A stretch of 64,000 nt of DNA, from contig NZ_JAJKFV010000029.1 of the NCBI RefSeq assembly GCF_020966775.1, forward strand, positions 985,001 to 1,049,000, in the 5' to 3' direction. This document shows positions 1 through 64,000 of this stretch, piece by piece; positions within the stretch are counted from its first letter, which is position 1, and every line of letters begins with the position of its first letter. Made by a program: the position numbers and the translations under genes. The notes beneath the pieces were generated by a model that saw nothing but the letters and a program-made list of their open reading frames with translations, was not told where the DNA came from and did no database searches. The stretch is from Rhodopirellula halodulae (GTDB lineage: Bacteria; Planctomycetota; Planctomycetia; Pirellulales; Pirellulaceae).

Positions 1-603
1 CAATCGCGGCGATCGGAACAGCTCGACTTGATCCGCCGTGGCCAAGCAGTCCACGGATTCGTTCGCGAGATGTGCTTTGACCAGAACAGCACCGCGGGTC
101 AGCGATTGAAGCGTTTGAGAGGCTCGGATCAGCTCGTCTTCATTTCGAATTCGACAGTCCAGTAACCGTTCCGCTTCCAATGAATTCGGAGTGACCAACG
201 TCGCCAAAGGAAGCAGTCGTTTGGTCAATTGAGAGACCGCATCGTCATCAATGATGGCGTGCCCGTGTTTGCTGATCATCACGGGGTCGATGACGATTGG
301 GCAAGTCACATCGGACAGGCAATCAGCAATGAGATCGATCATCTCAGCGGTGCCCAAGGCTCCTGTTTTGATCGCAGAGACCTTTAGGTCGCTGGTAACA
401 CTTCGCCATTGGGACAACACAAAGCTTGGCGGGATCGGATGAATCCCCTGCACACCTTGTGTGTTTTGCGCGGTGAGCAATGTCACCACACTGCAACCGT
501 AGACGCCTTGGTTGTGGAATGTTTTCAGGTCAGCTTGCAGACCCGCGCCGCCGGAAGGATCGGAACCGGCGATGGTCAATGCGATGGGTGGAGATTTCGG
601 CAT
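1..603 (-). CDS. thiD: Phosphomethylpyrimidine kinase ThiD (3' end outside the window)
   Basis: The minus frame from the ATG at 603 stays open to the window edge, giving 201 codons without a stop, so the C-terminus is missing. The N-terminus carries the ribokinase-fold signature of HMP/HMP-P kinases: ALTIAGSDPSGGAGLQADLK, then a VTLLTAQNT segment and the DPVMISKHG block that follows substrate binding. ThiD phosphorylates hydroxymethylpyrimidine and its monophosphate for thiamine pyrophosphate synthesis in the cytoplasm. No other thi gene is visible. The next gene in the same direction is a response regulator about 50 bases upstream, so co-transcription is possible but functionally unexplained. 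Family assignment is firm. A bifunctional ThiD fusion cannot be excluded because the end is not seen. Confidence 0.88.
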   Translation of the reverse strand, partial: MPKSPPIALTIAGSDPSGGAGLQADLKTFHNQGVYGCSVVTLLTAQNTQGVQGIHPIPPSFVLSQWRSVTSDLKVSAIKTGALGTAEMIDLIADCLSDVTCPIVIDPVMISKHGHAIIDDDAVSQLTKRLLPLATLVTPNSLEAERLLDCRIRNEDELIRASQTLQSLTRGAVLVKAHLANESVDCLATADQVELFRSPRL

Positions 604-654
604 GATGGCAATCGATGTTGAGCGGGCAAGCGCCACTCGATCGGCCGACTGGCA

Positions 655-2112
655 TTAATGATTGGCGTATTGCAAACGAGGGTCATCGAGACCCAGACGT
701 TTCATCTTTTTATAGAGCGTCGTGCGATTGATTTCGAGTTCATCGGCTGTGGCTGCTCGATTCCAATTGTGCCGACGCAGCGAATGAAGAATGATTTCGC
801 GTTCAGGACCTTCGAGTGCTTCTCGCAGGCTGCATCCATCCAAGCTTGTCGGATTGAACGACGAAGTGCCATGGGACGCGGTCACGCCGGGCGAGTTGCC
901 GACGCTGCCAATCGAAGCATGTTGGTTGGCCGACGTGCCCAAGACATCCGGCGGCAGGTCGTCTTTGCTGAGCACTCGGTCGGTGGCGAGCAGGACGGCG
1001 CGTTCAACCACGTTTTCAAGTTGCCGAACGTTGCCGGGCCAACCGTAGGATTGCAAGCACTTCATCGCTTCGCGGTCGAAGCCTTCCACTTCGCGTCCCG
1101 CGGTTTCGGCGGCTTCACGAAGGAAATGATCGACGAGAAGCGGAATGTCGCCCGGACGTTCGCGAAGGGCTGGCAAGACGATGTTGACCACGTTGATGCG
1201 GTAGAAGAGGTCTTGCCGGAAAGTACCTTCCGCGACGGCTTTATCCAAGTTTTCGTTGGTGGCGAGGATCACACGTGTGTCCACCGTCCGTGTGTCCATT
1301 CCACCCAAAGGTTCAAATTGGAATTCTTGCAGGACTCGTAGCAACTTGACTTGCATGGCCGGCGTTGCGGTGGCGATTTCATCCAGGAACAGCGTTCCGC
1401 CATCGGCCAGCTCAAATTTTCCCCGACGGTCCGAGTTGGCTCCGGTGTAAGCACCCGCGACGTGCCCGAACAGTTCGCTTTCGAGCAATGTATCGGGCAA
1501 CGCACCACAAGCCACTTCGATGAAGGGGCCCGTGCGACGCTGGCAACGATTGTGGATCGCTCGGGCGATCATGCTTTTGCCCGTGCCGTTTTCTCCGGTG
1601 ATCAAGATGGAGGCTTTGGCATCGGCCACGCTGTCGATCACATCAAAGATCTTCAGCATTCGATAGTCGTGGCTGAGGATGTTTTCTAAGCCACTGCGTT
1701 GATCGAGTTGTCGACGAAGCGTTTCATTTTCGGATTCGATCTTCTGCTGATTCATCGCGCGGTCGATGGCGAGCAACAACTCATCATCGATCACTGGTTT
1801 GGTCAGCACGTCCATCGCCCCCGCGCGGATCGCTTCCACGGCGGTATTGGGTGTCGCGTAGCCGGTCATCACCAAAACAGGCGTGGTGGGATAATGGCGT
1901 TTGATGTCCGCCACCAAAGTCATTCCATCATCGGGACCGAGACGCAGGTCCGTGATCACCAGCACAAAGCTGTGTTTCTTGAGTTGCTGGCGAGCATGAT
2001 CGACGGTGGCTGCCAAGTGGATTTCAAAACCTTCGTCTGCAAGCCATTCACCTAGCGAGGTGGCCAAGTGTTGATCGTCGTCGACGAGAAGGATGGAAGC
2101 AGCGGGCGTCAT
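655..2112 (-). CDS. Sigma-54-dependent response regulator (NtrC/AtoC type)
   Basis: A 485-residue protein when started at the ATG at 2112; the frame also offers an upstream TTG at 2130. Domains in order: a receiver domain (about 5-120, acidic cluster VDDD, phospho-acceptor Asp in VITDLRL, KP near 105), a sigma-54 AAA+ domain (about 145-380, Walker A GENGTGKS, Walker B GGTLFLDEI), and a C-terminal Fis-type helix-turn-helix ending NRTTLYKKMKRLGL. It should remodel sigma-54 RNA polymerase at enhancer-dependent promoters after phosphorylation. The sigma-54 contact loop reads GAYTGA rather than the usual GAFTGA. No cognate kinase is adjacent. It lies downstream of csrA on the same strand, with a GGA-bearing hairpin in the gap. 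Targets are unknown. Confidence 0.93.
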   Translation of the reverse strand: MTPAASILLVDDDQHLATSLGEWLADEGFEIHLAATVDHARQQLKKHSFVLVITDLRLGPDDGMTLVADIKRHYPTTPVLVMTGYATPNTAVEAIRAGAMDVLTKPVIDDELLLAIDRAMNQQKIESENETLRRQLDQRSGLENILSHDYRMLKIFDVIDSVADAKASILITGENGTGKSMIARAIHNRCQRRTGPFIEVACGALPDTLLESELFGHVAGAYTGANSDRRGKFELADGGTLFLDEIATATPAMQVKLLRVLQEFQFEPLGGMDTRTVDTRVILATNENLDKAVAEGTFRQDLFYRINVVNIVLPALRERPGDIPLLVDHFLREAAETAGREVEGFDREAMKCLQSYGWPGNVRQLENVVERAVLLATDRVLSKDDLPPDVLGTSANQHASIGSVGNSPGVTASHGTSSFNPTSLDGCSLREALEGPEREIILHSLRRHNWNRAATADELEINRTTLYKKMKRLGLDDPRLQYANH

Positions 2113-2138
2113 GTCGCGAATCCGAAGCAAGGTGTTTC

Positions 2139-2156
2139 AAAAGGACTACTCCTTTT
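2139..2156 (-). promoter_or_regulatory. GGA-bearing hairpin in the leader of the response-regulator gene
   Basis: A perfect 7-bp inverted repeat (AAAAGGA/TCCTTTT with a 4-base loop) lies about 30 bases upstream of the response-regulator start. On the minus-strand RNA it presents GGA triplets, the core of CsrA binding sites, and csrA is the next gene upstream. Binding by CsrA is an inference. It could also be a weak attenuator. Confidence 0.3.
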
Positions 2157-2238
2157 CCTAGGTCACGTTTGACGATGAGGCAAAAAAGAACACTTGTTGC
2201 TTTCGGGACGCATGACCGCCTGAGGCGTTGCGTCAAGG

Positions 2239-2733
2239 TCAGGGAGCGGTGAAATAACCAGCCAATGGACTGCGTTTCAGCGAGCCTTCGCCGGTACGAC
2301 GATTGACTTTGCCGCTGAAGAGACTGAGCGAAGGCGTGGAGCCATCGTTAGAAGCGGTGCCGGTTGTTTCGGTTGTATCGACAACACGGCTGGATTCGTT
2401 GCTTGCCGGCAACATCTTGCGAACGCGATTGGACGCTTCTGTTGCACGAGTCTTGGTGGCAGGTTTGCGAGCTTTCTCGGGACGGTACGAAGCTTCCATT
2501 TCAGCAGTGGTCTGCAGTAAAGCTTGGCTAGCGTCTGCGTCCTGGTCGTCTTCCAGATCGAGGTCGATGATCATTTCCGTTTCTTTGGGTTCCAATTCCC
2601 CTCGGAGGACTCGAACGTCACGAGGAGCCGAGATGCCCAGTCGAACTTGGTTGTTGCGGACTTTGATGACCGTGATCTTGACGTTGTCACCGATCAGGAT
2701 TTGTTCGTCGAGTTTGCGAGTCAGAACCAACAT
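2239..2733 (-). CDS. csrA: Carbon storage regulator CsrA with a long C-terminal extension
   Basis: The start is set by the conserved N-terminus [16 protein letters not shown] at the ATG at 2733, preceded by AAAGGAAA at Shine-Dalgarno distance. Residues 1 to about 60 are a complete CsrA fold ([22 protein letters not shown]), the RNA-binding dimer that recognises GGA in mRNA leaders and represses or stabilises transcripts. The whole protein is 164 residues, against roughly 60-75 in most families. The extra 95 or so residues are Ser/Thr/Arg-rich, low in complexity and without a recognisable domain. The response regulator follows on the same strand after about 125 bases. Function of the tail is unknown. 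A longer upstream reading of the frame has no CsrA-like features and is not used. Confidence 0.93.
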
Positions 2734-3194
2734 GGCAGTTTCCTTTGCCCTAGAGATGAGTCGTTTGGAGTGGCAGGCTCTTTGGCCCCCGGTTGTGATT
2801 GGCACTTATTGCAACGCCAGTGCCAAACTTTGATCTGAAAATGCAGGATGGCGTGTAAGTGAAGATGCTGCAGTGGTTTGCGTCTTTTTGACCTGTTTGC
2901 GGATGTCTCAGTGGTCGGCAGCAAGGGGAAGCCGTTACAAGGCTGCGTCAAGAATTACAAAACGATCTGGACGCCCCCCGTCCCGGTCGACTATTCCCTG
3001 TTCTAGGCACGGTTTCGCTGCCCAAACGGATACGGAATGGATTCGAGATGGTTTCAAAGATAGCCCGGAATGGTCGACCGCCGATGACTCGTCGGATGTC
3101 GCGTTCGGCTGCGCACCGAACAACCGTGTCGGAACGTGAAACATTGTCCGTGAAACTGGTGAGCAAATTGGTGGACGTCGTTCGGTCCGAATGG
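2734..3194. other. Intergenic region between csrA and the divergent exported-protein gene
   Basis: About 460 bases separate csrA (minus) from the chosen start at 3195 (plus). The plus frame is open from an ATG at 3048, but that stretch encodes a basic, non-signal-like extension. The region must hold both promoters. I could not pick a convincing -35/-10 pair. Confidence 0.4.
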
Positions 3195-3992
3195 ATGCAA
3201 CGAATCGCGGTCACATGCATGGCGGTGTTGTTGCTGCAGACCGCCAGCGGGGCGATCGCACAAGATTTCCGATTGGCCAACCATCGAGAACCAACCCAAA
3301 GTCAAAACTCGACACCCGATTTTGCTCTCACGACCAAGATCTACTATGCCGGTGAGCGGAATCCAAACTCGGTGCACCTGAACATCTTCGATGATGGTGT
3401 CATCTACAGCATCCCCCAGACCGATTCGCGATTTTGGACGGTGTTTGACCTGAAGAAATCTCAGGTGGTGCTGCTGGACAAAAAAACGAAAACCCGTTGT
3501 TCCGTTTCCATGGATGCGTTGACTCGTCTGGCGGCTCAGGCCGATGCTGAGGTCACCGATCCGAAGCGTCGGGACCGTTTGGGAATGAACGCTCAGGTGA
3601 AAGATTTGGGCGGAAACCAGTTCGAGTTGAGCTACCCCGGCGTCAGCTACAAAGTACAAGGCGTTGTGCCACCATCGCCAGCGATGGCTGTTGCGAATGC
3701 ACAGTTGGTCGATTGGGCTTGTCGATTGAATCTTGCTCGACCTCGTGGGTTACCACCGTTTGGAAGAATGCGGCTGAACGAGGAACTCTGGAAACGATCG
3801 TTGATTGGAACTCAGACTTCATTGACGATCGATCGCAATGGGATGGATGGGGAACCGGTGATGAAGGCGGTGTTGAACATCGAATCATCTTGGTCGCAAG
3901 GGCTCGATGACACTTCCCAGCGTTTGGTGGATCAGGCCGCCAGTTACAGCGTGATTTACCAGCAAGTGAGCTGGAAGGATTTTGCCGACTGA
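3195..3992 (+). CDS. Exported protein of unknown function
   Basis: The start at 3195 gives 265 residues beginning with a classic signal peptide: MQR, a hydrophobic core AVTCMAVLLLQTASGA and a likely cleavage after AIA-Q. The frame extends upstream to 3048, but the extra 49 residues are Arg-rich and would bury the signal. The mature part has mixed alpha/beta composition and no domain I recognise. It contains a stretch about a coloured or reporter-like tract (FWTVFDLKKSQVVLLDKK) seen in planctomycete proteins of unknown role. It should act outside the cytoplasm. The DUF374 acyltransferase follows on the same strand, so the two may be co-transcribed. Confidence 0.7.
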   Translation: MQRIAVTCMAVLLLQTASGAIAQDFRLANHREPTQSQNSTPDFALTTKIYYAGERNPNSVHLNIFDDGVIYSIPQTDSRFWTVFDLKKSQVVLLDKKTKTRCSVSMDALTRLAAQADAEVTDPKRRDRLGMNAQVKDLGGNQFELSYPGVSYKVQGVVPPSPAMAVANAQLVDWACRLNLARPRGLPPFGRMRLNEELWKRSLIGTQTSLTIDRNGMDGEPVMKAVLNIESSWSQGLDDTSQRLVDQAASYSVIYQQVSWKDFAD

Positions 3993-4092
3993 AGGTTGGT
4001 ATGATTGGCGGAGCAGTTCACTAACCCAACTTTGTTGGGTGATGTTGGTTGTTCAGTTGGTATTGCGTCGTTTCACATTCTTTTTCTCTCCG

Positions 4093-4869
4093 ATGAAAGT
4101 TCCCTCCATCGTGAATCCGGTCATCGGAGTTGGCATCGCCGCCGCATTCAAACTCATGCGGATGACGTTTCGCGTGCGTGTTCGCAACGACCAACGTGAA
4201 AGGTTGATGCGTCGAACGGGCAAGTCGCATGCGTTGGCAATCTTGCACGCTCATCAACTCGCTGCATTGTCGCTTTCAGCTCCCAGAGCCGGGGCGATGG
4301 TTTCTCGTTCGCGAGACGGCGATTTGCTATTGCCGTTGTTGAGGGCCAGCAACTGCGTGCCGATTCGCGGTAGCAGTGGGGCCGGTCAGAAAGGTGGTGC
4401 CACCGCTTTAACCACGCTGATTCGCCACGTCAAAAAAGGACATCCCGGCGTGATCGCGGTCGATGGCCCTCGCGGACCTCGAGGGGCGGTCCAGAAGGGA
4501 ATCGCGATGTTAGCCATGAAAGCTGACGTCCCCATCATCCCGGTGGTGTTGATTCCAAGACGCCGATGGATTTTCCAGAAAGCCTGGGATCGGATGCAAA
4601 TTCTGCTGCCTTTCACTTTGGTGGATGCGATGTTCGGCGATCCCATTTTCGCGGGGCCGGATGCTTCCATCGAAGAATTGACTGCCCAGGTGGAAGCAAG
4701 CCTGAAGGCCATGGAACTGCAGATGGATCCAGAGGAAGCTCGCAAAGGTGAACAGATGAATCAGGAGCGAGCCGCTCGTCGGAAATCGAAGACTCGGTCC
4801 GGCTCGGCGAATCATCAAGAAAAACCAGCCAGTTTCTCCGCCGAAAATGTGGTGAAAGAAGCCGCCTGA
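4093..4869 (+). CDS. DUF374-type lysophospholipid acyltransferase family protein
   Basis: The body matches the DUF374 branch of the LPLAT superfamily: a membrane-proximal helix (VNPVIGVGIAAAFKLM), an LHAHQL histidine block, SRSRDGDLLLPLL, the GSSGAGQKGG segment and the strongly conserved VDGPRGPRG motif, followed by PIIPVVLIP. Such proteins are thought to acylate lipid or lipid-A-like substrates at the inner membrane; the substrate here is unknown. The frame is open from a TTG at 3982, overlapping the previous gene by 11 bases, with ATGs at 4042 and 4093. I chose 4093 (258 residues) because it best fits the family's N-terminus. The C-terminal 35 residues are basic and probably disordered. Confidence 0.82.
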   Translation: MKVPSIVNPVIGVGIAAAFKLMRMTFRVRVRNDQRERLMRRTGKSHALAILHAHQLAALSLSAPRAGAMVSRSRDGDLLLPLLRASNCVPIRGSSGAGQKGGATALTTLIRHVKKGHPGVIAVDGPRGPRGAVQKGIAMLAMKADVPIIPVVLIPRRRWIFQKAWDRMQILLPFTLVDAMFGDPIFAGPDASIEELTAQVEASLKAMELQMDPEEARKGEQMNQERAARRKSKTRSGSANHQEKPASFSAENVVKEAA

Positions 4870-4978
4870 GCGAGGTTGGGGAAGCGGCGGGGGGAAGCGA
4901 ACTGTCCCGCGGGTTGACCGGAATCGCCGGCATGAGAAGGGGGGCGGAGCCCGCAGCCGCCTTGGCGAAACGGGGTGG

Positions 4979-6343
4979 ATGCTTAGAATCTTGGCTGATT
5001 CGATCGCACCGCGATTGTCATCGGAATCCCCCTTTTCATCAGGCAGTGTCACCGTGGCTGAGCTCGCTCATCACAATTTGGATATCAAACGCGTCGCGAT
5101 TTTGTTCGCCGGCGGTCCCGCACCCGCCGCCAACGCGGTCATCAGCACGGCTGCGTTTTCATTCTTGGAGGAAGGGGCTCAGGTTTTCGGGATCAAGCAC
5201 GGTTACAGCCGATTGGCCGAATACACCGCTGCCGGGCCTTTGCAAGAAGGCACCGACTACATCCGCTTCACGCATGATTCGCTCACGCACGCTCGCAGCA
5301 GCCGCGGAATCATGATCGGAACGGCTCGCACCAACCCCGGCAAACACGTCAGCAGCCCGGAACATTTGAAAGACGCTGAATTGGTCGCTCCTTTGCGTCG
5401 CGTCTATGAAGGTCTTTGTTCGTTGGAAGTTGATGCACTGATTTCCATCGGTGGCGATGACACCCTCAAGACCGCCAACAAGCTGAAGATGTTCCAGGAC
5501 AATCTTCCGGGCGACGCTCGCCGGTTCCCCGTGGTTCATTTGCCGAAGACGATCGACAACGACTACTCGGGAATTGATTTCACATTTGGTTTCTTCACCG
5601 CGGTCGAGACGCTGGCCGAAGAGATTCGCAATCTGAACTACGACGCGGCGGCTGGTCGTGCGTACTTCCTGTGCGAAGCGATGGGACGCAGTGCCGGTTG
5701 GTTGGCATACGGTGCGGCAATCGCCGGCGAAGCCAGCATGGTGCTGAGCGTGGAAGACGTGACCGGCGCTTTGGCCGATGAAGAAGTCATCAATCAAGAC
5801 ACCGGCGAAACGCGAAAGATTATGGCGATGGATCGAGTCATCGATCGCATGGTCGACATGATGCTGGCTCGCGAACGCGAGGGCCGACAGTACGGAACCA
5901 TCGTGATCGCCGAAGGCATGGCTGAGTATCTGCCATCGAAGTATCTCGAGGGAGTGACCCGTGACGATCACGGCCACATCAATATTTCCTTGGTCAACTT
6001 GTCCGCGATCATGTCTCGATTGTTGGCGGAACGTTACAACGAGCGTACCGGGCGAACTCGCAAGGTGAATGGTTTGCAGATGGGTTACGAATCCCGTTGT
6101 GCACCACCGCACGCCTACGACGTGATGCTAGGTTCGCAGTTGGGCGTGGGAGCGTACCGTGCGTTGGTCGAGGAAAAGCTCAACGGCGTGATGGTTTCGG
6201 TTTCGGGCCAATTCGATCTGCACTTCGTGCCGTTTGAAGAACTGGTGGACCCTCAAACCTTGGTCACCAAAGTCCGCTTCATCGAGCAAAAGTCGGACTT
6301 CCACCGATTGGCCCGGTTCTTGGAAACCTGCGTCGACAATTGA
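4979..6343 (+). CDS. 6-phosphofructokinase, pyrophosphate-dependent type
   Basis: A 454-residue PFK-family enzyme interconverting fructose 6-phosphate and fructose 1,6-bisphosphate. Visible motifs: FAGGPAPAAN at the phosphoryl-donor loop, GGDDT at 158-162, PKTIDND at 189-195 and EAMGRSAGWLA for sugar-phosphate binding. ATP-dependent bacterial enzymes usually read GGDGS; the second Asp of GGDDT together with the Lys of PKTIDND is the known signature of PPi-dependent enzymes, so reversible PPi use is inferred. Length exceeds the 320 residues of E. coli PfkA and fits the long PPi class. A GTG at 5054 is an alternative start, since the first 25 residues are not conserved-looking. It stands alone between the acyltransferase and the convergent mutM. 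Confidence 0.93.
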   Translation: MLRILADSIAPRLSSESPFSSGSVTVAELAHHNLDIKRVAILFAGGPAPAANAVISTAAFSFLEEGAQVFGIKHGYSRLAEYTAAGPLQEGTDYIRFTHDSLTHARSSRGIMIGTARTNPGKHVSSPEHLKDAELVAPLRRVYEGLCSLEVDALISIGGDDTLKTANKLKMFQDNLPGDARRFPVVHLPKTIDNDYSGIDFTFGFFTAVETLAEEIRNLNYDAAAGRAYFLCEAMGRSAGWLAYGAAIAGEASMVLSVEDVTGALADEEVINQDTGETRKIMAMDRVIDRMVDMMLAREREGRQYGTIVIAEGMAEYLPSKYLEGVTRDDHGHINISLVNLSAIMSRLLAERYNERTGRTRKVNGLQMGYESRCAPPHAYDVMLGSQLGVGAYRALVEEKLNGVMVSVSGQFDLHFVPFEELVDPQTLVTKVRFIEQKSDFHRLARFLETCVDN

Positions 6344-6350
6344 TCGGCGA

Positions 6351-6378
6351 TTTCTCTTCGCCGTCCAACGAGGCGAAG
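6351..6378. terminator. Hairpin between convergent PFK and mutM
   Basis: CTTCGCC and GGCGAAG (6356-6362 and 6372-6378) form a 7-bp stem with a 9-base loop between two convergent stop codons. There is no good T-tract on either strand, so termination function is only plausible from position. Confidence 0.4.
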
Positions 6379-6380
6379 TA

Positions 6381-7262
6381 TTAGACGATGCTTGGGTGCT
6401 TTCCGCTTTTGCGTTGGCACCCGGCACAGAAAAACGTTGACCGTTGAGCCTGAACGATGCGGCGAACCACGCCCGTTTCGCATCGCGGGCAGCTTTGGTG
6501 CTCGCGGTCATAAACCCGGTGCATGTTTTGGTATCCGCCGGGATCGTTCAACGCGTTTCGGTAGGTCCCGTCGCTGAGCGTGCTACCTTCGTGGGCGATG
6601 GCGTCCTGAAGCACCTCGCCGATTGCGGCGTGGATGCGCTGCCACTGAGGCTGGGTCAATCGATCGCATCGCGTTCGCGGATCGACACCCGCCAAGAATA
6701 GGATTTCCGCAGCGTACAGATTGCCGATCCCGGCAACGGCGGCTTGGTCCAACAACGCGACTTTGACGGGGCGGCGTGAGAGACCCAGATTCTGCTTGAG
6801 CTGATCGGCGGTGATGTGCAACGCGTCTGCTCCAAGCCGCTCATCGATCTTCACGCGGTATTCACGGTCGTTCATCCAGCGGATGGTGCCCAGACCTCTC
6901 CGGTCCCAGACCAAAAGTTCAGCGACGGAGTCGGTCGCGGAGCGTGCCACGCTCGAATTTTTGAACTGGATCCTCAGACGCAGATGGTCCGGATCAGGTG
7001 GGTCCGCGAGCAGCACCAAACCGGTCATTCGTGGTTCGATGACCAGTCTCGACGCATCGTCAAAGCACAGCATCACACGTTTTCCGCGTCGCTGGATGTC
7101 AGCGACCTGTCGGTCTCGCAAACGTCGTTGAAGCGTTGCGATCTTGGGTTCGATTGTGATCGGGCGGCAGTGGCAGGGAGGCACTTCGACGCGTTCGACG
7201 GTCCGACCGATGATTGGTCGGATCCCGCGGCACATCGTTTCGACTTCCGGTAACTCCGGCAT
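6381..7262 (-). CDS. mutM: Formamidopyrimidine-DNA glycosylase (Fpg/MutM)
   Basis: The N-terminus is the catalytic PELPEVE of Fpg, with Pro2 and Glu3 directly after the initiator Met. RRGKRVML supplies the conserved Lys of the beta-hairpin, and the C-terminus carries the zinc finger CPRC...FFCAGCQ. The enzyme removes 8-oxoguanine and ring-opened purines and nicks the AP site. At 293 residues it is slightly longer than E. coli MutM (269). Part of the excess is a roughly 14-residue insert (SSVARSATDSVAE) between the DHLRLRIQF strand and the LLVWDRRGLG block. That insert is encoded by DNA containing the palindrome GAGCGT-gcc-ACGCTC. The gene is convergent with PFK and appears monocistronic. Confidence 0.96.
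   Translation of the reverse strand: MPELPEVETMCRGIRPIIGRTVERVEVPPCHCRPITIEPKIATLQRRLRDRQVADIQRRGKRVMLCFDDASRLVIEPRMTGLVLLADPPDPDHLRLRIQFKNSSVARSATDSVAELLVWDRRGLGTIRWMNDREYRVKIDERLGADALHITADQLKQNLGLSRRPVKVALLDQAAVAGIGNLYAAEILFLAGVDPRTRCDRLTQPQWQRIHAAIGEVLQDAIAHEGSTLSDGTYRNALNDPGGYQNMHRVYDREHQSCPRCETGVVRRIVQAQRSTFFCAGCQRKSGKHPSIV
6940..6954. repeat. Palindrome inside the mutM insert
   Basis: GAGCGT and ACGCTC flank a 3-base centre inside the in-frame extra segment of mutM. The perfect 6-bp arms are seen directly. Whether it is part of a dispersed palindromic element is unknown. Confidence 0.45.
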
Positions 7263-7377
7263 TGGGGACTCAGGTGGAGAGGCGTGGCAGGACAGAAGTG
7301 TTCCAGGTTACGTATTGGGCCCGGCTTGAGGTCGGTTCGTCTGGCGATGAGAGCCTGAAATCCTGTATGCAACGAGG

Positions 7378-8664
7378 ATGCACGCGACTCACCTTCGATT
7401 GCAGCAAGCGGATTCCGCTGAGAATTCCTCGCGACAGGACAGCCTGATCGGTTTGGACGCCGTTCGGGGATGGGCTGCCGTTGCGGTGGTGGTTCTGCAT
7501 GCCTGTGTGCCATATTCGAATCCAAATATGCCCGGTCTGACCTGGGCGACCACGGACACGCCGCACGCGGGATTGACCGCGTTGATGTGGGCGATCGAGA
7601 TCGTCATCATGCCGATCTTTCTCGTCATGGCGGGATTCCTGGCGTTCCGAAGTATGGCGTCTCGTGGTCCGTGGAGCACGTTGAAATCACGCACGCGTCG
7701 ATTGGGATGGCCTTTTTTGTTAGCGGTCGTGTTTCTGATCCCCGTTGATTTTTATGCTTGGATGTTGGGGTGGTTAGCCGATGGCGAGATCACTCCGCGT
7801 CAAATGAGGTCGCTCAAATTCGCGGATGGACAAGACCAAAACCTGTGGGGCTTTTCGCATCTTTGGTTCTTGCAGTACCTGATCCTTTACATCGCGGTGC
7901 TGGCAGTCGGATGGAAATGGCTGCTGCGGACGGAGCCGACTCGCGCATTGCGTTTCGGGATCCCTGTTCTCTTCGCGATCGGCGTCGCGGTATTGTCATT
8001 TCGCCCTGAAGTGGTGTGGGGATTCCAACACGCATTTTTTCCAGTGCCGTCCAAGTGGTTGTACAGCGGCGTCGCGTTTGGCATGGGCGTTTTGATTGCT
8101 TACGCGGATGCCGATCTGCGAGGGATCAAGCGGTTTGCGATGCGGGCCTGGTGTCCCAGTCTGATCTTGTGCGGAGCAGCCACCGTCCTAGGAATCTGGG
8201 TATTGAATGCACGACCAGTCGTCGACGGGGAAATGCGGTCGCCCTTTCCTGTCCAAGCCGGTGCTTCAGCCAAGTTTTGCTTGGCGTTCTTGACCGTCGC
8301 CAGTGCCACCACCGTGTCGTTGTCCTTGGTCGGATTGGCTTGTCAGTTTGTCCGCCGTTTGGGACCGCTGACACAACGGTTGGCCACCGCGTCGTTCGCG
8401 ATTTACCTCTTGCATCATCCAATTTTGGCGTTGTTTCATGTCGCAGCAAAACATGGTTTTCCTGCAGTTTCGCCGGTCGTGAAGATGTTGGTCGGGACGG
8501 TCATCGCTGTCCTGGTCCCTGCCGCGATGCAGTGGTGTTTCAACCAAGTCATGATGCGAAGGCAGGCTCGCGCGGCCGAGAAAGAGAACGTTGCCGGTAA
8601 TTCCATTCTGACCATGCCGGCGTCGGACTTTGGGGTGTCAGAAGGTCGACGGAAAGCCGGGTAG
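7378..8664 (+). CDS. Acyltransferase-3 family integral membrane protein
   Basis: A 428-residue polytopic protein with about ten hydrophobic segments. The N-terminal IGLDAVRGWAAVAVVVLHA contains the family's conserved Arg-Gly and the putative catalytic His near the end of the first helix. Further on, RRLGWPFLLAVVFLIPVDFY and FSHLWFLQYLILYIAVL match the layout of acyltransferase-3/OpgC-like proteins, which transfer acyl or succinyl groups to exported glycans or lipids. The exact acceptor is unknown. The Gly-rich loop FLVMAGFLAF is also typical. No glycan biosynthesis genes adjoin. Its 3' end converges on the aminotransferase gene 37 bases away. Confidence 0.85.
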   Translation: MHATHLRLQQADSAENSSRQDSLIGLDAVRGWAAVAVVVLHACVPYSNPNMPGLTWATTDTPHAGLTALMWAIEIVIMPIFLVMAGFLAFRSMASRGPWSTLKSRTRRLGWPFLLAVVFLIPVDFYAWMLGWLADGEITPRQMRSLKFADGQDQNLWGFSHLWFLQYLILYIAVLAVGWKWLLRTEPTRALRFGIPVLFAIGVAVLSFRPEVVWGFQHAFFPVPSKWLYSGVAFGMGVLIAYADADLRGIKRFAMRAWCPSLILCGAATVLGIWVLNARPVVDGEMRSPFPVQAGASAKFCLAFLTVASATTVSLSLVGLACQFVRRLGPLTQRLATASFAIYLLHHPILALFHVAAKHGFPAVSPVVKMLVGTVIAVLVPAAMQWCFNQVMMRRQARAAEKENVAGNSILTMPASDFGVSEGRRKAG

Positions 8665-8701
8665 CGGCACCAGATCGTGAAGGCGGCGATTCACTTCAAG
8701 T

Positions 8702-9916
8702 TCAGGTCAGCTCCGCCACCGCATCCGCCAACCGTTCGTATTGCTCGATCGAGTTGTAGGCTTGAGCGGAAATTCGCAAGCAGACATTCTCTTCGTCGAA
8801 TCGAAAGATTGGTAGCTCAAGACGATGTTTCGCGCGAAGCGTTTGTCGGATCGCTAGGATCTCTGCGTTGGAGTGGTTCTTCCATGCTGGAATGGGAATG
8901 GTTGCGAGGCTTCCCAGCATCGATTCAGGAGCCGGTTCCGCGAGAGCCAGACGGTCCAACAAGAGTCGCCGGGCTTGGACGACCAAATCGTGGTTTCGTT
9001 TGATCAGCCCGTCCAACCGGTTGCTCTCTCGTGACGGAAAAAGATTCGCGAGGAAATCAATGGCGGTGGGCAAAGCGATCAGGGGCGATGGGTCAAAGGT
9101 CCCCGGCCAATTGAACTGACTTTGGAATGGCGTTGGACCAAAACCCTCTAAGTTTGCCCCGTGGCTGATGATAGATGGCAAGACTTCCGATTGGTGTTCG
9201 GCGGCGACGTGGAGAAAGCCGGATACCTTCGGGCCACACCACCATTTGTGATGATTCGCGGTGTAGTAGTCCGCATTGAGTTCCGACAAGTTCAGCGGGA
9301 GCATTCCTGGGGCGTGGGCACCATCGACCATGACTCGGGTGCCGTTGGAATGGGCGATGTCAACGAGTTCAGCGATCGGGAAAACGATCCCGGTGGGGCT
9401 GGTCACATGATCCAACAACATCCACTTGGTGTTTGGTGTGAGCTGTGTTCGGATTGCGTCGAGGACTTCATCCGGATGTCGAATCGGAAACGGCACCTGA
9501 GCGTTCAGCACGCTTGCTCCGGCCGACCTCGCGGCTTCTTGCACCGCGTTGATGCATGCGTTGTAGCCATGGTTGGTGACCAGGATTTGATCGTCAGCTG
9601 AAAGAGGAAGTGAGCGTATAACGGCGTTGACACCTTCGGTGGCATTTCGAACGAACGCGATGTCATTAGGAGAGGCATTCACCTCTTTGCCCACGACCTG
9701 TCGGACTCGATCCAGCTTCGGCAGCAGAGATCGTTCGGGGGCGAGGAATTCGATCGGATCGTTTTCCAACTGCCTCTGCCAATGATGTTGCTCTTCGAAA
9801 ACACAGCGAGGCGTCGCGCCGAACGAGCCATGATTCAGAAAGTCGAGGTCCTTGCGAATCAGCCAGGCGTTGGAGTCAGTCAATTTTGATTTCCGATGCG
9901 AGAGAGTGAATGCCAA
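8702..9916 (-). CDS. Class-V aminotransferase, isopenicillin-N-epimerase-like
   Basis: A 404-residue fold-type-I PLP enzyme. Visible family features are the opening FLNHGSFGATP, the phosphate-binding NATEGVNAV, the VDGAHAPGMLPL block with the PLP-pyridine Asp, and ANHHKWWCGPK, whose Lys should form the Schiff base. Such proteins act as epimerases, desulfurases or cysteine/selenocysteine lyases, and the substrate cannot be deduced. There is no ATG at the 5' end: the frame opens with TTG at 9916, with another TTG at 9883, so the start is uncertain by about 11 codons. It is divergent from the esterase-like gene. Confidence 0.87.
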   Translation of the reverse strand: MAFTLSHRKSKLTDSNAWLIRKDLDFLNHGSFGATPRCVFEEQHHWQRQLENDPIEFLAPERSLLPKLDRVRQVVGKEVNASPNDIAFVRNATEGVNAVIRSLPLSADDQILVTNHGYNACINAVQEAARSAGASVLNAQVPFPIRHPDEVLDAIRTQLTPNTKWMLLDHVTSPTGIVFPIAELVDIAHSNGTRVMVDGAHAPGMLPLNLSELNADYYTANHHKWWCGPKVSGFLHVAAEHQSEVLPSIISHGANLEGFGPTPFQSQFNWPGTFDPSPLIALPTAIDFLANLFPSRESNRLDGLIKRNHDLVVQARRLLLDRLALAEPAPESMLGSLATIPIPAWKNHSNAEILAIRQTLRAKHRLELPIFRFDEENVCLRISAQAYNSIEQYERLADAVAELT

Positions 9917-10072
9917 GTGGCAATGATTGAGTTGTTCGTGTTACGCCGATGGTATGCAGGTTGTCCCGTCAACGAGGCTTCAAGGCTTCGGTTATGATGA
10001 CCTGCAAATGGCATTTTGGTGATCTGCTTTGCGAACGATTGGCTGAGTGAACCGAAAGCGGCGGAGGTGGTG

Positions 10073-10994
10073 ATGCTCGTTCATACAGAACTAAAACCCA
10101 TCGTGTTGGGTCGACGACTATGGATCAGTTGTTTGATTGTGGTGTTCGTGAGCTTTGTTCAGAAGGCCTGTTTGGCTGACGAGTCGTCACCCGCTGTACA
10201 TCGCGACTTGGTCTACGCGAAGCTGCCTCAGCGAGAGCTGAAACTCGATTTGGTCGTGCCCCAATCCGAGACCAAACCGCCATTGGTGGTTTGGATCCAT
10301 GGTGGTGGTTGGCGAAATGGCTCTCGCAAGAATCCACGCTTGGATGCCCTGACTCAGCATGGATTCGCCTTGGCCAGCATCAGCTATCGATTTTCGCAAG
10401 AAGCGATTTTTCCGGCTCAGATTCATGACTGCAAAGCTGCGATTCGTTGGTTGCGAGCCAATGCGGACCGCTATGGAGTTGATGCCGACTGGATCGCCGT
10501 GGCGGGCAGCTCGGCGGGAGGCCACCTGGCTTTGTTGCTGGGAACTTCCGGTGACGTGGACGAGTTGGAAGGCGAGATTGGTGGCAATCTGCGGCAATCG
10601 TCCCGTGTGCAGGCGGTGATCGACTTCTTCGGGCCGTCCGATTTTGTTTTGCGAGGAAAGACGCAACCGGAACGAGCCTACTCGGACCTGTCGGGAAGTT
10701 ATGCGTTGCTTGGGGGGGCAGAATGACACGGTGCCCGAGCAGATGGAGCGATTGGCGAGTCCGATTTCCTATGTGTCATCCGATGATCCACCGCTGCTGA
10801 TCTTGCATGGAACCAACGACAAGACAGTGCTCATGGATCAGAGCGAACGGATGGTTCAGGCATACGAGAAAGAGCGTCTCTCCGCCGAATTGATTGAAGT
10901 TGCTGGTGCGGGACACGGCGGCGTCCGTTTCTTCCAAGGCAAATTGATGGAGAAAGTGATCGGGTTTTTACTCGAACACCGACCTGAGAGATGA
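10073..10994 (+). pseudogene. Alpha/beta-hydrolase (esterase/lipase-like), frameshifted at a G7 run
   Basis: An ATG at 10073 with GGAGGTGG just upstream starts an exported protein (hydrophobic [14 protein letters not shown], cleavage near CLA-D). Hydrolase motifs follow: the oxyanion-hole HGGGW, the nucleophile elbow AGSSAGG, then SYALLGG. There the frame runs into a stop at 10726. The remaining third, with LLILHGTNDKTV (catalytic Asp region) and the catalytic His in GAGHGG, continues in the next frame to 10994. Removing one G from the seven at 10712-10718 joins both into one 306-residue protein of normal family length. It may be a true frameshift, a slippery-run variant or a sequencing error. 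The sulfatase gene follows on the same strand, suggesting a polysaccharide or ester catabolic context. Confidence 0.8.
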
Positions 10995-11083
10995 GTTGAA
11001 GCGTGCGATGAGTTCATCCTTGGGGGATGAAATCGAAAGTGGTGTTTGCGAGCGGTTGTTGGAACCAAAGGAAAAAAATCGTG

Positions 11084-12607
11084 ATGCGTTGGATTGAAGT
11101 GTGGATGGTGTGTCTTGTTGCCTCCAGTTTTCTGCTCACAGAGCAGGACAACGCTTTGCTGGCACAGGAACCCAAGCGTCCCAATGTCGTTTTGGTCATG
11201 GCGGATGACATGGGTTATGCGCAGACCAGCTACTACGGGCACTCGTTGCTGCGGACACCTGAGTTGGATCGGCTGGCACGCGGTGGTTTGCGACTGGACC
11301 AGTTCTATGCTGCTTCGGCGGTGTGCTCTCCGACACGAGCGAGCGTTCTGACCGGACGGTCTCCGGAGCGAACGGGGGTTCCATCGCATGGTCATGCATT
11401 GCGTCTTCAAGAACGCAGCGTTGCTGTTGCAATTCGAGAAGCGGGCTACGTGACAGGGCACTTTGGAAAGTGGCACTTGGATGGGTTGCGAGGCCCCGGT
11501 GTGCCTATTTTGGCGTCGGATCGTTTTCACCCAGGACGGTTTGGTTTCGATGTTTGGTTGTCCGTGACAAACTTCTTTGATCGAGATCCGATTTTGAGTC
11601 GACGCGGCAAATTCGAGGGATTTCAAGGGGACTCCTCGGAGGTCATCGTTGAAGAAATGCTCGATTTCGCGAAACGTTCGGTGCGTTCCAAGCAACCGTT
11701 TTTTGCGGTGGTTTGGTATGGAACTCCTCATTTGCCGTTCCGTGCTTCGCCGGAGGATATTCAGTCTCTCGTCGATGCTGGTGAAGATGCGGATGACAAA
11801 CTGGCTCGGCAGCAATTGGTCGATCGTTTGGATCAGGCGTCGCTGAACCAGTGCGGCGAGTTGGTGGCAATGGATCGAAGTCTGGGAACGCTGCGGGAAG
11901 GTTTGTCGAAGCTGGGGGCGTTGGAGCAAACGCTGATCTGGTTCTGCAGTGACAATGGTGGGCTTGCCCAAGTGAAGCCATCATCGACGGCTCCGCTTCG
12001 TGGGCACAAGTCACAACTTTATGAAGGTGGACTCCGCGTGCCTTGCGTTGTTCACTGGCCGGAGGTTGTGCGACCCAATCGCATCAGTCGCTTTCCGGCT
12101 TGCACGACCGATATCGCACCCACATTGTTGGATTTGCTGCAGTTGCCGGAGCAGTCATTGCTTTCGCCGACGGATGGAATCAGCCTCGCATCGTTGTTGA
12201 CCGAGCGAGATTGGGAAGAGACCTCAGAGAGAAACGAACCCATCGGCTTCCGATTCCGAGGAGGTTCAGCTGTCGTGGACAATCAGTGGAAGCTGCTGCG
12301 ATTGCCGAAGAAGAAGGCGGGCAAGCCCCAACAGGAACTCTATCATCTTGGGAAAGACATTGGCGAAACGACCAACCTGGCGAAGAAACACCCCGAGGTG
12401 CTGGATCGATTGAGCGGATGGTTGGACGACTGGAATCAATCCGTGGCTCAGAGCATCGCTGGGAAAGACTATTCCGAAGGTCACGTGGATCCTAACCACC
12501 CCAGTCCGAAATTTTGGACTGAAGAAGAGAACTACGAACCCTTCTTTGATGAGTGGCGGCAACGTCCCGAGTACGAAGAACGTCTGCGAGAGAAGGCTTC
12601 GTCTTAG
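11084..12607 (+). CDS. Exported sulfatase (Cys-type, formylglycine-dependent)
   Basis: From the ATG at 11084 (preceded by AAAGGAAA) the protein has 507 residues. The signal peptide is WMVCLVASSFLLTEQDNALLAQ. The alkaline-phosphatase-superfamily core begins PNVVLVMADDMGY, whose paired Asp bind Ca. The maturation site CSPTR (Cys81) is the substrate of formylglycine-generating enzyme, and GHFGKWHL and CSDNGG complete the active site. It should hydrolyse sulfate esters of algal polysaccharides outside the cytoplasm; the exact sugar is unknown. It sits behind the broken esterase gene on the same strand. A longer start at 11027 adds 19 residues ahead of the signal and is less likely. No maturase gene is in the window. 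Confidence 0.92.
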   Translation: MRWIEVWMVCLVASSFLLTEQDNALLAQEPKRPNVVLVMADDMGYAQTSYYGHSLLRTPELDRLARGGLRLDQFYAASAVCSPTRASVLTGRSPERTGVPSHGHALRLQERSVAVAIREAGYVTGHFGKWHLDGLRGPGVPILASDRFHPGRFGFDVWLSVTNFFDRDPILSRRGKFEGFQGDSSEVIVEEMLDFAKRSVRSKQPFFAVVWYGTPHLPFRASPEDIQSLVDAGEDADDKLARQQLVDRLDQASLNQCGELVAMDRSLGTLREGLSKLGALEQTLIWFCSDNGGLAQVKPSSTAPLRGHKSQLYEGGLRVPCVVHWPEVVRPNRISRFPACTTDIAPTLLDLLQLPEQSLLSPTDGISLASLLTERDWEETSERNEPIGFRFRGGSAVVDNQWKLLRLPKKKAGKPQQELYHLGKDIGETTNLAKKHPEVLDRLSGWLDDWNQSVAQSIAGKDYSEGHVDPNHPSPKFWTEEENYEPFFDEWRQRPEYEERLREKASS

Positions 12608-12633
12608 TTCGACAACGGTTCCGCAATGAGCGT

Positions 12634-13110
12634 TCAACGCCCTTCGCGTCGCATCGTCAATTCACGCTCGATCGTGCGGCCCAAGAAGTAGTTGGCTGGG
12701 AGATAGGTGTTTCGATCCAGTGGGACGCTGACTCGAACGGTGACTTCTTCCGTGTCGTCGGTGATATTCGCAGGCCGCACTTCCAATGCGTAGTCGTTGA
12801 CGCCGACGGTTCCCATGATGCGGTCAGCTTCCGCCTGAATTTCAGCATTCGTTCCGCCGGGGATGATTCCGACCCGTGCTCCTTCGTACACCGCGTTGTC
12901 GATGGTATGTCGGATCATCGACACTCGCATGAATTCGAAACCTGCGTAGAAAAACAAAAACAGCAGCGGGACAACGATGGCAAATTCCACCGCCACGACA
13001 CCTCGTCGAGCATCGTTTCTACGTGATCGTTTCAAACCGAAGGTTGTGGATTGCATGGAAGGAGCGATGTTGGGGAAGTAGCGAACGATATGGGGCCGGA
13101 GATAACTCAT
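12634..13110 (-). CDS. TadE-like pseudopilin/assembly protein (distal copy)
   Basis: A 158-residue protein with a short basic N-terminus, then RRGVVAVEFAIVVPLLFLFFYAGFEF, the glycine-valine-glutamate-containing single transmembrane helix typical of TadE-like proteins. The rest is a small periplasmic domain. TadE/F/G proteins are minor pilins or assembly factors of Flp-type (Tad) pili. The start ATG overlaps the stop of the upstream VWA gene as ATGA, arguing for the 13110 start and translational coupling; an internal ATG at 13056 would break the overlap. It is the last of four minus-strand genes and converges on the sulfatase gene after 26 bases. Confidence 0.85.
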   Translation of the reverse strand: MSYLRPHIVRYFPNIAPSMQSTTFGLKRSRRNDARRGVVAVEFAIVVPLLFLFFYAGFEFMRVSMIRHTIDNAVYEGARVGIIPGGTNAEIQAEADRIMGTVGVNDYALEVRPANITDDTEEVTVRVSVPLDRNTYLPANYFLGRTIERELTMRREGR

Positions 13111-14228
13111 TCAGTCAACACCGTGCCGAGTGTCAGAGCGATTTCACGATAGATTTCGCGGAGTTGCTCACCGTTGGTGGCGTGGAAGTGTCGGCCGCCA
13201 CCGATGGTTGCCACTTCACGCATGCGTGCGATGTCGGCACCCGCCCCGAAGGTGATCGTATGAATGGTGACATCGTCGGCGGCCAAAGAAGTTGCGACGG
13301 TGCGAGGTTCTGGGCCGCGGTTGTGACGACCATCGGTCATCACGATCATGGTGCGTTCAACAAATTCAGGTGGACGACCGCGTCGAGCGATTTGCTGGCC
13401 AGCTTGCATGCCTCGCGAGATACTGGTGAAGCCGCCGGTTCGCAAACGTCCCATCGCGTCGGTGATTTCGGCAAAGTTCTCCGTCAGTTGAACGTCCTCG
13501 GAGGCTCGGTCGTTGTACGATGCCAGACCGATTTGCTCTTCCACCGGCGTGGTGGCGAGCAGGTCGGTGAAGATCTGGATCGCGGCTCGCAAATCGGCGA
13601 AACGACTGCCGGACATGGACCCGCTGCGGTCGACCACGAGCGTAACATCGCGTTCGACGTACGTCGCCGTTGCGAAGGCTTCTGGTTCAAAGATGGATGT
13701 GCCGGTGATGTTGCCGAAGAACAGCGGGACTGGACCCGACAAAGAACCCGTCGTGCGTTGCCCGTTCACGCGAACGCCGTTGAACGGTGCTTGACCACCG
13801 GTGAATGCGTATTTCCCATCCGGTTGGCGTTCGCTGCGTCCGAATTGAAAGTCGCCATCGCCCAGCAACAGCGGTTGTCCGTTGACTAGGTTTGCTCGCG
13901 CGATCTGTTGGCCACGTCGGATGGCAGCGTTACGATCCAGAGTGTCTGCGAGCGTGGTGGCAGCGGCGTTGGCGGCCGCGTCGGTTGACGCTCGAAGTTC
14001 CGTTCGGGAAAGGTGCATCTGAGCGATGTCGATCGAAAACGCGACGATGATCAAGAAGAGGAACATCATGATGGCGATGAGTACCAGCATGGCTCCTCGA
14101 CGTGAGTTCGCTTTTTTCGCCGACGTGATGTTTTGCCCATGATCCACCACATCGCGGCACGACCAAGATTGGCGTTTGGTTTCATTCATCAACTGCGATG
14201 CCTGGCTGAAGTGGGCGAGGGAATGCAT
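13107..14228 (-). CDS. TadG-like protein with a von Willebrand factor A domain
   Basis: A 373-residue protein. After a polar N-terminus comes RRGAMLVLIAIMMFLFLIIVAFSIDIAQ, the membrane helix of the TadG/Flp-associated family. This is followed by LSRTELRASTDAAANAAA, typical of the amphipathic stretch, and a VWA domain with the metal-ion site DRSGSMSGS (about residues 200-208), TSISRGM and MTDGRHN. VWA domains with an intact MIDAS bind partner proteins through a divalent cation. It presumably works at the cell surface with the flanking TadE proteins. A second ATG at 14189 is possible. The stop overlaps the next gene by ATGA. No Tad ATPase is near. Confidence 0.86.
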   Translation of the reverse strand: MHSLAHFSQASQLMNETKRQSWSCRDVVDHGQNITSAKKANSRRGAMLVLIAIMMFLFLIIVAFSIDIAQMHLSRTELRASTDAAANAAATTLADTLDRNAAIRRGQQIARANLVNGQPLLLGDGDFQFGRSERQPDGKYAFTGGQAPFNGVRVNGQRTTGSLSGPVPLFFGNITGTSIFEPEAFATATYVERDVTLVVDRSGSMSGSRFADLRAAIQIFTDLLATTPVEEQIGLASYNDRASEDVQLTENFAEITDAMGRLRTGGFTSISRGMQAGQQIARRGRPPEFVERTMIVMTDGRHNRGPEPRTVATSLAADDVTIHTITFGAGADIARMREVATIGGGRHFHATNGEQLREIYREIALTLGTVLTE

Positions 14229-14294
14229 GACGCGGATCCGAGGGGGGCGGGCGATGGAAGGAATGATTCACCAGTGGTGTTGCTCACCGAAGGC

Positions 14295-14759
14295 TCACTG
14301 CTTGAGCATGACCGTTTGGACGGTGATTTGACGGTCCGTCAAGAAACGACCAAGTAGCGGGCTGTTGTTGGCACTGGACGCCGTGACGGAGGTGATGACT
14401 TCGGCAGCACGATCCGCATCGAGTGATTCGCCATTGGGGAATTCGATTCGGTAACCAACGATGCCGCGTGAGTCCAAGACCGCTCGGGCACGTGCTTCAG
14501 CGTCGGCGTTGCTGCGGCCGTCGCGAATGGCTTCCCGAGTGGATTCGTAAGCGGCCACATTGAGGGACTGCTTCAGGAAGATCATGCTGGACGCTTCAAT
14601 GGAACCGAAGACGAGTAGCAACAAGACCGGCAAGCAAACGGCGAACTCTACAGCGGCAACGCCTGATCGCTGTTCTCGCGAGCGAACGTTGCGCGAATTG
14701 CAACCATGGATGGATGGTCGCCGGCGGAACGGATCGCGGATGGATTGTCTGTTAACCAT
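14295..14759 (-). CDS. TadE-like pseudopilin/assembly protein (proximal copy)
   Basis: A 154-residue protein from the ATG at 14759; a TTG at 14768 is also in frame. It has a basic N-terminus, then RSGVAAVEFAVCLPVLLLLVFGSIEAS, the Gly-Val-x-x-Val-Glu-Phe helix of TadE proteins. A periplasmic tail of about 100 residues carries ESTREAIRDGRSNADAEARA, similar in layout to the distal copy (YEGARVGI...NAEIQAEADRI). The two TadE copies flank the VWA gene, consistent with a paralogous minor-pilin pair. The upstream HAMP-like gene abuts it, implying one transcript. Confidence 0.85.
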   Translation of the reverse strand: MVNRQSIRDPFRRRPSIHGCNSRNVRSREQRSGVAAVEFAVCLPVLLLLVFGSIEASSMIFLKQSLNVAAYESTREAIRDGRSNADAEARARAVLDSRGIVGYRIEFPNGESLDADRAAEVITSVTASSANNSPLLGRFLTDRQITVQTVMLKQ

Positions 14760-14768
14760 GGGAAGCAA

Positions 14769-15269
14769 TCACGCGGAGGTGGAGGGAGCATCGTCCGTTG
14801 CGGCGGAGTCTGTCTCCGTTTGCAAGCCAACACGCTGAGTCATTCGATTGAACGAATCAGCGACGTCTTTCCAAAAGTCGTTGTTGCGGAACGACAGTTT
14901 TTTAACCGGGCGTCCTTCCGCCGCGTTGACGATTTCGGTTCGCAATCGCATGATCGGTCCGGCGAATCGATTGGTTAGCTTGAGAGTGTCCAAAACGAAT
15001 GCGGGAAGCAGTGCCATCGAGATTAAAAAGAATGGCAAGAATCGGCGAACGCAATCTTCGAACGACTGTTGCCAACTGAGGTCGGGTTGTTCAAACAATC
15101 GCAGCCACAGCAACAATGCGATGGAGTTGCAGACGAACAGAATCAGCCAGTGCGAAGCGATCTTCTTAACCACACCATACTGGACGGTGCGATCAACCAC
15201 GGTGGTGGAGCGATCCTTGTGTGCAACGGGCGAACTTGCTGCGACGGGCGAATTGGCTGCGATGGACAT
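14769..15269 (-). CDS. Two-helix membrane protein with a HAMP-like C-terminus
   Basis: From the ATG at 15269 it has 166 residues; the upstream TTG at 15335 adds an unlikely Cys-rich leader. Two transmembrane helices are visible (WLILFVCNSIALLLWLRL and FLPFFLISMALLPAFVLDTL). They are followed by LTNRFAGPIMRLR and a short helical stretch with DFWKDVADSFNRM, which resembles a HAMP linker with no output domain behind it. The function is unknown; it could sense or anchor something for the downstream Tad-like genes. Its stop abuts the TadE gene, making it the likely first gene of the four-gene operon. Confidence 0.72.
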   Translation of the reverse strand: MSIAANSPVAASSPVAHKDRSTTVVDRTVQYGVVKKIASHWLILFVCNSIALLLWLRLFEQPDLSWQQSFEDCVRRFLPFFLISMALLPAFVLDTLKLTNRFAGPIMRLRTEIVNAAEGRPVKKLSFRNNDFWKDVADSFNRMTQRVGLQTETDSAATDDAPSTSA

Positions 15270-15551
15270 GGTGCATACCGTTCGGACGGTGGAGGTGCGG
15301 ACAATGCAGGTGACATGCAACCGCACAGAGCACAACGGTTGCGAACAAACCTAGTTCGCGCTGCCCCGGCGGTGGCGACATCCACCCAGCTCTTCTTCTC
15401 CTCTCGCAGAAAATCCATCGACTATGACGGTCGTGCCGGTTGTGTCAGCCAACGCCCATCGAATGGTTGGGTTGAATCGGCAATTCGGCTGACGGACAAT
15501 GGAGGCATCCTCATCCCGACCAAGGCACGCCAACCAAGGCCAGTTGCTTCC

Positions 15552-16406
15552 ATGAATAATTCAAACTCCAGCGACACGCAGTTCGCAATCATCCCCGATC
15601 GGCAATCCATCGAAACGGTTCAGCGAGACATTCGTTTTTTTCCAACCCAGAATGATTCGCCGACACTGTTGAGCCGTGATCAGGTGGCGGCCTGGAACCT
15701 CGATGGTTACTTGGGACCGTTGGATGTGTTGGATGCGGATGAAGCCATCTCACTGCGTGATTACTTTGATCAACTTTTGGCCGACACCATGGCGGAAGGC
15801 AAAGACAGCTACTCCATCAGTAGCGCGCACCTGAAGCACGCGCGGGTGTGGGACTTGCTGCAGCATCCAAAGCTCGTGAGTTATGTCTCGGATTTGCTCG
15901 GTGAGAATGTGATTGGTTGGGGATCCCATTTCTTTTGCAAGATGCCAGGGGATGGCAAGCGAGTCGATTGGCATCAGGACTGCAGTTACTGGCCACTGAC
16001 TCCCACGAAGGCCGTCACCGTGTGGTTGGCGATTGACGACGCGGATCTCGACAACGGTGGCATGGAAGTCTTCACAGGTTCGCATCAGCATGGACTGATT
16101 GATTTCGATATGACTGAATCCGATTCGGGCAACGTTTTGGACCAAGTCGTCCATGAGCCGGAAAAGTACGGTCAGCATCGCTTCACGCCGGTGCGGGCGG
16201 GGCAAGTGTCAATCCATAGCGATTTGCTGGTCCATGGGTCGGCACCCAACCAAAGTGATCGACGTCGATGTGGTTTGACGCTTCGGTATTGCCCCGCCGA
16301 TGTCACGGCGTATTTGGGATGGGAGAAGAAAGGCGTGATAGTGGCAGGCAGCGCGGATTCTGAAAAATGGCCCGGCGCGGAACGACCGGCGTCGCTTGCG
16401 AATTGA
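15552..16406 (+). CDS. Phytanoyl-CoA dioxygenase (PhyH) family protein
   Basis: The ATG at 15552 begins a 284-residue protein with the double-stranded beta-helix features of Fe(II)/2-oxoglutarate oxygenases of the PhyH family. These are LDGYLGPLDVL near the start, the metal-binding HQD at 141-143, the distal His228 in LVHGSAPN, and Arg residues after it for the 2-oxoglutarate carboxylate. It should hydroxylate an unidentified substrate in the cytoplasm. The frame remains open for 483 bases upstream, but that part covers the divergent HAMP-like gene on the other strand and has no protein-like character. No operon partner is evident; metF follows after about 215 bases. Confidence 0.88.
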   Translation: MNNSNSSDTQFAIIPDRQSIETVQRDIRFFPTQNDSPTLLSRDQVAAWNLDGYLGPLDVLDADEAISLRDYFDQLLADTMAEGKDSYSISSAHLKHARVWDLLQHPKLVSYVSDLLGENVIGWGSHFFCKMPGDGKRVDWHQDCSYWPLTPTKAVTVWLAIDDADLDNGGMEVFTGSHQHGLIDFDMTESDSGNVLDQVVHEPEKYGQHRFTPVRAGQVSIHSDLLVHGSAPNQSDRRRCGLTLRYCPADVTAYLGWEKKGVIVAGSADSEKWPGAERPASLAN

Positions 16407-16622
16407 ATTCGAAGTTCGTCGGACGCGGTTTACGAAGCCAGCGGCGGTTGATGGTGCTTGCGAAAAAACGGTAAAGAAGTGGCGTGGGCGGGCGATGGAT
16501 GATGGTCTCGCGTTTTCGGATCCGCTGGCGGTGTCTATACTGGTCCATCCCCTTTTGAGTCGCGTGATCGCGAAGTGCCGCCCGAATTTCGCGGTGGCAG
16601 AAACCCTTTTTGATGTTGTTTT

Positions 16623-17480
16623 ATGACTCTGGCATCCCTTTATCAGTCCAACGAATGTGCCGTTTCGTTTGAGCTTTTTCCGCCGAAAACGCCCGAAGGA
16701 GTGGACCTGCTTTGCAAGAATGTGGAGCGGTTGATGCAGTTCGGCCCGAAGTACTTCACCTGCACTTACGGAGCGGGCGGATCCAGCCGGGGAACGACGT
16801 TGGAAGTGCTGAAAAAGGTGAAGGAGATCACCCGGTTGCCCGTTGCTTCTCACCTCACTTGCGTCGGATCGACGGTGGAAGATTTGACCGGGTATCTGCA
16901 ACAGGCCAAAGAACAAGGCGTGGATTACATCGTCGCTCTCCGTGGAGACCCGCCCAAGGGCACCGACCAGTTCGAGAAAACGGAGGGCGGACTGAAGTAT
17001 GCCAACGAGTTGGTCGAGTTGATCCGTGAAAAATTTGGTGACCTCGGGATTGCCGTGGCCGGCTATCCCGAAACGCATCAAGAGGCGGTCGACTTTGACA
17101 CGGATTTGGCCAATCTAAAACGCAAGGTGGACGCGGGAGCGGACATCGTGATCACGCAGTTGTTCTACGACAACACTGACTTTTACCGGTTCCGAGATGC
17201 GTGTGATGCGATCGGAATCAATGTCCCCATCGTTCCCGGCGTCTTGCCGGTGACCAACTTCAAACAGGCACAACGAATCGCTTCGATGTGCAAGGCGTCG
17301 ATCCCGGACGCATTGCAATCGGCCATGACCGAGAACGATGATCCGCAACATCAATTTCGCGTTGGGGTGGATCATGCTCGAGAGCAGACCATCGATCTTC
17401 TGAAGAACGGTGTGCCTGGTATTCACTACTACGTTCTAAATAAGAGCGAAGCGGCCGCCGAGCTGCTGGACGGTTTATAG
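16623..17480 (+). CDS. metF: Methylenetetrahydrofolate reductase
   Basis: A 285-residue protein of the standard bacterial MetF length. It starts MTLASLYQ, followed by the FAD-barrel landmarks VSFELFPPKTPEG, TCTYGAGGS, SHLTCVG, GVDYIVALRGDPP, AVAGYPETH, DAGADIVITQLFYD and PIVPGVLPV. It reduces 5,10-methylene-THF to 5-methyl-THF for methionine synthesis. A TATACT sequence at 16536 is a plausible -10 element upstream. The gene is apparently monocistronic. The window also holds folD at 41.8 kb, which makes the MetF substrate, but the two are far apart. Confidence 0.97.
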   Translation: MTLASLYQSNECAVSFELFPPKTPEGVDLLCKNVERLMQFGPKYFTCTYGAGGSSRGTTLEVLKKVKEITRLPVASHLTCVGSTVEDLTGYLQQAKEQGVDYIVALRGDPPKGTDQFEKTEGGLKYANELVELIREKFGDLGIAVAGYPETHQEAVDFDTDLANLKRKVDAGADIVITQLFYDNTDFYRFRDACDAIGINVPIVPGVLPVTNFKQAQRIASMCKASIPDALQSAMTENDDPQHQFRVGVDHAREQTIDLLKNGVPGIHYYVLNKSEAAAELLDGL

Positions 17481-17818
17481 ATGGCCGACGCGTCTTCCTG
17501 AGGTTGATCGGAATGGCTTGAATGAAGCGGATTGGTCACACGACGTAAGCCGTGCACCGACCGAGCGGCCAAGGCGTGCATTGATTATGCTTCATTCTAA
17601 AAAGCTCGCTTTGGTTAGCGGGGCTTCATGTCGCTTTGTCGGCGAATAGTGTTGCCATCCGTTTCTTTGGCGTCTTGTGTATCCTCACAACCGGAACCAT
17701 CGGTCGGTGGGTTGTGGTCAATTGACGCTTTTGACCGATCAGAAGAGGCTGCGAACGTCGAAAACGTGTGTGCAGAGCTAAGCTTTTGTGTCCACACCCT
17801 TTCGAACGAGACGGCACT

Positions 17819-18010
17819 ATGTTCGCTCCCATTCCAATCCAGCCACAGATTTTCACCGTTCACGGTCTGACCTATCGGGTTGCCCCGGTGACTCAGAAGA
17901 GCGAGAACGAAGACCCGCAAGTTTCGCGACGACGCGAAGAGCGAGGTCGGAAGCAATCTCGCGATGAGCGTTCTGATTCCGATGATCAGCACATCGATCG
18001 CGAAGCCTAG
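17819..18010 (+). CDS. Possible small protein of 63 residues
   Basis: A short frame from the ATG at 17819 encodes a protein beginning MFAPIPIQPQIF followed by HGLTYRVAP, then a highly charged Arg/Glu/Asp-rich tail (RRREERGRKQSRDERSD). The codon use looks ordinary for the neighbourhood, but there is no clear ribosome-binding site and no family I recognise. It could equally be chance. Confidence 0.35.
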   Translation: MFAPIPIQPQIFTVHGLTYRVAPVTQKSENEDPQVSRRREERGRKQSRDERSDSDDQHIDREA

Positions 18011-18073
18011 ACAGCGCAATCGGTCGGACGTTTGGGAACTGCGAACGTCGCGCGAGCAGCTGTTTGCTTGAGC

Positions 18074-18107
18074 ACAAAAAACGGCGAGACCGTTTGGCCT
18101 CGCCGTT
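18074..18107 (-). terminator. Rho-independent terminator of the PQQ propeller gene
   Basis: Read on the minus strand, AACGGCGAG and CTCGCCGTT form a strong stem followed by six T, 30 bases after the propeller stop codon. Confidence 0.85.
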
Positions 18108-18137
18108 GCGAAGAATTTGTCGTTTTGGGGCACTCGA

Positions 18138-20213
18138 TCAGCGAGGGATTCCAATCGCGAAAAGTTTGTCTTTCGTGCTGATGAAGATTGTCTCGTCCGC
18201 AGCGACGGGCGTGCTGTAAACGCTGGTTCCCATGTTGATCTCTTCGATGGGCTCGTTGTTTTCGGCTCCCAGTTCAAAGACGCAAACGTCGCCGTCTTCG
18301 TCACCGATGTAGACCTTGCCGTCCGCGATCAGGGGGCTGCCCCAGCTTTGGGCGAACATGTCGTAGGTGAAGTGAACGATTGGTGTGCCATCGTCATTGC
18401 CTTTGGCATCCAAGCAGTGCACCAGTCCAGAAAAGTCTGCGATGTAAAGCAGGTCGTCTTTGATCGCGACTGTTCCACAACTGCGGTGCATTTCTTCTTC
18501 GAAGTCGATCTCGCCATCGTCGTTTTGATCGGCGAGCGAGTAGTGCCAAACAACGGCTGAGTTCGGATTGTCGACCGCAGTCTCACCAAGTTCCGGTTCG
18601 ACCGCTTGGATTCGCTTGTGAGCGATGGGCTCTCGCGAATTGCCTTCCATTTTGACGGCTAGTTGAGGTGAAACGTCGCCGCGTTTGGTCGGGTCGATGC
18701 ACCACAGGTGGCCTTCACCTTCGCCATGTTCCGGGTCTTGACCGACGGCGACATACACCAAGCCATCGTAAGCAACGGGGGTCGCGATCAGGTTATTGCG
18801 AGTTCCTTCGCCACCGAGAATCCATTTCGATTCTTTTGGGTTGCAGTCGAATTTCCAAAGCAGTTCACCCTTGCCATCTTTTCCGCCGTCAGCTTTGAAG
18901 CTGTAGAGCCAGCCATCACCACCGCAGAAGAGAACTTGAGGAACGCCGCCGAGCACCTCGATCGAAGGCGACGACCATTGGCCGTGCAGGATGTTGGTGC
19001 CGGGCGATTGGTCGGTCCAGAGGACTTCGCCCGTGTTCTTGTTCATGCAAATGAAGCTGGGGGCGGTGGGAGCGGGCAAGTTGATATGGGATTCGTCCAG
19101 CCCGTTGCTGGTGTTGACGAACAGCAAATCGCCGTAGCTGGTCACGCTGCAGGAGCACATGTTGTGTTGGCTGACGCCGAGTTCCTGCATCATGTTGAAG
19201 ACCCAGATGACATCCGCGTCTTGTTTGTCTTCGACGCCGAGGTTCTTGAAGATGGAGATGCGTGGGCCGAGTTGTTTGATGGCCAGCGTTCGTTGCACGC
19301 CACCAAATTTGCCGTCGGCAGTCCAGGATTTGTTTTCGGCGAGCGTTTTGATCTCAACACTGCCTTCTGCTTCACTACCCGCGTCGGCCAGGACCTTTTT
19401 CAAAGCATCGGTCAGCTCACCTCGGTTCAGAGCGGACAATGAGTCTTCGTAGTCACTGCCTTCGCCGCTGTTTTGCAGATCGGCAACGCGAGCGGCTTCG
19501 TTCTTCACAGGGCCATCATCTTCGCCGTCGTGGAAACCCTTCGTATCGAGACAACGGACTTCGCCACGGCTGGTGACGAACCAAAGACGTTCGCCTTCGA
19601 CGAGCGGGGCACAGCAGATGCCTTGAAGCGGCCAATCGTGCACACGACCGGTGATCAGTTTTTCGCTGCTGTGTTGCCAAAGGAAGCTGCCGTCTTCTTG
19701 GTCGAAGGCCAGTAAGCAGCCCAGGTCAACATTGTTGGGATAACGTTTGAGGTAGCCATTGCCGTTGTTGGTCCCGACGTAGACCTGTCCACCCGCAACG
19801 ACCGGGTTACCGTAAGTTTGGCTGCCGAGACTGGAGAACCAGCGGACGTTCTCGGCTTTGGAGCCATCCCATTCGCCACTTCGACGGTCAAATTTGCCGA
19901 TGTTCCATGACTCGGGAAGGTTCTTGGCATTGGGGACGTTGTTGCGAACGCGGGTACCGCCCCACTGAGGCCATTCTTCACCAGATTCGATGACCTTGGA
20001 GGGTTCGATGAATTCCTCCACATCCGCCGAGGCCGAGACATCGGACTTCGAAGTGTCAACATCCGCGACAACGGTTTCGTTGGCGGCGGCGACCAAGGTT
20101 GCGGTGCCCAAAGGAACAGGCGGCTGGCAACCACTAAGTAAAACGGTGGTCAACGTGCCCAGCATCGCGGAGCCGATCATCAAGCACCAAGCAGAAAATT
20201 CAGAGCGAGCCAT
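18138..20213 (-). CDS. PQQ-type beta-propeller lipoprotein
   Basis: From the ATG at 20213 the protein has 691 residues and a lipoprotein signal ending TTVLLSGC (lipobox Cys about residue 29). The body holds repeated tryptophan-docking blades seen as WPQWGGTRVRNN, YVGTNNGNGYLKR, GEVRCLDTKG and AFDQEDGSFLWQH, the usual PQQ-like propeller pattern shared with BamB and quinoprotein dehydrogenases. No cofactor-binding catalytic set is obvious, so it may be a binding or scaffolding propeller on a membrane. A second propeller gene lies upstream on the same strand with 160 bases between, so they may share regulation. The 5' leader is pyrimidine-rich (CCTCCTCC) with no Shine-Dalgarno. Confidence 0.87.
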   Translation of the reverse strand: MARSEFSAWCLMIGSAMLGTLTTVLLSGCQPPVPLGTATLVAAANETVVADVDTSKSDVSASADVEEFIEPSKVIESGEEWPQWGGTRVRNNVPNAKNLPESWNIGKFDRRSGEWDGSKAENVRWFSSLGSQTYGNPVVAGGQVYVGTNNGNGYLKRYPNNVDLGCLLAFDQEDGSFLWQHSSEKLITGRVHDWPLQGICCAPLVEGERLWFVTSRGEVRCLDTKGFHDGEDDGPVKNEAARVADLQNSGEGSDYEDSLSALNRGELTDALKKVLADAGSEAEGSVEIKTLAENKSWTADGKFGGVQRTLAIKQLGPRISIFKNLGVEDKQDADVIWVFNMMQELGVSQHNMCSCSVTSYGDLLFVNTSNGLDESHINLPAPTAPSFICMNKNTGEVLWTDQSPGTNILHGQWSSPSIEVLGGVPQVLFCGGDGWLYSFKADGGKDGKGELLWKFDCNPKESKWILGGEGTRNNLIATPVAYDGLVYVAVGQDPEHGEGEGHLWCIDPTKRGDVSPQLAVKMEGNSREPIAHKRIQAVEPELGETAVDNPNSAVVWHYSLADQNDDGEIDFEEEMHRSCGTVAIKDDLLYIADFSGLVHCLDAKGNDDGTPIVHFTYDMFAQSWGSPLIADGKVYIGDEDGDVCVFELGAENNEPIEEINMGTSVYSTPVAADETIFISTKDKLFAIGIPR

Positions 20214-20375
20214 GATTGTTTTTAAAGGAGGAGGGGCGTTGGAGGGTTGGGGCTTGAACACCATCAATTTTGAAGTGGCGAACTTGAGTTTGCGATCTTC
20301 GATGGGTTCAGCGGTTGGAACGGAGCTATCCAGCTATCACGAGGGATGGCTATCAATTGAGATGGCTCCGTCGCA

Positions 20376-22691
20376 TCATTCGTTGGGTGTCACTTCCAAG
20401 TTGTCGATGTAAAGTTCCGCGACTTTGGCGTTGCCATAGAGACCGGGGCTGGCGGACATGACGGGGCTTTTGTCTTCCGCCGTCACCGTCCAATCGCTCG
20501 GTTCCGTTTCGCCGCGTGGCCAGACCTTTCCTTTCAGAATGGCGACCGCGTCATCGCCGGTGCCCTGCACTTCCGCGCGGAACTTCATGCGGTACCACTG
20601 GCCTTCCTTCCATGGGAAGTCAACGGTTTGAGCCATTCGCAATTGAGGCGACCAGGATCGGATCTGAAGTTGTTGGCTGTTGCCCATCAAATCCAACACG
20701 TAACCGTGTGCGGTCAGGCCGATGTCCGGCAATTGATCGTTGTTGCGGTCACCGCGCACGTCAGCGGCGATGGTGTAATTCGTGAGATCACTGCTACCCA
20801 TCCAGGCACGGCTACGCGCACCTTTGGGAATCGTGTTGACCTTCACCAGAGCGGGCGAGCCATCGACCGGGCGAATCACGTGACGATAACGAGCACCCAC
20901 CCAGGACAATGGAGGATCCGAAAGTTTGTCGAAGTCGAACGCCCATGGCAGATCAGGGACGATTCGCACGCGAGTGTTGCCAACGACGTCGCCAACTTTG
21001 GCGATGATGGTGGCGGCTGTGTGAGCCGCGTCGGCATTTGCGGTGAAGACGTTGCCGCTGATCGAACCGGGGCCTTCCACGCTGTATGAAACGGCGGAAT
21101 CAGCCGGGTCGGCCAAGCGTTGCCCCAAGCGATTGAATAGGCGGACCGACAATTCCATCGTTTGTCCGGGACGCAGCAAAGCTTCGGCGGGAGTGACCAG
21201 AAGCTGAGCTGGTTCGGGATTCTCTTCGACAGCGGTTTCGCCCAGCATTTGTTCGGCAAGGACTTCGGCTTTTTGGGTCGAGCTTTCTTGCCCGACGCAG
21301 TAGAGCGCTGACGATCCTTGGAAATACAGTTTGCCGCCGGCCAGGATGGGCGACGAGTGGAAGGCTTCGTTGCGGATTCGGCCTTTGCTGAGGAACTCGA
21401 CGCCGTCCTCGGTCATCTCCAAAATCGCCCAGCGACCATTTTCGGTCAGCACATAGAGCTTTTGATCCGCGACGAGCAGCGAAGGCCATTGCTTGCGGTC
21501 GCCGATGGCGATTCGCTCGGCAATCAGATCACCGGTTTCCGTGTCGATGACCCAAAGCTTGCAGCGGTCGTCCACCACGTACAACCGATTGTCGACAACG
21601 ACGGGAGCACTGCGGCCGACCACCAACTCCTCGAGTTTCCAGACTTCACGGACGTATGTTTCGTCCCCGGTTCCGCCGACTTCCATCGCGGCGACGGCAC
21701 CCATGGAGCTGCCGGTGACATTCTCTTCACTGTGGCTGGCGTAGACGCGATTTCCATCGACCAATGGGGTGGCGAACAATCCGCGGCGTGAAAGGGTTTG
21801 GTGCCACAGAGGTTTTCCGGTGCGAGGTTGGAAACCCCAAACGGCCCCGTCTCCTGCGCCGAGGATCAATTGCCGTTGGCCTTCGATGGTGGTCAGCGTG
21901 GGGGCCGAATACGTTGTGTCGTTGGGCAGGTCTTTCGTGCCGCTGAACCAGACGACTTCGCCGGTCAATTTGTCCATGGCGATCAAGCGGTGGTTCGGCT
22001 TGGCGGCTTCACCCCAGTTGATAATGATGCCGCTGATGATCACGAGATCCTCGTGAATTACAGGAAAGTTGGTGCGACCACCGTAGGTCGATAGCATCCC
22101 AAATTGCTCGTGCAGCGGTTTGCTCCAGACCGTTTCGCCGGTTTCGCCGTTGATGCACAGGAACAAATCGCAGACGCCCAAGGCGTATACGTTGCCGCTT
22201 TCGGGATCCGCGACGACGCTGCTCCAACCGACTCGCGTGTCAGGGACGTCCGACATCCAGACGTTGAAGCTGTTTTCCCAAAGGGTTTCACCGGTTTCCG
22301 CGTCCAGGCAGACGACTTTCTCGCCCTCGGTCGACGTACCAGGGTTGGAACGCATGAGTGTGTACAAACGTCCATTCATCACGACAGGCGTGCTGCGAGA
22401 CCCGATGTCTTCGCGTTTCCACAGCAAATTGCTGCCTTCGCCGCCATCCGCGTCCCAGTCTTCGACCAGATTTTCGGCTTCTGCCGTGCCGTTGAAATGT
22501 GGGCCCCGCCAATAGGTCCAGTCGGCGGAGCCATTTTCCTGGGCGAAGAGCGAAGGGCACGATGCCGCCGAACAGACGACAAAGGCGAGCACTAACATCG
22601 AACGAGCCAAGACTCGCAAATGGTGAGCAGCGATGGGGGTGGTCCTGAGAATGCGTGGCGAGGTGATGGGGCGTCGTAACGGCGCGAACAT
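20376..22691 (-). CDS. Exported PQQ-type beta-propeller protein with C-terminal extra domains
   Basis: With the ATG at 22691 the protein has 771 residues and a signal peptide (SMLVLAFVVCSAASCPSLFA-Q). The N-terminal 420 or so residues form a PQQ-like propeller (WTYWRGPHFNGTAE, VVCLDAETGETLWEN, LFLCINGETGETVW). A region with LLVTPAEALLRPGQTMELSVRLF looks like an immunoglobulin-like domain, and the C-terminal 180 residues resemble the jelly-roll domains that often accompany exported planctomycete proteins. The role is unknown, possibly carbohydrate binding. The frame is open further upstream to 22835, but that part lacks signal character. It is paired with the propeller lipoprotein downstream. 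Confidence 0.86.
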   Translation of the reverse strand: MFAPLRRPITSPRILRTTPIAAHHLRVLARSMLVLAFVVCSAASCPSLFAQENGSADWTYWRGPHFNGTAEAENLVEDWDADGGEGSNLLWKREDIGSRSTPVVMNGRLYTLMRSNPGTSTEGEKVVCLDAETGETLWENSFNVWMSDVPDTRVGWSSVVADPESGNVYALGVCDLFLCINGETGETVWSKPLHEQFGMLSTYGGRTNFPVIHEDLVIISGIIINWGEAAKPNHRLIAMDKLTGEVVWFSGTKDLPNDTTYSAPTLTTIEGQRQLILGAGDGAVWGFQPRTGKPLWHQTLSRRGLFATPLVDGNRVYASHSEENVTGSSMGAVAAMEVGGTGDETYVREVWKLEELVVGRSAPVVVDNRLYVVDDRCKLWVIDTETGDLIAERIAIGDRKQWPSLLVADQKLYVLTENGRWAILEMTEDGVEFLSKGRIRNEAFHSSPILAGGKLYFQGSSALYCVGQESSTQKAEVLAEQMLGETAVEENPEPAQLLVTPAEALLRPGQTMELSVRLFNRLGQRLADPADSAVSYSVEGPGSISGNVFTANADAAHTAATIIAKVGDVVGNTRVRIVPDLPWAFDFDKLSDPPLSWVGARYRHVIRPVDGSPALVKVNTIPKGARSRAWMGSSDLTNYTIAADVRGDRNNDQLPDIGLTAHGYVLDLMGNSQQLQIRSWSPQLRMAQTVDFPWKEGQWYRMKFRAEVQGTGDDAVAILKGKVWPRGETEPSDWTVTAEDKSPVMSASPGLYGNAKVAELYIDNLEVTPNE

Positions 22692-22915
22692 CAAGCAATC
22701 CGGTGGGTGGGGGCAAAGGTGGGGAAGGAGAGGAAAGACAGAATAGTCCGAATCCTCTGGTTGAAATGATTTTAGCGTGGACGCACCCGTCGAGGGCAGA
22801 CCCCGCTTTGTATGAAGTTTGCAAAACTTGACCAACGCCGCGAAAACGGTGTCTCGAATTCCGTGTTCTCGACCGGGTCAGTTGGGAGAAGGCGAATCCG
22901 CCGGTGTTCGACGAA

Positions 22916-23368
22916 TCAATTGCGACTTTCACCGGGAAAATGCTCGTCACGCGAGTCGAACTCGGGTGTGCAAACGATCAGCACTTCCATCTCGCCGATT
23001 GCTCGGTGAGTGACGCCCGGCGGAATCAGGATGGATTTCAAAGGCTGTACCGGGTGTCGAACCCCGTCCAATTCAATGGCCGCATCGGGATCGCACTTTA
23101 AGATCACGTAAATTTCGGTGTGTTCGCGATGGAAATGTGCTCGCGCGTCTTGGCTGATCTGGGTGAAATGCAACGTGCCGGGGAAATCATCCGAATCCGC
23201 GAAAGCGCGGCGTGCGATTCCGCAGGGGCAGTCGACCGGATCAATCGCCCGCAGATCGACGATCTCTGGTGTGCGCAGATGCGGAACTCCGTCCGCGGAA
23301 CCGTTTGATGGGGAGGCGGAAATCGAATTTGCTGCGGTGAAGTTTGGTTTCACATCGGTACGTTTCAC
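22916..23368 (-). CDS. Cupin-domain protein
   Basis: The frame is open to 23482, but its first codons lie in a hairpin (23453-23482). I chose a GTG at 23368 (150 residues); ATG at 23446 and GTG at 23353 are alternatives. A single cupin barrel is visible: the first metal-binding motif HFHREHTEIYVIL (His-x-His...Glu) and the second PPGVTHRAIGEMEVLIV with its His. The N-terminal part has PCGIARRAFAD, usual in small cupins. Such proteins bind a metal and may be sugar isomerases or sensors; no substrate is deducible. It is isolated between the propeller gene and a hairpin-rich tract. Confidence 0.78.
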   Translation of the reverse strand: MKRTDVKPNFTAANSISASPSNGSADGVPHLRTPEIVDLRAIDPVDCPCGIARRAFADSDDFPGTLHFTQISQDARAHFHREHTEIYVILKCDPDAAIELDGVRHPVQPLKSILIPPGVTHRAIGEMEVLIVCTPEFDSRDEHFPGESRN

Positions 23369-23452
23369 GGCCCAGTGCCCCTCGTTTTGAGCGTGGTTCC
23401 CGCCCGGAGGTGGGTGAAAGTGGTGGTCTGCAACGATTGCATGCATCGTAGC

Positions 23453-23866
23453 GTGGGTTTGTTCGGGACAACCCGAACCCACCGAATAACCGGTTCAAAA
23501 TTTCGTAAGCCGCAAACGTTAACAAGCTGCCGAAAAACGCCCAAACCACTGCATTGATCGAGGGTAGTCGCCGATACGTTTGTTGTCCGACTGACCTAAG
23601 CCGGTCGGTGACGCTCCCGGCGTCGCCTTCCAACACGGCTCTGACAGCCGGACAGACCCAGAAGTGCCGACAGCGGATGTCTGCACTTGGCAGAAAGTTC
23701 CTTCATCCACGGTTGTCTTCACCACACCGTCGCCAGCGACGCTGGCCAGAATCGAAATGGATTTCAGGACTGAACGAAGTCAGCGGGCTGGGTGCTCGCA
23801 CCTGGTTCGGTTTGTGTTCTGAAGTCGCATCCTCGGGACTTGATCGTCGGCGACTTCGTCCGACGA
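23453..23866. repeat. Hairpin-dense non-coding tract
   Basis: At least six separate inverted repeats lie in 414 bases: 23453-23482 (GTGGGTT/AACCCAC with an inner CGGG/CCCG), 23607-23627 (8 bp, loop TCCCG), 23636-23650 (CGGCT/AGCCG), 23662-23688 (AAGTGC...GCACTT with an inner GACA/TGTC), 23732-23746 (GCCAGC/GCTGGC) and 23844-23866 (TCGTCGG/CCGACGA). No frame here looks protein-coding. It may be a structured RNA or a dispersed repeat. Confidence 0.6.
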
Positions 23867-23972
23867 CCGTGTCCCCAAGGACACCGATTCAACGGTGAGG
23901 TTGCACGATCGCGAGTGACGGATCACTGCCGACAACTTCCCGCAACAATCTCGAGAGGGAGAATAATCTCCG
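23483..23972. other. Intergenic region upstream of the Cys-rich repeat gene
   Basis: About 490 bases between the cupin gene and the Cys-rich gene. Apart from the hairpin tract, the last 80 bases should hold the promoter of the Cys-rich gene; GAGAGGGAG at 23953-23961 sits about 12 bases before its ATG and may act as a distant ribosome-binding site. Confidence 0.5.
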
Positions 23973-24869
23973 ATGAAGCGGACAATTTTAACACTGACGA
24001 TGATCGTGGCGAGCTCGGTTTGTACGCAAAGCTTCGGCTTTGACTTGCTGGACCGCATGCTCGGCATGAAAGGCTGCGGCAGCTCCACGGCTTGCTGTGA
24101 AGCTCCTGTTTGTGAGCCTACTTGTGGCTTGGAAGCACCTTGCGGTGGCTGTGACAGCGACTGCGGATGTGCACCTGCTTGCGAACCCGACTGCGGTTGC
24201 GAAGCACCTTGTGGCGGTTGCGACAGCGGATGTGGCTTGCTGAAAGGCAAGTTGCTGAGCGGATGCAATAGCTGCGAACCAGCTTGCGGTTGCGAAGTTG
24301 CTGATTGCGGCTGTGCACCTGCTTGCGAAACCGCATGCGAGCCAGCTTGCGGTTGCGAAATCGCTGCTTGCGAACCTTCTTGCTGCGACAGCGGATGCTC
24401 GATCGGCAAGGGTGGTTTGTTGAGCAAGTTGTTCGGCGGCAAAGGCTGCAACAGCTGCTGCGAAGCTCCTTGTGAAATCGCCTGCGAGCCAGCTTGCGGT
24501 TGCGAAGTTGCTGACTGCGGCTGTGCACCTGCTTGCGAAACCGTATGCGAACCAGCTTGTGGTTGCGAAATCGCTGCTTGCGAACCTTCTTGCTGCGACA
24601 GCGGATGCTGCTCGGTTGGCAAGGGTGGCTTGCTGAAGAAACTGTTCGGCAACTTGGGTTGCAAGAAGAGCGGCTGCTGCGACATGGGTTGCGACGCTGC
24701 ACCTTGCGACACCGGATGCGGATGTGGAACGACCTACGCAGCACCTACCGCTGCTCCAGTCGAAGCTCCTCAAGCTGCTCCAATGCCACCAGCACCGATC
24801 GTTGATCCAAGTGCAAGCATTTCCCGTAATCGTCGCGTCATTCAGGCCAGTGCCAGCTACGTTCGCTGA
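23973..24869 (+). CDS. Exported Cys-rich repeat protein
   Basis: A 298-residue protein with signal peptide MKRTILTLTMIVASSVCTQSFG. The mature part is dominated by Cys-containing modules such as CEPACGCE, CGGCDSGCG and CEIAACEPSCC, alternating with GKGGLLSKLFGGKGC-type spacers. The segment EPACGCEVADCGCAPACET through GLLSKLFGG is duplicated with a 70-residue (210-base) offset. A Pro/Ala-rich linker and a basic Arg-rich end (SRNRRVIQASASYVR) follow. The composition suggests a disulfide-cross-linked surface protein, or metal binding; neither is shown. Codon use is strongly biased (GCTTGCGG repeated), hinting at high expression. A clear terminator follows. A second Cys-rich exported gene lies at 52 kb. 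Confidence 0.88.
   Translation: MKRTILTLTMIVASSVCTQSFGFDLLDRMLGMKGCGSSTACCEAPVCEPTCGLEAPCGGCDSDCGCAPACEPDCGCEAPCGGCDSGCGLLKGKLLSGCNSCEPACGCEVADCGCAPACETACEPACGCEIAACEPSCCDSGCSIGKGGLLSKLFGGKGCNSCCEAPCEIACEPACGCEVADCGCAPACETVCEPACGCEIAACEPSCCDSGCCSVGKGGLLKKLFGNLGCKKSGCCDMGCDAAPCDTGCGCGTTYAAPTAAPVEAPQAAPMPPAPIVDPSASISRNRRVIQASASYVR
24276..24695 (+). repeat. 210-bp tandem duplication inside the Cys-rich gene
   Basis: The segment beginning GAACCAGCTTGCGGTTGCGA at 24276 recurs nearly identically at 24486 (GAGCCAGCTTGCGGTTGCGA), giving a 70-codon duplication whose second copy decays near its end. Confidence 0.8.
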
Positions 24870-24923
24870 GTGACTCGTTCACCCAGAAAACAGTAGACCA
24901 CTGCGTCACACAGACGTGACTTC

Positions 24924-24965
24924 AAACGCCTCGGCGAAGGGTAACCTTCCCCGGGGCGTTTTTCG
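24924..24965 (+). terminator. Rho-independent terminator of the Cys-rich gene
   Basis: AAACGCC...CGAAGG pairs with CCTTC...GGGGCGTTT around a GTAA loop, followed by a T-run, 55 bases after the stop codon at 24869. Confidence 0.85.
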
Positions 24966-24985
24966 TGCGCTCAGGACAGTCCGCG

Positions 24986-26986
24986 TCACACGCCGCGAAC
25001 GATCGCGTAGATGCTGATCTGCATTCGCGAAAGCTTGCTGATGTAGTCTTCCATCAACTCGATTGGCTGCACCTGGTGCATGTCCGAGATTTCAATCGCC
25101 AAACAGTCCGGCAGGGTTTCGCCGCCACGCACGGGATCCAGCGACAACCAATGGTCGTCCGCTTTGGCCATCACCCAAGCGTGGTAAACGAAGCGGTTGC
25201 CTTTGGGAAGGCTTCGGCGGGTTTGAAAAGGCAGCGACGGGTCCGGCGTCGCCGAAATCGTTTCGGCACCTTGGTGACGAATGCCCAAGACAAGTCGACA
25301 TGGTATTTTTGCAGATCGAAGCAGCGCCATCAGCAAGAGTGATTGTTCCGTGCTGTCCGCCGCCGACGAATCGGCGATCTCACTTGCTGCACGCATTCCT
25401 TTGGAAAGCGGAGTGAACGACATCAGCGAATGCACTGTGCGATTCATTTCCATCACGCGTTCGGCGGTCGAGAAATTGGCTCCTCCTGCAGTGGCGTTGG
25501 CGATCCGGCGAACGGAGGCTGAGCGGAAGTCGATCAGCGAGGTGGACGCCAAATCATTGGGCGACTCGTCGGTCTGCAACTGATCGAAACGGTCGCGAAG
25601 TTTGGATTTTGGCACGGCGACTCGTGACACGATCAGCTTTTGCTGCAATTCGTTCTTGCCCCGTTGCAGGTATTGCCGCGGGGCGAGGGCAGCCTGATCA
25701 GTGAATGCTTGGTTCTCGCTTTCCGTTTTGTCCGCAGCGCTAGTCGAGTCAGCATCATTCGGGTCAGGAACGGTCTCCGGTGCAGGTGGTTTGGCCCACA
25801 CGATCTTGTAGCCAACTTGTTGCAGGTCGCCTTTCAGCAGGCTCTCTTCGGTCTCGATGGGTTTGCCTGGAACCTGCAGCGAGATCGGAGCGTCCTGTTG
25901 AAGGAATTCGCGACCCAGCAATTCGTACTGCGTTTCGGTGCAACCGTAAGAGAAGCGTTGCTCATTGGACACGTGGTAGAGCTGAACGTCGCCATTGTCG
26001 TCGAACCAATAAACGGATTCCCGTTGACGCTCAGGACCCAGTGACAACAAACACGAAGCTTCCTGCAGCACCACTTCTTGGAAACCCTCTCGCGTGAGGA
26101 CCGATGGAGACGCCAACGAGTTGTGCTGCAATCGTAGGTTGGCGACTTCTCCCAGGATCGGAAGCAGCACTTTGGCTTGTCGGACTTCACCTTCTTGCAG
26201 GGGCTTTCGCCGCAATGTTTGGTAAACGTGCAGCGGGCCACCCAACGGAGAATCAATTCGCAGCGTTTTGCGTTTGGTGGTGATCAGGCGATCGTCGTCG
26301 AACCGCACTTCATTCGCGGTGACTTCGATGTTGCGATGGAACTCGATGGGCCCGCGTCGAAACGTGCAGTCCACCTTTTTCAAATTGCCATCGGCGTCAT
26401 GCCAAAAGGTCTGTTGGTTGGACTCGAGGATTTGCAGCATGCCTCGATAGGTCAGCCCGCGTTCTTCCAAGTCGACACGGATTTGATCATCGGTGTCGCG
26501 AGTCGATTTGGCGTGGATCCCGCCAAGGATTGTCGAACGCAAGCTGTGGATCTGCCAAGATTCCCATTCGTCGGCCAAGCGAGGGTCTCTCTCGACCGGC
26601 GATCCATTGTTCGTGCTCGTTCCCGTTGTTGATGAAAGCGTCCGCGAGGTTTCTGAGTTCCCGTTGACACCGCCACCGCCCAAGTCGGCTGTGTCGAACG
26701 CTTGTTCGGGCGTCGATGGGCGCGCCGAGTTGCGTGACTGGGATGTCAGTGTGGAGGAAGTTTCGGATTGCCAGGGGGCCGGTTTCTCGAACGTCTGGAT
26801 GTCGTATCGATCGGGGAAGTCACAGCCGGCCAAACCAGCGACGATGCAAAGCCCGAGCAAAACGGGGGATCGACCAGAGCCGCCGCAATGTGGCGAACGA
26901 TTCAACGATATCGACTCGCACATTCTGGATCGAATGGCGGAAACGGCCGAGACGAATGCCGAGAGAAAAGATGCTGTTCGATCCAT
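24986..26986 (-). CDS. Transglutaminase-fold lipoprotein lacking the catalytic Cys
   Basis: From the ATG at 26986 (a TTG at 27028 and an ATG at 26923 are alternatives) the protein has 666 residues. A lipoprotein signal ends CIVAGLAGC. A 400-residue N-terminal region has no recognised domain. The C-terminal domain has the transglutaminase-like core: ADSTEQSLLLMALLRSAKIP at the usual nucleophile helix, then VYHAWV (His) and WLSLDPV (Asp). In the family the first motif reads D-C-T-E; here the Cys is Ser545 (codon 25352-25354 AGC). Such domains act as peptidases or cross-linkers, but with Ser this copy may be inactive or a binder. It sits between the Cys-rich repeat gene and a divergent unknown gene. 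Confidence 0.82.
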   Translation of the reverse strand: MDRTASFLSAFVSAVSAIRSRMCESISLNRSPHCGGSGRSPVLLGLCIVAGLAGCDFPDRYDIQTFEKPAPWQSETSSTLTSQSRNSARPSTPEQAFDTADLGGGGVNGNSETSRTLSSTTGTSTNNGSPVERDPRLADEWESWQIHSLRSTILGGIHAKSTRDTDDQIRVDLEERGLTYRGMLQILESNQQTFWHDADGNLKKVDCTFRRGPIEFHRNIEVTANEVRFDDDRLITTKRKTLRIDSPLGGPLHVYQTLRRKPLQEGEVRQAKVLLPILGEVANLRLQHNSLASPSVLTREGFQEVVLQEASCLLSLGPERQRESVYWFDDNGDVQLYHVSNEQRFSYGCTETQYELLGREFLQQDAPISLQVPGKPIETEESLLKGDLQQVGYKIVWAKPPAPETVPDPNDADSTSAADKTESENQAFTDQAALAPRQYLQRGKNELQQKLIVSRVAVPKSKLRDRFDQLQTDESPNDLASTSLIDFRSASVRRIANATAGGANFSTAERVMEMNRTVHSLMSFTPLSKGMRAASEIADSSAADSTEQSLLLMALLRSAKIPCRLVLGIRHQGAETISATPDPSLPFQTRRSLPKGNRFVYHAWVMAKADDHWLSLDPVRGGETLPDCLAIEISDMHQVQPIELMEDYISKLSRMQISIYAIVRGV

Positions 26987-27028
26987 CTTGAACCAGCCGC
27001 GGGGAAGCGATGCAAAAGAGCGGACCAA

Positions 27029-27376
27029 GACGCGAACAGTGCGACCTTGGCCTGAACCACCAATGTCGACTCCGCAGGGATCGTGTCAAGCTCTATCGCA
27101 TTTGGGCGACGCGGTTCCTGAGCGGCCAAAGTCGTGGTTTTCGCAGTGAAAACCAGGGTCGAAATGGGCCGGTTGAGGAGGTTGTGACGGTGGGGCCGGT
27201 TGGGTGATCGGCAACGCAGGCTTTCAGCGAGTTTTGAGCGGTTTGCGGTGACTTGGAGGGACGTTGTTCAGACGTGACCTAGTTTTGAGTGTTCGCCAGT
27301 CGCAACGGTGAACCGGCTCAGGCAACTTTTTCTCCCTGGCGTCGTTATCACACACGCGTCGAAAATTACCAATCAA
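27029..27376. other. Divergent intergenic region
   Basis: About 350 bases between the lipoprotein gene and the unknown gene at 27377. It must contain two promoters. I see no strong hairpin or consensus promoter. Confidence 0.4.
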
Positions 27377-28087
27377 ATGGGCTTTCTCAAACGCATCCTT
27401 CGTCCAACGGCACAGGACGATGCCATTCCAACATCCGCTCCTGGCAGCTTCGAACGTCTGACCGACGAAGAACTGCAGGTCCACATGGGAATCAAAACCT
27501 ATGGGATGTTTGAATTGACCGACGCCATTCGACCATCCTACGACGTCCAAATTTCGCCTCGCCAAGGATTCCGGTACGACAAATACGTCGACGAATCCAC
27601 CGGAGCGACCACCCCGGTGATCATGGCGGCTGCTTCCAAGCCCGTCCTGATGGACCTGTTCATGGATCTGATCGATCAGTTGGGAACCGTGGTCGACGTG
27701 GTTTTGGAAACCAGCCACCACAGTTCGTCACAGCATGAAGATCTGTACCGCGAGCACATCGATGTGCCCGTGCTGAAGAGCATCCTGATGGAATTCGAGG
27801 ACGTGTTGCTCAACGACGGTTGCACCGGCATCGCCATCATCAACACAGCCAAGCAGCAAGAAATCCAATTGGATGAACACAAGTTGTTGATCGCTTATGG
27901 AACCCCGCTGGACGGATTCCGTCAAACGCTGATCAACTCCGATGTTTATCCAGATGATTCCATGCGTTTCATCACGGAAGCCGAACATGTGCACAGCAGC
28001 AGCGAACGTCTTTATGACCAGTTCCAGCAGCTGAAAACTCGACTGGGCGTCGAAGACGAACACGACCCAGAATGCGAAGCTTGGTGA
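27377..28087 (+). CDS. Conserved-looking protein of unknown function
   Basis: The ATG at 27377 starts a 236-residue soluble protein with no signal or membrane segment. The frame is open to 27308, but the extension looks unlike a protein start. Visible features: GSFERLTDEELQVHMGIKTYGMF, DKYVDESTG, a helical DLFMDLIDQLGTVVDVVLE block and VLLNDGCTGIAIINTA. The composition is acidic and well ordered, as in a genuine cytoplasmic protein. No family is recognised. It is convergent with the histidine-kinase gene, so no operon clue is available. Confidence 0.68.
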   Translation: MGFLKRILRPTAQDDAIPTSAPGSFERLTDEELQVHMGIKTYGMFELTDAIRPSYDVQISPRQGFRYDKYVDESTGATTPVIMAAASKPVLMDLFMDLIDQLGTVVDVVLETSHHSSSQHEDLYREHIDVPVLKSILMEFEDVLLNDGCTGIAIINTAKQQEIQLDEHKLLIAYGTPLDGFRQTLINSDVYPDDSMRFITEAEHVHSSSERLYDQFQQLKTRLGVEDEHDPECEAW

Positions 28088-28238
28088 ATCAAGCTCGCAG
28101 TTGAACGAACGAAGTCGCCGTGTTCAGGCAAGTGCGCGGCGTGAGTTGGCAAACGCATTGATCGCGTTGGTCGAGAAAAGCCCGTCTTTTGTCGAGGCTG
28201 TTTCGATGAAGCTTCACCGAGCGTCCGCAAGCTTTGGA

Positions 28239-29039
28239 TCAGGCGGCTGCTCGTTGAGAAGCGGAGGCCGGGAAGCGGATGATGAACGCGGTTCCTCGTC
28301 CGACCGAGCTTTCGACGCGGACACGTCCTTTGTGTTCATCAATGATGTCTTTGCAGGCAGCCAGCCCCAGTCCCGTTCCGCCTTTGCCCGTTTCATCGGG
28401 ACCTGACTTGGTGGAGAAATACGGATCGAAGATTTTGGGCAGCACGTCTTCTGGAATGCCTTTGCCGGAATCTCGAACGGTCAATTCGATTTGCTGGATT
28501 CCTTCTTCGCCGGTTTCGACGCCGGTCACGCGAATCCAGAGCGTTCCGCATTCACCGATCGCCTGACGCGAATTGGTCAGCAGGTTCAGTAGCAGGCGTT
28601 GAATTTGGTTACCGCTGCCGTGAACCGTCGCCGTGTCAACCAAGTCCGTTTCCACGCTGATTCGGTACTTCTGCATTTCACGTTGCATCAGCACCAAAGT
28701 TTCACGGACCAGACCGCTTAAATCGACGGGGCCCATCGCGTCGCTGCGGTTGCGGGCTTGCGCCAGAATCGTGTTGGTGATTTGGGCGGCACGCTCAGAA
28801 GCTTCAAGGATCTTTGTCAGTGCCTTGTCGCGGCTGGCTTTGTCCTCATTTCGCAAACCCAACTTGGCGTAGTTGATGACGGTCATCAGCACGTTGTTGA
28901 ATTCGTGCGTTGCCGTGCCGGTCAGCTCACCCAACGTGGCCATGCCCTGCAAACGCTTCACTTGATCACGCAGCATCGCCACCTCATTGGCTTGCGAGTC
29001 GGCGGTGGCTGTCGTGTTGGATGAAGCTGGCTGAGACAT
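28239..29039 (-). CDS. Sensor histidine kinase, soluble (DHp plus HATPase only)
   Basis: With the ATG at 29039 the kinase has 266 residues. It has a short coiled-coil N-terminus (NEVAMLRDQVKRLQGM), then the H-box LTGTATHEFNNVLMTV (phospho-acceptor His). A HATPase domain follows with N-box LLLNLLTNSRQAI, G1 DSGKGIPED, F-box FDPYFSTK and G2 GTGLGLAAC. There is no sensor domain and no membrane segment, as in NtrB-like kinases that respond through partner proteins. No response regulator adjoins; the NtrC-type regulator at 0.7 kb is a possible but unproven partner. The frame is open to 29132. Confidence 0.88.
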   Translation of the reverse strand: MSQPASSNTTATADSQANEVAMLRDQVKRLQGMATLGELTGTATHEFNNVLMTVINYAKLGLRNEDKASRDKALTKILEASERAAQITNTILAQARNRSDAMGPVDLSGLVRETLVLMQREMQKYRISVETDLVDTATVHGSGNQIQRLLLNLLTNSRQAIGECGTLWIRVTGVETGEEGIQQIELTVRDSGKGIPEDVLPKIFDPYFSTKSGPDETGKGGTGLGLAACKDIIDEHKGRVRVESSVGRGTAFIIRFPASASQRAAA

Positions 29040-29238
29040 GGCTGGATTCAGGAGTCCGCTGGAAAGAGGTTGCGTGTTTGATCTATCGGAACAACCCGAA
29101 TCGTTGATAAATCCAGAACCGCTGGCCCGCAAACCTTACCTGCCACAGCTCATTTGACCTGGGCGTCGTTCGCGTTCGCGGTACACCAGCCCCGACGAAG
29201 TCACCGGGGCCCGCGAAGTTCGAAGGAGATGGCTGGTT

Positions 29239-29523
29239 ATGGATCATTTTGACGACGAGAACGTGCTGGATCGTCTGAAGCGAATGACTCGCATCGCACG
29301 CCAAAACGGATTCGAAATCCGAGGCGAACCGCTGGATGGAACCGGCTGCACCTGGTGCGAAATTCGCGGCAAACGGATCCTATTCCTGGATCTGACGCAG
29401 ACCGCTGCGGAGCAAGCCCTGGCCATCGCGGAAATCTTGGAAACCACCCGGTTGATCCGACCCAACGCCCCCGTCGCGGCCTCCACCCGCTCCGAAATTC
29501 GCGGCGTGAAACAAGTCGCCTGA
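29239..29523 (+). CDS. Small protein of unknown function
   Basis: A 94-residue frame starting MDHFDDENVLDRL. It has an acidic amphipathic helix, then a CTWCEIRGKRILFLDLTQTA block and an alanine-rich helix EQALAIAEILETT. The sequence is compact and protein-like and fits the codon use of its neighbours. No signal or membrane segment is present. A CxxC pair (Cys36-Cys39 region) might bind metal, but nothing else supports this. It is divergent from the histidine kinase gene. Confidence 0.65.
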   Translation: MDHFDDENVLDRLKRMTRIARQNGFEIRGEPLDGTGCTWCEIRGKRILFLDLTQTAAEQALAIAEILETTRLIRPNAPVAASTRSEIRGVKQVA

Positions 29524-29649
29524 ACCCAATCGCTTTTTCGCGGGGTGTGGTTTCAGTGAAAAACCTCGGCTGCGGTTTTGGCTGTCCATTTGCGAATTAC
29601 AATCAGACGCGGTTTTTTGATGATTGTCTCCAAGTGGATTTGACTTCCG

Positions 29650-30705
29650 ATGCGTGTGATTGTGACTGGTTCCAGTGGGCTGATTGGCTCGGCTGCTGTT
29701 CGACACTGGGATGCCCTGGGTGACGAAGTCATCGGGATCGACAACGACATGCGGGCCACGTTCTTTGGTCCCGACGGAAGCACGAAATGGAATCAATCGC
29801 GTCTGGAAAAAGAGACGTCGAACTTCCGCACCGTTGCGTTGGACATTCGCGACCGCGAAGGCGTGTTGGATCTTTTTAAGAATGAAACACCTGATCTGGT
29901 GATTCACTGCGCGGCCCAGCCCTCCCATGACAAAGCCGCAGCGATTCCGTTTTTGGATTTCGAGGTGAATGCCAACGGCACGCTCAATCTGCTGGAAGGG
30001 ACGCGGCAACACGCTCCTGATGCTGTGTTTTGCCACATGAGCACCAACAAGGTGTACGGCGACGCTCCCAATGAGTTGCCTCTGGACGAATTGGAAACGC
30101 GTTGGGAATACGCTCGGAAAGAGGACTACAACGGAATCGATGAGTCCTGCCGCATCGACCAAACCATGCACTCGTTGTTCGGCGCGTCCAAAACTGCGGC
30201 GGACGTGCTGGCTCAGGAATACGGCAAGTACTTCGGGTTGAAAACAGGAGTTTTCCGAGGTGGTTGCTTGACGGGTGCCAGCCATAGCGGTGTGGAATTG
30301 CACGGCTTTCTGAGTTATCTCGTTCACGTGGCGGTGACGGGCAAGCCGTACACGATCTTTGGCTACAAAGGCAAACAAGTTCGCGACCAAATCGAGTGCA
30401 GCGACGTGGTCAAAGCCTTTGAAGCGTTCTCCAAAAATCCACGCCCGGGTGAGGTCTACAACATTGGCGGAGGACGTGAGAACGCGGCGAGCGTATTGGA
30501 GAGCATTCAAAAGATCGAAGAACTCTCCGGCCACAAAGTCAATTGGACGCTGGGCGACGACAACCGCAAAGGCGACCACATTTGCTACATCAGCGATCTG
30601 TCCAAGCTGCGTCGTGACTATCCCGATTGGGACATTCGAGTTTCGCTCGACGAAATCCTCCGTCAGATGATCGCAAGCGAAGAAAGCAAGTTGGCGACCG
30701 CGTAG
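29650..30705 (+). CDS. CDP-paratose 2-epimerase-like NAD-dependent epimerase (extended SDR)
   Basis: A 351-residue extended SDR. The NAD-binding TGSSGLIG is at residues 6-13, IDNDMRATFFGP follows, then HCAAQPSHDKA, the STNKVYGD strand and the substrate-binding domain (RGGCLTGASHSGVELHGFL, FGYKGKQVRDQIE). This layout matches CDP-paratose 2-epimerases and related sugar-nucleotide epimerases of surface-glycan pathways. The catalytic Tyr-x-x-x-Lys appears as FGASK (Phe177, Lys181), so the Tyr is absent at its usual place. No other nucleotide-sugar gene adjoins, and the gene ends at a terminator. Confidence 0.86.
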   Translation: MRVIVTGSSGLIGSAAVRHWDALGDEVIGIDNDMRATFFGPDGSTKWNQSRLEKETSNFRTVALDIRDREGVLDLFKNETPDLVIHCAAQPSHDKAAAIPFLDFEVNANGTLNLLEGTRQHAPDAVFCHMSTNKVYGDAPNELPLDELETRWEYARKEDYNGIDESCRIDQTMHSLFGASKTAADVLAQEYGKYFGLKTGVFRGGCLTGASHSGVELHGFLSYLVHVAVTGKPYTIFGYKGKQVRDQIECSDVVKAFEAFSKNPRPGEVYNIGGGRENAASVLESIQKIEELSGHKVNWTLGDDNRKGDHICYISDLSKLRRDYPDWDIRVSLDEILRQMIASEESKLATA

Positions 30706-30735
30706 CGATCCGTTTCGATTTCAAAAACTCAAACA

Positions 30736-30776
30736 AAAAGCCGCCCGTCGGAGGCTTCCGTTGGGCGGCTTATTTG
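30736..30776 (+). terminator. Rho-independent terminator of the epimerase gene
   Basis: AGCCGCCC pairs with GGGCGGCT around a 16-base loop, followed by TTATTTG, about 35 bases after the epimerase stop. Confidence 0.75.
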
Positions 30777-30836
30777 ATTGGCATGTGCTTGATCGATCGC
30801 ATTTGTGTCGTCGATCGAACTGGTTGGCTGGCTGGC

Positions 30837-32426
30837 TCAGCGACTGCGGCCGGCGTCCAGGAGCCGTTGAAGTTCTTGCTTCATTTGCTCCGCACGTTTG
30901 GGTTCCGTCTTGCTCAGATCGTTCTGTTCCGCCGGATCTACTTCAAGATTGTACAAGGTGTACTGCGGAACTTGTTTGCGAGTCATCGAGAGATCGAAGT
31001 TGTAGGACTTCTTGTTGTCGTGACGCACCAGTTTCCAATCGCCAACTCGATAGCCGTAGTTCCCGAGTTTGCCGTTGTCTTGCTGAACCAAGTGTTCGCG
31101 GCCCTGGGCTCCCGATTGGTTCATCAACGCACCGAGAACGTTTTGGCTGTCCAGGCACGCGTCTGCTGGCAAATCTTGTCCGACCATTGCGGCGAGACTG
31201 GCCGCGAAGTCGATGGTGCAAACCATTTCGTCGCTGACACCAACGGGAATGGTTCCCGGCATGCGAGTGATAAACGGCGTTCGCGTTCCGCCTTCGTAAA
31301 CGGTGTATTTGCCGCCTTGATAAATGCCATTGGGATCGTGGTCGCCAAGTTTTTCGTTGGCGTCGTCTTTGTAGCCATCATCGAGCACCGGCCCGTTGTC
31401 GCTGCAAAACACCAACATGGTTTTCTCGGTGAGTCCGTTCTCTTCGAGCGAACTCATCAGCTCACCCACACACCAATCCAGTTCGGCGATCGCATCGCCG
31501 CGCGGGCCAAGACCTGTGCTGCCTTGGAATCGTTCGTGGACCACGCGAGGGACATGCAAGTCGTGCGACGCGAAAAAGAGGAAGAAGGGTTCGTCTTTGT
31601 GGTTGGCAATCCAGTTTTTGGATTCGGCAACCCAACGATCCGAGAGGTCCTCGTCACGGAATCGAGCGGCGTGACCGCCGGTGTAGAACCCGATCCGGCT
31701 GATTCCATTGTGGATGGTTGAATTGTGTCCGTGTGACCAATCCATCTTCAACGTGTCACGGTGCGTGATTCCGGTGGGGTGATCGTCCGATGGTTTTTTG
31801 TTGCCCACCCAAAGCGGATCTGCCGGGTCCAAATTCTCGACTTCGTGATCCTTGACATACACTTGAGGAACACGGTCGTTGGTGGTCGGCAGCAACACGC
31901 AATGGTCAAAGCCGATCTCCAACGGGCCTGGTTTGAGTTCCCCATTCCAATCGGGGCCTTTCGACTTTTCGCCCAAGCCGAGGTGCCATTTGCCGATCAC
32001 CGCCGTGGCGTAGCCAGCATCTTGAAGCAAGCTGGCGGTCGTCGTTGTTCCCGCGGGGATCAGTGCGGGGCTGTTGGGCGGTGCGATGCCGGTGCCAGGG
32101 ACTCGAAACGCGTAGGTTCCGGTCAAAAAGGAATAGCGGGTTGGCGTGCAGGTGGATGCGGAGCAGTAACCGCTGGTGAAGCGGCAACCTTCGGATGCCA
32201 TTCGGTCGATGTTTGGCGTTTCCAATCCTTTGGCTCCGTAGCAACCGATGTCGCCGTAGCCGAGGTCGTCCGCCATGACGATGACAACGTTGGGACGTTG
32301 CTCCTTGGCTGACGAAATACTGGGCAACAGCAAGCATGAGCCAACAACCGCGATGCAGATGGTCGACGTCAAACGCCAAGCGGAATTTAGTGACGAGTCA
32401 AAGAGCTTTGACATGGATTGATTCAT
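30837..32426 (-). CDS. Exported sulfatase (Cys-type)
   Basis: From the ATG at 32426 it has 529 residues; the longer frame to 32555 adds an unlikely leader. A signal peptide (ICIAVVGSCLLLPSISSA-K) precedes PNVVIVMADDLGYGD. The maturation motif CTPTR (Cys93) directs formylglycine formation, and GKWHLG and CSDNGP supply further active-site elements. It should act on a sulfated sugar at the cell surface or in the periplasm. The overall layout resembles arylsulfatase A-type enzymes of planctomycetes. It is convergent with the epimerase gene. The leader before the ATG is pyrimidine-rich (CCACCTCCTCTGAAG) with no Shine-Dalgarno. Confidence 0.93.
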   Translation of the reverse strand: MNQSMSKLFDSSLNSAWRLTSTICIAVVGSCLLLPSISSAKEQRPNVVIVMADDLGYGDIGCYGAKGLETPNIDRMASEGCRFTSGYCSASTCTPTRYSFLTGTYAFRVPGTGIAPPNSPALIPAGTTTTASLLQDAGYATAVIGKWHLGLGEKSKGPDWNGELKPGPLEIGFDHCVLLPTTNDRVPQVYVKDHEVENLDPADPLWVGNKKPSDDHPTGITHRDTLKMDWSHGHNSTIHNGISRIGFYTGGHAARFRDEDLSDRWVAESKNWIANHKDEPFFLFFASHDLHVPRVVHERFQGSTGLGPRGDAIAELDWCVGELMSSLEENGLTEKTMLVFCSDNGPVLDDGYKDDANEKLGDHDPNGIYQGGKYTVYEGGTRTPFITRMPGTIPVGVSDEMVCTIDFAASLAAMVGQDLPADACLDSQNVLGALMNQSGAQGREHLVQQDNGKLGNYGYRVGDWKLVRHDNKKSYNFDLSMTRKQVPQYTLYNLEVDPAEQNDLSKTEPKRAEQMKQELQRLLDAGRSR

Positions 32427-32968
32427 CTTCAGAGGAGGTGGGGAAAGTTGGTGGGAACTGGATGAAAGTGATGACCGAGGCCGAGAGAGATGTGGCTCAG
32501 CCGACTGAAAGCGTTGCGTTGGAAGTTGCCGGCTGCAACGTATCAGGGCATCCAACGGCGACCCGGCATTGTACTTGGTTCGGATGCTTCAGATATGGGT
32601 TGTCGCGAAGTGGAAGCAACCGGATCCCCCACAAAGATGCGGTTTTGTCTATAGAAACAATCGCTTCGCACGGAAGAATTCGGAGGGTTAGGAACGGATG
32701 ATCGTTGAACGCGGCAACGAATGGTTCGCATGAAAACAGCCGGTGAAGTCCGCAAAATACCGGGTGAGGGAATGCGTCACGTGGCAGCGGGTTTGCGTCG
32801 GTTCGGTTGCGGTTGCGTAGGAATTGGCGAAAGCGTTCGACTTCGTCGCGCGAGTGCGATGGAGATGGATTAAATTCGCAGGGACTCCGCAAGGAATGAT
32901 CACAAAATGGAGCGAACAACTGATTGGTTCGTCCTACCCCGCCATCCCACCTCCTGTTCGATTGATCT
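32427..32968. other. Divergent intergenic region between sulfatase and ThuA gene
   Basis: About 540 bases with no protein-like frame. It should contain both promoters. I found no strong terminator, RNA gene or repeat. Confidence 0.45.
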
Positions 32969-34153
32969 ATGAAAACTTGGTTCCCACTGGCAGCCATCGC
33001 GTTTTTCTTGACGCCGTTTGGAATGCCGAATGTCACCGTCGCCGACGAATCTTCCTCCTCCCCACTGGTTTACGAGGGTGAGGAAGGAATCGGCAAAGGC
33101 AAGCACATCGTGTTCATCGCCAACGATCACGAGTACCGCTCGGAGCAATCCTGTCCGACGCTGGCAAAGATTTTGGCAAAGCATCACGGGTTTCGCTGCA
33201 CCGTGTTGTTCGGCATCAACGAGCAAGGCGAGATCCAAGCGGGTGATGCTCCCGTCCCCGGCATGGAAGCTTTGAAAGACGCCGATCTGTTGTTCTTCTT
33301 CACTCGATTCATGAAGCTTCCCGACGAACAGGTTGATTTGTTGGTCGACTACTTCGAGCGCGGCGGCCCTGTTGTCGGTGCTCGGACGTCGACTCACTGC
33401 TTCAACGGTCAACAAGGCAAATGGGCGAAGCTGAATTTCAACTACGAAGGCGACGACTACCTCGGCGGCTTGGGAGAACAGATCTTCGGCAACACGTGGC
33501 ACTCCAAACGAGGACAAAGCCACTACGGCGGAAACCACAGTTCAAGCAGTCGTATCACCGCGCTCTCGTCGGCGAAGGATCATCCCATTCTGTCTGGTGT
33601 TGGCATAATGCACGCTTACAGCGGTGCTTACAAATCACAACCGCCAACGGGATCGACTCCGCTGGTCGAAGTCCAGGTGTTGAACACGTTCGAACCCAGC
33701 GACGATGTGAACGAGGATAAACCCAAGGTTTCGGCGGGGTGGACCACGGACCACTACGTCGCACCCTCGGGCGAGAAGAAAGACGCCCGAGTCGCTTACT
33801 TCTCATTTGGCGCCGGCGAAGACTTGCTCGACGAAGACACGCGACGGTGTTTCGCGAATGCTTGCTTGTGGGCACTCGGGATGGAAGATCAGATCCAAGC
33901 TGATTTGGACATGAGTTTGGTGGGATCGTTTGTTCCCACACCGTTCACAACCGGTGCGTTGTATCGAGATGGAGTCAAACCATCTGAATTGAGCGGATGG
34001 GAGAGCGAAATCATGCCGACGGATCATCCCCTGGGCGGCATGGAAAAACAGAAGATGGTTCGGAAAGTTCGCACCGCGTTGAAGGCTCGTCCGGAGTTAA
34101 AGGAACACGTGGCTGAGAAGTATCCCGATCTTTATGGCGATCTCGCCGATTGA
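32969..34153 (+). CDS. ThuA-like exported protein
   Basis: A 394-residue protein with an N-terminal signal peptide (MKTWFPLAAIAFFLTPFG, then a cleavage near VADES). The core reads KHIVFIANDHEYRSEQSC, ADLLFFFTRFMKLPDEQ, RGGPVVGARTSTH and a late AYFSFGAGED. This is the glutamine-amidotransferase-like fold of the ThuA (trehalose utilisation) family, abundant in planctomycetes as exported copies. Enzymatic role is unproven; ThuA-like domains are linked to sugar oxidation. The sulfatase gene is divergent upstream, consistent with carbohydrate use. A terminator lies 70 bases downstream. Confidence 0.85.
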   Translation: MKTWFPLAAIAFFLTPFGMPNVTVADESSSSPLVYEGEEGIGKGKHIVFIANDHEYRSEQSCPTLAKILAKHHGFRCTVLFGINEQGEIQAGDAPVPGMEALKDADLLFFFTRFMKLPDEQVDLLVDYFERGGPVVGARTSTHCFNGQQGKWAKLNFNYEGDDYLGGLGEQIFGNTWHSKRGQSHYGGNHSSSSRITALSSAKDHPILSGVGIMHAYSGAYKSQPPTGSTPLVEVQVLNTFEPSDDVNEDKPKVSAGWTTDHYVAPSGEKKDARVAYFSFGAGEDLLDEDTRRCFANACLWALGMEDQIQADLDMSLVGSFVPTPFTTGALYRDGVKPSELSGWESEIMPTDHPLGGMEKQKMVRKVRTALKARPELKEHVAEKYPDLYGDLAD

Positions 34154-34518
34154 CGCAAAACGATCCTGACGCACTTCAGTCGAGGTTGAACGACTGATTT
34201 GCGGAGATCCGCAGTTTGCAGCACGGCCATGAGCGATGAAAACCATTGCTCATGGTCGTTTTTTGTGGGTGACTGGATGCGCCCAATTTAGCCGCGTTAA
34301 GGCGCTGCTCGGAACTGGTTTCGTGAAATCACTCGGTCAATTGTGATCATTGGCGAAATACTAATTTTGGTGATTGTCGTCTTTGAGATTGAGCTTTACT
34401 GTACTGGTTGACATCAGACTGATTGTTTTTAAACCAGCCGATCGTGTGGTGTCTTGCTCTGCGGTCCGCTACCCGGTGGAAGTTGTCGCCTCTCGCTGCG
34501 ACGGTTTCACTCTACTAG
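34154..34518. other. Intergenic region before the hybrid kinase
   Basis: About 365 bases holding the ThuA terminator and, in its AT-richer second half, presumably the kinase promoter. A 69-codon frame from 34374 lacks protein-like features. Confidence 0.5.
34224..34265 (+). terminator. Rho-independent terminator of the ThuA-like gene
   Basis: CCATGAGC and GCTCATGG plus flanking GATG/CATT and CGG/TCG give a stem of about 15 bp with an AAAAC loop, followed by TTTTTT. Confidence 0.88.
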
Positions 34519-34539
34519 GTGATTTGTATTCTCACTCGC

Positions 34540-36981
34540 ATGAAGCATTCGTTTCTGCCACTCCTTGCGATCATGGATGTTGATCTGCGGTTGATGACCG
34601 TCAACATCGCATTTGCGCAGGAGTACGCCGGGACGTTGCGGGTATCATCTGGTTCGCCGTCGGGCGAAGGTAACCATGAGTCCTCTTTGACCGACGCTTT
34701 CATTGGTCGACCAATTCAAGAGGTCTTGTCGGGTGATTGTTTCGAGGTAATGCGTCCGCACTTCGAGCTAGCGATCAGCGGTGAGCGAACAACGCAATTG
34801 ATCACGGATACCGATTCGGGGTCGATTGTTTATCGGGAAGTGAGCTACGACCCGCAGTATCAAGACGGCGCGGTCACCGGCGTCATTGTGGTCGCCGTCG
34901 ACGTTACGGAAGACCGGCTCCGCGAATCAGAGCTCCACGAATCAAACGAGTTTGCGCGAGCCTTTTTGGAAAGCAGTCCGGACTGTGTGAAAGTGCTCGA
35001 CGATCAAGGGCAATTGCTTTCGATGAACGTCAAGGGCATGTGCTTGATGGAGATCGAGGATTTCGAGCCGTACTACCAGCGGCCCTGGTGGAGCTATTGG
35101 CCGGAGCAGTCCCAGCCTTTCGTCAGGCGAGCGATTGCGGATGCGAAAGAGTTTGGCGAGGGGAGCTTCGAAGCCGAGTGCGCAACGGCAAAGGGGAATC
35201 CGAAATGGTGGGACGTGATCGTCACACCCATTCGCAATGACACTGGTGAGGTCAAGCACTTTGTAGCCGTTTCGAGAGACATCACCGTCAAACGATTGCA
35301 CAAGGAAGAACTAAGAGAACGCGAGGAGCAACTGCGGCGAGTGATCGACAACATGAACTCGTTCGTTGGCATCATTCGCTGCGACGGAAGGTTGATGGAG
35401 GCAAACCAAGCCGCCGTCGATGCGGGTGGTGTGCAGCGGGATCAGGTGATTGGTGCGTTGTTTTGGGAAACACCTTGGTGGTCGCATGATGCTCAAGTCG
35501 CTGAGCAGATGAAGTCGGCGTTTGAAGCGGCTTGCAAAGGAGAACCTTCGCGATTTGATGTGTCGTATTGCAGCTTTGAGTCAGTGGCTCGGATGGTCGA
35601 CATCTCGTTCGTTCCGGTGAAGGACGAATTGGGCGAATTTTCCTCGGTCATCGTTTCTGGATTTGACGTGACCGATCGATACGACTTTGAACAATCGTTG
35701 AGAAAAGCGACGGACGCGGCCGAGCAGGCCAATCGAGCAAAGAGCCAATTCTTGGCAAGTATGTCGCACGAGATACGGACTCCGATGACGTCGATCCTGG
35801 GTTATTCCGAGTTGATTTTGGACAAGCAGATCGATGAGGAAACCAGAAGTTATGTCTCGACAATCCAACGCAACGGCGACTTTCTGCTGGGGCTGATCAA
35901 CGACATTCTGGATTTGTCGAAGATCGAAGCCGATCGGATGGAACTCTATGAAGAGTCCTTTGACCTGGTGAATTTGGTCGAAGACGTTCGCGAAATCATG
36001 CAGGTCCGGGCTCGGGAAAAGAATCTCGAGTTACGGGTTCAGTACTGTGGCGATCCTCCTCGATGGATCAAAGCGGACGCCAAACGGCTGCGGCAAATCT
36101 TGGTCAACTTGGTCGGCAATGCGGTCAAGTTCACTCATCGAGGCCATGTGCGTGTGCAAGTGCACTATGAGCAAGCTCCTGAAGAATTGGACGGTAAGGA
36201 ATTGGATGGTGATGTCCAGCAATTGAGATTTGACATCGTCGACACTGGCATTGGCATTTCAGAGGAACGTTTGGGCAAGCTCTTTCAACCGTTTTCGCAG
36301 GGCGATCCGACCGTGGTCAGGAACTTTGGTGGGACCGGTTTGGGCTTGGTGATCAGTCAACGTCTGGCCGCAATGCTGGGCGGCGAGATTCAGGTTCGCA
36401 GCAAGGATGGCGAGGGCAGTTGCTTCTCGTTTCGAATGCGAGCGATTGCTGTGACTGAAACATCCGATGACGATTTGGGCGGGGCCGATACCATTGCTGC
36501 AGAAGCAATCAATCGGGTGGATGAACCTCAGCCGGTGATGGTCGGATCGATTGCGAATCGTGTCGTCGGTTCCCAAGAGTTGCAATGCAATGTGTTGGTG
36601 GCGGACGATCGGCGAGACATTCGTTTCTTGTTGAATCGAATTTTGTCGCAAGCGGGGGCCACGGTCGATGAGGTCGAAGACGGGCAGCAAGCGGTCCACT
36701 GGGTAACCCACAAAATGGAATCGGGCGGCATGCCGGATTTGGTGGTGTTGGACATGCAGATGCCAAACCTGGATGGTTTTGAAGCCACTCGAACTCTGCG
36801 AAGGATTGGCTACACCGGAGCGATCATTGCTTTGACCGCTGACGCGATGGATGGTGATCGTCGCCGATGCCTGGAGTGTGGCTGCGACGAATACATGAGC
36901 AAGCCGGTCGACTCAGCCACCTTGCTCGAGAAGGTGACTCGTTTGGTCGTTGACCCCTCGCCGGACAAACCGGCGGTGTAG
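34540..36981 (+). CDS. Hybrid sensor histidine kinase with PAS domains and a receiver
   Basis: From the ATG at 34540 (a GTG at 34519 is an alternative) it has 813 residues and no membrane segment. Three PAS-like domains (about 1-125, 130-255, 265-390) end in VVAVDVTEDRL, FVAVSRDITVKR and VIVSGFDVTDRY. A DHp domain follows with MSHEIRTPMTSILGY, then a HATPase with LVNLVGNAVKFT, DTGIGIS and GGTGLGLVIS. The C-terminal receiver has VLVADDRRDIRFL, the phospho-acceptor Asp in VVLDMQMP and the KPVD switch Lys. The kinase likely senses a cytoplasmic signal, then phosphorylates its own receiver and possibly a transfer protein. No partner genes are adjacent. Confidence 0.93.
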   Translation: MKHSFLPLLAIMDVDLRLMTVNIAFAQEYAGTLRVSSGSPSGEGNHESSLTDAFIGRPIQEVLSGDCFEVMRPHFELAISGERTTQLITDTDSGSIVYREVSYDPQYQDGAVTGVIVVAVDVTEDRLRESELHESNEFARAFLESSPDCVKVLDDQGQLLSMNVKGMCLMEIEDFEPYYQRPWWSYWPEQSQPFVRRAIADAKEFGEGSFEAECATAKGNPKWWDVIVTPIRNDTGEVKHFVAVSRDITVKRLHKEELREREEQLRRVIDNMNSFVGIIRCDGRLMEANQAAVDAGGVQRDQVIGALFWETPWWSHDAQVAEQMKSAFEAACKGEPSRFDVSYCSFESVARMVDISFVPVKDELGEFSSVIVSGFDVTDRYDFEQSLRKATDAAEQANRAKSQFLASMSHEIRTPMTSILGYSELILDKQIDEETRSYVSTIQRNGDFLLGLINDILDLSKIEADRMELYEESFDLVNLVEDVREIMQVRAREKNLELRVQYCGDPPRWIKADAKRLRQILVNLVGNAVKFTHRGHVRVQVHYEQAPEELDGKELDGDVQQLRFDIVDTGIGISEERLGKLFQPFSQGDPTVVRNFGGTGLGLVISQRLAAMLGGEIQVRSKDGEGSCFSFRMRAIAVTETSDDDLGGADTIAAEAINRVDEPQPVMVGSIANRVVGSQELQCNVLVADDRRDIRFLLNRILSQAGATVDEVEDGQQAVHWVTHKMESGGMPDLVVLDMQMPNLDGFEATRTLRRIGYTGAIIALTADAMDGDRRRCLECGCDEYMSKPVDSATLLEKVTRLVVDPSPDKPAV

Positions 36982-37086
36982 CGAACTCAAGTTCGTTGTC
37001 GCCGGAATGATTGTCGCCGGATGAGATGGCATCGGCTCATCGGGCGACCTGTGGATCAAATCTCAAAGAATCAAAACCCGTGTGAC

Positions 37087-39843
37087 TCAAAACCCGTAGA
37101 TCGGTTGTTTGGGTTGTTCCTTCAGCGGCATGCCACATCCTGGTGTGGGGCACAACGCGTTGGAGGTTTGAATCCCACAATCGTCGATCAATCCGCCCTC
37201 GGATGTACCGACTAAGCCGAGCAAATAATCTGGCTCGATTGGGCCGGGATCGATCCAAAGTCCATCGGGCGTCAGTTCCATCGTTCCTAGGTCGAGGTCC
37301 AAGCTGCGACGCACGACTTCGAAGTTCACGAAGATATCCAACAGTGAGTTCTGAGAATTCAGCAAGTCGCTCAAAGCTGAAATCGTATCGCGAGCCGCGG
37401 TTGGGCCGCTGTTCAAACTGCGAGCGTCTCGGAAGGCTCGGATGTCCTCGTTGAGTTCCAGTTGGTTGGCGGCGATGCGAACCGATTGTCGTCCGAGTTC
37501 AAAGTTGACGCGGTTGGCCTGCAATTGACGAATGCTTGCCCGCAAGCCCTGCCAGACACTGTCTTCGAAGTTGTAATACGATCGTTTGGCTTGTTCGTAT
37601 TCAATCAAACCTTGTCGGTAGGTGTTTCTTTCTTGCAAGCGAGTGATCGGAGCGTCCCAACGCAAACCGACTCGGATGGCGGTGTTGTCATTGTTAGGTA
37701 GGTTCGTCACGGCGTCGCGAGTGAAGCCGCCTGAAACCACCACGTCCAAGTCACTTTCCAAATCGTCCGCGAAGAACTCGATGCGACGGAAGGTGTCGAC
37801 CAAGGCCGCACGAGCATTCGCCCAGTCCCGGCGATTGACGCGAGCGATCTGCAAAGCTTCTTCGGGGCTGATTTCTACCTCGGGAAGCACCAGCGATTCG
37901 ACGCGAGCGCGGGCTTGGATCAGCTGCAGTGCGAGAACGTCGTCACCCAGAGCCGCCAAAAGGTCTTGGCTGGCAAGAATTACATCGTTGCGGACTTCGG
38001 CGGCGATTTTGACTCGGTCGGTTGAGTTCGGACCGGTGGTCAAGAAGGTATCGATACGCTGGTTCAGCTTCGCGACCGCCTGTCGGTAACCATCCAGTCG
38101 ACCGGAGATTTCTTTGAATTGGGTGCCAAGTTCTTCGCCAAGTTCCAAAATGGGGTCGAGGTCAAAGATGGACTCGTCAACCGTTTCAATTCCCAGCAGC
38201 GAACAAACGGTGGCTTGTTCCTCGCGGTAAAGAGCAAGGAGCGACTCTGTTTGCTCACGTCGTTCGGGAATCATCGTGTTCAGTTGTTCCAAGTCGGCCT
38301 CGACTCGCGGGAGATCTTCGTCGATCAGTGCGCGAGTGAAGTCTTCAAGTGGTTCAATGGATTGACGCAGTCGTTTGACCAGTGCAACCGTTTCATCATT
38401 CCACTCCAGTTTGATTTCCGGCAACCCGGTTTCTGGATTGAGTGTGCTCTCGCTCGACTCCAACAATTCAATGTTGAGTTCGCCGGTTGCCAAACGAACT
38501 TCGATCAACTCTTCGCGGCGGCTGCGGAGTGTGCGGTCGATCAGTTCGAACCGTTCCAACATCGGGTCGTTGATTTGCACGCAGATGTAGGGTGGCAAAC
38601 CGAGGTCGCGAAGGAATGAGTCGACCGAGTTTTGGTAGCCAACACGTCGTGAAACCAATGAGCTTTGGGAGTTCAGCAAGGCCGAACGAGCCTGAGCGAT
38701 TTGAAGCCGCTGGCGAATGATGGCTTCGGGATCGTCGGGAATGGTGGTTAGCAGTTCGATCAGCGTGTTGTCGAGGATCACCAGGTTTTCGCCCAAGCGA
38801 GCGATGTTCTCTTCCAGGTTGCGAATCTGCAGTTGGTCTTGGAGCAATCCGATGAACCCGCCCGCTTGTGGAACACCGCCACCGCTGAAGCCGCCAAGGT
38901 TCGCGAAACCAGAATCAAATCCGGTGAAGGCACCCGTGTTGGCCGCGAACGTACCGCCGGAGCGGCTGACGCTGCTGTCGTTGTTGCGGCCGGTGACGAT
39001 CTCTAGATAGAAGCCGCGGCGGAAACGTTCGAAGTTGCGGACGTTGGCCAGCAGTCGACGCTCGGAGAGCGTGAGCAGTTCCATGATCCGGTCACGACCG
39101 GCCCCGCGAAGCAGCGGTTGCAACAGCGTGAAATCGATCAATGTGCTGGTGGCTCGGGTGTCCGTTCCACTGAGGTTCCAAACGACTTCGTTGGCGAAGT
39201 TGACAACGAGGTTTGCACCCGTGGTGAAGTTGCGGGTGAGGGCCGCGTCGCCTCCCAGTGCGACAATCGAATCCGAATCACGCAAAGCACCAAAACGCCG
39301 GTCGTTGTGAGCGTAGCTGGCACCCAATCCCGCGAAGTACTGCGTGTCGAATTGGAACCGTTGGCTGGAGACGTCCAGAGCCGACAAATACAGCTGTTCA
39401 AGTTGTCGCTGGTAATCAGGGGAGTGCAGCAAAGCGATTTGGACCGCGTTCTCCGCGTTCAGTTCCAGAATGCCGTCTTCGTTAAGTGGCAAGAACTGCC
39501 ACCAATCCGGGCTTTCGGCGGTGTTGGTCAGGCCCGCGGCTTCCCACATCGGGTACCCGCGTCGCCCGTCGACGCACTGCATGTACCGGTAGGACGCCGG
39601 GTCATCCAGCGGCATCGGTTGGAAGTCCAGGTCGAACGGGTTGTACATTCGGCTGCGACGATCCAGCTCGATCCGCAGCGGATGATCCACCGGACGGGCC
39701 ACGTGAGACGCTTTTTCGTCCATCAAAGCGTAAGCCTCGTTATCGGCTTGCTTGCGATAATGAGTCCGATTGCATCCGACCGAGGTCGACAGGAGGCCGA
39801 GTCCGGATAGTATCCAAATGAACAGTTTTTTGTGCTGGGTCAC
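37087..39843 (-). CDS. TolC-like outer-membrane efflux lipoprotein, unusually long
   Basis: A GTG at 39843 begins a 918-residue protein with a lipoprotein signal ending LLSTSVGC. The outer-membrane-factor repeats are recognisable: ENAVQIALLHSPDYQRQLEQLYLSALDVSSQRF, long coiled-coil helices, VSRRVGYQNSVDSFLRDLGLPP and the second half EEALQIARVNRRDWANARAALVDTFRRIEFF. TolC-family proteins form trimeric tunnels for efflux or type I secretion. The length is roughly double that of E. coli TolC (493). The extra sequence includes two extended helical linkers and a Gly/Phe-rich loop around residues 280-320. No inner-membrane pump or adaptor is nearby. Confidence 0.86.
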   Translation of the reverse strand: MTQHKKLFIWILSGLGLLSTSVGCNRTHYRKQADNEAYALMDEKASHVARPVDHPLRIELDRRSRMYNPFDLDFQPMPLDDPASYRYMQCVDGRRGYPMWEAAGLTNTAESPDWWQFLPLNEDGILELNAENAVQIALLHSPDYQRQLEQLYLSALDVSSQRFQFDTQYFAGLGASYAHNDRRFGALRDSDSIVALGGDAALTRNFTTGANLVVNFANEVVWNLSGTDTRATSTLIDFTLLQPLLRGAGRDRIMELLTLSERRLLANVRNFERFRRGFYLEIVTGRNNDSSVSRSGGTFAANTGAFTGFDSGFANLGGFSGGGVPQAGGFIGLLQDQLQIRNLEENIARLGENLVILDNTLIELLTTIPDDPEAIIRQRLQIAQARSALLNSQSSLVSRRVGYQNSVDSFLRDLGLPPYICVQINDPMLERFELIDRTLRSRREELIEVRLATGELNIELLESSESTLNPETGLPEIKLEWNDETVALVKRLRQSIEPLEDFTRALIDEDLPRVEADLEQLNTMIPERREQTESLLALYREEQATVCSLLGIETVDESIFDLDPILELGEELGTQFKEISGRLDGYRQAVAKLNQRIDTFLTTGPNSTDRVKIAAEVRNDVILASQDLLAALGDDVLALQLIQARARVESLVLPEVEISPEEALQIARVNRRDWANARAALVDTFRRIEFFADDLESDLDVVVSGGFTRDAVTNLPNNDNTAIRVGLRWDAPITRLQERNTYRQGLIEYEQAKRSYYNFEDSVWQGLRASIRQLQANRVNFELGRQSVRIAANQLELNEDIRAFRDARSLNSGPTAARDTISALSDLLNSQNSLLDIFVNFEVVRRSLDLDLGTMELTPDGLWIDPGPIEPDYLLGLVGTSEGGLIDDCGIQTSNALCPTPGCGMPLKEQPKQPIYGF

Positions 39844-40171
39844 AGTCGGTTCGCCTTCAAGGACCTGGGATGCGAGGCACCGGCTGGATTGCGGGGATCC
39901 GCCGGCGCGAGCGTTCTCACAGGTTGATTTCGGACGATCCGACGGACCGTCTTAACCGTCAGTGCGGTTCGAACCGGACGAACTGGCGCAACGTGAGCAC
40001 CGTCGTAACGGATGTTCCGGTTGTGCCGGTCACTCGGTTGTTCTCAGGCGTCAGCGGGGACCGGATCGGAAAAGTTGACGAAAATTCTGCAAGCCGACGT
40101 GGGACTGGATTAAGCTAACGCGTCAAGGATCCTCTCTTGGTAGTTCTGCCGCTTCTCAATCTATTTCTCTG
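39844..40171. other. Divergent intergenic region between tolC-like and coiled-coil genes
   Basis: About 330 bases separating two divergently transcribed genes; both promoters should lie here. No hairpin or clear consensus element is evident. Confidence 0.4.
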
Positions 40172-41641
40172 ATGCAGTACGTACTTCTCCTCGTTCTGAT
40201 TGTCGTGGTGATCGCACAGGCCATTTTGGTCTGGAAAGCGGCTCCGAATTGGCGGTGGTATCAGATCACGCCGGTCATCATCACGACGATTTTGGCCGTG
40301 ATTTTCGTGTTTCCGGTCGCTGGCGCCCTGAAAAGCCGCTCTGCGTGGCACAAAGTCAAAGAGGAGTTGGAAACACGATTGGCGACGGTCGAAGCCGAGC
40401 AATTGCAGTTGCGCTATGGCGACCCCAACGACCCGATGTCGGGGGAAGGTGTTCTGCCAATGGCCCAGAAATTGTCCAAGTTAGCAACCGAAGCCGGCCG
40501 CCGCTGGCGCGGTTTGCGTTTGGCCAACGCAGATTTCACCAACGGCGGACAGGTTGTTTTGGCCGCTCCGCAAACAGCGGATCCGGTCGATGGCATCCCG
40601 CAGGACGACGTCGGCGAGGAGGGCGAAGAAGAAGCCGCTCCCCTGCCGTTGATCCCGGATGGATTGGTGGTTTACGGATTCGCCGAGGGGCCGCAGCCAA
40701 ATTTGAACGTGCCCGTGCCAATTTTCTACTTGGGCGAGTATCGCGTGACGGCGACGTCGCCCACTCAGGTGACACTGCAGCCAACCGCACCTCTGTTGCC
40801 GCAGCAGCGTCAGGCCATCGAAGGGCGACAAGCGGTCAGTTGGTCGATCTATGAGTTGCTACCGTTGGACGGCCACGAGCCTTTCATCGCGGAGGGCAGC
40901 GTCGCGGACGACAACAACGTCTTCGGGCGTGTCGACGATGAGCTGGTCAATCGCCTGCTGAACCGACCGTTGTCCGCTCAATCCAAAGCGGAATATTTGC
41001 GAGATGGCACGCGTTCATTGCCGGATGACGAGCCGTTGACCAAATGGGTCAAAATTGAATTTACCAAAAATCACTCCATCGTCGTCGACAGTCCCGATCA
41101 ACGTGGTGCGTTGGACGGCGGGTTTTTTGACGGAAGTGGGCGTGCGGTCGACAGCCGGTTGCAGCAGGGTGCCGAAGGAAAGGTCAAGTTTTCAAAGGGC
41201 GATTTGCTGATCGTGAAGGAAGAGGCCGCCGATGCGTTGATCGATGAAGACGTCGCTCGCTTGATCGATACCTACTACATCCGTCCGCTGAATGATTACC
41301 GATTTGTCTTGCGGCGAATTCGATTGCGGTTGGCGGAGCTGAACACTCGCACGCAAGAACTGACTTACGAAAACGAAGTGCTGCAGCGTGCCATCGATGC
41401 GACCGTGAAGATGACCGCTTCGGGACAAGCCGAGAAATTGCAGCTCGAACAGGACTATGCCCAGTTCGAGGAAGAACGCAAAGCTCTTGAAAGCTACAAC
41501 GACAACTTGGCGTCCGAGTTGAAGACGACTCGAGAAAAGCTAGTGAAACTCTATCGCAGCAATCAGCAACTGGAACGAGAACTGGCGTCGTTCCATCAAG
41601 AGATTTCTGACTCGGCGAACTCTTTCGCATCGACTCGCTGA
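40172..41641 (+). CDS. Membrane protein with a C-terminal coiled coil, unknown function
   Basis: A 489-residue protein starting with two transmembrane helices (YVLLLVLIVVVIAQAILVW and ITPVIITTILAVIFVFPVAGAL), followed by a short charged helix. A central soluble domain contains LVVYGFAEGP and IFYLGEYRV. From about residue 390 a long coiled coil rich in Glu, Leu and Arg runs to the end (LNTRTQELTYENEVLQ, LEQDYAQFEEERKALES). The topology suggests a membrane-anchored scaffold facing the cytoplasm. No domain name is recognised. It is divergent from the TolC-like gene, and a link in envelope function is only a guess. Confidence 0.72.
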   Translation: MQYVLLLVLIVVVIAQAILVWKAAPNWRWYQITPVIITTILAVIFVFPVAGALKSRSAWHKVKEELETRLATVEAEQLQLRYGDPNDPMSGEGVLPMAQKLSKLATEAGRRWRGLRLANADFTNGGQVVLAAPQTADPVDGIPQDDVGEEGEEEAAPLPLIPDGLVVYGFAEGPQPNLNVPVPIFYLGEYRVTATSPTQVTLQPTAPLLPQQRQAIEGRQAVSWSIYELLPLDGHEPFIAEGSVADDNNVFGRVDDELVNRLLNRPLSAQSKAEYLRDGTRSLPDDEPLTKWVKIEFTKNHSIVVDSPDQRGALDGGFFDGSGRAVDSRLQQGAEGKVKFSKGDLLIVKEEAADALIDEDVARLIDTYYIRPLNDYRFVLRRIRLRLAELNTRTQELTYENEVLQRAIDATVKMTASGQAEKLQLEQDYAQFEEERKALESYNDNLASELKTTREKLVKLYRSNQQLERELASFHQEISDSANSFASTR

Positions 41642-41789
41642 GGGGCGATCAGCTTGCGGATTGATGTCGATCAAAACCAGCATCGCAGCGATCGGTGGTG
41701 ATGACCGCGAGGCAACGCCACGGCGAGTCGTTCATTGACGTTGTGGCGGGAGATGCCTTGACGGTTGAGCGTTGTTTGCCGACTGAGTG

Positions 41790-42734
41790 CTAGTTTCCGG
41801 CCGCCTGCATCTTTGCTGCCATCAGTGTGTTGTGAAGCAGCATCGCAATGGTCAAAGGGCCGACGCCTCCTGGAACAGGCGTGATCGCTGAAGCGACGTT
41901 TTCCGCCTCTGCAAATGCAACGTCGCCGACCAAACGGTCGTCGACGCGATTGATTCCGACATCGATGACCACGGCACCTTCGCGGATCATTTCGCCACGG
42001 ATCATCTCCGGGCGGCCAACGGCGGCGATCAGGATATCAGCCGAGCGGCAGACCTCCGCCAAGTCTTGCGTGCGGCTATGAGCGAGCGTCACCGTGGCGT
42101 TGGCGGTCTCGGGTCCGCAGGTGCTGTCTTTCTGAGCGAGCATCATTGCCATGGGTTTGCCGACGATATCGCTGCGACCAACCACGACCACGTGCTTGCC
42201 GCTGGTGCTGATGTTCGTGCGGCTGAGCAGTTGAACGATCCCGTGTGGGGTGCACGGCAAGAATCGCGGCCGGCCCTGCATTAACAAACCCACGTTCACC
42301 GGTGAGAATGCATCGACGTCTTTGATTGGATCGATCGCGTCCAAGACCGCTCGTTCATCGATTCCGGTGCCGCCCGCTTCGGGGCTTGGCAGAGGCAGTT
42401 GAACCAGAATGCCGCTGACGGCGGGATCTGCGTTCAGCTCCGCGACTTTCGCTAGCAATTCGGCCTGCGTCGTGCTCGCGGGCAGACGGTCCAAACGGCT
42501 GGCGATTCCGGCTTTTTCGCAGGCTCGTTCCTTGTTTCGCACGTAGACCTGGCTGGCCGGGTCTTCTCCAACCAGGATCGCCGCCAATTGTGGGGGGGCG
42601 TTTCCAGCGGCAACAAACGATTCAACATCGGCAGCAACTTCGCTTCGAATTTCCGCGGCAATTTTCTTGCCGTCCAGTCGCGTAGCGGGCATCCCCAAGC
42701 CTTGATTTGGCGGAAGTCGACGCGGGGTCGACAT
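41790..42734 (-). CDS. folD: Methylenetetrahydrofolate dehydrogenase/cyclohydrolase
   Basis: A 314-residue FolD, near the usual 280-300 length. Motifs: [22 protein letters not shown] with the catalytic Lys of YVxx[36 protein letters not shown], the NADP-binding [15 protein letters not shown] and [15 protein letters not shown]. It makes 5,10-methenyl- and 10-formyl-THF for purine and formyl-Met synthesis. The first 14 residues precede the conserved core, and an ATG at codon 15 is an alternative start. It is divergent from the sulfite reductase gene with about 90 bases between the starts. Confidence 0.96.
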
Positions 42735-42824
42735 GGTGAAAAATTGGATTAATCGGTATAAATGGCCGAGAACGAAATATCGGCCGCCTTTGGTCGACGC
42801 AAATCACACAGGATTTTTGACTCG

Positions 42825-44606
42825 ATGTCTACCGACGCTTCCTCCACGAACGCTCCCCAAACCGACGCAACTGCGAAGCCAGTGAAGCTGAGCCCGGTTG
42901 AGAAGATCAAACAAGAGAGCCAGTTCCTGTCGGGCACGATTGGAGAGCAATTGGCGGATCCAGTGGACCACTTCGACAATTCGAATATTCAATTGTTGAA
43001 GTTTCACGGCACCTACCAGCAAGACGATCGCGACAAGCGAAAAGAGCTGAAGAAATCGGGCGGCGGCAAGGCGTACTCGATGATGATCCGCTGCCGAATT
43101 CCGGGTGGCCGGCTCAGTTCGCACCAAATGGTCGCGCACTTGGACATGTGTGATGAACTGGGTGATTCGACGCTAAAGATCACGACTCGCCAAACGTTGC
43201 AATTGCATGGAATTCTGAAGAGCGATCTGCGTGAGACGATCCGCCGCATCAACGAGGTCGAATTGTCGACCTTGGCCGCTTGCGGTGACGTCAACCGAAA
43301 CATCATGTGCTGCCCCGCAAAGCGAGTTGGTGGCATCCATTCGCAGTTGAACGAATTCACGGACGAGCTCACGGAAGCTCTGGCACCGCAAACGCCGGCT
43401 TATCACGAACTTTGGATCACCGATCCAGACACCGGCGAAAAGAGTTTGGCAGGTGGCGGCGAACCGGAAGCGACCAGCGCTCCGGTGATTGACGAACCGC
43501 TGTATGGACCGACCTACTTGCCGCGAAAGTTCAAAATTGGGATCGCACTTCCCGACGACAACTGCATCGACATCTACACGCAGGACCTCGGTTTCCTCGC
43601 GGTGATCCGTGATGGAAACATCATTGGTTACAACGTCAGTGTTGGTGGCGGGATGGGACGCACACCAAGTGCGGCGAAGACCTTCCCCGCACTCGCCAAG
43701 CGGATGGCCTTTGTCACTCCGGAACAAGCGATCGATGTCGCCAAAGCGGTCATCATTGTTCAGCGTGACAACGGCAACCGGAGCGATCGCAAAGTCGCTC
43801 GTTTGAAGTACTTGGTCGCGGACTGGGGCGTCGAAAAATTCCGTGCGGAGGTTGAGAAAGTCTTCGGCGGACCTCTTCAGGATTGCACCGAGGACGACGT
43901 CCACGAATTCGACGATCACATGGGATGGCAGGAACAAGGCGACGGCAAATTGTCGTATGGCTTGAACGTCGAAAACGGACGCTTGTACGACAATGAGCAA
44001 ACGCAACTGAAAGCGGCCATTCGTGAAGTCTGTGGCCACTTCAATCGTGAAATTCGATTGACCAGCCATCAAAGCATGATCTTCTGCGATATCGATCCGT
44101 CTGAGAAAGAAGAGTTGACCGCGATTCTGCAGAAGCATGGCGTTCGCACGACGGAGGAAACCAGCACGGTCCGTCGTTGGTCCATCGCTTGCGTCGCACT
44201 TCCAACTTGCGGTTTGGCAATCACTGAATCCGAGCGGCGATTGCCCAGCATCATCGATTCGATCGAAGAACCGTTGGCAAAATTGGGGCTCAGCAACGAG
44301 CGATTCACCATCCGGATGACCGGATGCCCGAACGGTTGTGCCCGACCTTACAACGCCGACTTGGCATTGGTGGGGCGCGCGGTTGGGAAGTACACCCTGT
44401 TCGCGGGTGGCGGCTGGTTAGGGAACCGACTGGCGTACATCTACAAAGATCAAGTGCCCGATGCAGAGGTGGCTGCTGAGCTGACCGGCATCTTTGCCGC
44501 CTTCAAAGCCAATCGCGAAGAAGGCGAATCGCTGGGAACATTCTGCGACCGAGTCGGTGCTGAAAAACTCGCTGAGTTGGCCGAAGCGGCGCCGATGCCT
44601 GCTTGA
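42825..44606 (+). CDS. cysI: Sulfite reductase hemoprotein (CysI/Sir type)
   Basis: From the ATG at 42825 it has 593 residues; the frame also offers an ATG at 42762. Siroheme/[4Fe-4S] ligands are visible as Cys-x5-Cys in CVALPTCGLA and Cys-x3-Cys in TGCPNGCARPYNADLALVG. The downstream Asn-Gly-Cys-x-Arg-Pro form is the sulfite-reductase pattern; nitrite reductases usually differ there. Duplicated half-domains are marked by RQTLQLHGI and LTSHQSMIFCDI. It reduces sulfite to sulfide for assimilation; the electron donor cannot be told from sequence. No other cys gene adjoins. The gene ends in a strong terminator. Confidence 0.94.
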   Translation: MSTDASSTNAPQTDATAKPVKLSPVEKIKQESQFLSGTIGEQLADPVDHFDNSNIQLLKFHGTYQQDDRDKRKELKKSGGGKAYSMMIRCRIPGGRLSSHQMVAHLDMCDELGDSTLKITTRQTLQLHGILKSDLRETIRRINEVELSTLAACGDVNRNIMCCPAKRVGGIHSQLNEFTDELTEALAPQTPAYHELWITDPDTGEKSLAGGGEPEATSAPVIDEPLYGPTYLPRKFKIGIALPDDNCIDIYTQDLGFLAVIRDGNIIGYNVSVGGGMGRTPSAAKTFPALAKRMAFVTPEQAIDVAKAVIIVQRDNGNRSDRKVARLKYLVADWGVEKFRAEVEKVFGGPLQDCTEDDVHEFDDHMGWQEQGDGKLSYGLNVENGRLYDNEQTQLKAAIREVCGHFNREIRLTSHQSMIFCDIDPSEKEELTAILQKHGVRTTEETSTVRRWSIACVALPTCGLAITESERRLPSIIDSIEEPLAKLGLSNERFTIRMTGCPNGCARPYNADLALVGRAVGKYTLFAGGGWLGNRLAYIYKDQVPDAEVAAELTGIFAAFKANREEGESLGTFCDRVGAEKLAELAEAAPMPA

Positions 44607-44637
44607 TCGACAGCAGCATTCGCTTGATAGAAACATC

Positions 44638-44672
44638 AATCGCCACGTCTTGGATGACGTGGCGATTTTCGT
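44638..44672 (+). terminator. Rho-independent terminator of the sulfite reductase gene
   Basis: AATCGCCACGTC and GACGTGGCGATT form a perfect 12-bp stem with a TTGGAT loop, followed by TTTC, about 30 bases after the stop codon. Confidence 0.88.
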
Positions 44673-44794
44673 TGGGTACTGGTTGTTGAAGGAGATTTGA
44701 TCGAGCCAGTAGCCGCCATCAAGCATTGCCGTTCCGATACTCCAATCGCTGCCTTCGCTTCGCCGGTTGCCTTCGCTTCAACTGTTGATCGTGC

Positions 44795-46657
44795 TCAGCA
44801 CATCGAATCGGTTCTGTGAGATCCGCCGGATGCGGCGGGGTCGCCACCTTCGTCGTCGTCGGAACTGCTGGCATCCTCGCCCGGAGGATTTTGAACGTTG
44901 GGGTTGGCTTCGATCACCGTTTTCAAAACATCGATCAGTTGATCCAAACGGAAAGGCTTGAACAGCACGGCCTTAGGATGCAAACCGTTCTGCTTGGCCT
45001 TCACGATCGAGTGTCCCGGGTCGTAGCCGAAGCCAGTCATCAAGATCATCGGAACGTGCGACATGACTTTCTCCAGACGCAGCATCAGCTGATACCCGCT
45101 GTAGTCAGGAAGTTTGATGTCGCTGATGATCGCGTCGTAGCTATCGTCGCCGGCACTCCGCCGGACCATGAGCACGGCTTCGTCGCCTTCGTGAGCGGTT
45201 TCCACCACACAACCATAACGCTCGAGAAGTTGGTGGGCGTCTTCGCGAACCTGTTTGTCTTCGTCGACCACCAAGATGCGTCGCCCACGCAGAATCGCGT
45301 TCTGGTCCTTCTTTTCGTCGGCTGGAACGGCTTCCAGCGGAGTCATCTTCTGACCGATCTGTTGGATCGTTCGTTTGATGTCTCGCGTGTTCTGCAGGAT
45401 GCGACGCAGTCGGTCCATCACTTCTGGACTGTGTCCGATGTAGCCTTCCATCACATGAACCGCGTCGTTCAAGATCGCGTCCACCGGCAATGCGACCGCA
45501 CTGTGGATTGCGTCGCAGCTTTGCTGGGCGGTGTTGGCTTTTTGAGCGACCAGCAATTCCAGAGTGTTCAGTGCGAATGCGATGTCTCGCGCGAAGATTT
45601 CCAGGAATTGAAGGTCGCTGTCGCTGAAGGCAGCCACGTCGGGGCTTTCGACGTTGATGGTTCCCAGAACTTGATCGTGTAGCACCAAAGGAACTGTCAA
45701 AGAACTTCTGGCGTCGGCAACACCCGGGATGAACAGCGGGTCGTTTTGCACATCATGGCAAACGTAGCTGACGCCGCTGGCAGCAACGTAACCCGTGATG
45801 CCGTTCTCGCGGGGATGAGCCGACAGCCGACGATCCGAAGCCTCTTCGTCAATTCCAACGCTCAGCAGCGGAATCAGGTTGCCCGTGGTTTGTTCCAGAA
45901 CACGAATCTCGATGACTTCGAAATTCAGCAAGTCGCGGAGGTAGTGTTGGATGTTGTCTTTGAGCAAATCGATCCGGTCGTCCACTTCCATCATGAAGAT
46001 TTCATTGGGACGCAAGTCGGCCAATTCGCGGCCGGCTTGGTGAATCGCGGCGAGCTTCTGTTGCTGCAAGATCTCGTCGGTGATCTCGCCCACCGTCACG
46101 ATCAGGTTGCGAGGTGACTCGGCGGAGCGAACCGGAGCGGCGTGGACCTGGAAGTATTGATTGTCCAAGCTGTGCAGTGTGGAGCTGCTCTCGTCACCGG
46201 TGGCCAGAGCCGTGTGGAAGGGGCAAAAGTCCGGACCCATGATTTCAGGGTTGTGCAGCAGTTCGTAAAACGTCATCCCCAATGGCGTGCCGGCGGGACG
46301 GCCCGCCCATTCCAGCAATCGATGGTTGGCCCAGATCACTCGCAGGTCAGCGTCCAGCAACGCGACACCCTCGGGCATGTCGCGCAGCATCAGCCCGCTT
46401 TGCATCATCCCGCGAATTTCGGAGGTTTGCGGCAGGCTGGATCGATCCATCCAAATGCCGTCGACGTCTTCTTCCTCCAGCAACGGAAATGCGTCAACGA
46501 TGGATTCGCAGATCACCCATTCAATCGTGCTGGGGTCCAGCGGAGGTGGAGCGGTCGCATCGCCACTTCCAGACCGGCTCATGTTGAGCAGAGACTCCGG
46601 GATGGAGGCCAAGTCCGGGGGCGAGTTCGGGACGCCGACACAGATGATCTTTGGCAT
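44795..46657 (-). CDS. PAS-GAF protein with a degenerate DHp-like helix and C-terminal receiver
   Basis: A 620-residue soluble protein. After an N-terminal region of about 85 residues comes a PAS domain (MPEGVALLDADLRVIWANHRLLEW to VTVGEITDE), then a GAF domain (about 215-385, LINFEVIEIRVLEQ, GITGYVAASGVSYVC, GTINVESPDVAAF). A helical segment AIHSAVALPVDAILNDA resembles a DHp helix with a His, but no HATPase follows. The C-terminal receiver begins RILVVDEDKQVRED, has its phospho-acceptor Asp in AIISDIKLPD and the KPFR switch. It could be a phosphotransfer relay or scaffold. An Asp/Ser-rich acidic tail ends the protein. Confidence 0.86.
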   Translation of the reverse strand: MPKIICVGVPNSPPDLASIPESLLNMSRSGSGDATAPPPLDPSTIEWVICESIVDAFPLLEEEDVDGIWMDRSSLPQTSEIRGMMQSGLMLRDMPEGVALLDADLRVIWANHRLLEWAGRPAGTPLGMTFYELLHNPEIMGPDFCPFHTALATGDESSSTLHSLDNQYFQVHAAPVRSAESPRNLIVTVGEITDEILQQQKLAAIHQAGRELADLRPNEIFMMEVDDRIDLLKDNIQHYLRDLLNFEVIEIRVLEQTTGNLIPLLSVGIDEEASDRRLSAHPRENGITGYVAASGVSYVCHDVQNDPLFIPGVADARSSLTVPLVLHDQVLGTINVESPDVAAFSDSDLQFLEIFARDIAFALNTLELLVAQKANTAQQSCDAIHSAVALPVDAILNDAVHVMEGYIGHSPEVMDRLRRILQNTRDIKRTIQQIGQKMTPLEAVPADEKKDQNAILRGRRILVVDEDKQVREDAHQLLERYGCVVETAHEGDEAVLMVRRSAGDDSYDAIISDIKLPDYSGYQLMLRLEKVMSHVPMILMTGFGYDPGHSIVKAKQNGLHPKAVLFKPFRLDQLIDVLKTVIEANPNVQNPPGEDASSSDDDEGGDPAASGGSHRTDSMC

Positions 46658-47317
46658 GGATCCTAACTCCCCGTTGCAATCTAGCCCCGATTCGATCTCG
46701 ACAGTTCGCGGGTTTCGGCGAACCGTGCTCTTGTAACGTCGTCTTTCAGGTTCCGTTTGGGAACCACGTACAGGAAATTTTTACAGATTTCCTCGGGGTT
46801 TTATTTTTCGCTTCAACATTCTACGCGACCAGCTAGGAATCGGCCCAACTCTTGGCGCGAAGCGTTTGTCCGGGCGCTGTTTGGATCAACGGCTGACCTC
46901 TGACCCGGCCTCGGTCGAGCTGTTGACGTCCACGTCGAGTGATTGCGAGCCATGCGTTCGCGACGTTTGCGTGCACAGTCTGATGGCGCTTCGCAGCGAG
47001 CACCGTTCGAGTCGCCATCGGTTGTTTCTGTGAGGAACTTGAGCGTTTTTCAAAAAAGTCGCCCAGCTTGATGCGCGTTTGATGGCAGTTTCTCGCTTAC
47101 TCAAACTGCATCGGTCCTGGAAAGATGAAGTTTCTGGGATGACTGAACAAAAACTAAGCTTTCTCGGGGCGAATGATTCACCTCATTGTTGACACTGCTT
47201 ACCTGGTACCTACATTTTGGGGTGACGGGCGTCGTTCGCCCAAAGTACGCAGCCGTTAAAGCTTTCCCGTGTTTCTTCTGTTGCCTCACAGGCTGTGAGC
47301 ATTTTGGAGGTTTTTTG
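46658..47317. other. Long intergenic region upstream of the YTV-repeat gene
   Basis: About 660 bases with no protein-like frame. The right-hand 130 bases contain the promoter candidate for the YTV gene; the rest contains AT-rich TTTTTACAG-type sequence and no clear RNA gene or repeat. Confidence 0.5.
47189..47216 (+). promoter_or_regulatory. Candidate sigma-70 promoter of the YTV-repeat gene
   Basis: TTGACA at 47189-47194 and TACATT at 47211-47216 are separated by 16 bases, close to the housekeeping consensus. The start codon at 47318 lies about 100 bases downstream, leaving a leader of about 95 bases. Confidence 0.5.
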
Positions 47318-49660
47318 ATGAGATCGAACGTATTACGGATGTTTCTTGGACTGACAGCGGCGATGCTTTTCGCTGTCAATGTCTACGCAGGATGCGGAGA
47401 TTGTGGTGGCTGCGCAAACGGTGGCGGATGTGTCGCTGATGCCGGTGGTGCCACTGTTGTTGGTGGAGGATACGCAGGTTCTGACGCGTGTGCTCCAGCC
47501 GTTTCCTACCAAACGCAGACGGTAATGCGTTCGCAGTACGTGACTGAAACTCGGATGGTTCCGACGACCACGTACCAACGTCAAACGCAAACCCGCATGC
47601 GTAGTGTGACCAAGCAGGTCGCTCGCGTTGAATCACGCTCGCAAGAGTACACGGTCAACGTGCCTCAAACTCAAACTCGTACGGAAACCTACGACGTTCA
47701 AGTCGCAGTTCCTTACACCGAAGAAGAAACCTACACCGTTCAGGTTCCTGTCACGACCGAAGTCGAACAGTCCTACCAAGTGTCGGTTCCTTACACCGAG
47801 AACGTCGAGCAGTCGTACCAGGTGTGCGTGCCTTACACTGAGCAAGTTGAGCAAACTTACACGGTTCAGGTTCCTGTCACTGAGACCAAGACTCAGACTT
47901 ACACGGTCAACGTGCCTTACACCGAGCAAGTGGAGCAAACTTACACGGTACAAGTTCCTGTTCAACAAACTCGCGAAGAGTCGTACCAAGTGTGCGTGCC
48001 TTACACCGAGAACGTTGAGCAAACTTACACCGTTCAAGTTCCTGTCACGAGCACGCAAACTCAGACTTACCAAGTTTGTGTTCCTTACACCGAAACTTTG
48101 ACTCAAACCTATTCGGTTCAGGTTCCCGTCACGGAAACGAAGACGCAGACCTACACGGTCAACGTGCCTTACACCGAAGAAGTTGAGCAAACTTACACGG
48201 TCAGCGTTCCTGTGACTGAGCAAGTTGCACAAAGCTACACCGTTCAGGTCCCTTACACCGAGCAAGTGGAGCAAAGCTACACCGTTCGCGTTCCTGTGAC
48301 CGAAACCAAGACCGCTTATCGCACCGTTTCGAAGTGCGTTCCTGTGACCACGATGAAGACGGTCACCAAGGACTTGGGCGGATACGAGTGCCAAGCTGTT
48401 GCAGCTGGTGGTGCTTACGGTGATGGCGCTGGCGTCTACGCTGCTGGTTCGGGCTGTGGCTCGTCTTCGGCTTGTGGCGGATGTGCAAGCAGCTGCGGAT
48501 CGTGTGCACCTTGCACCAGCGGATGTGGTTCGTCGGCTTGTGGTGGCGGATGCGGAAGCGTCGCTGCTGCTGGTGCTGCAGCCGGATCGGCTTGTGCTCC
48601 TGCCGTGACCTACCGTCGCGTTTACGTGCCGAACTTGGTCACCGAAGAAGTGCCTGTTACTTCGTACCAGCGTCAAACGGAACAAGTTCCTTACACCTAC
48701 AACGTGACCAGCTACACCACGCAGACTCAAACTCGCATGGTTCCTGTCACCAAGTGCCGTACCGAGACTCGTGAGCGTATGGTCAACGTGACCAAGTACC
48801 AAAACGAAACTCGTACCCGTACGGTTAAGGTTCAAAAGACTCGTCCCGAAGAGCGTACTCGTGAGTACACCGTCACGAGCTACAAGACCGAAACTCGCAC
48901 CCGCGAAGTTCCTGTCCAAAAGACTCGCTTGGAAACTCGCACCCGCGAAATTCCTGTGACGACCATGAAGACTGAAACTCGTACTCGTACGGTTCCTGTC
49001 CAAAAGACTCGTATGGAAACCCGTACTCGTACGGTTCCTTACACGACGATGACGACCGAAGAGCGTACCCGTACGGTTACTGTTCAGAAGTGCCGTCAAG
49101 AAGAGCGTACTCGTGAATACAACGTCACGAGCTACAAGACCGAAACTCGCACGAAGTCGGTTCCTGTGACCAAGACTCGTATCGAGACTCGTACTCGTTC
49201 GATCCCAGTCCAGAAGACCCGCATGGAAACTCGCACTCGCATGGTTCCTCAAACGACCATGACGACTGAAGAGCGTACTCGTACGGTCAACAAGACTCGT
49301 ATGGAAACTCAACAGCGTACTCGCGAAGTTTCGTACACGGTCAACGTTCCTGAAACTCGTACCCGCACCTACAACGTGACTGTCTATGACACCGTCACCG
49401 AAGAAGTGCCAGAAACCTACAGCGTTTGCGTTCCTGTTCAAACGATGAAGGAAGTTCAAGTTCAGGTCTGCAAGCAAGTCCCAACCACTGTTCAAGTTCC
49501 TGTTTACGGTGCTGGTGCTGCTGGCGTTTCGACCGGTGCTGGTTGCACCTCTTGCGGTGGCGCGGCTGCTGTCAGCTATGAAGCTGCTCCAGTCGTCGAA
49601 GCAGCTCCTGCTGCTCCCGTCATGCAAACCGGTGCTGGTTGCACCAACTGCGGTCAGTGA
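47318..49660 (+). CDS. YTV-repeat exported protein with two charge-opposed arrays
   Basis: GGAGG at 47305-47309 sets the ATG at 47318, giving 780 residues; the upstream extension to 47186 is discarded. A signal peptide (FLGLTAAMLFAVNVYAG) precedes a Gly/Cys-rich segment. Residues 111-334 are sixteen units of 14 residues of the form YTVQVPVTETKTQT, alternating VPV and VPY, rich in Glu and Thr. A Gly/Cys/Ser-rich hinge with CGGCASSCGSCAPC follows. Residues 470-651 are thirteen 14-residue units such as TRTRTVPVQKTRME, rich in Arg and Lys. The C-terminus has CTSCGG and CTNCGQ. The repeat is the one known in planctomycetes as YTV. It is likely a beta-rich cell-wall protein with disulfides. Codon bias (ACTCGT, GTTCCT) suggests strong expression. 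Confidence 0.92.
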   Translation: MRSNVLRMFLGLTAAMLFAVNVYAGCGDCGGCANGGGCVADAGGATVVGGGYAGSDACAPAVSYQTQTVMRSQYVTETRMVPTTTYQRQTQTRMRSVTKQVARVESRSQEYTVNVPQTQTRTETYDVQVAVPYTEEETYTVQVPVTTEVEQSYQVSVPYTENVEQSYQVCVPYTEQVEQTYTVQVPVTETKTQTYTVNVPYTEQVEQTYTVQVPVQQTREESYQVCVPYTENVEQTYTVQVPVTSTQTQTYQVCVPYTETLTQTYSVQVPVTETKTQTYTVNVPYTEEVEQTYTVSVPVTEQVAQSYTVQVPYTEQVEQSYTVRVPVTETKTAYRTVSKCVPVTTMKTVTKDLGGYECQAVAAGGAYGDGAGVYAAGSGCGSSSACGGCASSCGSCAPCTSGCGSSACGGGCGSVAAAGAAAGSACAPAVTYRRVYVPNLVTEEVPVTSYQRQTEQVPYTYNVTSYTTQTQTRMVPVTKCRTETRERMVNVTKYQNETRTRTVKVQKTRPEERTREYTVTSYKTETRTREVPVQKTRLETRTREIPVTTMKTETRTRTVPVQKTRMETRTRTVPYTTMTTEERTRTVTVQKCRQEERTREYNVTSYKTETRTKSVPVTKTRIETRTRSIPVQKTRMETRTRMVPQTTMTTEERTRTVNKTRMETQQRTREVSYTVNVPETRTRTYNVTVYDTVTEEVPETYSVCVPVQTMKEVQVQVCKQVPTTVQVPVYGAGAAGVSTGAGCTSCGGAAAVSYEAAPVVEAAPAAPVMQTGAGCTNCGQ
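47648..48319 (+). repeat. Acidic YTV array, sixteen 42-bp units
   Basis: Units are exactly 42 bases in frame and encode YTVxVP[V/Y]TExxxQ[T/S]. Alternation of VPV and VPY produces an 84-base super-period in much of the array. Confidence 0.92.
48725..49270 (+). repeat. Basic TRTR array, thirteen 42-bp units
   Basis: Units encode TRTRxVPVQKTRxE-type sequences on the same 42-base period as the first array but with Arg/Lys in place of Glu/Gln at many positions. Confidence 0.9.
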
Positions 49661-49666
49661 GCTTTG

Positions 49667-49711
49667 ACTCGATTCTCAACGGGTGACGGACCGTCACCCG
49701 GCGAGTTTTGA
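49667..49711 (+). terminator. Terminator of the YTV-repeat gene
   Basis: GGGTGACG and CGTCACCC, with outer ACTCG/CGAGT pairing, form a nested stem followed by TTTT just after the stop codon. Confidence 0.8.
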
Positions 49712-49717
49712 CAAACC

Positions 49718-49760
49718 AAAAACGGCTCGCGTTCCTTTGGAATGCGAGCCGTTTTCTTTT
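49718..49760. terminator. Bidirectional terminator between the YTV and NifS-like genes
   Basis: AAAACGGCTCGC and GCGAGCCGTTTT form a 12-bp stem, with further partial pairing inside, around a CTTTGG-containing loop, with T-runs usable on both strands between convergent genes. Confidence 0.85.
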
Positions 49761-49886
49761 GGGTGCAAAGCATTGCTGACTTCCCCGCCAAGCAATGGAC
49801 GGTCAGCCTTGGCTTCGGCTGGCGATTCGCACGGTACCCGTACCAAGACTCAAGCGTGTTATCTAACCGCGGACATCTCGAGGCGT

Positions 49887-51020
49887 TCAGTCGGACGCTT
49901 CGGTCAGCAGGTTCACCGCACGATCGATCTGGTCTCGGCTGGTGGTCCAACCCACCGAGACGCGAATGCAGCGGCCAATTTGTTTGTCGGTGCAGCCGAT
50001 GGCCCGCAGCACACGGGTCATTTCGTCTGGTGGGGATTCTGATTGGGCTGAAGCCAGCACCAAATGTCGTGCGGCTTTTTGAATGCGTTTTGCTTCGACC
50101 GGCATTTGAACGGTGACCGTATTCGGTAGGCCGTCGTTATGCTCTGCAAAAATGGTGACGTTGTCTCCGAGATTGGTTCGCAGCCCGTCAATCAGACGCG
50201 AGCGAAGCTCACGCAGCGTCTCATGAGCATCATTGATGCATTTACCGGCCATGGATGCGGCACACCCGAAACCAACGATGGCGGGAACGTTTTCGCTGCC
50301 CGCCCGAAGTCCCATTTCTCGGCTCTCGCCAAACAAAATCGGTTTCAGTTCCAACCCTCGGCGGACAAATAACGCACCGCTGCCTTTGGGGCCGTACATC
50401 TTGTGAGCACTGATCGCCAACGTGTCGACACCGAGTTGTGTGACATCGATGGGAATCTTTCCAGCCGCCGAAGTTGCGTCGCAATGAACGCGGATGCCGC
50501 GATGGCGACAGCGATCGGCAAGCTCCTGAACAGGTTGATCGGTGCCGAGCACGTGGTTGGCAAGCTGCAGGCAAACCAGCTGTGTCGATTCGCGGAAACG
50601 TTTTTCAAATTCGTCCGCATCCACATGGCCGTTGGAATCACAGGGGACCAGTTCAACGTCCCATCCCATTCGTCCGAGTTGCAGTGCGGCCTGCATCGCA
50701 GCGTCGTGCTCGATCGTGCTGATCAGCAGGTGCGGCGGGCCTTCGACGGGATCGTAAGTTCGGTCACACTCCGCGGCACCGAGGATGCCAAGATTGTTGG
50801 CTTCGGTCCCACCACTGGTGAAGACCAGCTCAAACGGTTCGCAACCGATCAAAAAAGCCACCGATTCGCGGGCGCTTTCGATCGCTTCGTTCACCGCCGA
50901 CGCGTGGACGTGTGATTGCGTCGGCAGCATGAAGTGCGTCGACCAATAGGGCTGCATCGCTTCGATCACCGAAGGAGCCATCGGTGTGGTGCGATTGAAG
51001 TCGAGGTAGATCAGCGACAC
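49887..51020 (-). CDS. NifS/IscS-like PLP protein lacking the catalytic Cys
   Basis: A GTG at 51020 starts a 377-residue protein with the complete class-V desulfurase frame: IYLDFNRTTP, SGGTEANNLG, ISTIEHDA, VHCDATSAAGK, SAHKMYGPKGSGAL with the PLP Lys207, and RAGSENVPAIVGFG. In cysteine desulfurases a mobile loop reads GSAC; the matching place here is LVLASAQSES, with Gln326 where Cys is expected. The persulfide-forming residue therefore appears absent, so it may be an aminotransferase or lyase rather than a desulfurase, or a regulator. No isc or suf genes adjoin. It is convergent with the YTV gene. Confidence 0.9.
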   Translation of the reverse strand: MSLIYLDFNRTTPMAPSVIEAMQPYWSTHFMLPTQSHVHASAVNEAIESARESVAFLIGCEPFELVFTSGGTEANNLGILGAAECDRTYDPVEGPPHLLISTIEHDAAMQAALQLGRMGWDVELVPCDSNGHVDADEFEKRFRESTQLVCLQLANHVLGTDQPVQELADRCRHRGIRVHCDATSAAGKIPIDVTQLGVDTLAISAHKMYGPKGSGALFVRRGLELKPILFGESREMGLRAGSENVPAIVGFGCAASMAGKCINDAHETLRELRSRLIDGLRTNLGDNVTIFAEHNDGLPNTVTVQMPVEAKRIQKAARHLVLASAQSESPPDEMTRVLRAIGCTDKQIGRCIRVSVGWTTSRDQIDRAVNLLTEASD

Positions 51021-51251
51021 GGCGGGAAAAACATCGGGAGCAAAGCAATGGACGCGAATGTTCCAGATTAACCCCTTTGCTCCACGATTCCAGCCACCGC
51101 CCCTCCAAAACCGTCTGCGGGGAAGGAGCGTGACCGGCGGCGATTCAGCCTACTTGCGACTTTCGCGGAATTTGCGAGCTCAGCGGGTGAGCCAACGCTA
51201 CTGATCACTCACCAGGCCCCCTGCATTGCTTTGTGCTCTGCAAGAGAGAGA

Positions 51252-51764
51252 TCAGCGAGGTTTGTTTTTCCGGCCTTTCGCCAGACGCTTCATCTTTTTG
51301 ACTTCCTCTTGTGCAACCACCCATCCACGGCAATTGCGGGCACCGCACTGGCATTTAGGATTCCAGTCAAAGGCTTCCCACGCGTAGTCGAAAGTGATTT
51401 CAGTTTCAGCCTCGATGTTGCAGATCGCGACCACGCCCAACGAAAAATCCGTTAACTGAACCAATTCGCAGTTGGGACTGCACGAATGGTTCATGAACGC
51501 GCCGGGAGTGCTGGGTTCGAGGTACCAGTCCTCGTGCAGATCCATGACGTATTCACTGCCTTCGTAGTGCTTCTTGTTGATCAGTTGTCCTGTGACTTCA
51601 AAGACCAATTCACCCGGTTGAAATTGCCTTGCTGCATAAACACCGAATCCGCAACGGCCCGTTCCTTTGACTTCGATGTCATCGTCGTAGTAAGAGCGGT
51701 AGGCATAATCTCGATCAACGACAGCTTGGAGCTTCTTGCGGCGTTGTTTATCCAGTGCGGACAT
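51252..51764 (-). CDS. SET-domain protein, putative lysine methyltransferase
   Basis: A 170-residue protein made almost only of a SET domain. GTGRCGFGVYAARQFQPGE is the opening strand region, NHSCSPNCE (92-100) is the pseudoknot SAM/active-site motif, and ITFDYAW supplies the catalytic Tyr. A post-SET-like zinc cluster CQCGARNCRGW closes the domain. It should methylate lysine, or a related amine, in a cytoplasmic protein. Bacterial SET proteins are known mostly from Chlamydiae and a few other groups, so the target here is open. A basic tail (KKMKRLAKGRKNKPR) may bind nucleic acid. It is monocistronic, with the NifS-like gene downstream on the same strand after 230 bases. Confidence 0.92.
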   Translation of the reverse strand: MSALDKQRRKKLQAVVDRDYAYRSYYDDDIEVKGTGRCGFGVYAARQFQPGELVFEVTGQLINKKHYEGSEYVMDLHEDWYLEPSTPGAFMNHSCSPNCELVQLTDFSLGVVAICNIEAETEITFDYAWEAFDWNPKCQCGARNCRGWVVAQEEVKKMKRLAKGRKNKPR

Positions 51765-52015
51765 TCGAATCTTGGCTCGAGAAAGAGAGGGAATTCAGGG
51801 ACGGATCTCGCAAGCATTGCGAAAGCAGAGCCTGTCGTCAACGAGCAAACATGTGAATTTGTAACGGCGTTAACGGTGGCACGACCATCAATCAGATTGG
51901 AACGAATGTGCCGACTACGCGAGACCACAAAGAAAGGGTTCACAGTGGAGGGGGGGCATGTCGATGCCACCGATACCGCCTCGATTGATTGGTTTCCAAT
52001 TCATAGGAATGTCCC

Positions 52016-52789
52016 ATGTCGCGTTCGTTGTTCTCCTTTGGTTTTGTAGTGGCCTGTGCGATGGTCGGTACAACAGCTCACGCGGACTTGGATTCCTTGC
52101 TTGGCAAGTGGACCCAAGAGGCGTCGGAGGAACAAGCAAGCGGTGATTCGCTTGTGTTGAATCATGCGAACGAATCTGATGTTGTCATGCCACAACATTC
52201 TGTGGTTGCCAGTTCGACGCAAACGGTGTCGTTCCCGGGCCAGCCATCGCCGGTCATCAATCCTTATGTGGTTCGTCCATCCGCCGATTGCGGTGGATGC
52301 GATTCAGCGGGACCATGCCAAACGCCAGGATGCAGCAGTTGCGGTCCAAAGTTCAACTTGCGAAAGCACTTTGGGGCCGGCTGCAGTTCATGCGGTGAGT
52401 TGGTGGAACCTGGGTGCCAAAGCTGCTCTTCGTGCGGATTGGGGGCTAAGTTGAAGGGCTTGGCGAGCAAAAAAGATTGCAACACTTGCGGCGAAATCGT
52501 CGAAGGTTGCCAAGCTGGTTGCAATGTCGGGTTGAGCGAATGTCGACCTCACCAGGCACCAGCGTTGCCACCGCCGAGCTCCATTTTGGAATACTTCCGC
52601 AGCCGACCTTCGTACTCCGGCATCTGGGCAGGCTACGCGGATGAGACTCGCACCCGTTGCCGCAACACCAGCCCCCATGTCATCGGCAATTGCGATTGCA
52701 CGGGAGGACATGCACACGGTCATGGTTGCCAGAATGGTGGTTGCCAGCTCGGTAATTGCCAATCGGGTTGCGACAGCTGCGATCACTGA
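52016..52789 (+). CDS. Exported Cys-rich protein
   Basis: A 257-residue protein with signal peptide MSRSLFSFGFVVACAMVGTTAHA. The mature part has a Ser/Val-rich stretch, then repeated Cys pairs (CGGCDSAGPCQTPGCSSCG, CSSCGELVEPGCQSC, CNTCGEIVEGCQAGC). After a Pro-rich linker comes a conserved-looking SILEYFRSRPSYSGIWAGY and a terminal His/Gly/Cys-rich segment (GGHAHGHGCQNGGCQ). It resembles the Cys-rich protein at 24 kb in style but not in sequence. Metal binding or disulfide cross-linking in the wall is likely but unproven. It is convergent with fliF after about 60 bases. Confidence 0.85.
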   Translation: MSRSLFSFGFVVACAMVGTTAHADLDSLLGKWTQEASEEQASGDSLVLNHANESDVVMPQHSVVASSTQTVSFPGQPSPVINPYVVRPSADCGGCDSAGPCQTPGCSSCGPKFNLRKHFGAGCSSCGELVEPGCQSCSSCGLGAKLKGLASKKDCNTCGEIVEGCQAGCNVGLSECRPHQAPALPPPSSILEYFRSRPSYSGIWAGYADETRTRCRNTSPHVIGNCDCTGGHAHGHGCQNGGCQLGNCQSGCDSCDH

Positions 52790-52847
52790 TCGGCCACTAC
52801 ACAACGGCATCGACTGCCGCATCGCGGTGAAGGTGCACGCAGTTGGT

Positions 52848-54485
52848 TTAGGCGGCCTCGCCGACCCAGCTTCGGATAACGTTGGCGGCAACCTCAGGGT
52901 TGCCTTCAACCAGCGTGACCAGTTCTTCCTGCAACGTTCCACCTGTGATCTCCATCGCCTCGACTTTTTCAGGCGACTCTTCCACGTTGATCGGTGGGGC
53001 GGGTAATTCCAATCCAAATCCTTCTTTGAAGTCCGTTGGATCGGCGTTTCCGCCCAACGATTTCACGCTGCTGCGAGCGATAAAGAGTGCCGCGGCAGCC
53101 AAGGCGAGCATCGCCAAAGTCTGCCACGAATCCGACAGCCATGAGATGGCAATGGCGGTGGTGGCGGGTGCATCCAATTCGGGTTCGGGCAGGTCGATGT
53201 AGTCCCAGACTTGCACCAATGGGAACCGGTCTTCACCAGCAGCGACATCGGGAAGCAACGCCGTCACGGCTTGCTGGATTTCGGTCTCGGTTTGTTCTTT
53301 CAATGCAACCAAGTCCGACGTTTCCATTGGTGTGATGTCATCGACCGTTGCGTCCGGATTGCTTTCCAGTTGCTGCTTCGTCCAAACTTTCTTGTAGTAA
53401 CTTCGCGGCAGTCCGATCGAGACTTTCACGCGTTTGACCGGCAGGCCCGCGAGTCGGATGGTTTCGTATTCTTGACCCGCTACACGGTTGCTTGATCGCT
53501 CGTCTTCTTTGGTCTTGGTGGTTTGAGCCGACGCATCCAGTTTGACGGGACGGTTGCTGCTCAATGCATTGGGCTGGGCTCCCGGGACTCCGCCAGGCAC
53601 CGGGCGTGAGGATTCCGTCTCGCGTTTGCGCGAGGTTTCGTTGAGCGTGGTAGGCTGATCCGCGTAGGTCAGCTTGGCTTTTTCGGTGCTCATGGTCGGA
53701 TCAATTTCCACGTGGGTGGCCACGTGAATTTTTCCGTATCCCATCAAGTGATTGCGAATCTTTTGTTCGAACCGCAGTTCTTCTTCGCGACGTTTCCGAG
53801 ACAATGGATCGTCGTCATCGGCCAGTTCGAATGTCGAGTCACCATTGGTGTCCGTGACGACGACGTCGTCTGGTGACATGCCCGCAAACGAGGATCGGAC
53901 CATGTCTTTGATTTGCATGATGCGAGCGCGCGGCAGCGGATCCATGCCTTCAGGTTCAACGGTGACACTTGCTGATTGAGGCCTTGCTCGCGAAAGTCCC
54001 ATGCGTTCGCCTTGGTCGTACTCCACCGTTGCGGTTCGCACATCGTCGAACATCATGATGCTGCGAGCGATGTCGCGAGTCTTCGCGTTCAATTGCCGAG
54101 CCATGCGTTGTTCATTGGATTCGAACGGCGTGGCTTGATCGATCGCGGCTTGCACGCTGGTGCGAAGCGAAAGCGGAAGGGAGGCGGAGCTTTCGAGAGC
54201 CTTCAAGAATTCGCTGCGTGACTCGATGGGAATCTTGATGCGACGACCGTCGCGAACCCAGCCGCGAAGATCGGCGTTGCCGAAAGCAACTTCTGCTGCG
54301 TCCAGGTCGCGTTCGCTAAAGGTTCGACCGCCCAGCAAGTATTCCGTGCTCGTCGTGGTGCTTCCACGCACCAAGAACCCGAGCGCCAACACAATCGCGG
54401 TCAGCAGCAGTCCCGCGATAATTCGCGAGGGGACTGGCATCGATGCGTAGACGCTGCGGAACTGGTCGAGTGCGTTTTGAAGCAT
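52848..54485 (-). CDS. fliF: Flagellar MS-ring protein FliF
   Basis: A 545-residue FliF. The N-terminal transmembrane helix (IIAGLLLTAIVLALGFLV) is followed by the YLLGGRTFSERDLDAAEVAF ring-building region, the RIKIP block and SVTVEPEG. The C-terminal transmembrane helix (QTLAMLALAAAALFIA) precedes a cytoplasmic tail with LVEGNPEVAANVIRSWV, the FliG-binding motif. It builds the membrane ring under the flagellar basal body. It is the last gene of the minus-strand flagellar run (fliE ends 10 bases upstream). The usual next gene, fliG, is not here. Confidence 0.96.
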   Translation of the reverse strand: MLQNALDQFRSVYASMPVPSRIIAGLLLTAIVLALGFLVRGSTTTSTEYLLGGRTFSERDLDAAEVAFGNADLRGWVRDGRRIKIPIESRSEFLKALESSASLPLSLRTSVQAAIDQATPFESNEQRMARQLNAKTRDIARSIMMFDDVRTATVEYDQGERMGLSRARPQSASVTVEPEGMDPLPRARIMQIKDMVRSSFAGMSPDDVVVTDTNGDSTFELADDDDPLSRKRREEELRFEQKIRNHLMGYGKIHVATHVEIDPTMSTEKAKLTYADQPTTLNETSRKRETESSRPVPGGVPGAQPNALSSNRPVKLDASAQTTKTKEDERSSNRVAGQEYETIRLAGLPVKRVKVSIGLPRSYYKKVWTKQQLESNPDATVDDITPMETSDLVALKEQTETEIQQAVTALLPDVAAGEDRFPLVQVWDYIDLPEPELDAPATTAIAISWLSDSWQTLAMLALAAAALFIARSSVKSLGGNADPTDFKEGFGLELPAPPINVEESPEKVEAMEITGGTLQEELVTLVEGNPEVAANVIRSWVGEAA

Positions 54486-54495
54486 GGCGAACTAG

Positions 54496-54882
54496 TTAGA
54501 TCTGAACTTGTTGGATTTCGCGGTAGGCGTCCATCAGCTTGTTGCGAATCTGCATCAGCATTCGAAACGCCAGGTCGGCTTTTTGAACCGACGTCAACAC
54601 TTCCGCTTCGTTGACGTCGCCGCCGGTGAGCATGGAATGAACCATTGCGTCGGCGTTGTTTTGCATCGCATTGACGCCTTTGACTTGGTTGATCAAAAGG
54701 TCGCCAAGTTCGCCGAAGGCGGAGTCATTGGATGATGCGTTGGTTGCGTCTGGATCCAGCAACGAGAACGCTTGATTGTTCTGCGTGCCTTCACTTTGTC
54801 CCGCGCTGCCCATCTGCGATGACGTACCACCTTGCAGTTGGCTGAAGGTGGGCGGCGGACGGAACGAAGCGACGGGACGCAT
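54496..54882 (-). CDS. fliE: Flagellar hook-basal body protein FliE
   Basis: A 128-residue FliE. The disordered Gln/Ser-rich N-terminus precedes FGELGDLLINQVKGVNAMQNNADAMVHSML, then DVNEAEVLTSVQKADLAFRMLMQIRNKLMDAYREI, the diagnostic helix of FliE. It joins the MS ring to the rod. Typical length is about 105, so the N-terminus is slightly extended. Start ATG at 54882. It lies between flgC (65 bases) and fliF (10 bases). Confidence 0.96.
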   Translation of the reverse strand: MRPVASFRPPPTFSQLQGGTSSQMGSAGQSEGTQNNQAFSLLDPDATNASSNDSAFGELGDLLINQVKGVNAMQNNADAMVHSMLTGGDVNEAEVLTSVQKADLAFRMLMQIRNKLMDAYREIQQVQI

Positions 54883-54946
54883 GGAAAATCAGTACGGCAG
54901 GGTTTGGGAAACGGTGCATCCCCGGCTCATGTGAGCAGCAAATGGT

Positions 54947-55366
54947 TTAGGCCAAGATGGTGAGTCGTTGTCGACTCATGTTCTTGCTGATTTCGATCAC
55001 GCCCACGTTGGCCTCGTAGGCGCGAGTGCTCTCGAGTGCGTCCACCATCTGCGTGGTCAGGTCGATGTTAGGATAGGCCACGTAGCCTTCCCATTTCCCT
55101 TCTTGGATGGCCAGCGGATGTTCTGGCTGGTAGCGGTAAAGCGGCTCCGATTCGTCAACCATCACTTCCGAGACTTTGACGCCGGCCGCTTCGCCTGGGC
55201 TGGCGGTTTCGTCGGTTTGAAAGACAACTTGGCGAGCTTTGTAGGGGCTTGGGTTGCCGTTCTCGTCCACCAGCGACGAGATGTTGGCAATGTTGCCTGA
55301 GATCGCGTTGAGCCGTGTGCGTTGAGCCACCAACGCGGAGGTGCTGATATCCAGTGCACTGATCAT
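54947..55366 (-). CDS. flgC: Flagellar basal-body rod protein FlgC
   Basis: GGAG six bases before the ATG at 55366 supports this start over an ATG four codons upstream; the product has 139 residues. The rod signature is intact: MISALDISTSALVAQRTRLNAISGNIANI at the N-terminus with the Asn-Ile-Ala-Asn motif. The C-terminus ends VDALESTRAYEANVGVIEISKNM. FlgC is a proximal rod component exported by the flagellar type III system. It follows flgB by 34 bases. Confidence 0.97.
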   Translation of the reverse strand: MISALDISTSALVAQRTRLNAISGNIANISSLVDENGNPSPYKARQVVFQTDETASPGEAAGVKVSEVMVDESEPLYRYQPEHPLAIQEGKWEGYVAYPNIDLTTQMVDALESTRAYEANVGVIEISKNMSRQRLTILA

Positions 55367-55399
55367 GGCGATCTCCAAAAGGAAAATGAGAAGTGTGTG

Positions 55400-55960
55400 T
55401 TAGGCACGTTCGGTGATGGCCGCACGAAGCAGTTCGAACTGGCTGCGGAGCGTCGTCACGGCTAAGTCGTGCAGGTGTTGGTTCTTCGAAATCTCGGTGA
55501 CTTGTTGTTCCAGGGACACGTCGCTGTTGTCGTGATAAACCACCTGCTCCATGGCTTCGCGAGGACCGGTGAATTGGTCGTCGCGGGTGACGGATTCGGT
55601 CTTTCTGGACGGACTCAAGGCGGAAAATTCGTTGGCGGGAATGCCATCGCTGACTGGTCGTGGCATCCCCACGGATCCACCTCGAATCGGGCTTTCGAAC
55701 GGGTGAGTCACCCATTCGGGGATGTGTCCTTGGGAAAGATCAGGTTGGGTGATTGAGTTGGATTCCGGTGTCGGTTTGCCTCGATCACGAATGGATTCGG
55801 CCAACGCGGTTTGGAATGCGTTTTGGTCCAGATCGCGACTGCGATAGTCCGGTGTGCTAATGTTGGCAATGTTGCCCGCGAGCAATTCGTGGCGTCGTTC
55901 GGTGAACGCCAACGTTTGCTCCAACGCACCAATCGTGGTCGATCCGACTGGATTGAACAT
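55400..55960 (-). CDS. flgB: Flagellar basal-body rod protein FlgB
   Basis: A 186-residue FlgB. The N-terminal helix with RRHELLAGNIANISTPDYRSRDLD is the rod consensus. The C-terminus has VSLEQQVTEISKNQHLHDLAVTTLRSQFELLRAAI. The middle is longer than in E. coli FlgB (138), with a Pro/Ser-rich insert (about 60-130). It assembles the proximal rod. The stop of the upstream HATPase gene and this ATG are separated by one base (TGA-G-ATG), indicating coupling. Confidence 0.95.
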   Translation of the reverse strand: MFNPVGSTTIGALEQTLAFTERRHELLAGNIANISTPDYRSRDLDQNAFQTALAESIRDRGKPTPESNSITQPDLSQGHIPEWVTHPFESPIRGGSVGMPRPVSDGIPANEFSALSPSRKTESVTRDDQFTGPREAMEQVVYHDNSDVSLEQQVTEISKNQHLHDLAVTTLRSQFELLRAAITERA

Positions 55961-55961
55961 C

Positions 55962-56384
55962 TCAAGCAGCTCGACGTTGGGCGGCTTGGTAGCGTGGGAA
56001 CTTGACGGTTACGGCGCCACCGCCTTGTGGGCAATCTTGCCAATTCAGTTCGGCGGACAATGCCGCGGCAATCAGTGGAAGCTTGCAAGCACGCGAGGCG
56101 ACCACGGATCCGGTGTCGGCCAATTCAATCTCGACGCCGGTATGAGTCTCACAGCCGGTGATGGTCAGTTCGCCACCTTCGGGCATCTCCAGCAACGCCT
56201 GGCGAACCAGGCTTTCCATCAGCTGGCAAAACGAGGGGTGATCGACGGGGAGGCGAAGGGACTCGTCCATGTCGACTTCCAGGCAAACAGGTGCCGGGTG
56301 AGCGACCAACATGGGTGAAGCGAGCGTTTCCACCAAAATGGCTAAAGGCGGATCGTTGTCGCGACCGATGAATTGATGTGACAT
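55962..56384 (-). CDS. HATPase-like protein at the head of the flagellar operon
   Basis: From the ATG at 56384 it has 140 residues. The segments QLMESLVRQALLEMPEGGELTITG and GVEIELADTGS resemble the N-box and G1-box of GHKL ATPases, and GGAVTVKFP a distorted terminal strand. No H-box, dimerisation domain or G2-box is clear, so this is a minimal or degenerate ATP-binding module. It is translationally coupled to flgB (TGA-G-ATG). A role in controlling flagellar assembly or expression is inferred only from position. Its 5' end overlaps an upstream extension of the divergent signal-peptidase frame. Confidence 0.66.
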   Translation of the reverse strand: MSHQFIGRDNDPPLAILVETLASPMLVAHPAPVCLEVDMDESLRLPVDHPSFCQLMESLVRQALLEMPEGGELTITGCETHTGVEIELADTGSVVASRACKLPLIAAALSAELNWQDCPQGGGAVTVKFPRYQAAQRRAA

Positions 56385-56495
56385 GATAGGTTTCCGATGG
56401 CGTTCCATTTTGATCGCATCCGTGCGTTCTCGTTTGCTGTTAGCGTTCGAGAGTGGTTTGCCGCAAGATCAATCTTTCTCGGATACCGTTTTTTC

Positions 56496-57836
56496 ATGGT
56501 CTCGCCATCATCTCGCGCGAATCGGTTTCGCGGGCTCCGCTTCGGCTCGCGGCGAGGCTGGCTGACCCTCAACGCCGCATCGGCGGCAATTTTGATCGAT
56601 GGATGTCGCCGATCGGAAGAGGCGTTTCTGTTTCAGGTCGCCGGTCCTTCGATGGCACCCACGTTGTGGGGTCCCACGGTTCGATTTTTATGCCCGCAAT
56701 GCTCGATCGAACATCGCGTGGACCATGGCGTCTGGCAGTCGCTGATCTCGCAGCAATCGGGGGCGAGTTCACGAGCTCGATCACGTCCACTTTGCTGGCA
56801 CTGTGGGTATGACCTGTCCGATATAGACGACCAACTTGTGTCGCAGTGTTCTTCGACCGTGTTGCGAGTACGTTCCATTCAGAGGGATGAATTGAAGGGA
56901 ATGCTGCGGAAAACCAAAGAGGGTGCCGCGGCCACTGAAGATTCGCCCATGGTATTGCTGCGTCATCAAGGTCGGTTGCACGTCAAGCGATTGATCGCAG
57001 GACCAGGACAACACGTTTCTGCTGACCTTCATTCGCGGCTACGCGTCGATGGGCGATTGGTTGCCAGCCCAGGGGAGGTTCGCATTCCAATTGACCAAGA
57101 TGTGCTCCGAGTGGGGGCGATCCGATCACGATGGAGCGAGGCAATTGCCGGGCCCGGTGGCGGTGCCCAATTGGAACGGCAAGACGATGCTCGATGGTTT
57201 CTGAAGCCGGCCTCGCGGGAAGAGAGTTCGGGCTGGGTGTGGCTGATCTATCACCACCGCAACGTGTATCGTGGGAACCGAAGCAGCCGAGTGTTGGACG
57301 ATTGTCCCACGAATTTAGGCTTGTCGAGGCGAATGATGCCGGTCAGTTCGGTCGGTTTGCGGTTTCGTTTTCGGCGGCGCGAGGGGAGTGACTCCGGCCT
57401 GATCGCGAGTGGTCATGATGCCGCCGCCGGTAGACTTCAACCGGTTGTGCAAGTTATGCGTTGGACCTTGTCCGGGCCAAGAATGGACCTCGTGAGTGAC
57501 CTTGATCGTGGTGTGTTGGAGCTTCAGCCGCTGCCCTTGAACTCAGTCCCAGAAAATTCGCGATGGGACGATTCCGGTCTGGGGGACTGGCTGCCGGAAG
57601 TGACACCGGAGGCTCCCGTTGCTTTGGGGGTCGATCGTCGACTTTTTGCGGAGATCAGCGAACTTCAACTCTGGCGCCGGATCGAGTATCGCGTGGCACC
57701 CGAGACGTCATGGGACCTCGGAAGTGATCATTGGTTTGTCGTCGGGGACAATGTTCCCGTGTCGATCGACAGCCGGACTTGGGGACCGATCAAGACTTCA
57801 CAAATACTCGGCGTGTGCACGGTGCTGGGAGAATGA
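56496..57836 (+). CDS. Signal peptidase I-family (S26) protein with an inserted zinc ribbon
   Basis: From the ATG at 56496 it has 446 residues; the longer frame from 56397 overlaps the divergent gene. The catalytic Ser52 sits in VAGPSMAPTLWG, and the general base Lys164 is in HVKRLIAGPGQ. The C-terminal hallmark VVGDNVPVSIDSRTWGP is intact. Between the Ser and Lys boxes there is a CPQC...CWHC pair (66-69 and 100-103), a zinc-ribbon-like insert. The N-terminal hydrophobic anchor normally found in signal peptidases is weak. The middle (about 180-400) is much longer than in E. coli LepB. It may process exported proteins, or have become a different membrane-associated protease. Monocistronic. Confidence 0.88.
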   Translation: MVSPSSRANRFRGLRFGSRRGWLTLNAASAAILIDGCRRSEEAFLFQVAGPSMAPTLWGPTVRFLCPQCSIEHRVDHGVWQSLISQQSGASSRARSRPLCWHCGYDLSDIDDQLVSQCSSTVLRVRSIQRDELKGMLRKTKEGAAATEDSPMVLLRHQGRLHVKRLIAGPGQHVSADLHSRLRVDGRLVASPGEVRIPIDQDVLRVGAIRSRWSEAIAGPGGGAQLERQDDARWFLKPASREESSGWVWLIYHHRNVYRGNRSSRVLDDCPTNLGLSRRMMPVSSVGLRFRFRRREGSDSGLIASGHDAAAGRLQPVVQVMRWTLSGPRMDLVSDLDRGVLELQPLPLNSVPENSRWDDSGLGDWLPEVTPEAPVALGVDRRLFAEISELQLWRRIEYRVAPETSWDLGSDHWFVVGDNVPVSIDSRTWGPIKTSQILGVCTVLGE

Positions 57837-57898
57837 TCGACGCAGGCGGAGCGTGCGGGAGGGATCACAGCACTGCGTGAGGTATCAAACCGCGTTCG

Positions 57899-58501
57899 TC
57901 AAAGAACGGTGCGGACCGAAGCGACCGCGACACCGACGACTTTTGGATTGGGGACCGTCATCGAAGCCGAGTTTGGATCACCGTTTCGAAGTTCCACGTG
58001 TCCATTGGTCGGATGCCAGTAGCGAAGCGAAACCGCACCGGGCATCGTTTCCACGGCGGCGAGCTGTCCCGCCTGCACGCTGTCTTGCTTATTGATCACG
58101 ATGTAGTCGCCATCGTGAATTCCTTGACTGACTAGAGAGTCGCCTGACATTTGAACAACGAATCGATCCCCGTTGGCCAGGATCTTGCCGAGGTCCACCA
58201 CTTCTGTGGTTTGCAAGTTGATGTCGGTCGGTTGGCTGCGAACGATGCCGGCCATGGGAAGACCGGTCGGCGAACGTGCGTCTTCGCCGGTGAGCTCAAT
58301 CGCTCGCGACTTGTTCGCTTTTCGTGTGATCAAGCCTTTGCGTTCAAGAGCACGCAAATGGCACATCACACCATTGGGGCTTCGGATTCCGAAGTGCTCG
58401 CCTATCTCCCGAACGGTTGGACCGTAGCCTCGTTCCCGGATCAAAGATCTGACTAACTCGTATACCTCTTGTTGTCTCTCGGTCAGTTGAACGTTTGCCA
58501 T
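57899..58501 (-). CDS. lexA: LexA-like repressor with degenerate self-cleavage residues
   Basis: A 200-residue LexA-type protein. The N-terminal winged helix has LTERQQEVYELVRSLIRE, GYGPTVREIGEHFGIRSPNGV and LRALERKGLI. The S24 domain keeps the catalytic Ser122 in MSGDSL and VINKQDSVQAGQ. The Lys that activates it should follow in a TLK-type strand, but here it is VSLRYW (Arg160). The consensus cleavage stretch AAG, a few residues after LPxxGxV, reads IVRSQP; the only Ala-Gly nearby is Ala84-Gly85. LexA normally represses SOS genes until RecA-stimulated autolysis. This copy may be cleaved poorly or differently. The leader is pyrimidine-rich with no Shine-Dalgarno. Confidence 0.86.
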   Translation of the reverse strand: MANVQLTERQQEVYELVRSLIRERGYGPTVREIGEHFGIRSPNGVMCHLRALERKGLITRKANKSRAIELTGEDARSPTGLPMAGIVRSQPTDINLQTTEVVDLGKILANGDRFVVQMSGDSLVSQGIHDGDYIVINKQDSVQAGQLAAVETMPGAVSLRYWHPTNGHVELRNGDPNSASMTVPNPKVVGVAVASVRTVL

Positions 58502-58887
58502 AGATCTTCGGGAGGGGCATTTTTGGGGTGGGGCAAAGGAGTGATTCCGTCACTCTTCATAAAGCGTAGCATGGGAATCACTTTGATGACGGAGATTTTA
58601 TCGATGGTTTTCACATCGACTACGTCAGTTACAAAGTGCAACTCATTGCGCCATGCCGCAAGCGAAATTTGGTTCCCGGTCCCTGCTGGTTCCCATAAGG
58701 GTGGTATGTGCATTCTTAACCGGCTCAACCACGCCGGCTTACTGTACTGAAGAACACATTTGTGGAGGAATCAGTGGATCCCCTTACCCGCCGATTAGGC
58801 AGTCAGAAAGAAGTTCGTCCAGCGGGCGAAAAATGCAGCATCGCGGATCCACCATGTTGAAAACTTTTTAGAAAAAAGTAGATACCG
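58502..58887. other. Intergenic region between uppP and lexA
   Basis: About 385 bases between two minus-strand genes. It holds the lexA promoter. No established LexA box could be identified. Its left part contains a CGATG...CATCG pair near 58603 and its right part a short AT-rich hairpin after uppP. Confidence 0.4.
58863..58879 (-). terminator. AT-rich hairpin after uppP
   Basis: ACTTTTT and AAAAAGT flank a 3-base centre just after the uppP stop codon. The stem is weak, but the minus-strand RNA continues into T-rich sequence, so it may act as a weak terminator. Confidence 0.35.
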
Positions 58888-59661
58888 TCAGCGAAGGCTG
58901 TAAGCAACCACGAAGATCCCAGCCGGAATGCACCAATAGGCGAACCAATGCAGGCGGTCTTCACGACTCCAGCGAATCAGCCATTTCAGAGCTGCGATGC
59001 CGACCACAAACGCGACAGCGGCGCCGATCAGCAAGGCGGCCAATGAGGCTCCGCCTGATGTTCCGTCTTCGATCAGGTCCTTGATCGCCAAAACGGTGGC
59101 ACCCAGGATTGCCGGGATCGCCAGCAAGAAAGAGAACGTGACCGAATCGTCGCGATTCAATCCCATCAACCGACCACCTAGGATGGTGGATCCGCTGCGG
59201 CTGATTCCGGGAAGGATGGCGAAGGCTTGAAAGCATCCCACCAAGAACGCGGGGGCCAGTCCCAGTTTGTCGTAGGTGCCGTTCTGAGGTTTTAGCCGTC
59301 CCAAAATGATGAGCATCACGCCAGTGACGATCAGCATCGATCCGGCCAACAATGGGCTGCGAAGGACATGTGGGAATTGAGATTTGATGGTCAATCCAAC
59401 CACAACCGCCGGTAAGGTGCCAATCACCAACGTTGCAATCACGCGTCGGTCCTTCAGCAGCAACGCCCAAATGCGCTGCCAGAACACCACCAAGATCGAA
59501 CCCAACGTACCCGCGTGAAGAATGATCTCAAGCGTAACCGACTCACCGAGGTCGCCCAAAAAGGAGCCAAGAATCACCAAGTGCCCGGACGAACTGATCG
59601 GGAGGAACTCAGCGATTCCTTGTACGATCGCCAAGACGATGACGCGAATGAGTTCCTGCAC
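58888..59661 (-). CDS. uppP: Undecaprenyl-diphosphatase UppP (BacA)
   Basis: A GTG at 59661 begins a 257-residue polytopic protein. The catalytic motifs of the BacA/UppP family are present: IAEFLPISSSGHL near the N-terminus (Glu and Ser-rich loop) and AILPGISRSGSTI with its Arg. It dephosphorylates undecaprenyl pyrophosphate at the outer face of the inner membrane so the carrier lipid can be reused in peptidoglycan, O-antigen and similar pathways. Length is close to E. coli BacA (273). It is divergent from a DUF368 (PopT-type) gene. Confidence 0.96.
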   Translation of the reverse strand: MQELIRVIVLAIVQGIAEFLPISSSGHLVILGSFLGDLGESVTLEIILHAGTLGSILVVFWQRIWALLLKDRRVIATLVIGTLPAVVVGLTIKSQFPHVLRSPLLAGSMLIVTGVMLIILGRLKPQNGTYDKLGLAPAFLVGCFQAFAILPGISRSGSTILGGRLMGLNRDDSVTFSFLLAIPAILGATVLAIKDLIEDGTSGGASLAALLIGAAVAFVVGIAALKWLIRWSREDRLHWFAYWCIPAGIFVVAYSLR

Positions 59662-59845
59662 GATTGGGTGTCTCGATTAGAGTGGGCATGTGCGTTTGGA
59701 CAGTTCGATCTAAGGTTACTTGGATCCTTCCTTCGACGGCATCCTGCAATTCAATTTCACCCCGCTTCCTCTTGTTGACGTGACCACTGTGAACGCATCC
59801 GCCGACTCCGACTGTTCTGCCGACAAAAGCGATTGTGACGAATCG

Positions 59846-60805
59846 ATGGCTCCGAAACGTGACCGCGTTTCGATGGACCTGCTGAATGTCTTTCGTGGGT
59901 TCTGCATGGGAGCCGCTGACACGGTCCCCGGTGTCAGCGGTGGTACGGTTGCTCTGATCCTGGGGCACTACGATCGGTTGATCAAGGCCATCAGTCACGT
60001 GGATGGCACCTCGTTGGGAATGCTGCGACGCGGGCGATGGGGCGAACTGTTTCGTCGTTTGGATCTTCGGTTTCTGATCGCATTGGGGTTGGGAATCGTG
60101 ATCGGGATTGGTGCCCTGGCCGGATTGATGCACTGGCTCTTGCAGCACCGTGTCAATGAAACGATGGCGGTGTTTTTTGGACTGGTGCTCGCCAGCGTGT
60201 GGGTCGTGCGACGCAACGTGCAGTCTTGGACGGGCCCTAGGTGGGGCTTGCTTTGCATCGGCGCGTTGGTGGCGTGGGGCATCTCCATGATTCCGGCGAC
60301 CAATGGGGACGCCAGCTACGGTTTCTTGTTCGGTAGCGCTTCCCTCGCCATTTGCGCGATGATTTTGCCGGGAATCAGCGGAGCATTCATCTTGTTGTTG
60401 CTCGGCGTTTACGAGCCCGTGATTGGAATGATCAAGAGCGTGGTGAAGGGACAGCTCGACGCCGTCGTACTCAGTCAGCTTGCCGTGTTCGCGTGCGGTT
60501 GTTTGTTCGGTTTGTTGGCTTTCAGTCGATTGCTGAATTACCTGTTGCGACACCACCGCGATGGCACCATGGCGGTTCTGATTGGATTGATGATTGGTTC
60601 CGTTGGACGCCTTTGGCCACTTCAACGTGTCACACCAGAAACCGCTGAGTTAGAACTCAAGTATCAAGAGTTCCAGTGGGTTTCTCCTGCTCAATACGAC
60701 GGAAGCGTGTTGTTGCTGGTCGTGCTCGCCGTCATTGCGGCTGCCGTGGTTATTTTTGCGGACCGGACCACGAGGCGGCTTCAGGCTTCAGCGGTTGCGG
60801 CTTGA
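59846..60805 (+). CDS. DUF368 (PopT-type) polyprenyl-phosphate translocase
   Basis: The frame opens with a TTG at 59720, but the ATG at 59846 (319 residues) precedes the conserved core. The DUF368 signature [28 protein letters not shown] is at residues 12-40, a second [20 protein letters not shown] lies near 180-200, and eight or so hydrophobic segments follow. DUF368 proteins have been described as undecaprenyl-phosphate flippases (PopT) that return the carrier to the cytoplasmic side. The divergent neighbour uppP makes that same product. The C-terminus overlaps the convergent rnpA by 18 bases. Confidence 0.92.
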
Positions 60806-61171
60806 TTGTTCGCGTCGCACGGCGCGGGCGAGAAGTTTGGCAAAGCCTTGATGAATACGTTCCCAATCGGCCGACACATCTTTTTTCGGACGCACCACAA
60901 AGTCGTATCCGGTTGGCAGGTCGGCTTGGTGCAAACGAAAGGACTCTCGAATCAAGCGTTTCCAGTGATTGCGAACAACTGCGTTGCCAGTCTTCTTCGG
61001 AATGGTGATTCCAATTCGTCGAGGCGATGTGCAGGATTCGTCCTTCCGAATTGCGAAGGCGACTAGGCAGTCGTTTGCAGCAACACTTCCGCGACGCAAG
61101 GCTCGTGTGAAATCGCGGCTGCGAACAACGCGAGAGGTCTTGGGGAACTGTTGTGAGTTAGCGGAAGCCAT
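60788..61171 (-). CDS. rnpA: Ribonuclease P protein component
   Basis: A 127-residue RnpA with the diagnostic basic helix [13 protein letters not shown], preceded by [16 protein letters not shown]. It binds the M1-type RNA and is required for tRNA 5' processing. Length matches the family (about 115-130). Unusually, rpmH does not precede it; the upstream neighbour is the pyrB/pyrX operon (45 bases), possibly co-transcribed. Its 3' end overlaps the DUF368 gene on the other strand by 18 bases. Confidence 0.96.
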
Positions 61172-61216
61172 GCATTTCCGATTGGTGGCGGAACTTCGAT
61201 CGACGGTGAGCTTGCC

Positions 61217-62527
61217 TCACGTCGCCGAGCATTCAGGTTGCAGTTGGAATTTTAAACGTCCGTCGACCAGGGTATGAGTGACGCGGGCGGACAAGGTTCG
61301 CCCTGCCATCGGACTGGATCGGCAACGCGAACGGAACTCGCGTGGATCGACGTTCCAAGATGCGTTCGGATCGATCACCGTGACGTCAGCGTTCTCGCCG
61401 ATCGTGAGGCTGCCACCGGACACACCCGCAATGCGAGCGGGGGCGACAGAGAGGCATTCGATGGCTCGACGCCAGTCTAAGATTCCAGCCTCGATCAAAT
61501 CCGTCGCGACGGCTGACAAAGTGGTTTCCAGGGCGCTGGCACCAAAGGGAGCCAAGTCCAAATCGTTGGCTTTCTTCTCGTGGGCTCGCGGCATGTGTCC
61601 CGATTCAATCGCGTCGATCACTCCATCGGCGACGGCTTTTTGAAGAGCTTCCACATGCGAAGGACTACGCATCGGCGGGTGCACCTTGTATCTCGAATCG
61701 TAGGATCGCAGCAATTCGTCACTGGCAAACAAATTGTGCGGGCACACCGAAGCTGAGATCTGAATGCCGCGTGATTTCACGCGACCAATCATGTCGATCG
61801 CGCCCATCGTGCTGACGGGGCCAACGTGCAGTCGTCCTTTGGTGGCTTCCGCCAAACGGACGTCACGTGCGACCGCCAAGTCTTCGGCTTCGGTGGGCAA
61901 TCCCTTCAGGCCCAAGATCAAACCGATTTGCCCGTCGTGCATGACCCCGCCTTCGGCCAACTCGGGAACCTCGGGCCGGTCAAAGATTGGCAGGTCAAAC
62001 ATGCGGCAGTAGTCGAGCGCCCGCTTCAAGAGCGCGTCGTTTGACATCGGCCGCGGCGAATCGCTGAAGCCCGCTGCACCAGCACGAGCCAGAATGCCAA
62101 GTTCCGCCATCTGTTCGGCTTGTCGTCCTTTGCTCAGGCAAGCAATTGGCAACACGCGAACGCCGTCCACTTCTTGAGCGATTTGACGCACCAACTGAAC
62201 TGATGCGGCGGAGTCCATCAACGGTTTGGTGCTGCTGCAACAAAGCACGGTTGTGTAGCCGCCCGCCAGTGCCGCATCGCTTCCTGTTTGAATGGTTTCA
62301 TCTTCTTCGCTGCCGGGTTCCCGCAACTCGGTGGCCAAGTCGACCAATCCGGGAGCCACGATTTTTCCCGACGCATCCAAACGCTGTGCATCTGGTGGAA
62401 GGTCTCCATCGGAAGTGTCGAGCGAGTGGACTTTCCCGTCGTGCAGCACCAAACGAGCAACCCGATCGACACTGTTTGCCGGATCGATCACCCGACCGCC
62501 ATCAATGACCCAAGTGGAATGATTCAT
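61217..62527 (-). CDS. pyrX: Non-catalytic dihydroorotase homologue (PyrX/PyrC'-type)
   Basis: The ATG at 62527 overlaps the pyrB stop as ATGA, giving 436 residues; a frame 17 codons longer overlaps further into pyrB. The amidohydrolase barrel is clear ([32 protein letters not shown]), but the metal-binding His-x-His after GLVDL is Ala-Thr-Glu. The later His positions are also altered (IFDRPEV; LHVGPVS in place of a His-Val-Ser site; ESGHMPR where DHAPH is expected). No active-site zinc can be built. In other bacteria such PyrX proteins are structural partners of aspartate carbamoyltransferase, and the overlap with pyrB fits that role. Confidence 0.9.
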
Positions 62528-63552
62528 GCGTGAGTCTCCGAGCTTGCTGCGTTGTCTTTGGCGTTGGCGAGCAGCCACAGGGAAGCCATGCGAACCGCGA
62601 TTCCGTTGGTCACCTGTTCCAGGATGACCGAATGAGGCCCATCGGCGACTTCGGGGGTGATTTCGACGCCACGATTGATGGGGCCGGGGGCCATGATCAG
62701 GATGTCATCTTTGGCGAGTCGCAAGCGTTGACCATTCATGGCGTAAAGCGCCGCGTACTCGTAAACGCTTGGGAAGGGGCGTGCCTTTTGTCGTTCAAAT
62801 TGAATTCGCAAAAGATTCAAAACGTCACATCGGTGAACGATCTCGTCCAAGCGATGGGCGACTTCAAAGCCAAGTTCTTCCCAGCGTGGGCTGACCAGCG
62901 TTGGCGGTCCGCAAATGATCACGTGAGCCCCCAATTTGCGAAGCCCCCACAGATTGCTGCGAGCGGTGCGACTGTGAGCAATGTCGCCGACCAAAGCCAC
63001 GGTCATGCCGGAAAAAATTGTCTCTGGGTCCGCGGATTCGTTCCGCCAATCTGAGCCAATGCGGTGCTGCAGGATCGTCAGCATGTCGAGCAAGCCCTGC
63101 GTGGGGTGCTCATGCGGTCCGTCACCCGCATTTAGAACACAGCAATCCAATTCGCGTGCGAGCAGGTGAGGTGTGCCGGGGGTCGAGTGACGTGTGACCA
63201 CCCAATCGACACCCATCGCTTCGATGGTCTTGGCCGTGTCGACGAATGTTTCGCCTTTGGCAACGCTGCTGCCGCTGCTGCTGAATTCAACCGTGTCCGC
63301 GCCCAACCGTTTGGCGGCCAGCGAAAAACTGTTTCGAGTCCGCGTGCTGTTCTCGAAGAACAAGTTGGCACAGGTTTTCCCCGCCAACAGCGAGACTTTT
63401 CGACGACAGCCGTCTGTCATCGTTTTCAGTTGATCTGCCGTTCGAAGAATGGCCAGGATTTCGGCCGCGGATAGCCTTTCCAAGTCCAATAGATGCGGGT
63501 GCTGCCAAAGAGCCGGAAAGGACAACTGTTCGGTCGAAAGCGATGCATTCAT
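62524..63552 (-). CDS. pyrB: Aspartate carbamoyltransferase catalytic subunit
   Basis: A 342-residue PyrB from the ATG at 63552. Active-site motifs: [21 protein letters not shown] (carbamoyl-phosphate loop), [12 protein letters not shown] and [13 protein letters not shown]. The aspartate-binding half has [13 protein letters not shown] and MAPGPINRG. It catalyses the first committed step of pyrimidine synthesis. No pyrI regulatory subunit is seen; the downstream non-catalytic dihydroorotase overlaps by ATGA, typical of the class-A ATCase that forms a complex with PyrX. Confidence 0.97.
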
Positions 63553-63570
63553 GGGCGGAAGTTTAAAGCA

Positions 63571-64000
63571 TCAATGTCTGGTCGACGAGGCTCTCAAACC
63601 AACAATCAGCAACCAAGCCAGGATCCAGCAAACTCCACCGATGGGTGTGATCGCACCCAAGACCGGCGTGTTAGTTGCAACCAGAACGTAAAGACTGCCG
63701 GAAAAGAAAATGACCCCCGCCAACATCAGCCAGCGAACAACGTTGAAAAAACGAGTTCGCGGCAATGAAGAAAGCGTCAACGCCAGCAACACCACCGCGT
63801 GGGTCAGGTGATACTTCACGCCGGTTTCAAACTGTTCTAAACGCCGGGCCAGGGTTTCTGCGTCCACGCCAGAACTCTCGAGAAAGTCAGGCAGACCGTG
63901 TGCCCCAAAGGCTCCGATTCCAACGGCCGACGCACCAACCAAACTCACCAAGACCAATTCGCTGCGAGTCGGTGCGTTCGATGGAGTCTCGGATGGGATT
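63571..64000 (-). CDS. DUF423 small membrane protein (5' end probably outside the window)
   Basis: The frame ends at 63571 and is open to the window edge without an ATG; a TTG at 63957 gives 128 residues. DUF423 features are visible: GASAVGIGAFGAHGLPD, KYHLTHAVVLLALT and hydrophobic helices VRWLMLAGVIFFSGSLYVL and ITPIGGVCWILAWLLIVG. These small inner-membrane proteins have no established function. It is the upstream neighbour of pyrB on the same strand (18 bases), so they may share a transcript. Confidence 0.84.
   Translation of the reverse strand, partial: IPSETPSNAPTRSELVLVSLVGASAVGIGAFGAHGLPDFLESSGVDAETLARRLEQFETGVKYHLTHAVVLLALTLSSLPRTRFFNVVRWLMLAGVIFFSGSLYVLVATNTPVLGAITPIGGVCWILAWLLIVGLRASSTRH

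Follow-up and report, generated by a model that had tools for sequence, protein, structure and literature searches.

A planctomycete YTV repeat protein whose acidic and basic arrays very probably pair as the arms of a giant antiparallel beta-hairpin

The window analysed here, a stretch of 64,000 nucleotides from the marine planctomycete Rhodopirellula halodulae, carries a gene (47318-49660, forward strand) for a 780-residue protein that is very probably a secreted structural protein built as one giant antiparallel beta-hairpin, with residues 63-352 and 440-729 as its arms and the hinge between them as its loop. The 'charge mirror' between its two repeat arrays, the feature singled out in a preliminary description of the DNA, is most likely a sign of pairing across the two strands. 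Sequence comparison and structure prediction support the extended strands, the matched arms, their antiparallel pairing, an approximate register and charge complementarity. Pairing within one molecule rather than by a swap, the length of the resulting rod and its cross-linking by disulfides are what we infer from these, and published proteomics of relatives suggests a role in the wall. The open reading frame, taken from the list of such frames, starts with ATG and has a mechanical TTG alternative upstream and in frame at 47186. Its product matched the Pfam YTV family (PF07639) over 8 stretches (E 8.4e-44; 147.8 bits, cut-off 21), and the source genome of 6.6 Mb has five YTV genes by the same Pfam test. 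The parts of the protein are listed in Table 1.

Table 1. Parts of the YTV protein, with residues, positions in the window and the basis for each.
Feature	Residues	Positions	Strand	Basis and remarks
Putative signal peptide	1-24	47318..47389	+	hydrophobic segment in the translation, by eye; AlphaFold2 helix at residues 2-17; cleavage site putative
N-terminal Gly/Cys-rich segment, 5 Cys	25-62	47390..47503	+	translation, Cys positions
Arm 1, predicted continuous beta strand	63-352	47504..48373	+	contains net-acidic array (residues 113-336; 47654-48325); charge, residue parity, AlphaFold2
Loop base of arm 1	353-362	48374..48403	+	conserved DxG[GS][YW], the aromatic being Tyr356
Gly/Cys-rich hinge, predicted hairpin loop, 10 Cys	363-429	48404..48604	+	translation; AlphaFold2 fragment
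Loop base of arm 2	430-439	48605..48634	+	conserved V[WY]VP (Tyr436)
Arm 2, predicted continuous beta strand	440-729	48635..49504	+	contains Arg/Lys-rich array (residues 475-670; 48740-49327); charge, parity, AlphaFold2
C-terminal Gly/Ala/Cys tail, 4 Cys, and stop codon	730-780	49505..49660	+	translation, Cys positions

The preliminary description had proposed two arrays that share a 14-residue period and differ in charge, and this was confirmed by per-unit net charge, permutation and self-identity. Self-identity at a shift of 14 was 0.58 in array 1 and 0.49 in array 2 (each array was shuffled 500 times, with no value above 0.255), and Tandem Repeats Finder gave 84 bases, or two units, as a period of both arrays and 42 bases as a further period of the first. 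Array 1 holds sixteen in-phase units, as originally counted, with a mean net charge of -1.25 per unit (12 negative, 3 neutral, 1 positive); array 2 holds 14 in phase instead of the thirteen first reported, with a mean of +1.79 (12 positive, 2 neutral). A charge difference between arrays as large as that observed was reached in none of 20,000 permutations in which units were exchanged. The wording 'opposite charge' thus stands for the means, but not for composition: acidic residues are equally frequent in both arrays (1.69 and 1.71 per unit), and the contrast is one-sided, with only Lys/Arg differing, by about three more per unit in array 2 (0.44 versus 3.5). The cysteine clusters described at the N-terminus, hinge and C-terminus are present, with 5, 10 (and 1 more at the hinge edge) and 4 of the 28 cysteines respectively, but a further 8 lie inside the arms.

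Both arms show an unbroken two-residue alternation. Proline occurs only at even residues (18/18 in arm 1 and 16/16 in arm 2), as do most threonines (60/64 and 67/75), while valine (57/58 and 43/43) and Lys/Arg (16/18 and 53/55) fall at odd ones. Over 101 anchored YTV proteins 2670 prolines were even and 21 odd, and Val/Ile parity averaged 0.92 in 536 Gly-poor YTV segments, 79% of which reached at least 0.85, against a mean of 0.60 and no segment at that level among 226 controls (100 residues each, from the other stop-to-stop frames of the 64-kb DNA on both strands). A beta-solenoid is not supported, as the alternation keeps its phase through about 290 residues of each arm and neither of the AlphaFold2 models contains a solenoid.

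AlphaFold2, given the full-length protein and 52 sequences, returned with low confidence (mean pLDDT 49.6, pTM 0.22) two strands of equal length, 63-352 and 440-729; the N-terminal Gly/Cys-rich segment had no strand, and its confidence was mostly low. For residues 276-516 (241 residues, 44 sequences), which is the part of both arms that the confident prediction spans, block means of pLDDT were 90-97 over fragment residues 1-80 and 161-240. The strands of this fragment lie at 2-77/80-88 and 154-162/165-240 in its own numbering, and the hinge between them was disordered, with pLDDT below 50 over protein residues 364-426 (fragment residues 89-151). The pTM of the fragment model was 0.33, and this model spans 241 of the 780 residues. 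The strand ends sum to 242, or 792 in protein numbering, and the predicted register is read from these ends. Taken together, the alternation and the fragment prediction describe two extended strands joined by a loop, at low confidence over the full length, and the single-chain fragment prediction puts both arrays into one ladder rather than into unrelated folds. It is very unlikely that the arrays are instead two independent repeat domains, either solenoids or chains of disordered polyelectrolyte, drawn together by net charge only. Such domains would agree with the opposite mean charge per unit and with the low full-length confidence, but the unbroken alternation, the matching of arm lengths described below and the confident strand pairing near the loop argue against them, and two proteins in which both halves are net basic (L001 and L077) also show the charge register, if more weakly in the test of 16-residue-period proteins.

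To compare arm lengths, the two arms of the window protein were each aligned with their counterparts in 53 window-type homologue rows; the homologues are related, some genes contribute a row from each of two collections, and the counts are not independent. The net length change was identical in both arms in 33 of the 53 rows and agreed within 4 residues in 48. The five remaining rows (L034, L144, L153, L174 and L181), in which equality is broken by 26, represent four distinct genes, L153 being a copy of L034. When distinct arm-length configurations were counted, 17 of 20 matched, compared with a mean of 2.6 and a maximum of 11 in 20,000 shuffles. Independent contrasts of the arm lengths gave r 0.95 with a slope of 0.90 (54 tips, 30 non-zero contrasts; permuted maximum 0.64), and three of the four sister pairs with a length change had changed equally in both arms. 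Landmark-based trials, in which starts or ends were misplaced in part of the rows, gave r 0.87 (53 scored, 135 not) and r 0.68 (49). The matched changes include -2/-2, +24/+24, +26/+26, +106/+106 and -16/-16; since none of these steps is a whole number of units, a change in copy number of the 14-residue units is insufficient on its own to explain them. Odd-sized indels, with those at arm ends set aside, numbered 4 of 237, namely a -9 and a -1 in L162 and again in L166, adding to -10 in each.

The positions of these changes were in part mirrored across the hinge. Aligned same-genus sequences have gaps at 157-170 and at 197-224, with counterparts of the same size at 609-622 and 552-579, in reversed order; L007 and L050 had no size-paired gaps between the arms in this alignment. 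L114, L117 and L122 share two-residue gaps beginning at 190 and 601, and L113 has such gaps beginning at 274 and 517; both pairs of starts sum to 792. L132 lacks residues 288-289 and 505-506, a sum of 794. Other cases were unmirrored: the two-residue gaps of L170 at 262 and 685, whose sum is far from 792, a group of homologues lacking two residues at 719-722 with no partner gap, and a 28-residue insertion in L136, L138 and L139 placed at 128-139 in one arm and at about 465 in the other. The placement of gaps among similar units is uncertain, and the unmirrored cases are hard to judge for that reason. The compensated and partly mirrored indels are evolutionary evidence of strand pairing that is independent of structure prediction. 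That the arms match through a mutational mechanism, such as recombination or gene conversion between the arrays, rather than through pairing, is extremely improbable: both arrays are tandem repeats and share the 84-base period, but they differ in sequence and in charge, matched steps of 2, 24, 26 and 106 residues include several that are mirrored rather than parallel, and the charge register follows the pairing, including the cases displaced by 28.

This register was obtained from a ladder score that counts opposite and like charges at direct and diagonal neighbours across the paired arms. For the window protein the best sum of paired positions (i+j) between 778 and 806 was 794, with a score of -29 compared with -21 at 792. 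Relative to the aromatic anchors, 794 corresponds to a register of +2, an offset picked from the same data and not predicted beforehand, and +2 was the best of 21 even registers in 75 of 103 anchored proteins. A further 81 entries were unanchored or too short, including the window protein and four orthologues that were later added by hand. An earlier anchoring, in which the first anchor was misplaced in many rows, had given +2 as the best register in 33 of 113. L028 and L029, in which a single additional residue in the loop displaces the anchor, were dropped from the tests that follow and from the proline count over 101 proteins. Among proteins with a 14-residue period, +2 scored better in 67 of 72 than registers of the same phase one or two units away, and was the best of 31 registers in 55 of 72; in those with a 16-residue period the signal was weak (16/30, and best of 31 in 5/30). 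Only four proteins (L034, L144, L174 and L181), in which arm 2 is too long by 26-28, had their best register at +30, that is 28 further along, and they constitute an unplanned internal control for the register, the optimum being narrow in all four (for example -5.6 versus -5.0). L160, which also has unequal arms, was best at +28. At register +2 direct pairs of opposite charge outnumbered those of like charge by 1744:230, and aromatic-Arg/Lys neighbours were near their maximum there (2128 at +2, 2164 at 0). For the register, AlphaFold2 and two of the three two-residue gap pairs give 792, whereas charge gives 794. A ladder of disulfides across the strands along the arms was also considered and rejected, as Cys-Cys pairs had no peak at the register (94 at +2, 34 at 0 and 193 at +12).

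In the proposed hairpin each arm would be a single unbroken strand of about 290 residues, and the two would pair over their full length at i+j = 792 or 794. Odd residues would occupy one face (Val, Tyr and Glu in arm 1; Val, Arg, Lys and Glu in arm 2) and even residues the other (Thr, Pro, Cys, Ser and Met), so that Glu of arm 1 would neighbour Lys/Arg of arm 2 and Tyr would neighbour Arg. Antiparallel strands would bring the cysteine segments of both termini together at one end, with the hinge cluster at the other and 8 of the 28 cysteines in between. At about 0.33 nm per residue, 290 residues give a rod of roughly 95 nm, whose Cys-rich ends could be linked by disulfides into a protein wall. 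The preliminary description had suggested that the protein might associate with itself or link head-to-tail with its neighbours, with the cysteine clusters locking the lattice. That idea was well placed in that the arrays do look complementary and the clusters would be located at either end of the structure, but it missed the equal lengths of the arrays and their apparent full-length antiparallel pairing, most simply within one molecule, and a head-to-tail lattice is not needed for the charge pattern. Its nearest counterpart is the same pairing of arm 1 with arm 2 made between two molecules, in which the hinge would be open and a domain-swapped duplex or chain would form. The compensated indels, the mirrored positions and the charge register are silent on which molecule supplies the partner, and cysteine clusters at both ends would suit this arrangement; but AlphaFold2, given a single chain, closes the hairpin with confident arms, and hinge length, taken from landmark to landmark, ranges from 20 to 113 residues across 53 proteins, with only a weak correlation with arm length (r 0.28, some landmarks being misplaced), as expected of a loop. 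We consider the swapped arrangement unlikely.

Regarding the spread of the charge pattern, it was retained in the same-genus orthologues (11 rows, L022-L025 and L027-L033, the near-duplicate L026 being skipped): net charge per 14 residues lay between -0.40 and -0.74 in array 1 (negative in 11/11) and between +0.70 and +1.52 in array 2 (positive in all ten in view), L031 being cut by a contig end. The paralogues of the source genome differ. One has -0.13 and +0.51 in arrays 1 and 2, one runs the opposite way (+0.08 and -0.46), one has a single basic array (+1.32), and in the fifth YTV gene of this genome no array was segmented. A clear split, defined as core halves below -0.2 and above +0.2, was found in 6 of 35 YTV loci from ten single-contig genomes among the matches listed, which may not include all YTV genes. 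The charge mirror was therefore rejected as a rule for YTV proteins; the same-genus orthologues keep it, but most of the YTV loci sampled lack it. In a sample biased by the retrieval of L107-L186 with an array-1-like pattern, 50 of 81 two-array proteins had the mirror, in 77 array 2 was more basic than array 1, and none had both arrays acidic (below -0.2); this count left out 80 of 161 entries (73 without the hinge motif, 6 duplicates and 1 too short). Across the 81, Asp and Glu amounted to 1.61 and 1.58, and Lys and Arg to 1.38 and 2.65, per 14 residues of arrays 1 and 2. Because the orthologues keep the split, the paralogues differ and only 6 of the 35 listed loci have it, the acid/base split belongs to one subfamily, with a more basic second array being common. 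The reversed order, with arm 1 near neutral or weakly basic and arm 2 acidic, was seen in the paralogues L014 (G000:C29:1925k), L216 and L221; in these the charge-complementary register is still clear but lies at 0 instead of +2. Substitutions in 27 homologues gave a mixed picture of selection on charge and are not used here as support: relative to mutational expectation, charge-lowering changes were rarer in array 2 (0.150 versus 0.256) and commoner in array 1 (0.173 versus 0.092), where charge-raising changes were also slightly commoner (0.233 versus 0.192).

For arm matching across the whole family a weaker claim is made than for the window type. Arms of YTV proteins range from about 138 to 394 residues, with landmarks misplaced in part of the rows. 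Among Cys-rich YTV proteins with both landmarks, 12 of 22 rows matched (0/0, 6/6, 16/16 and 136/136, an offset of 2 in the start landmark being allowed); the 10 that did not match at face value mostly had a landmark inside the array or a cut sequence, L071 being unexplained and L182 being of the window type. Thirteen further Cys-rich proteins, several of them window-type, had no landmark. In low-Cys YTV proteins the arms matched in 5/5, and 6 others, three of them window-type, had no landmark. We would put at about even the chances that all YTV proteins are giant two-stranded beta ribbons with lengths of about 45-130 nm, whose register is maintained by matched arms and by charge and Tyr-Arg pairing across the strands, with Cys-rich ends linked by disulfides in a wall of struts and nodes, and with both strands resized together in evolution. 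If so, this joint resizing would be the protein equivalent of the compensatory changes of RNA stems.

YTV matches were found in 96 of 97 genomes of the order, in 14 of 199 of a sample of the phylum and in none of 14 control genomes outside the phylum. The Pfam matches outside the class in L091 and L092 are probably false, as by eye these are Lys/Thr-rich repeats of a different kind of protein, the N-terminus of L092 resembling, again by eye, a prepilin-type protein. L218 (207 residues) and L225 (105 residues), from two genomes, are short YTV-like frames with few units, possibly single arms or remnants. Six loci (L141, L149, L153, L156, L172 and L181) come from records titled 'Candidatus Kuenenia stuttgartiensis' and hold Pirellulales-like YTV genes, suggesting that the names of these metagenome-assembled genomes are probably wrong.

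Planctomycete YTV repeat proteins (PF07639), of which the window protein is a member by Pfam although a clear acid/base split is limited to a subset, have long been known as wall components. In the parts of the literature consulted they are major constituents of the Gemmata wall, as isolated with boiling 10% SDS (PMC5287468), Cys-rich members are reported in wall preparations (PMC8567305) and a YTV protein is among the essential genes of Planctopirus limnophila (PMC10632474). These sources, as far as consulted, deal with location, cysteine and distribution, and in the portions of the open-access literature covered no description of a YTV fold, of paired arms or of matched arm lengths was found. 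The hairpin gives a concrete and testable picture of how such proteins are built, and cysteine-tipped struts of about 95 nm, if real, would explain how planctomycetes could build a wall of protein.

Foldseek returned no comparable hairpin from the PDB: the full model had no hit at E <= 0.001, and the 241-residue fragment had one, with a TM-score of 0.09 and thus no convincing relative. A search of PDB sequences with the fragment profile gave none at E <= 0.1. Chains of solved structures that contain long beta-hairpins, such as the lysenin pore stem and phage tail proteins, head the Foldseek lists and are no convincing match, and no shared function is claimed. These hairpins are far shorter than arms of about 290 residues. 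SMC proteins also form a long rod with functional ends from a chain that folds back on itself, but theirs is an antiparallel coiled coil and alpha-helical, whereas the window protein is predicted to be extended beta.

Of nine neighbouring frames scanned with Pfam, seven had matches (a PAS/GAF/response-regulator protein, a class-V aminotransferase, a SET-domain protein, FliF-like and sulfite-reductase-like proteins, FolD and an S26 peptidase), and there was no hint of a dedicated wall operon among the nine. An antisense open frame of 664 residues runs through the YTV gene (47633-49627, reverse strand) and seems to be a side effect of the codon bias of the repeats. The class-V aminotransferase (49887-51020, reverse strand) adjoins the Cys-rich YTV gene and is transcribed towards it; this family includes cysteine desulfurases, and the adjacency may be due to chance.
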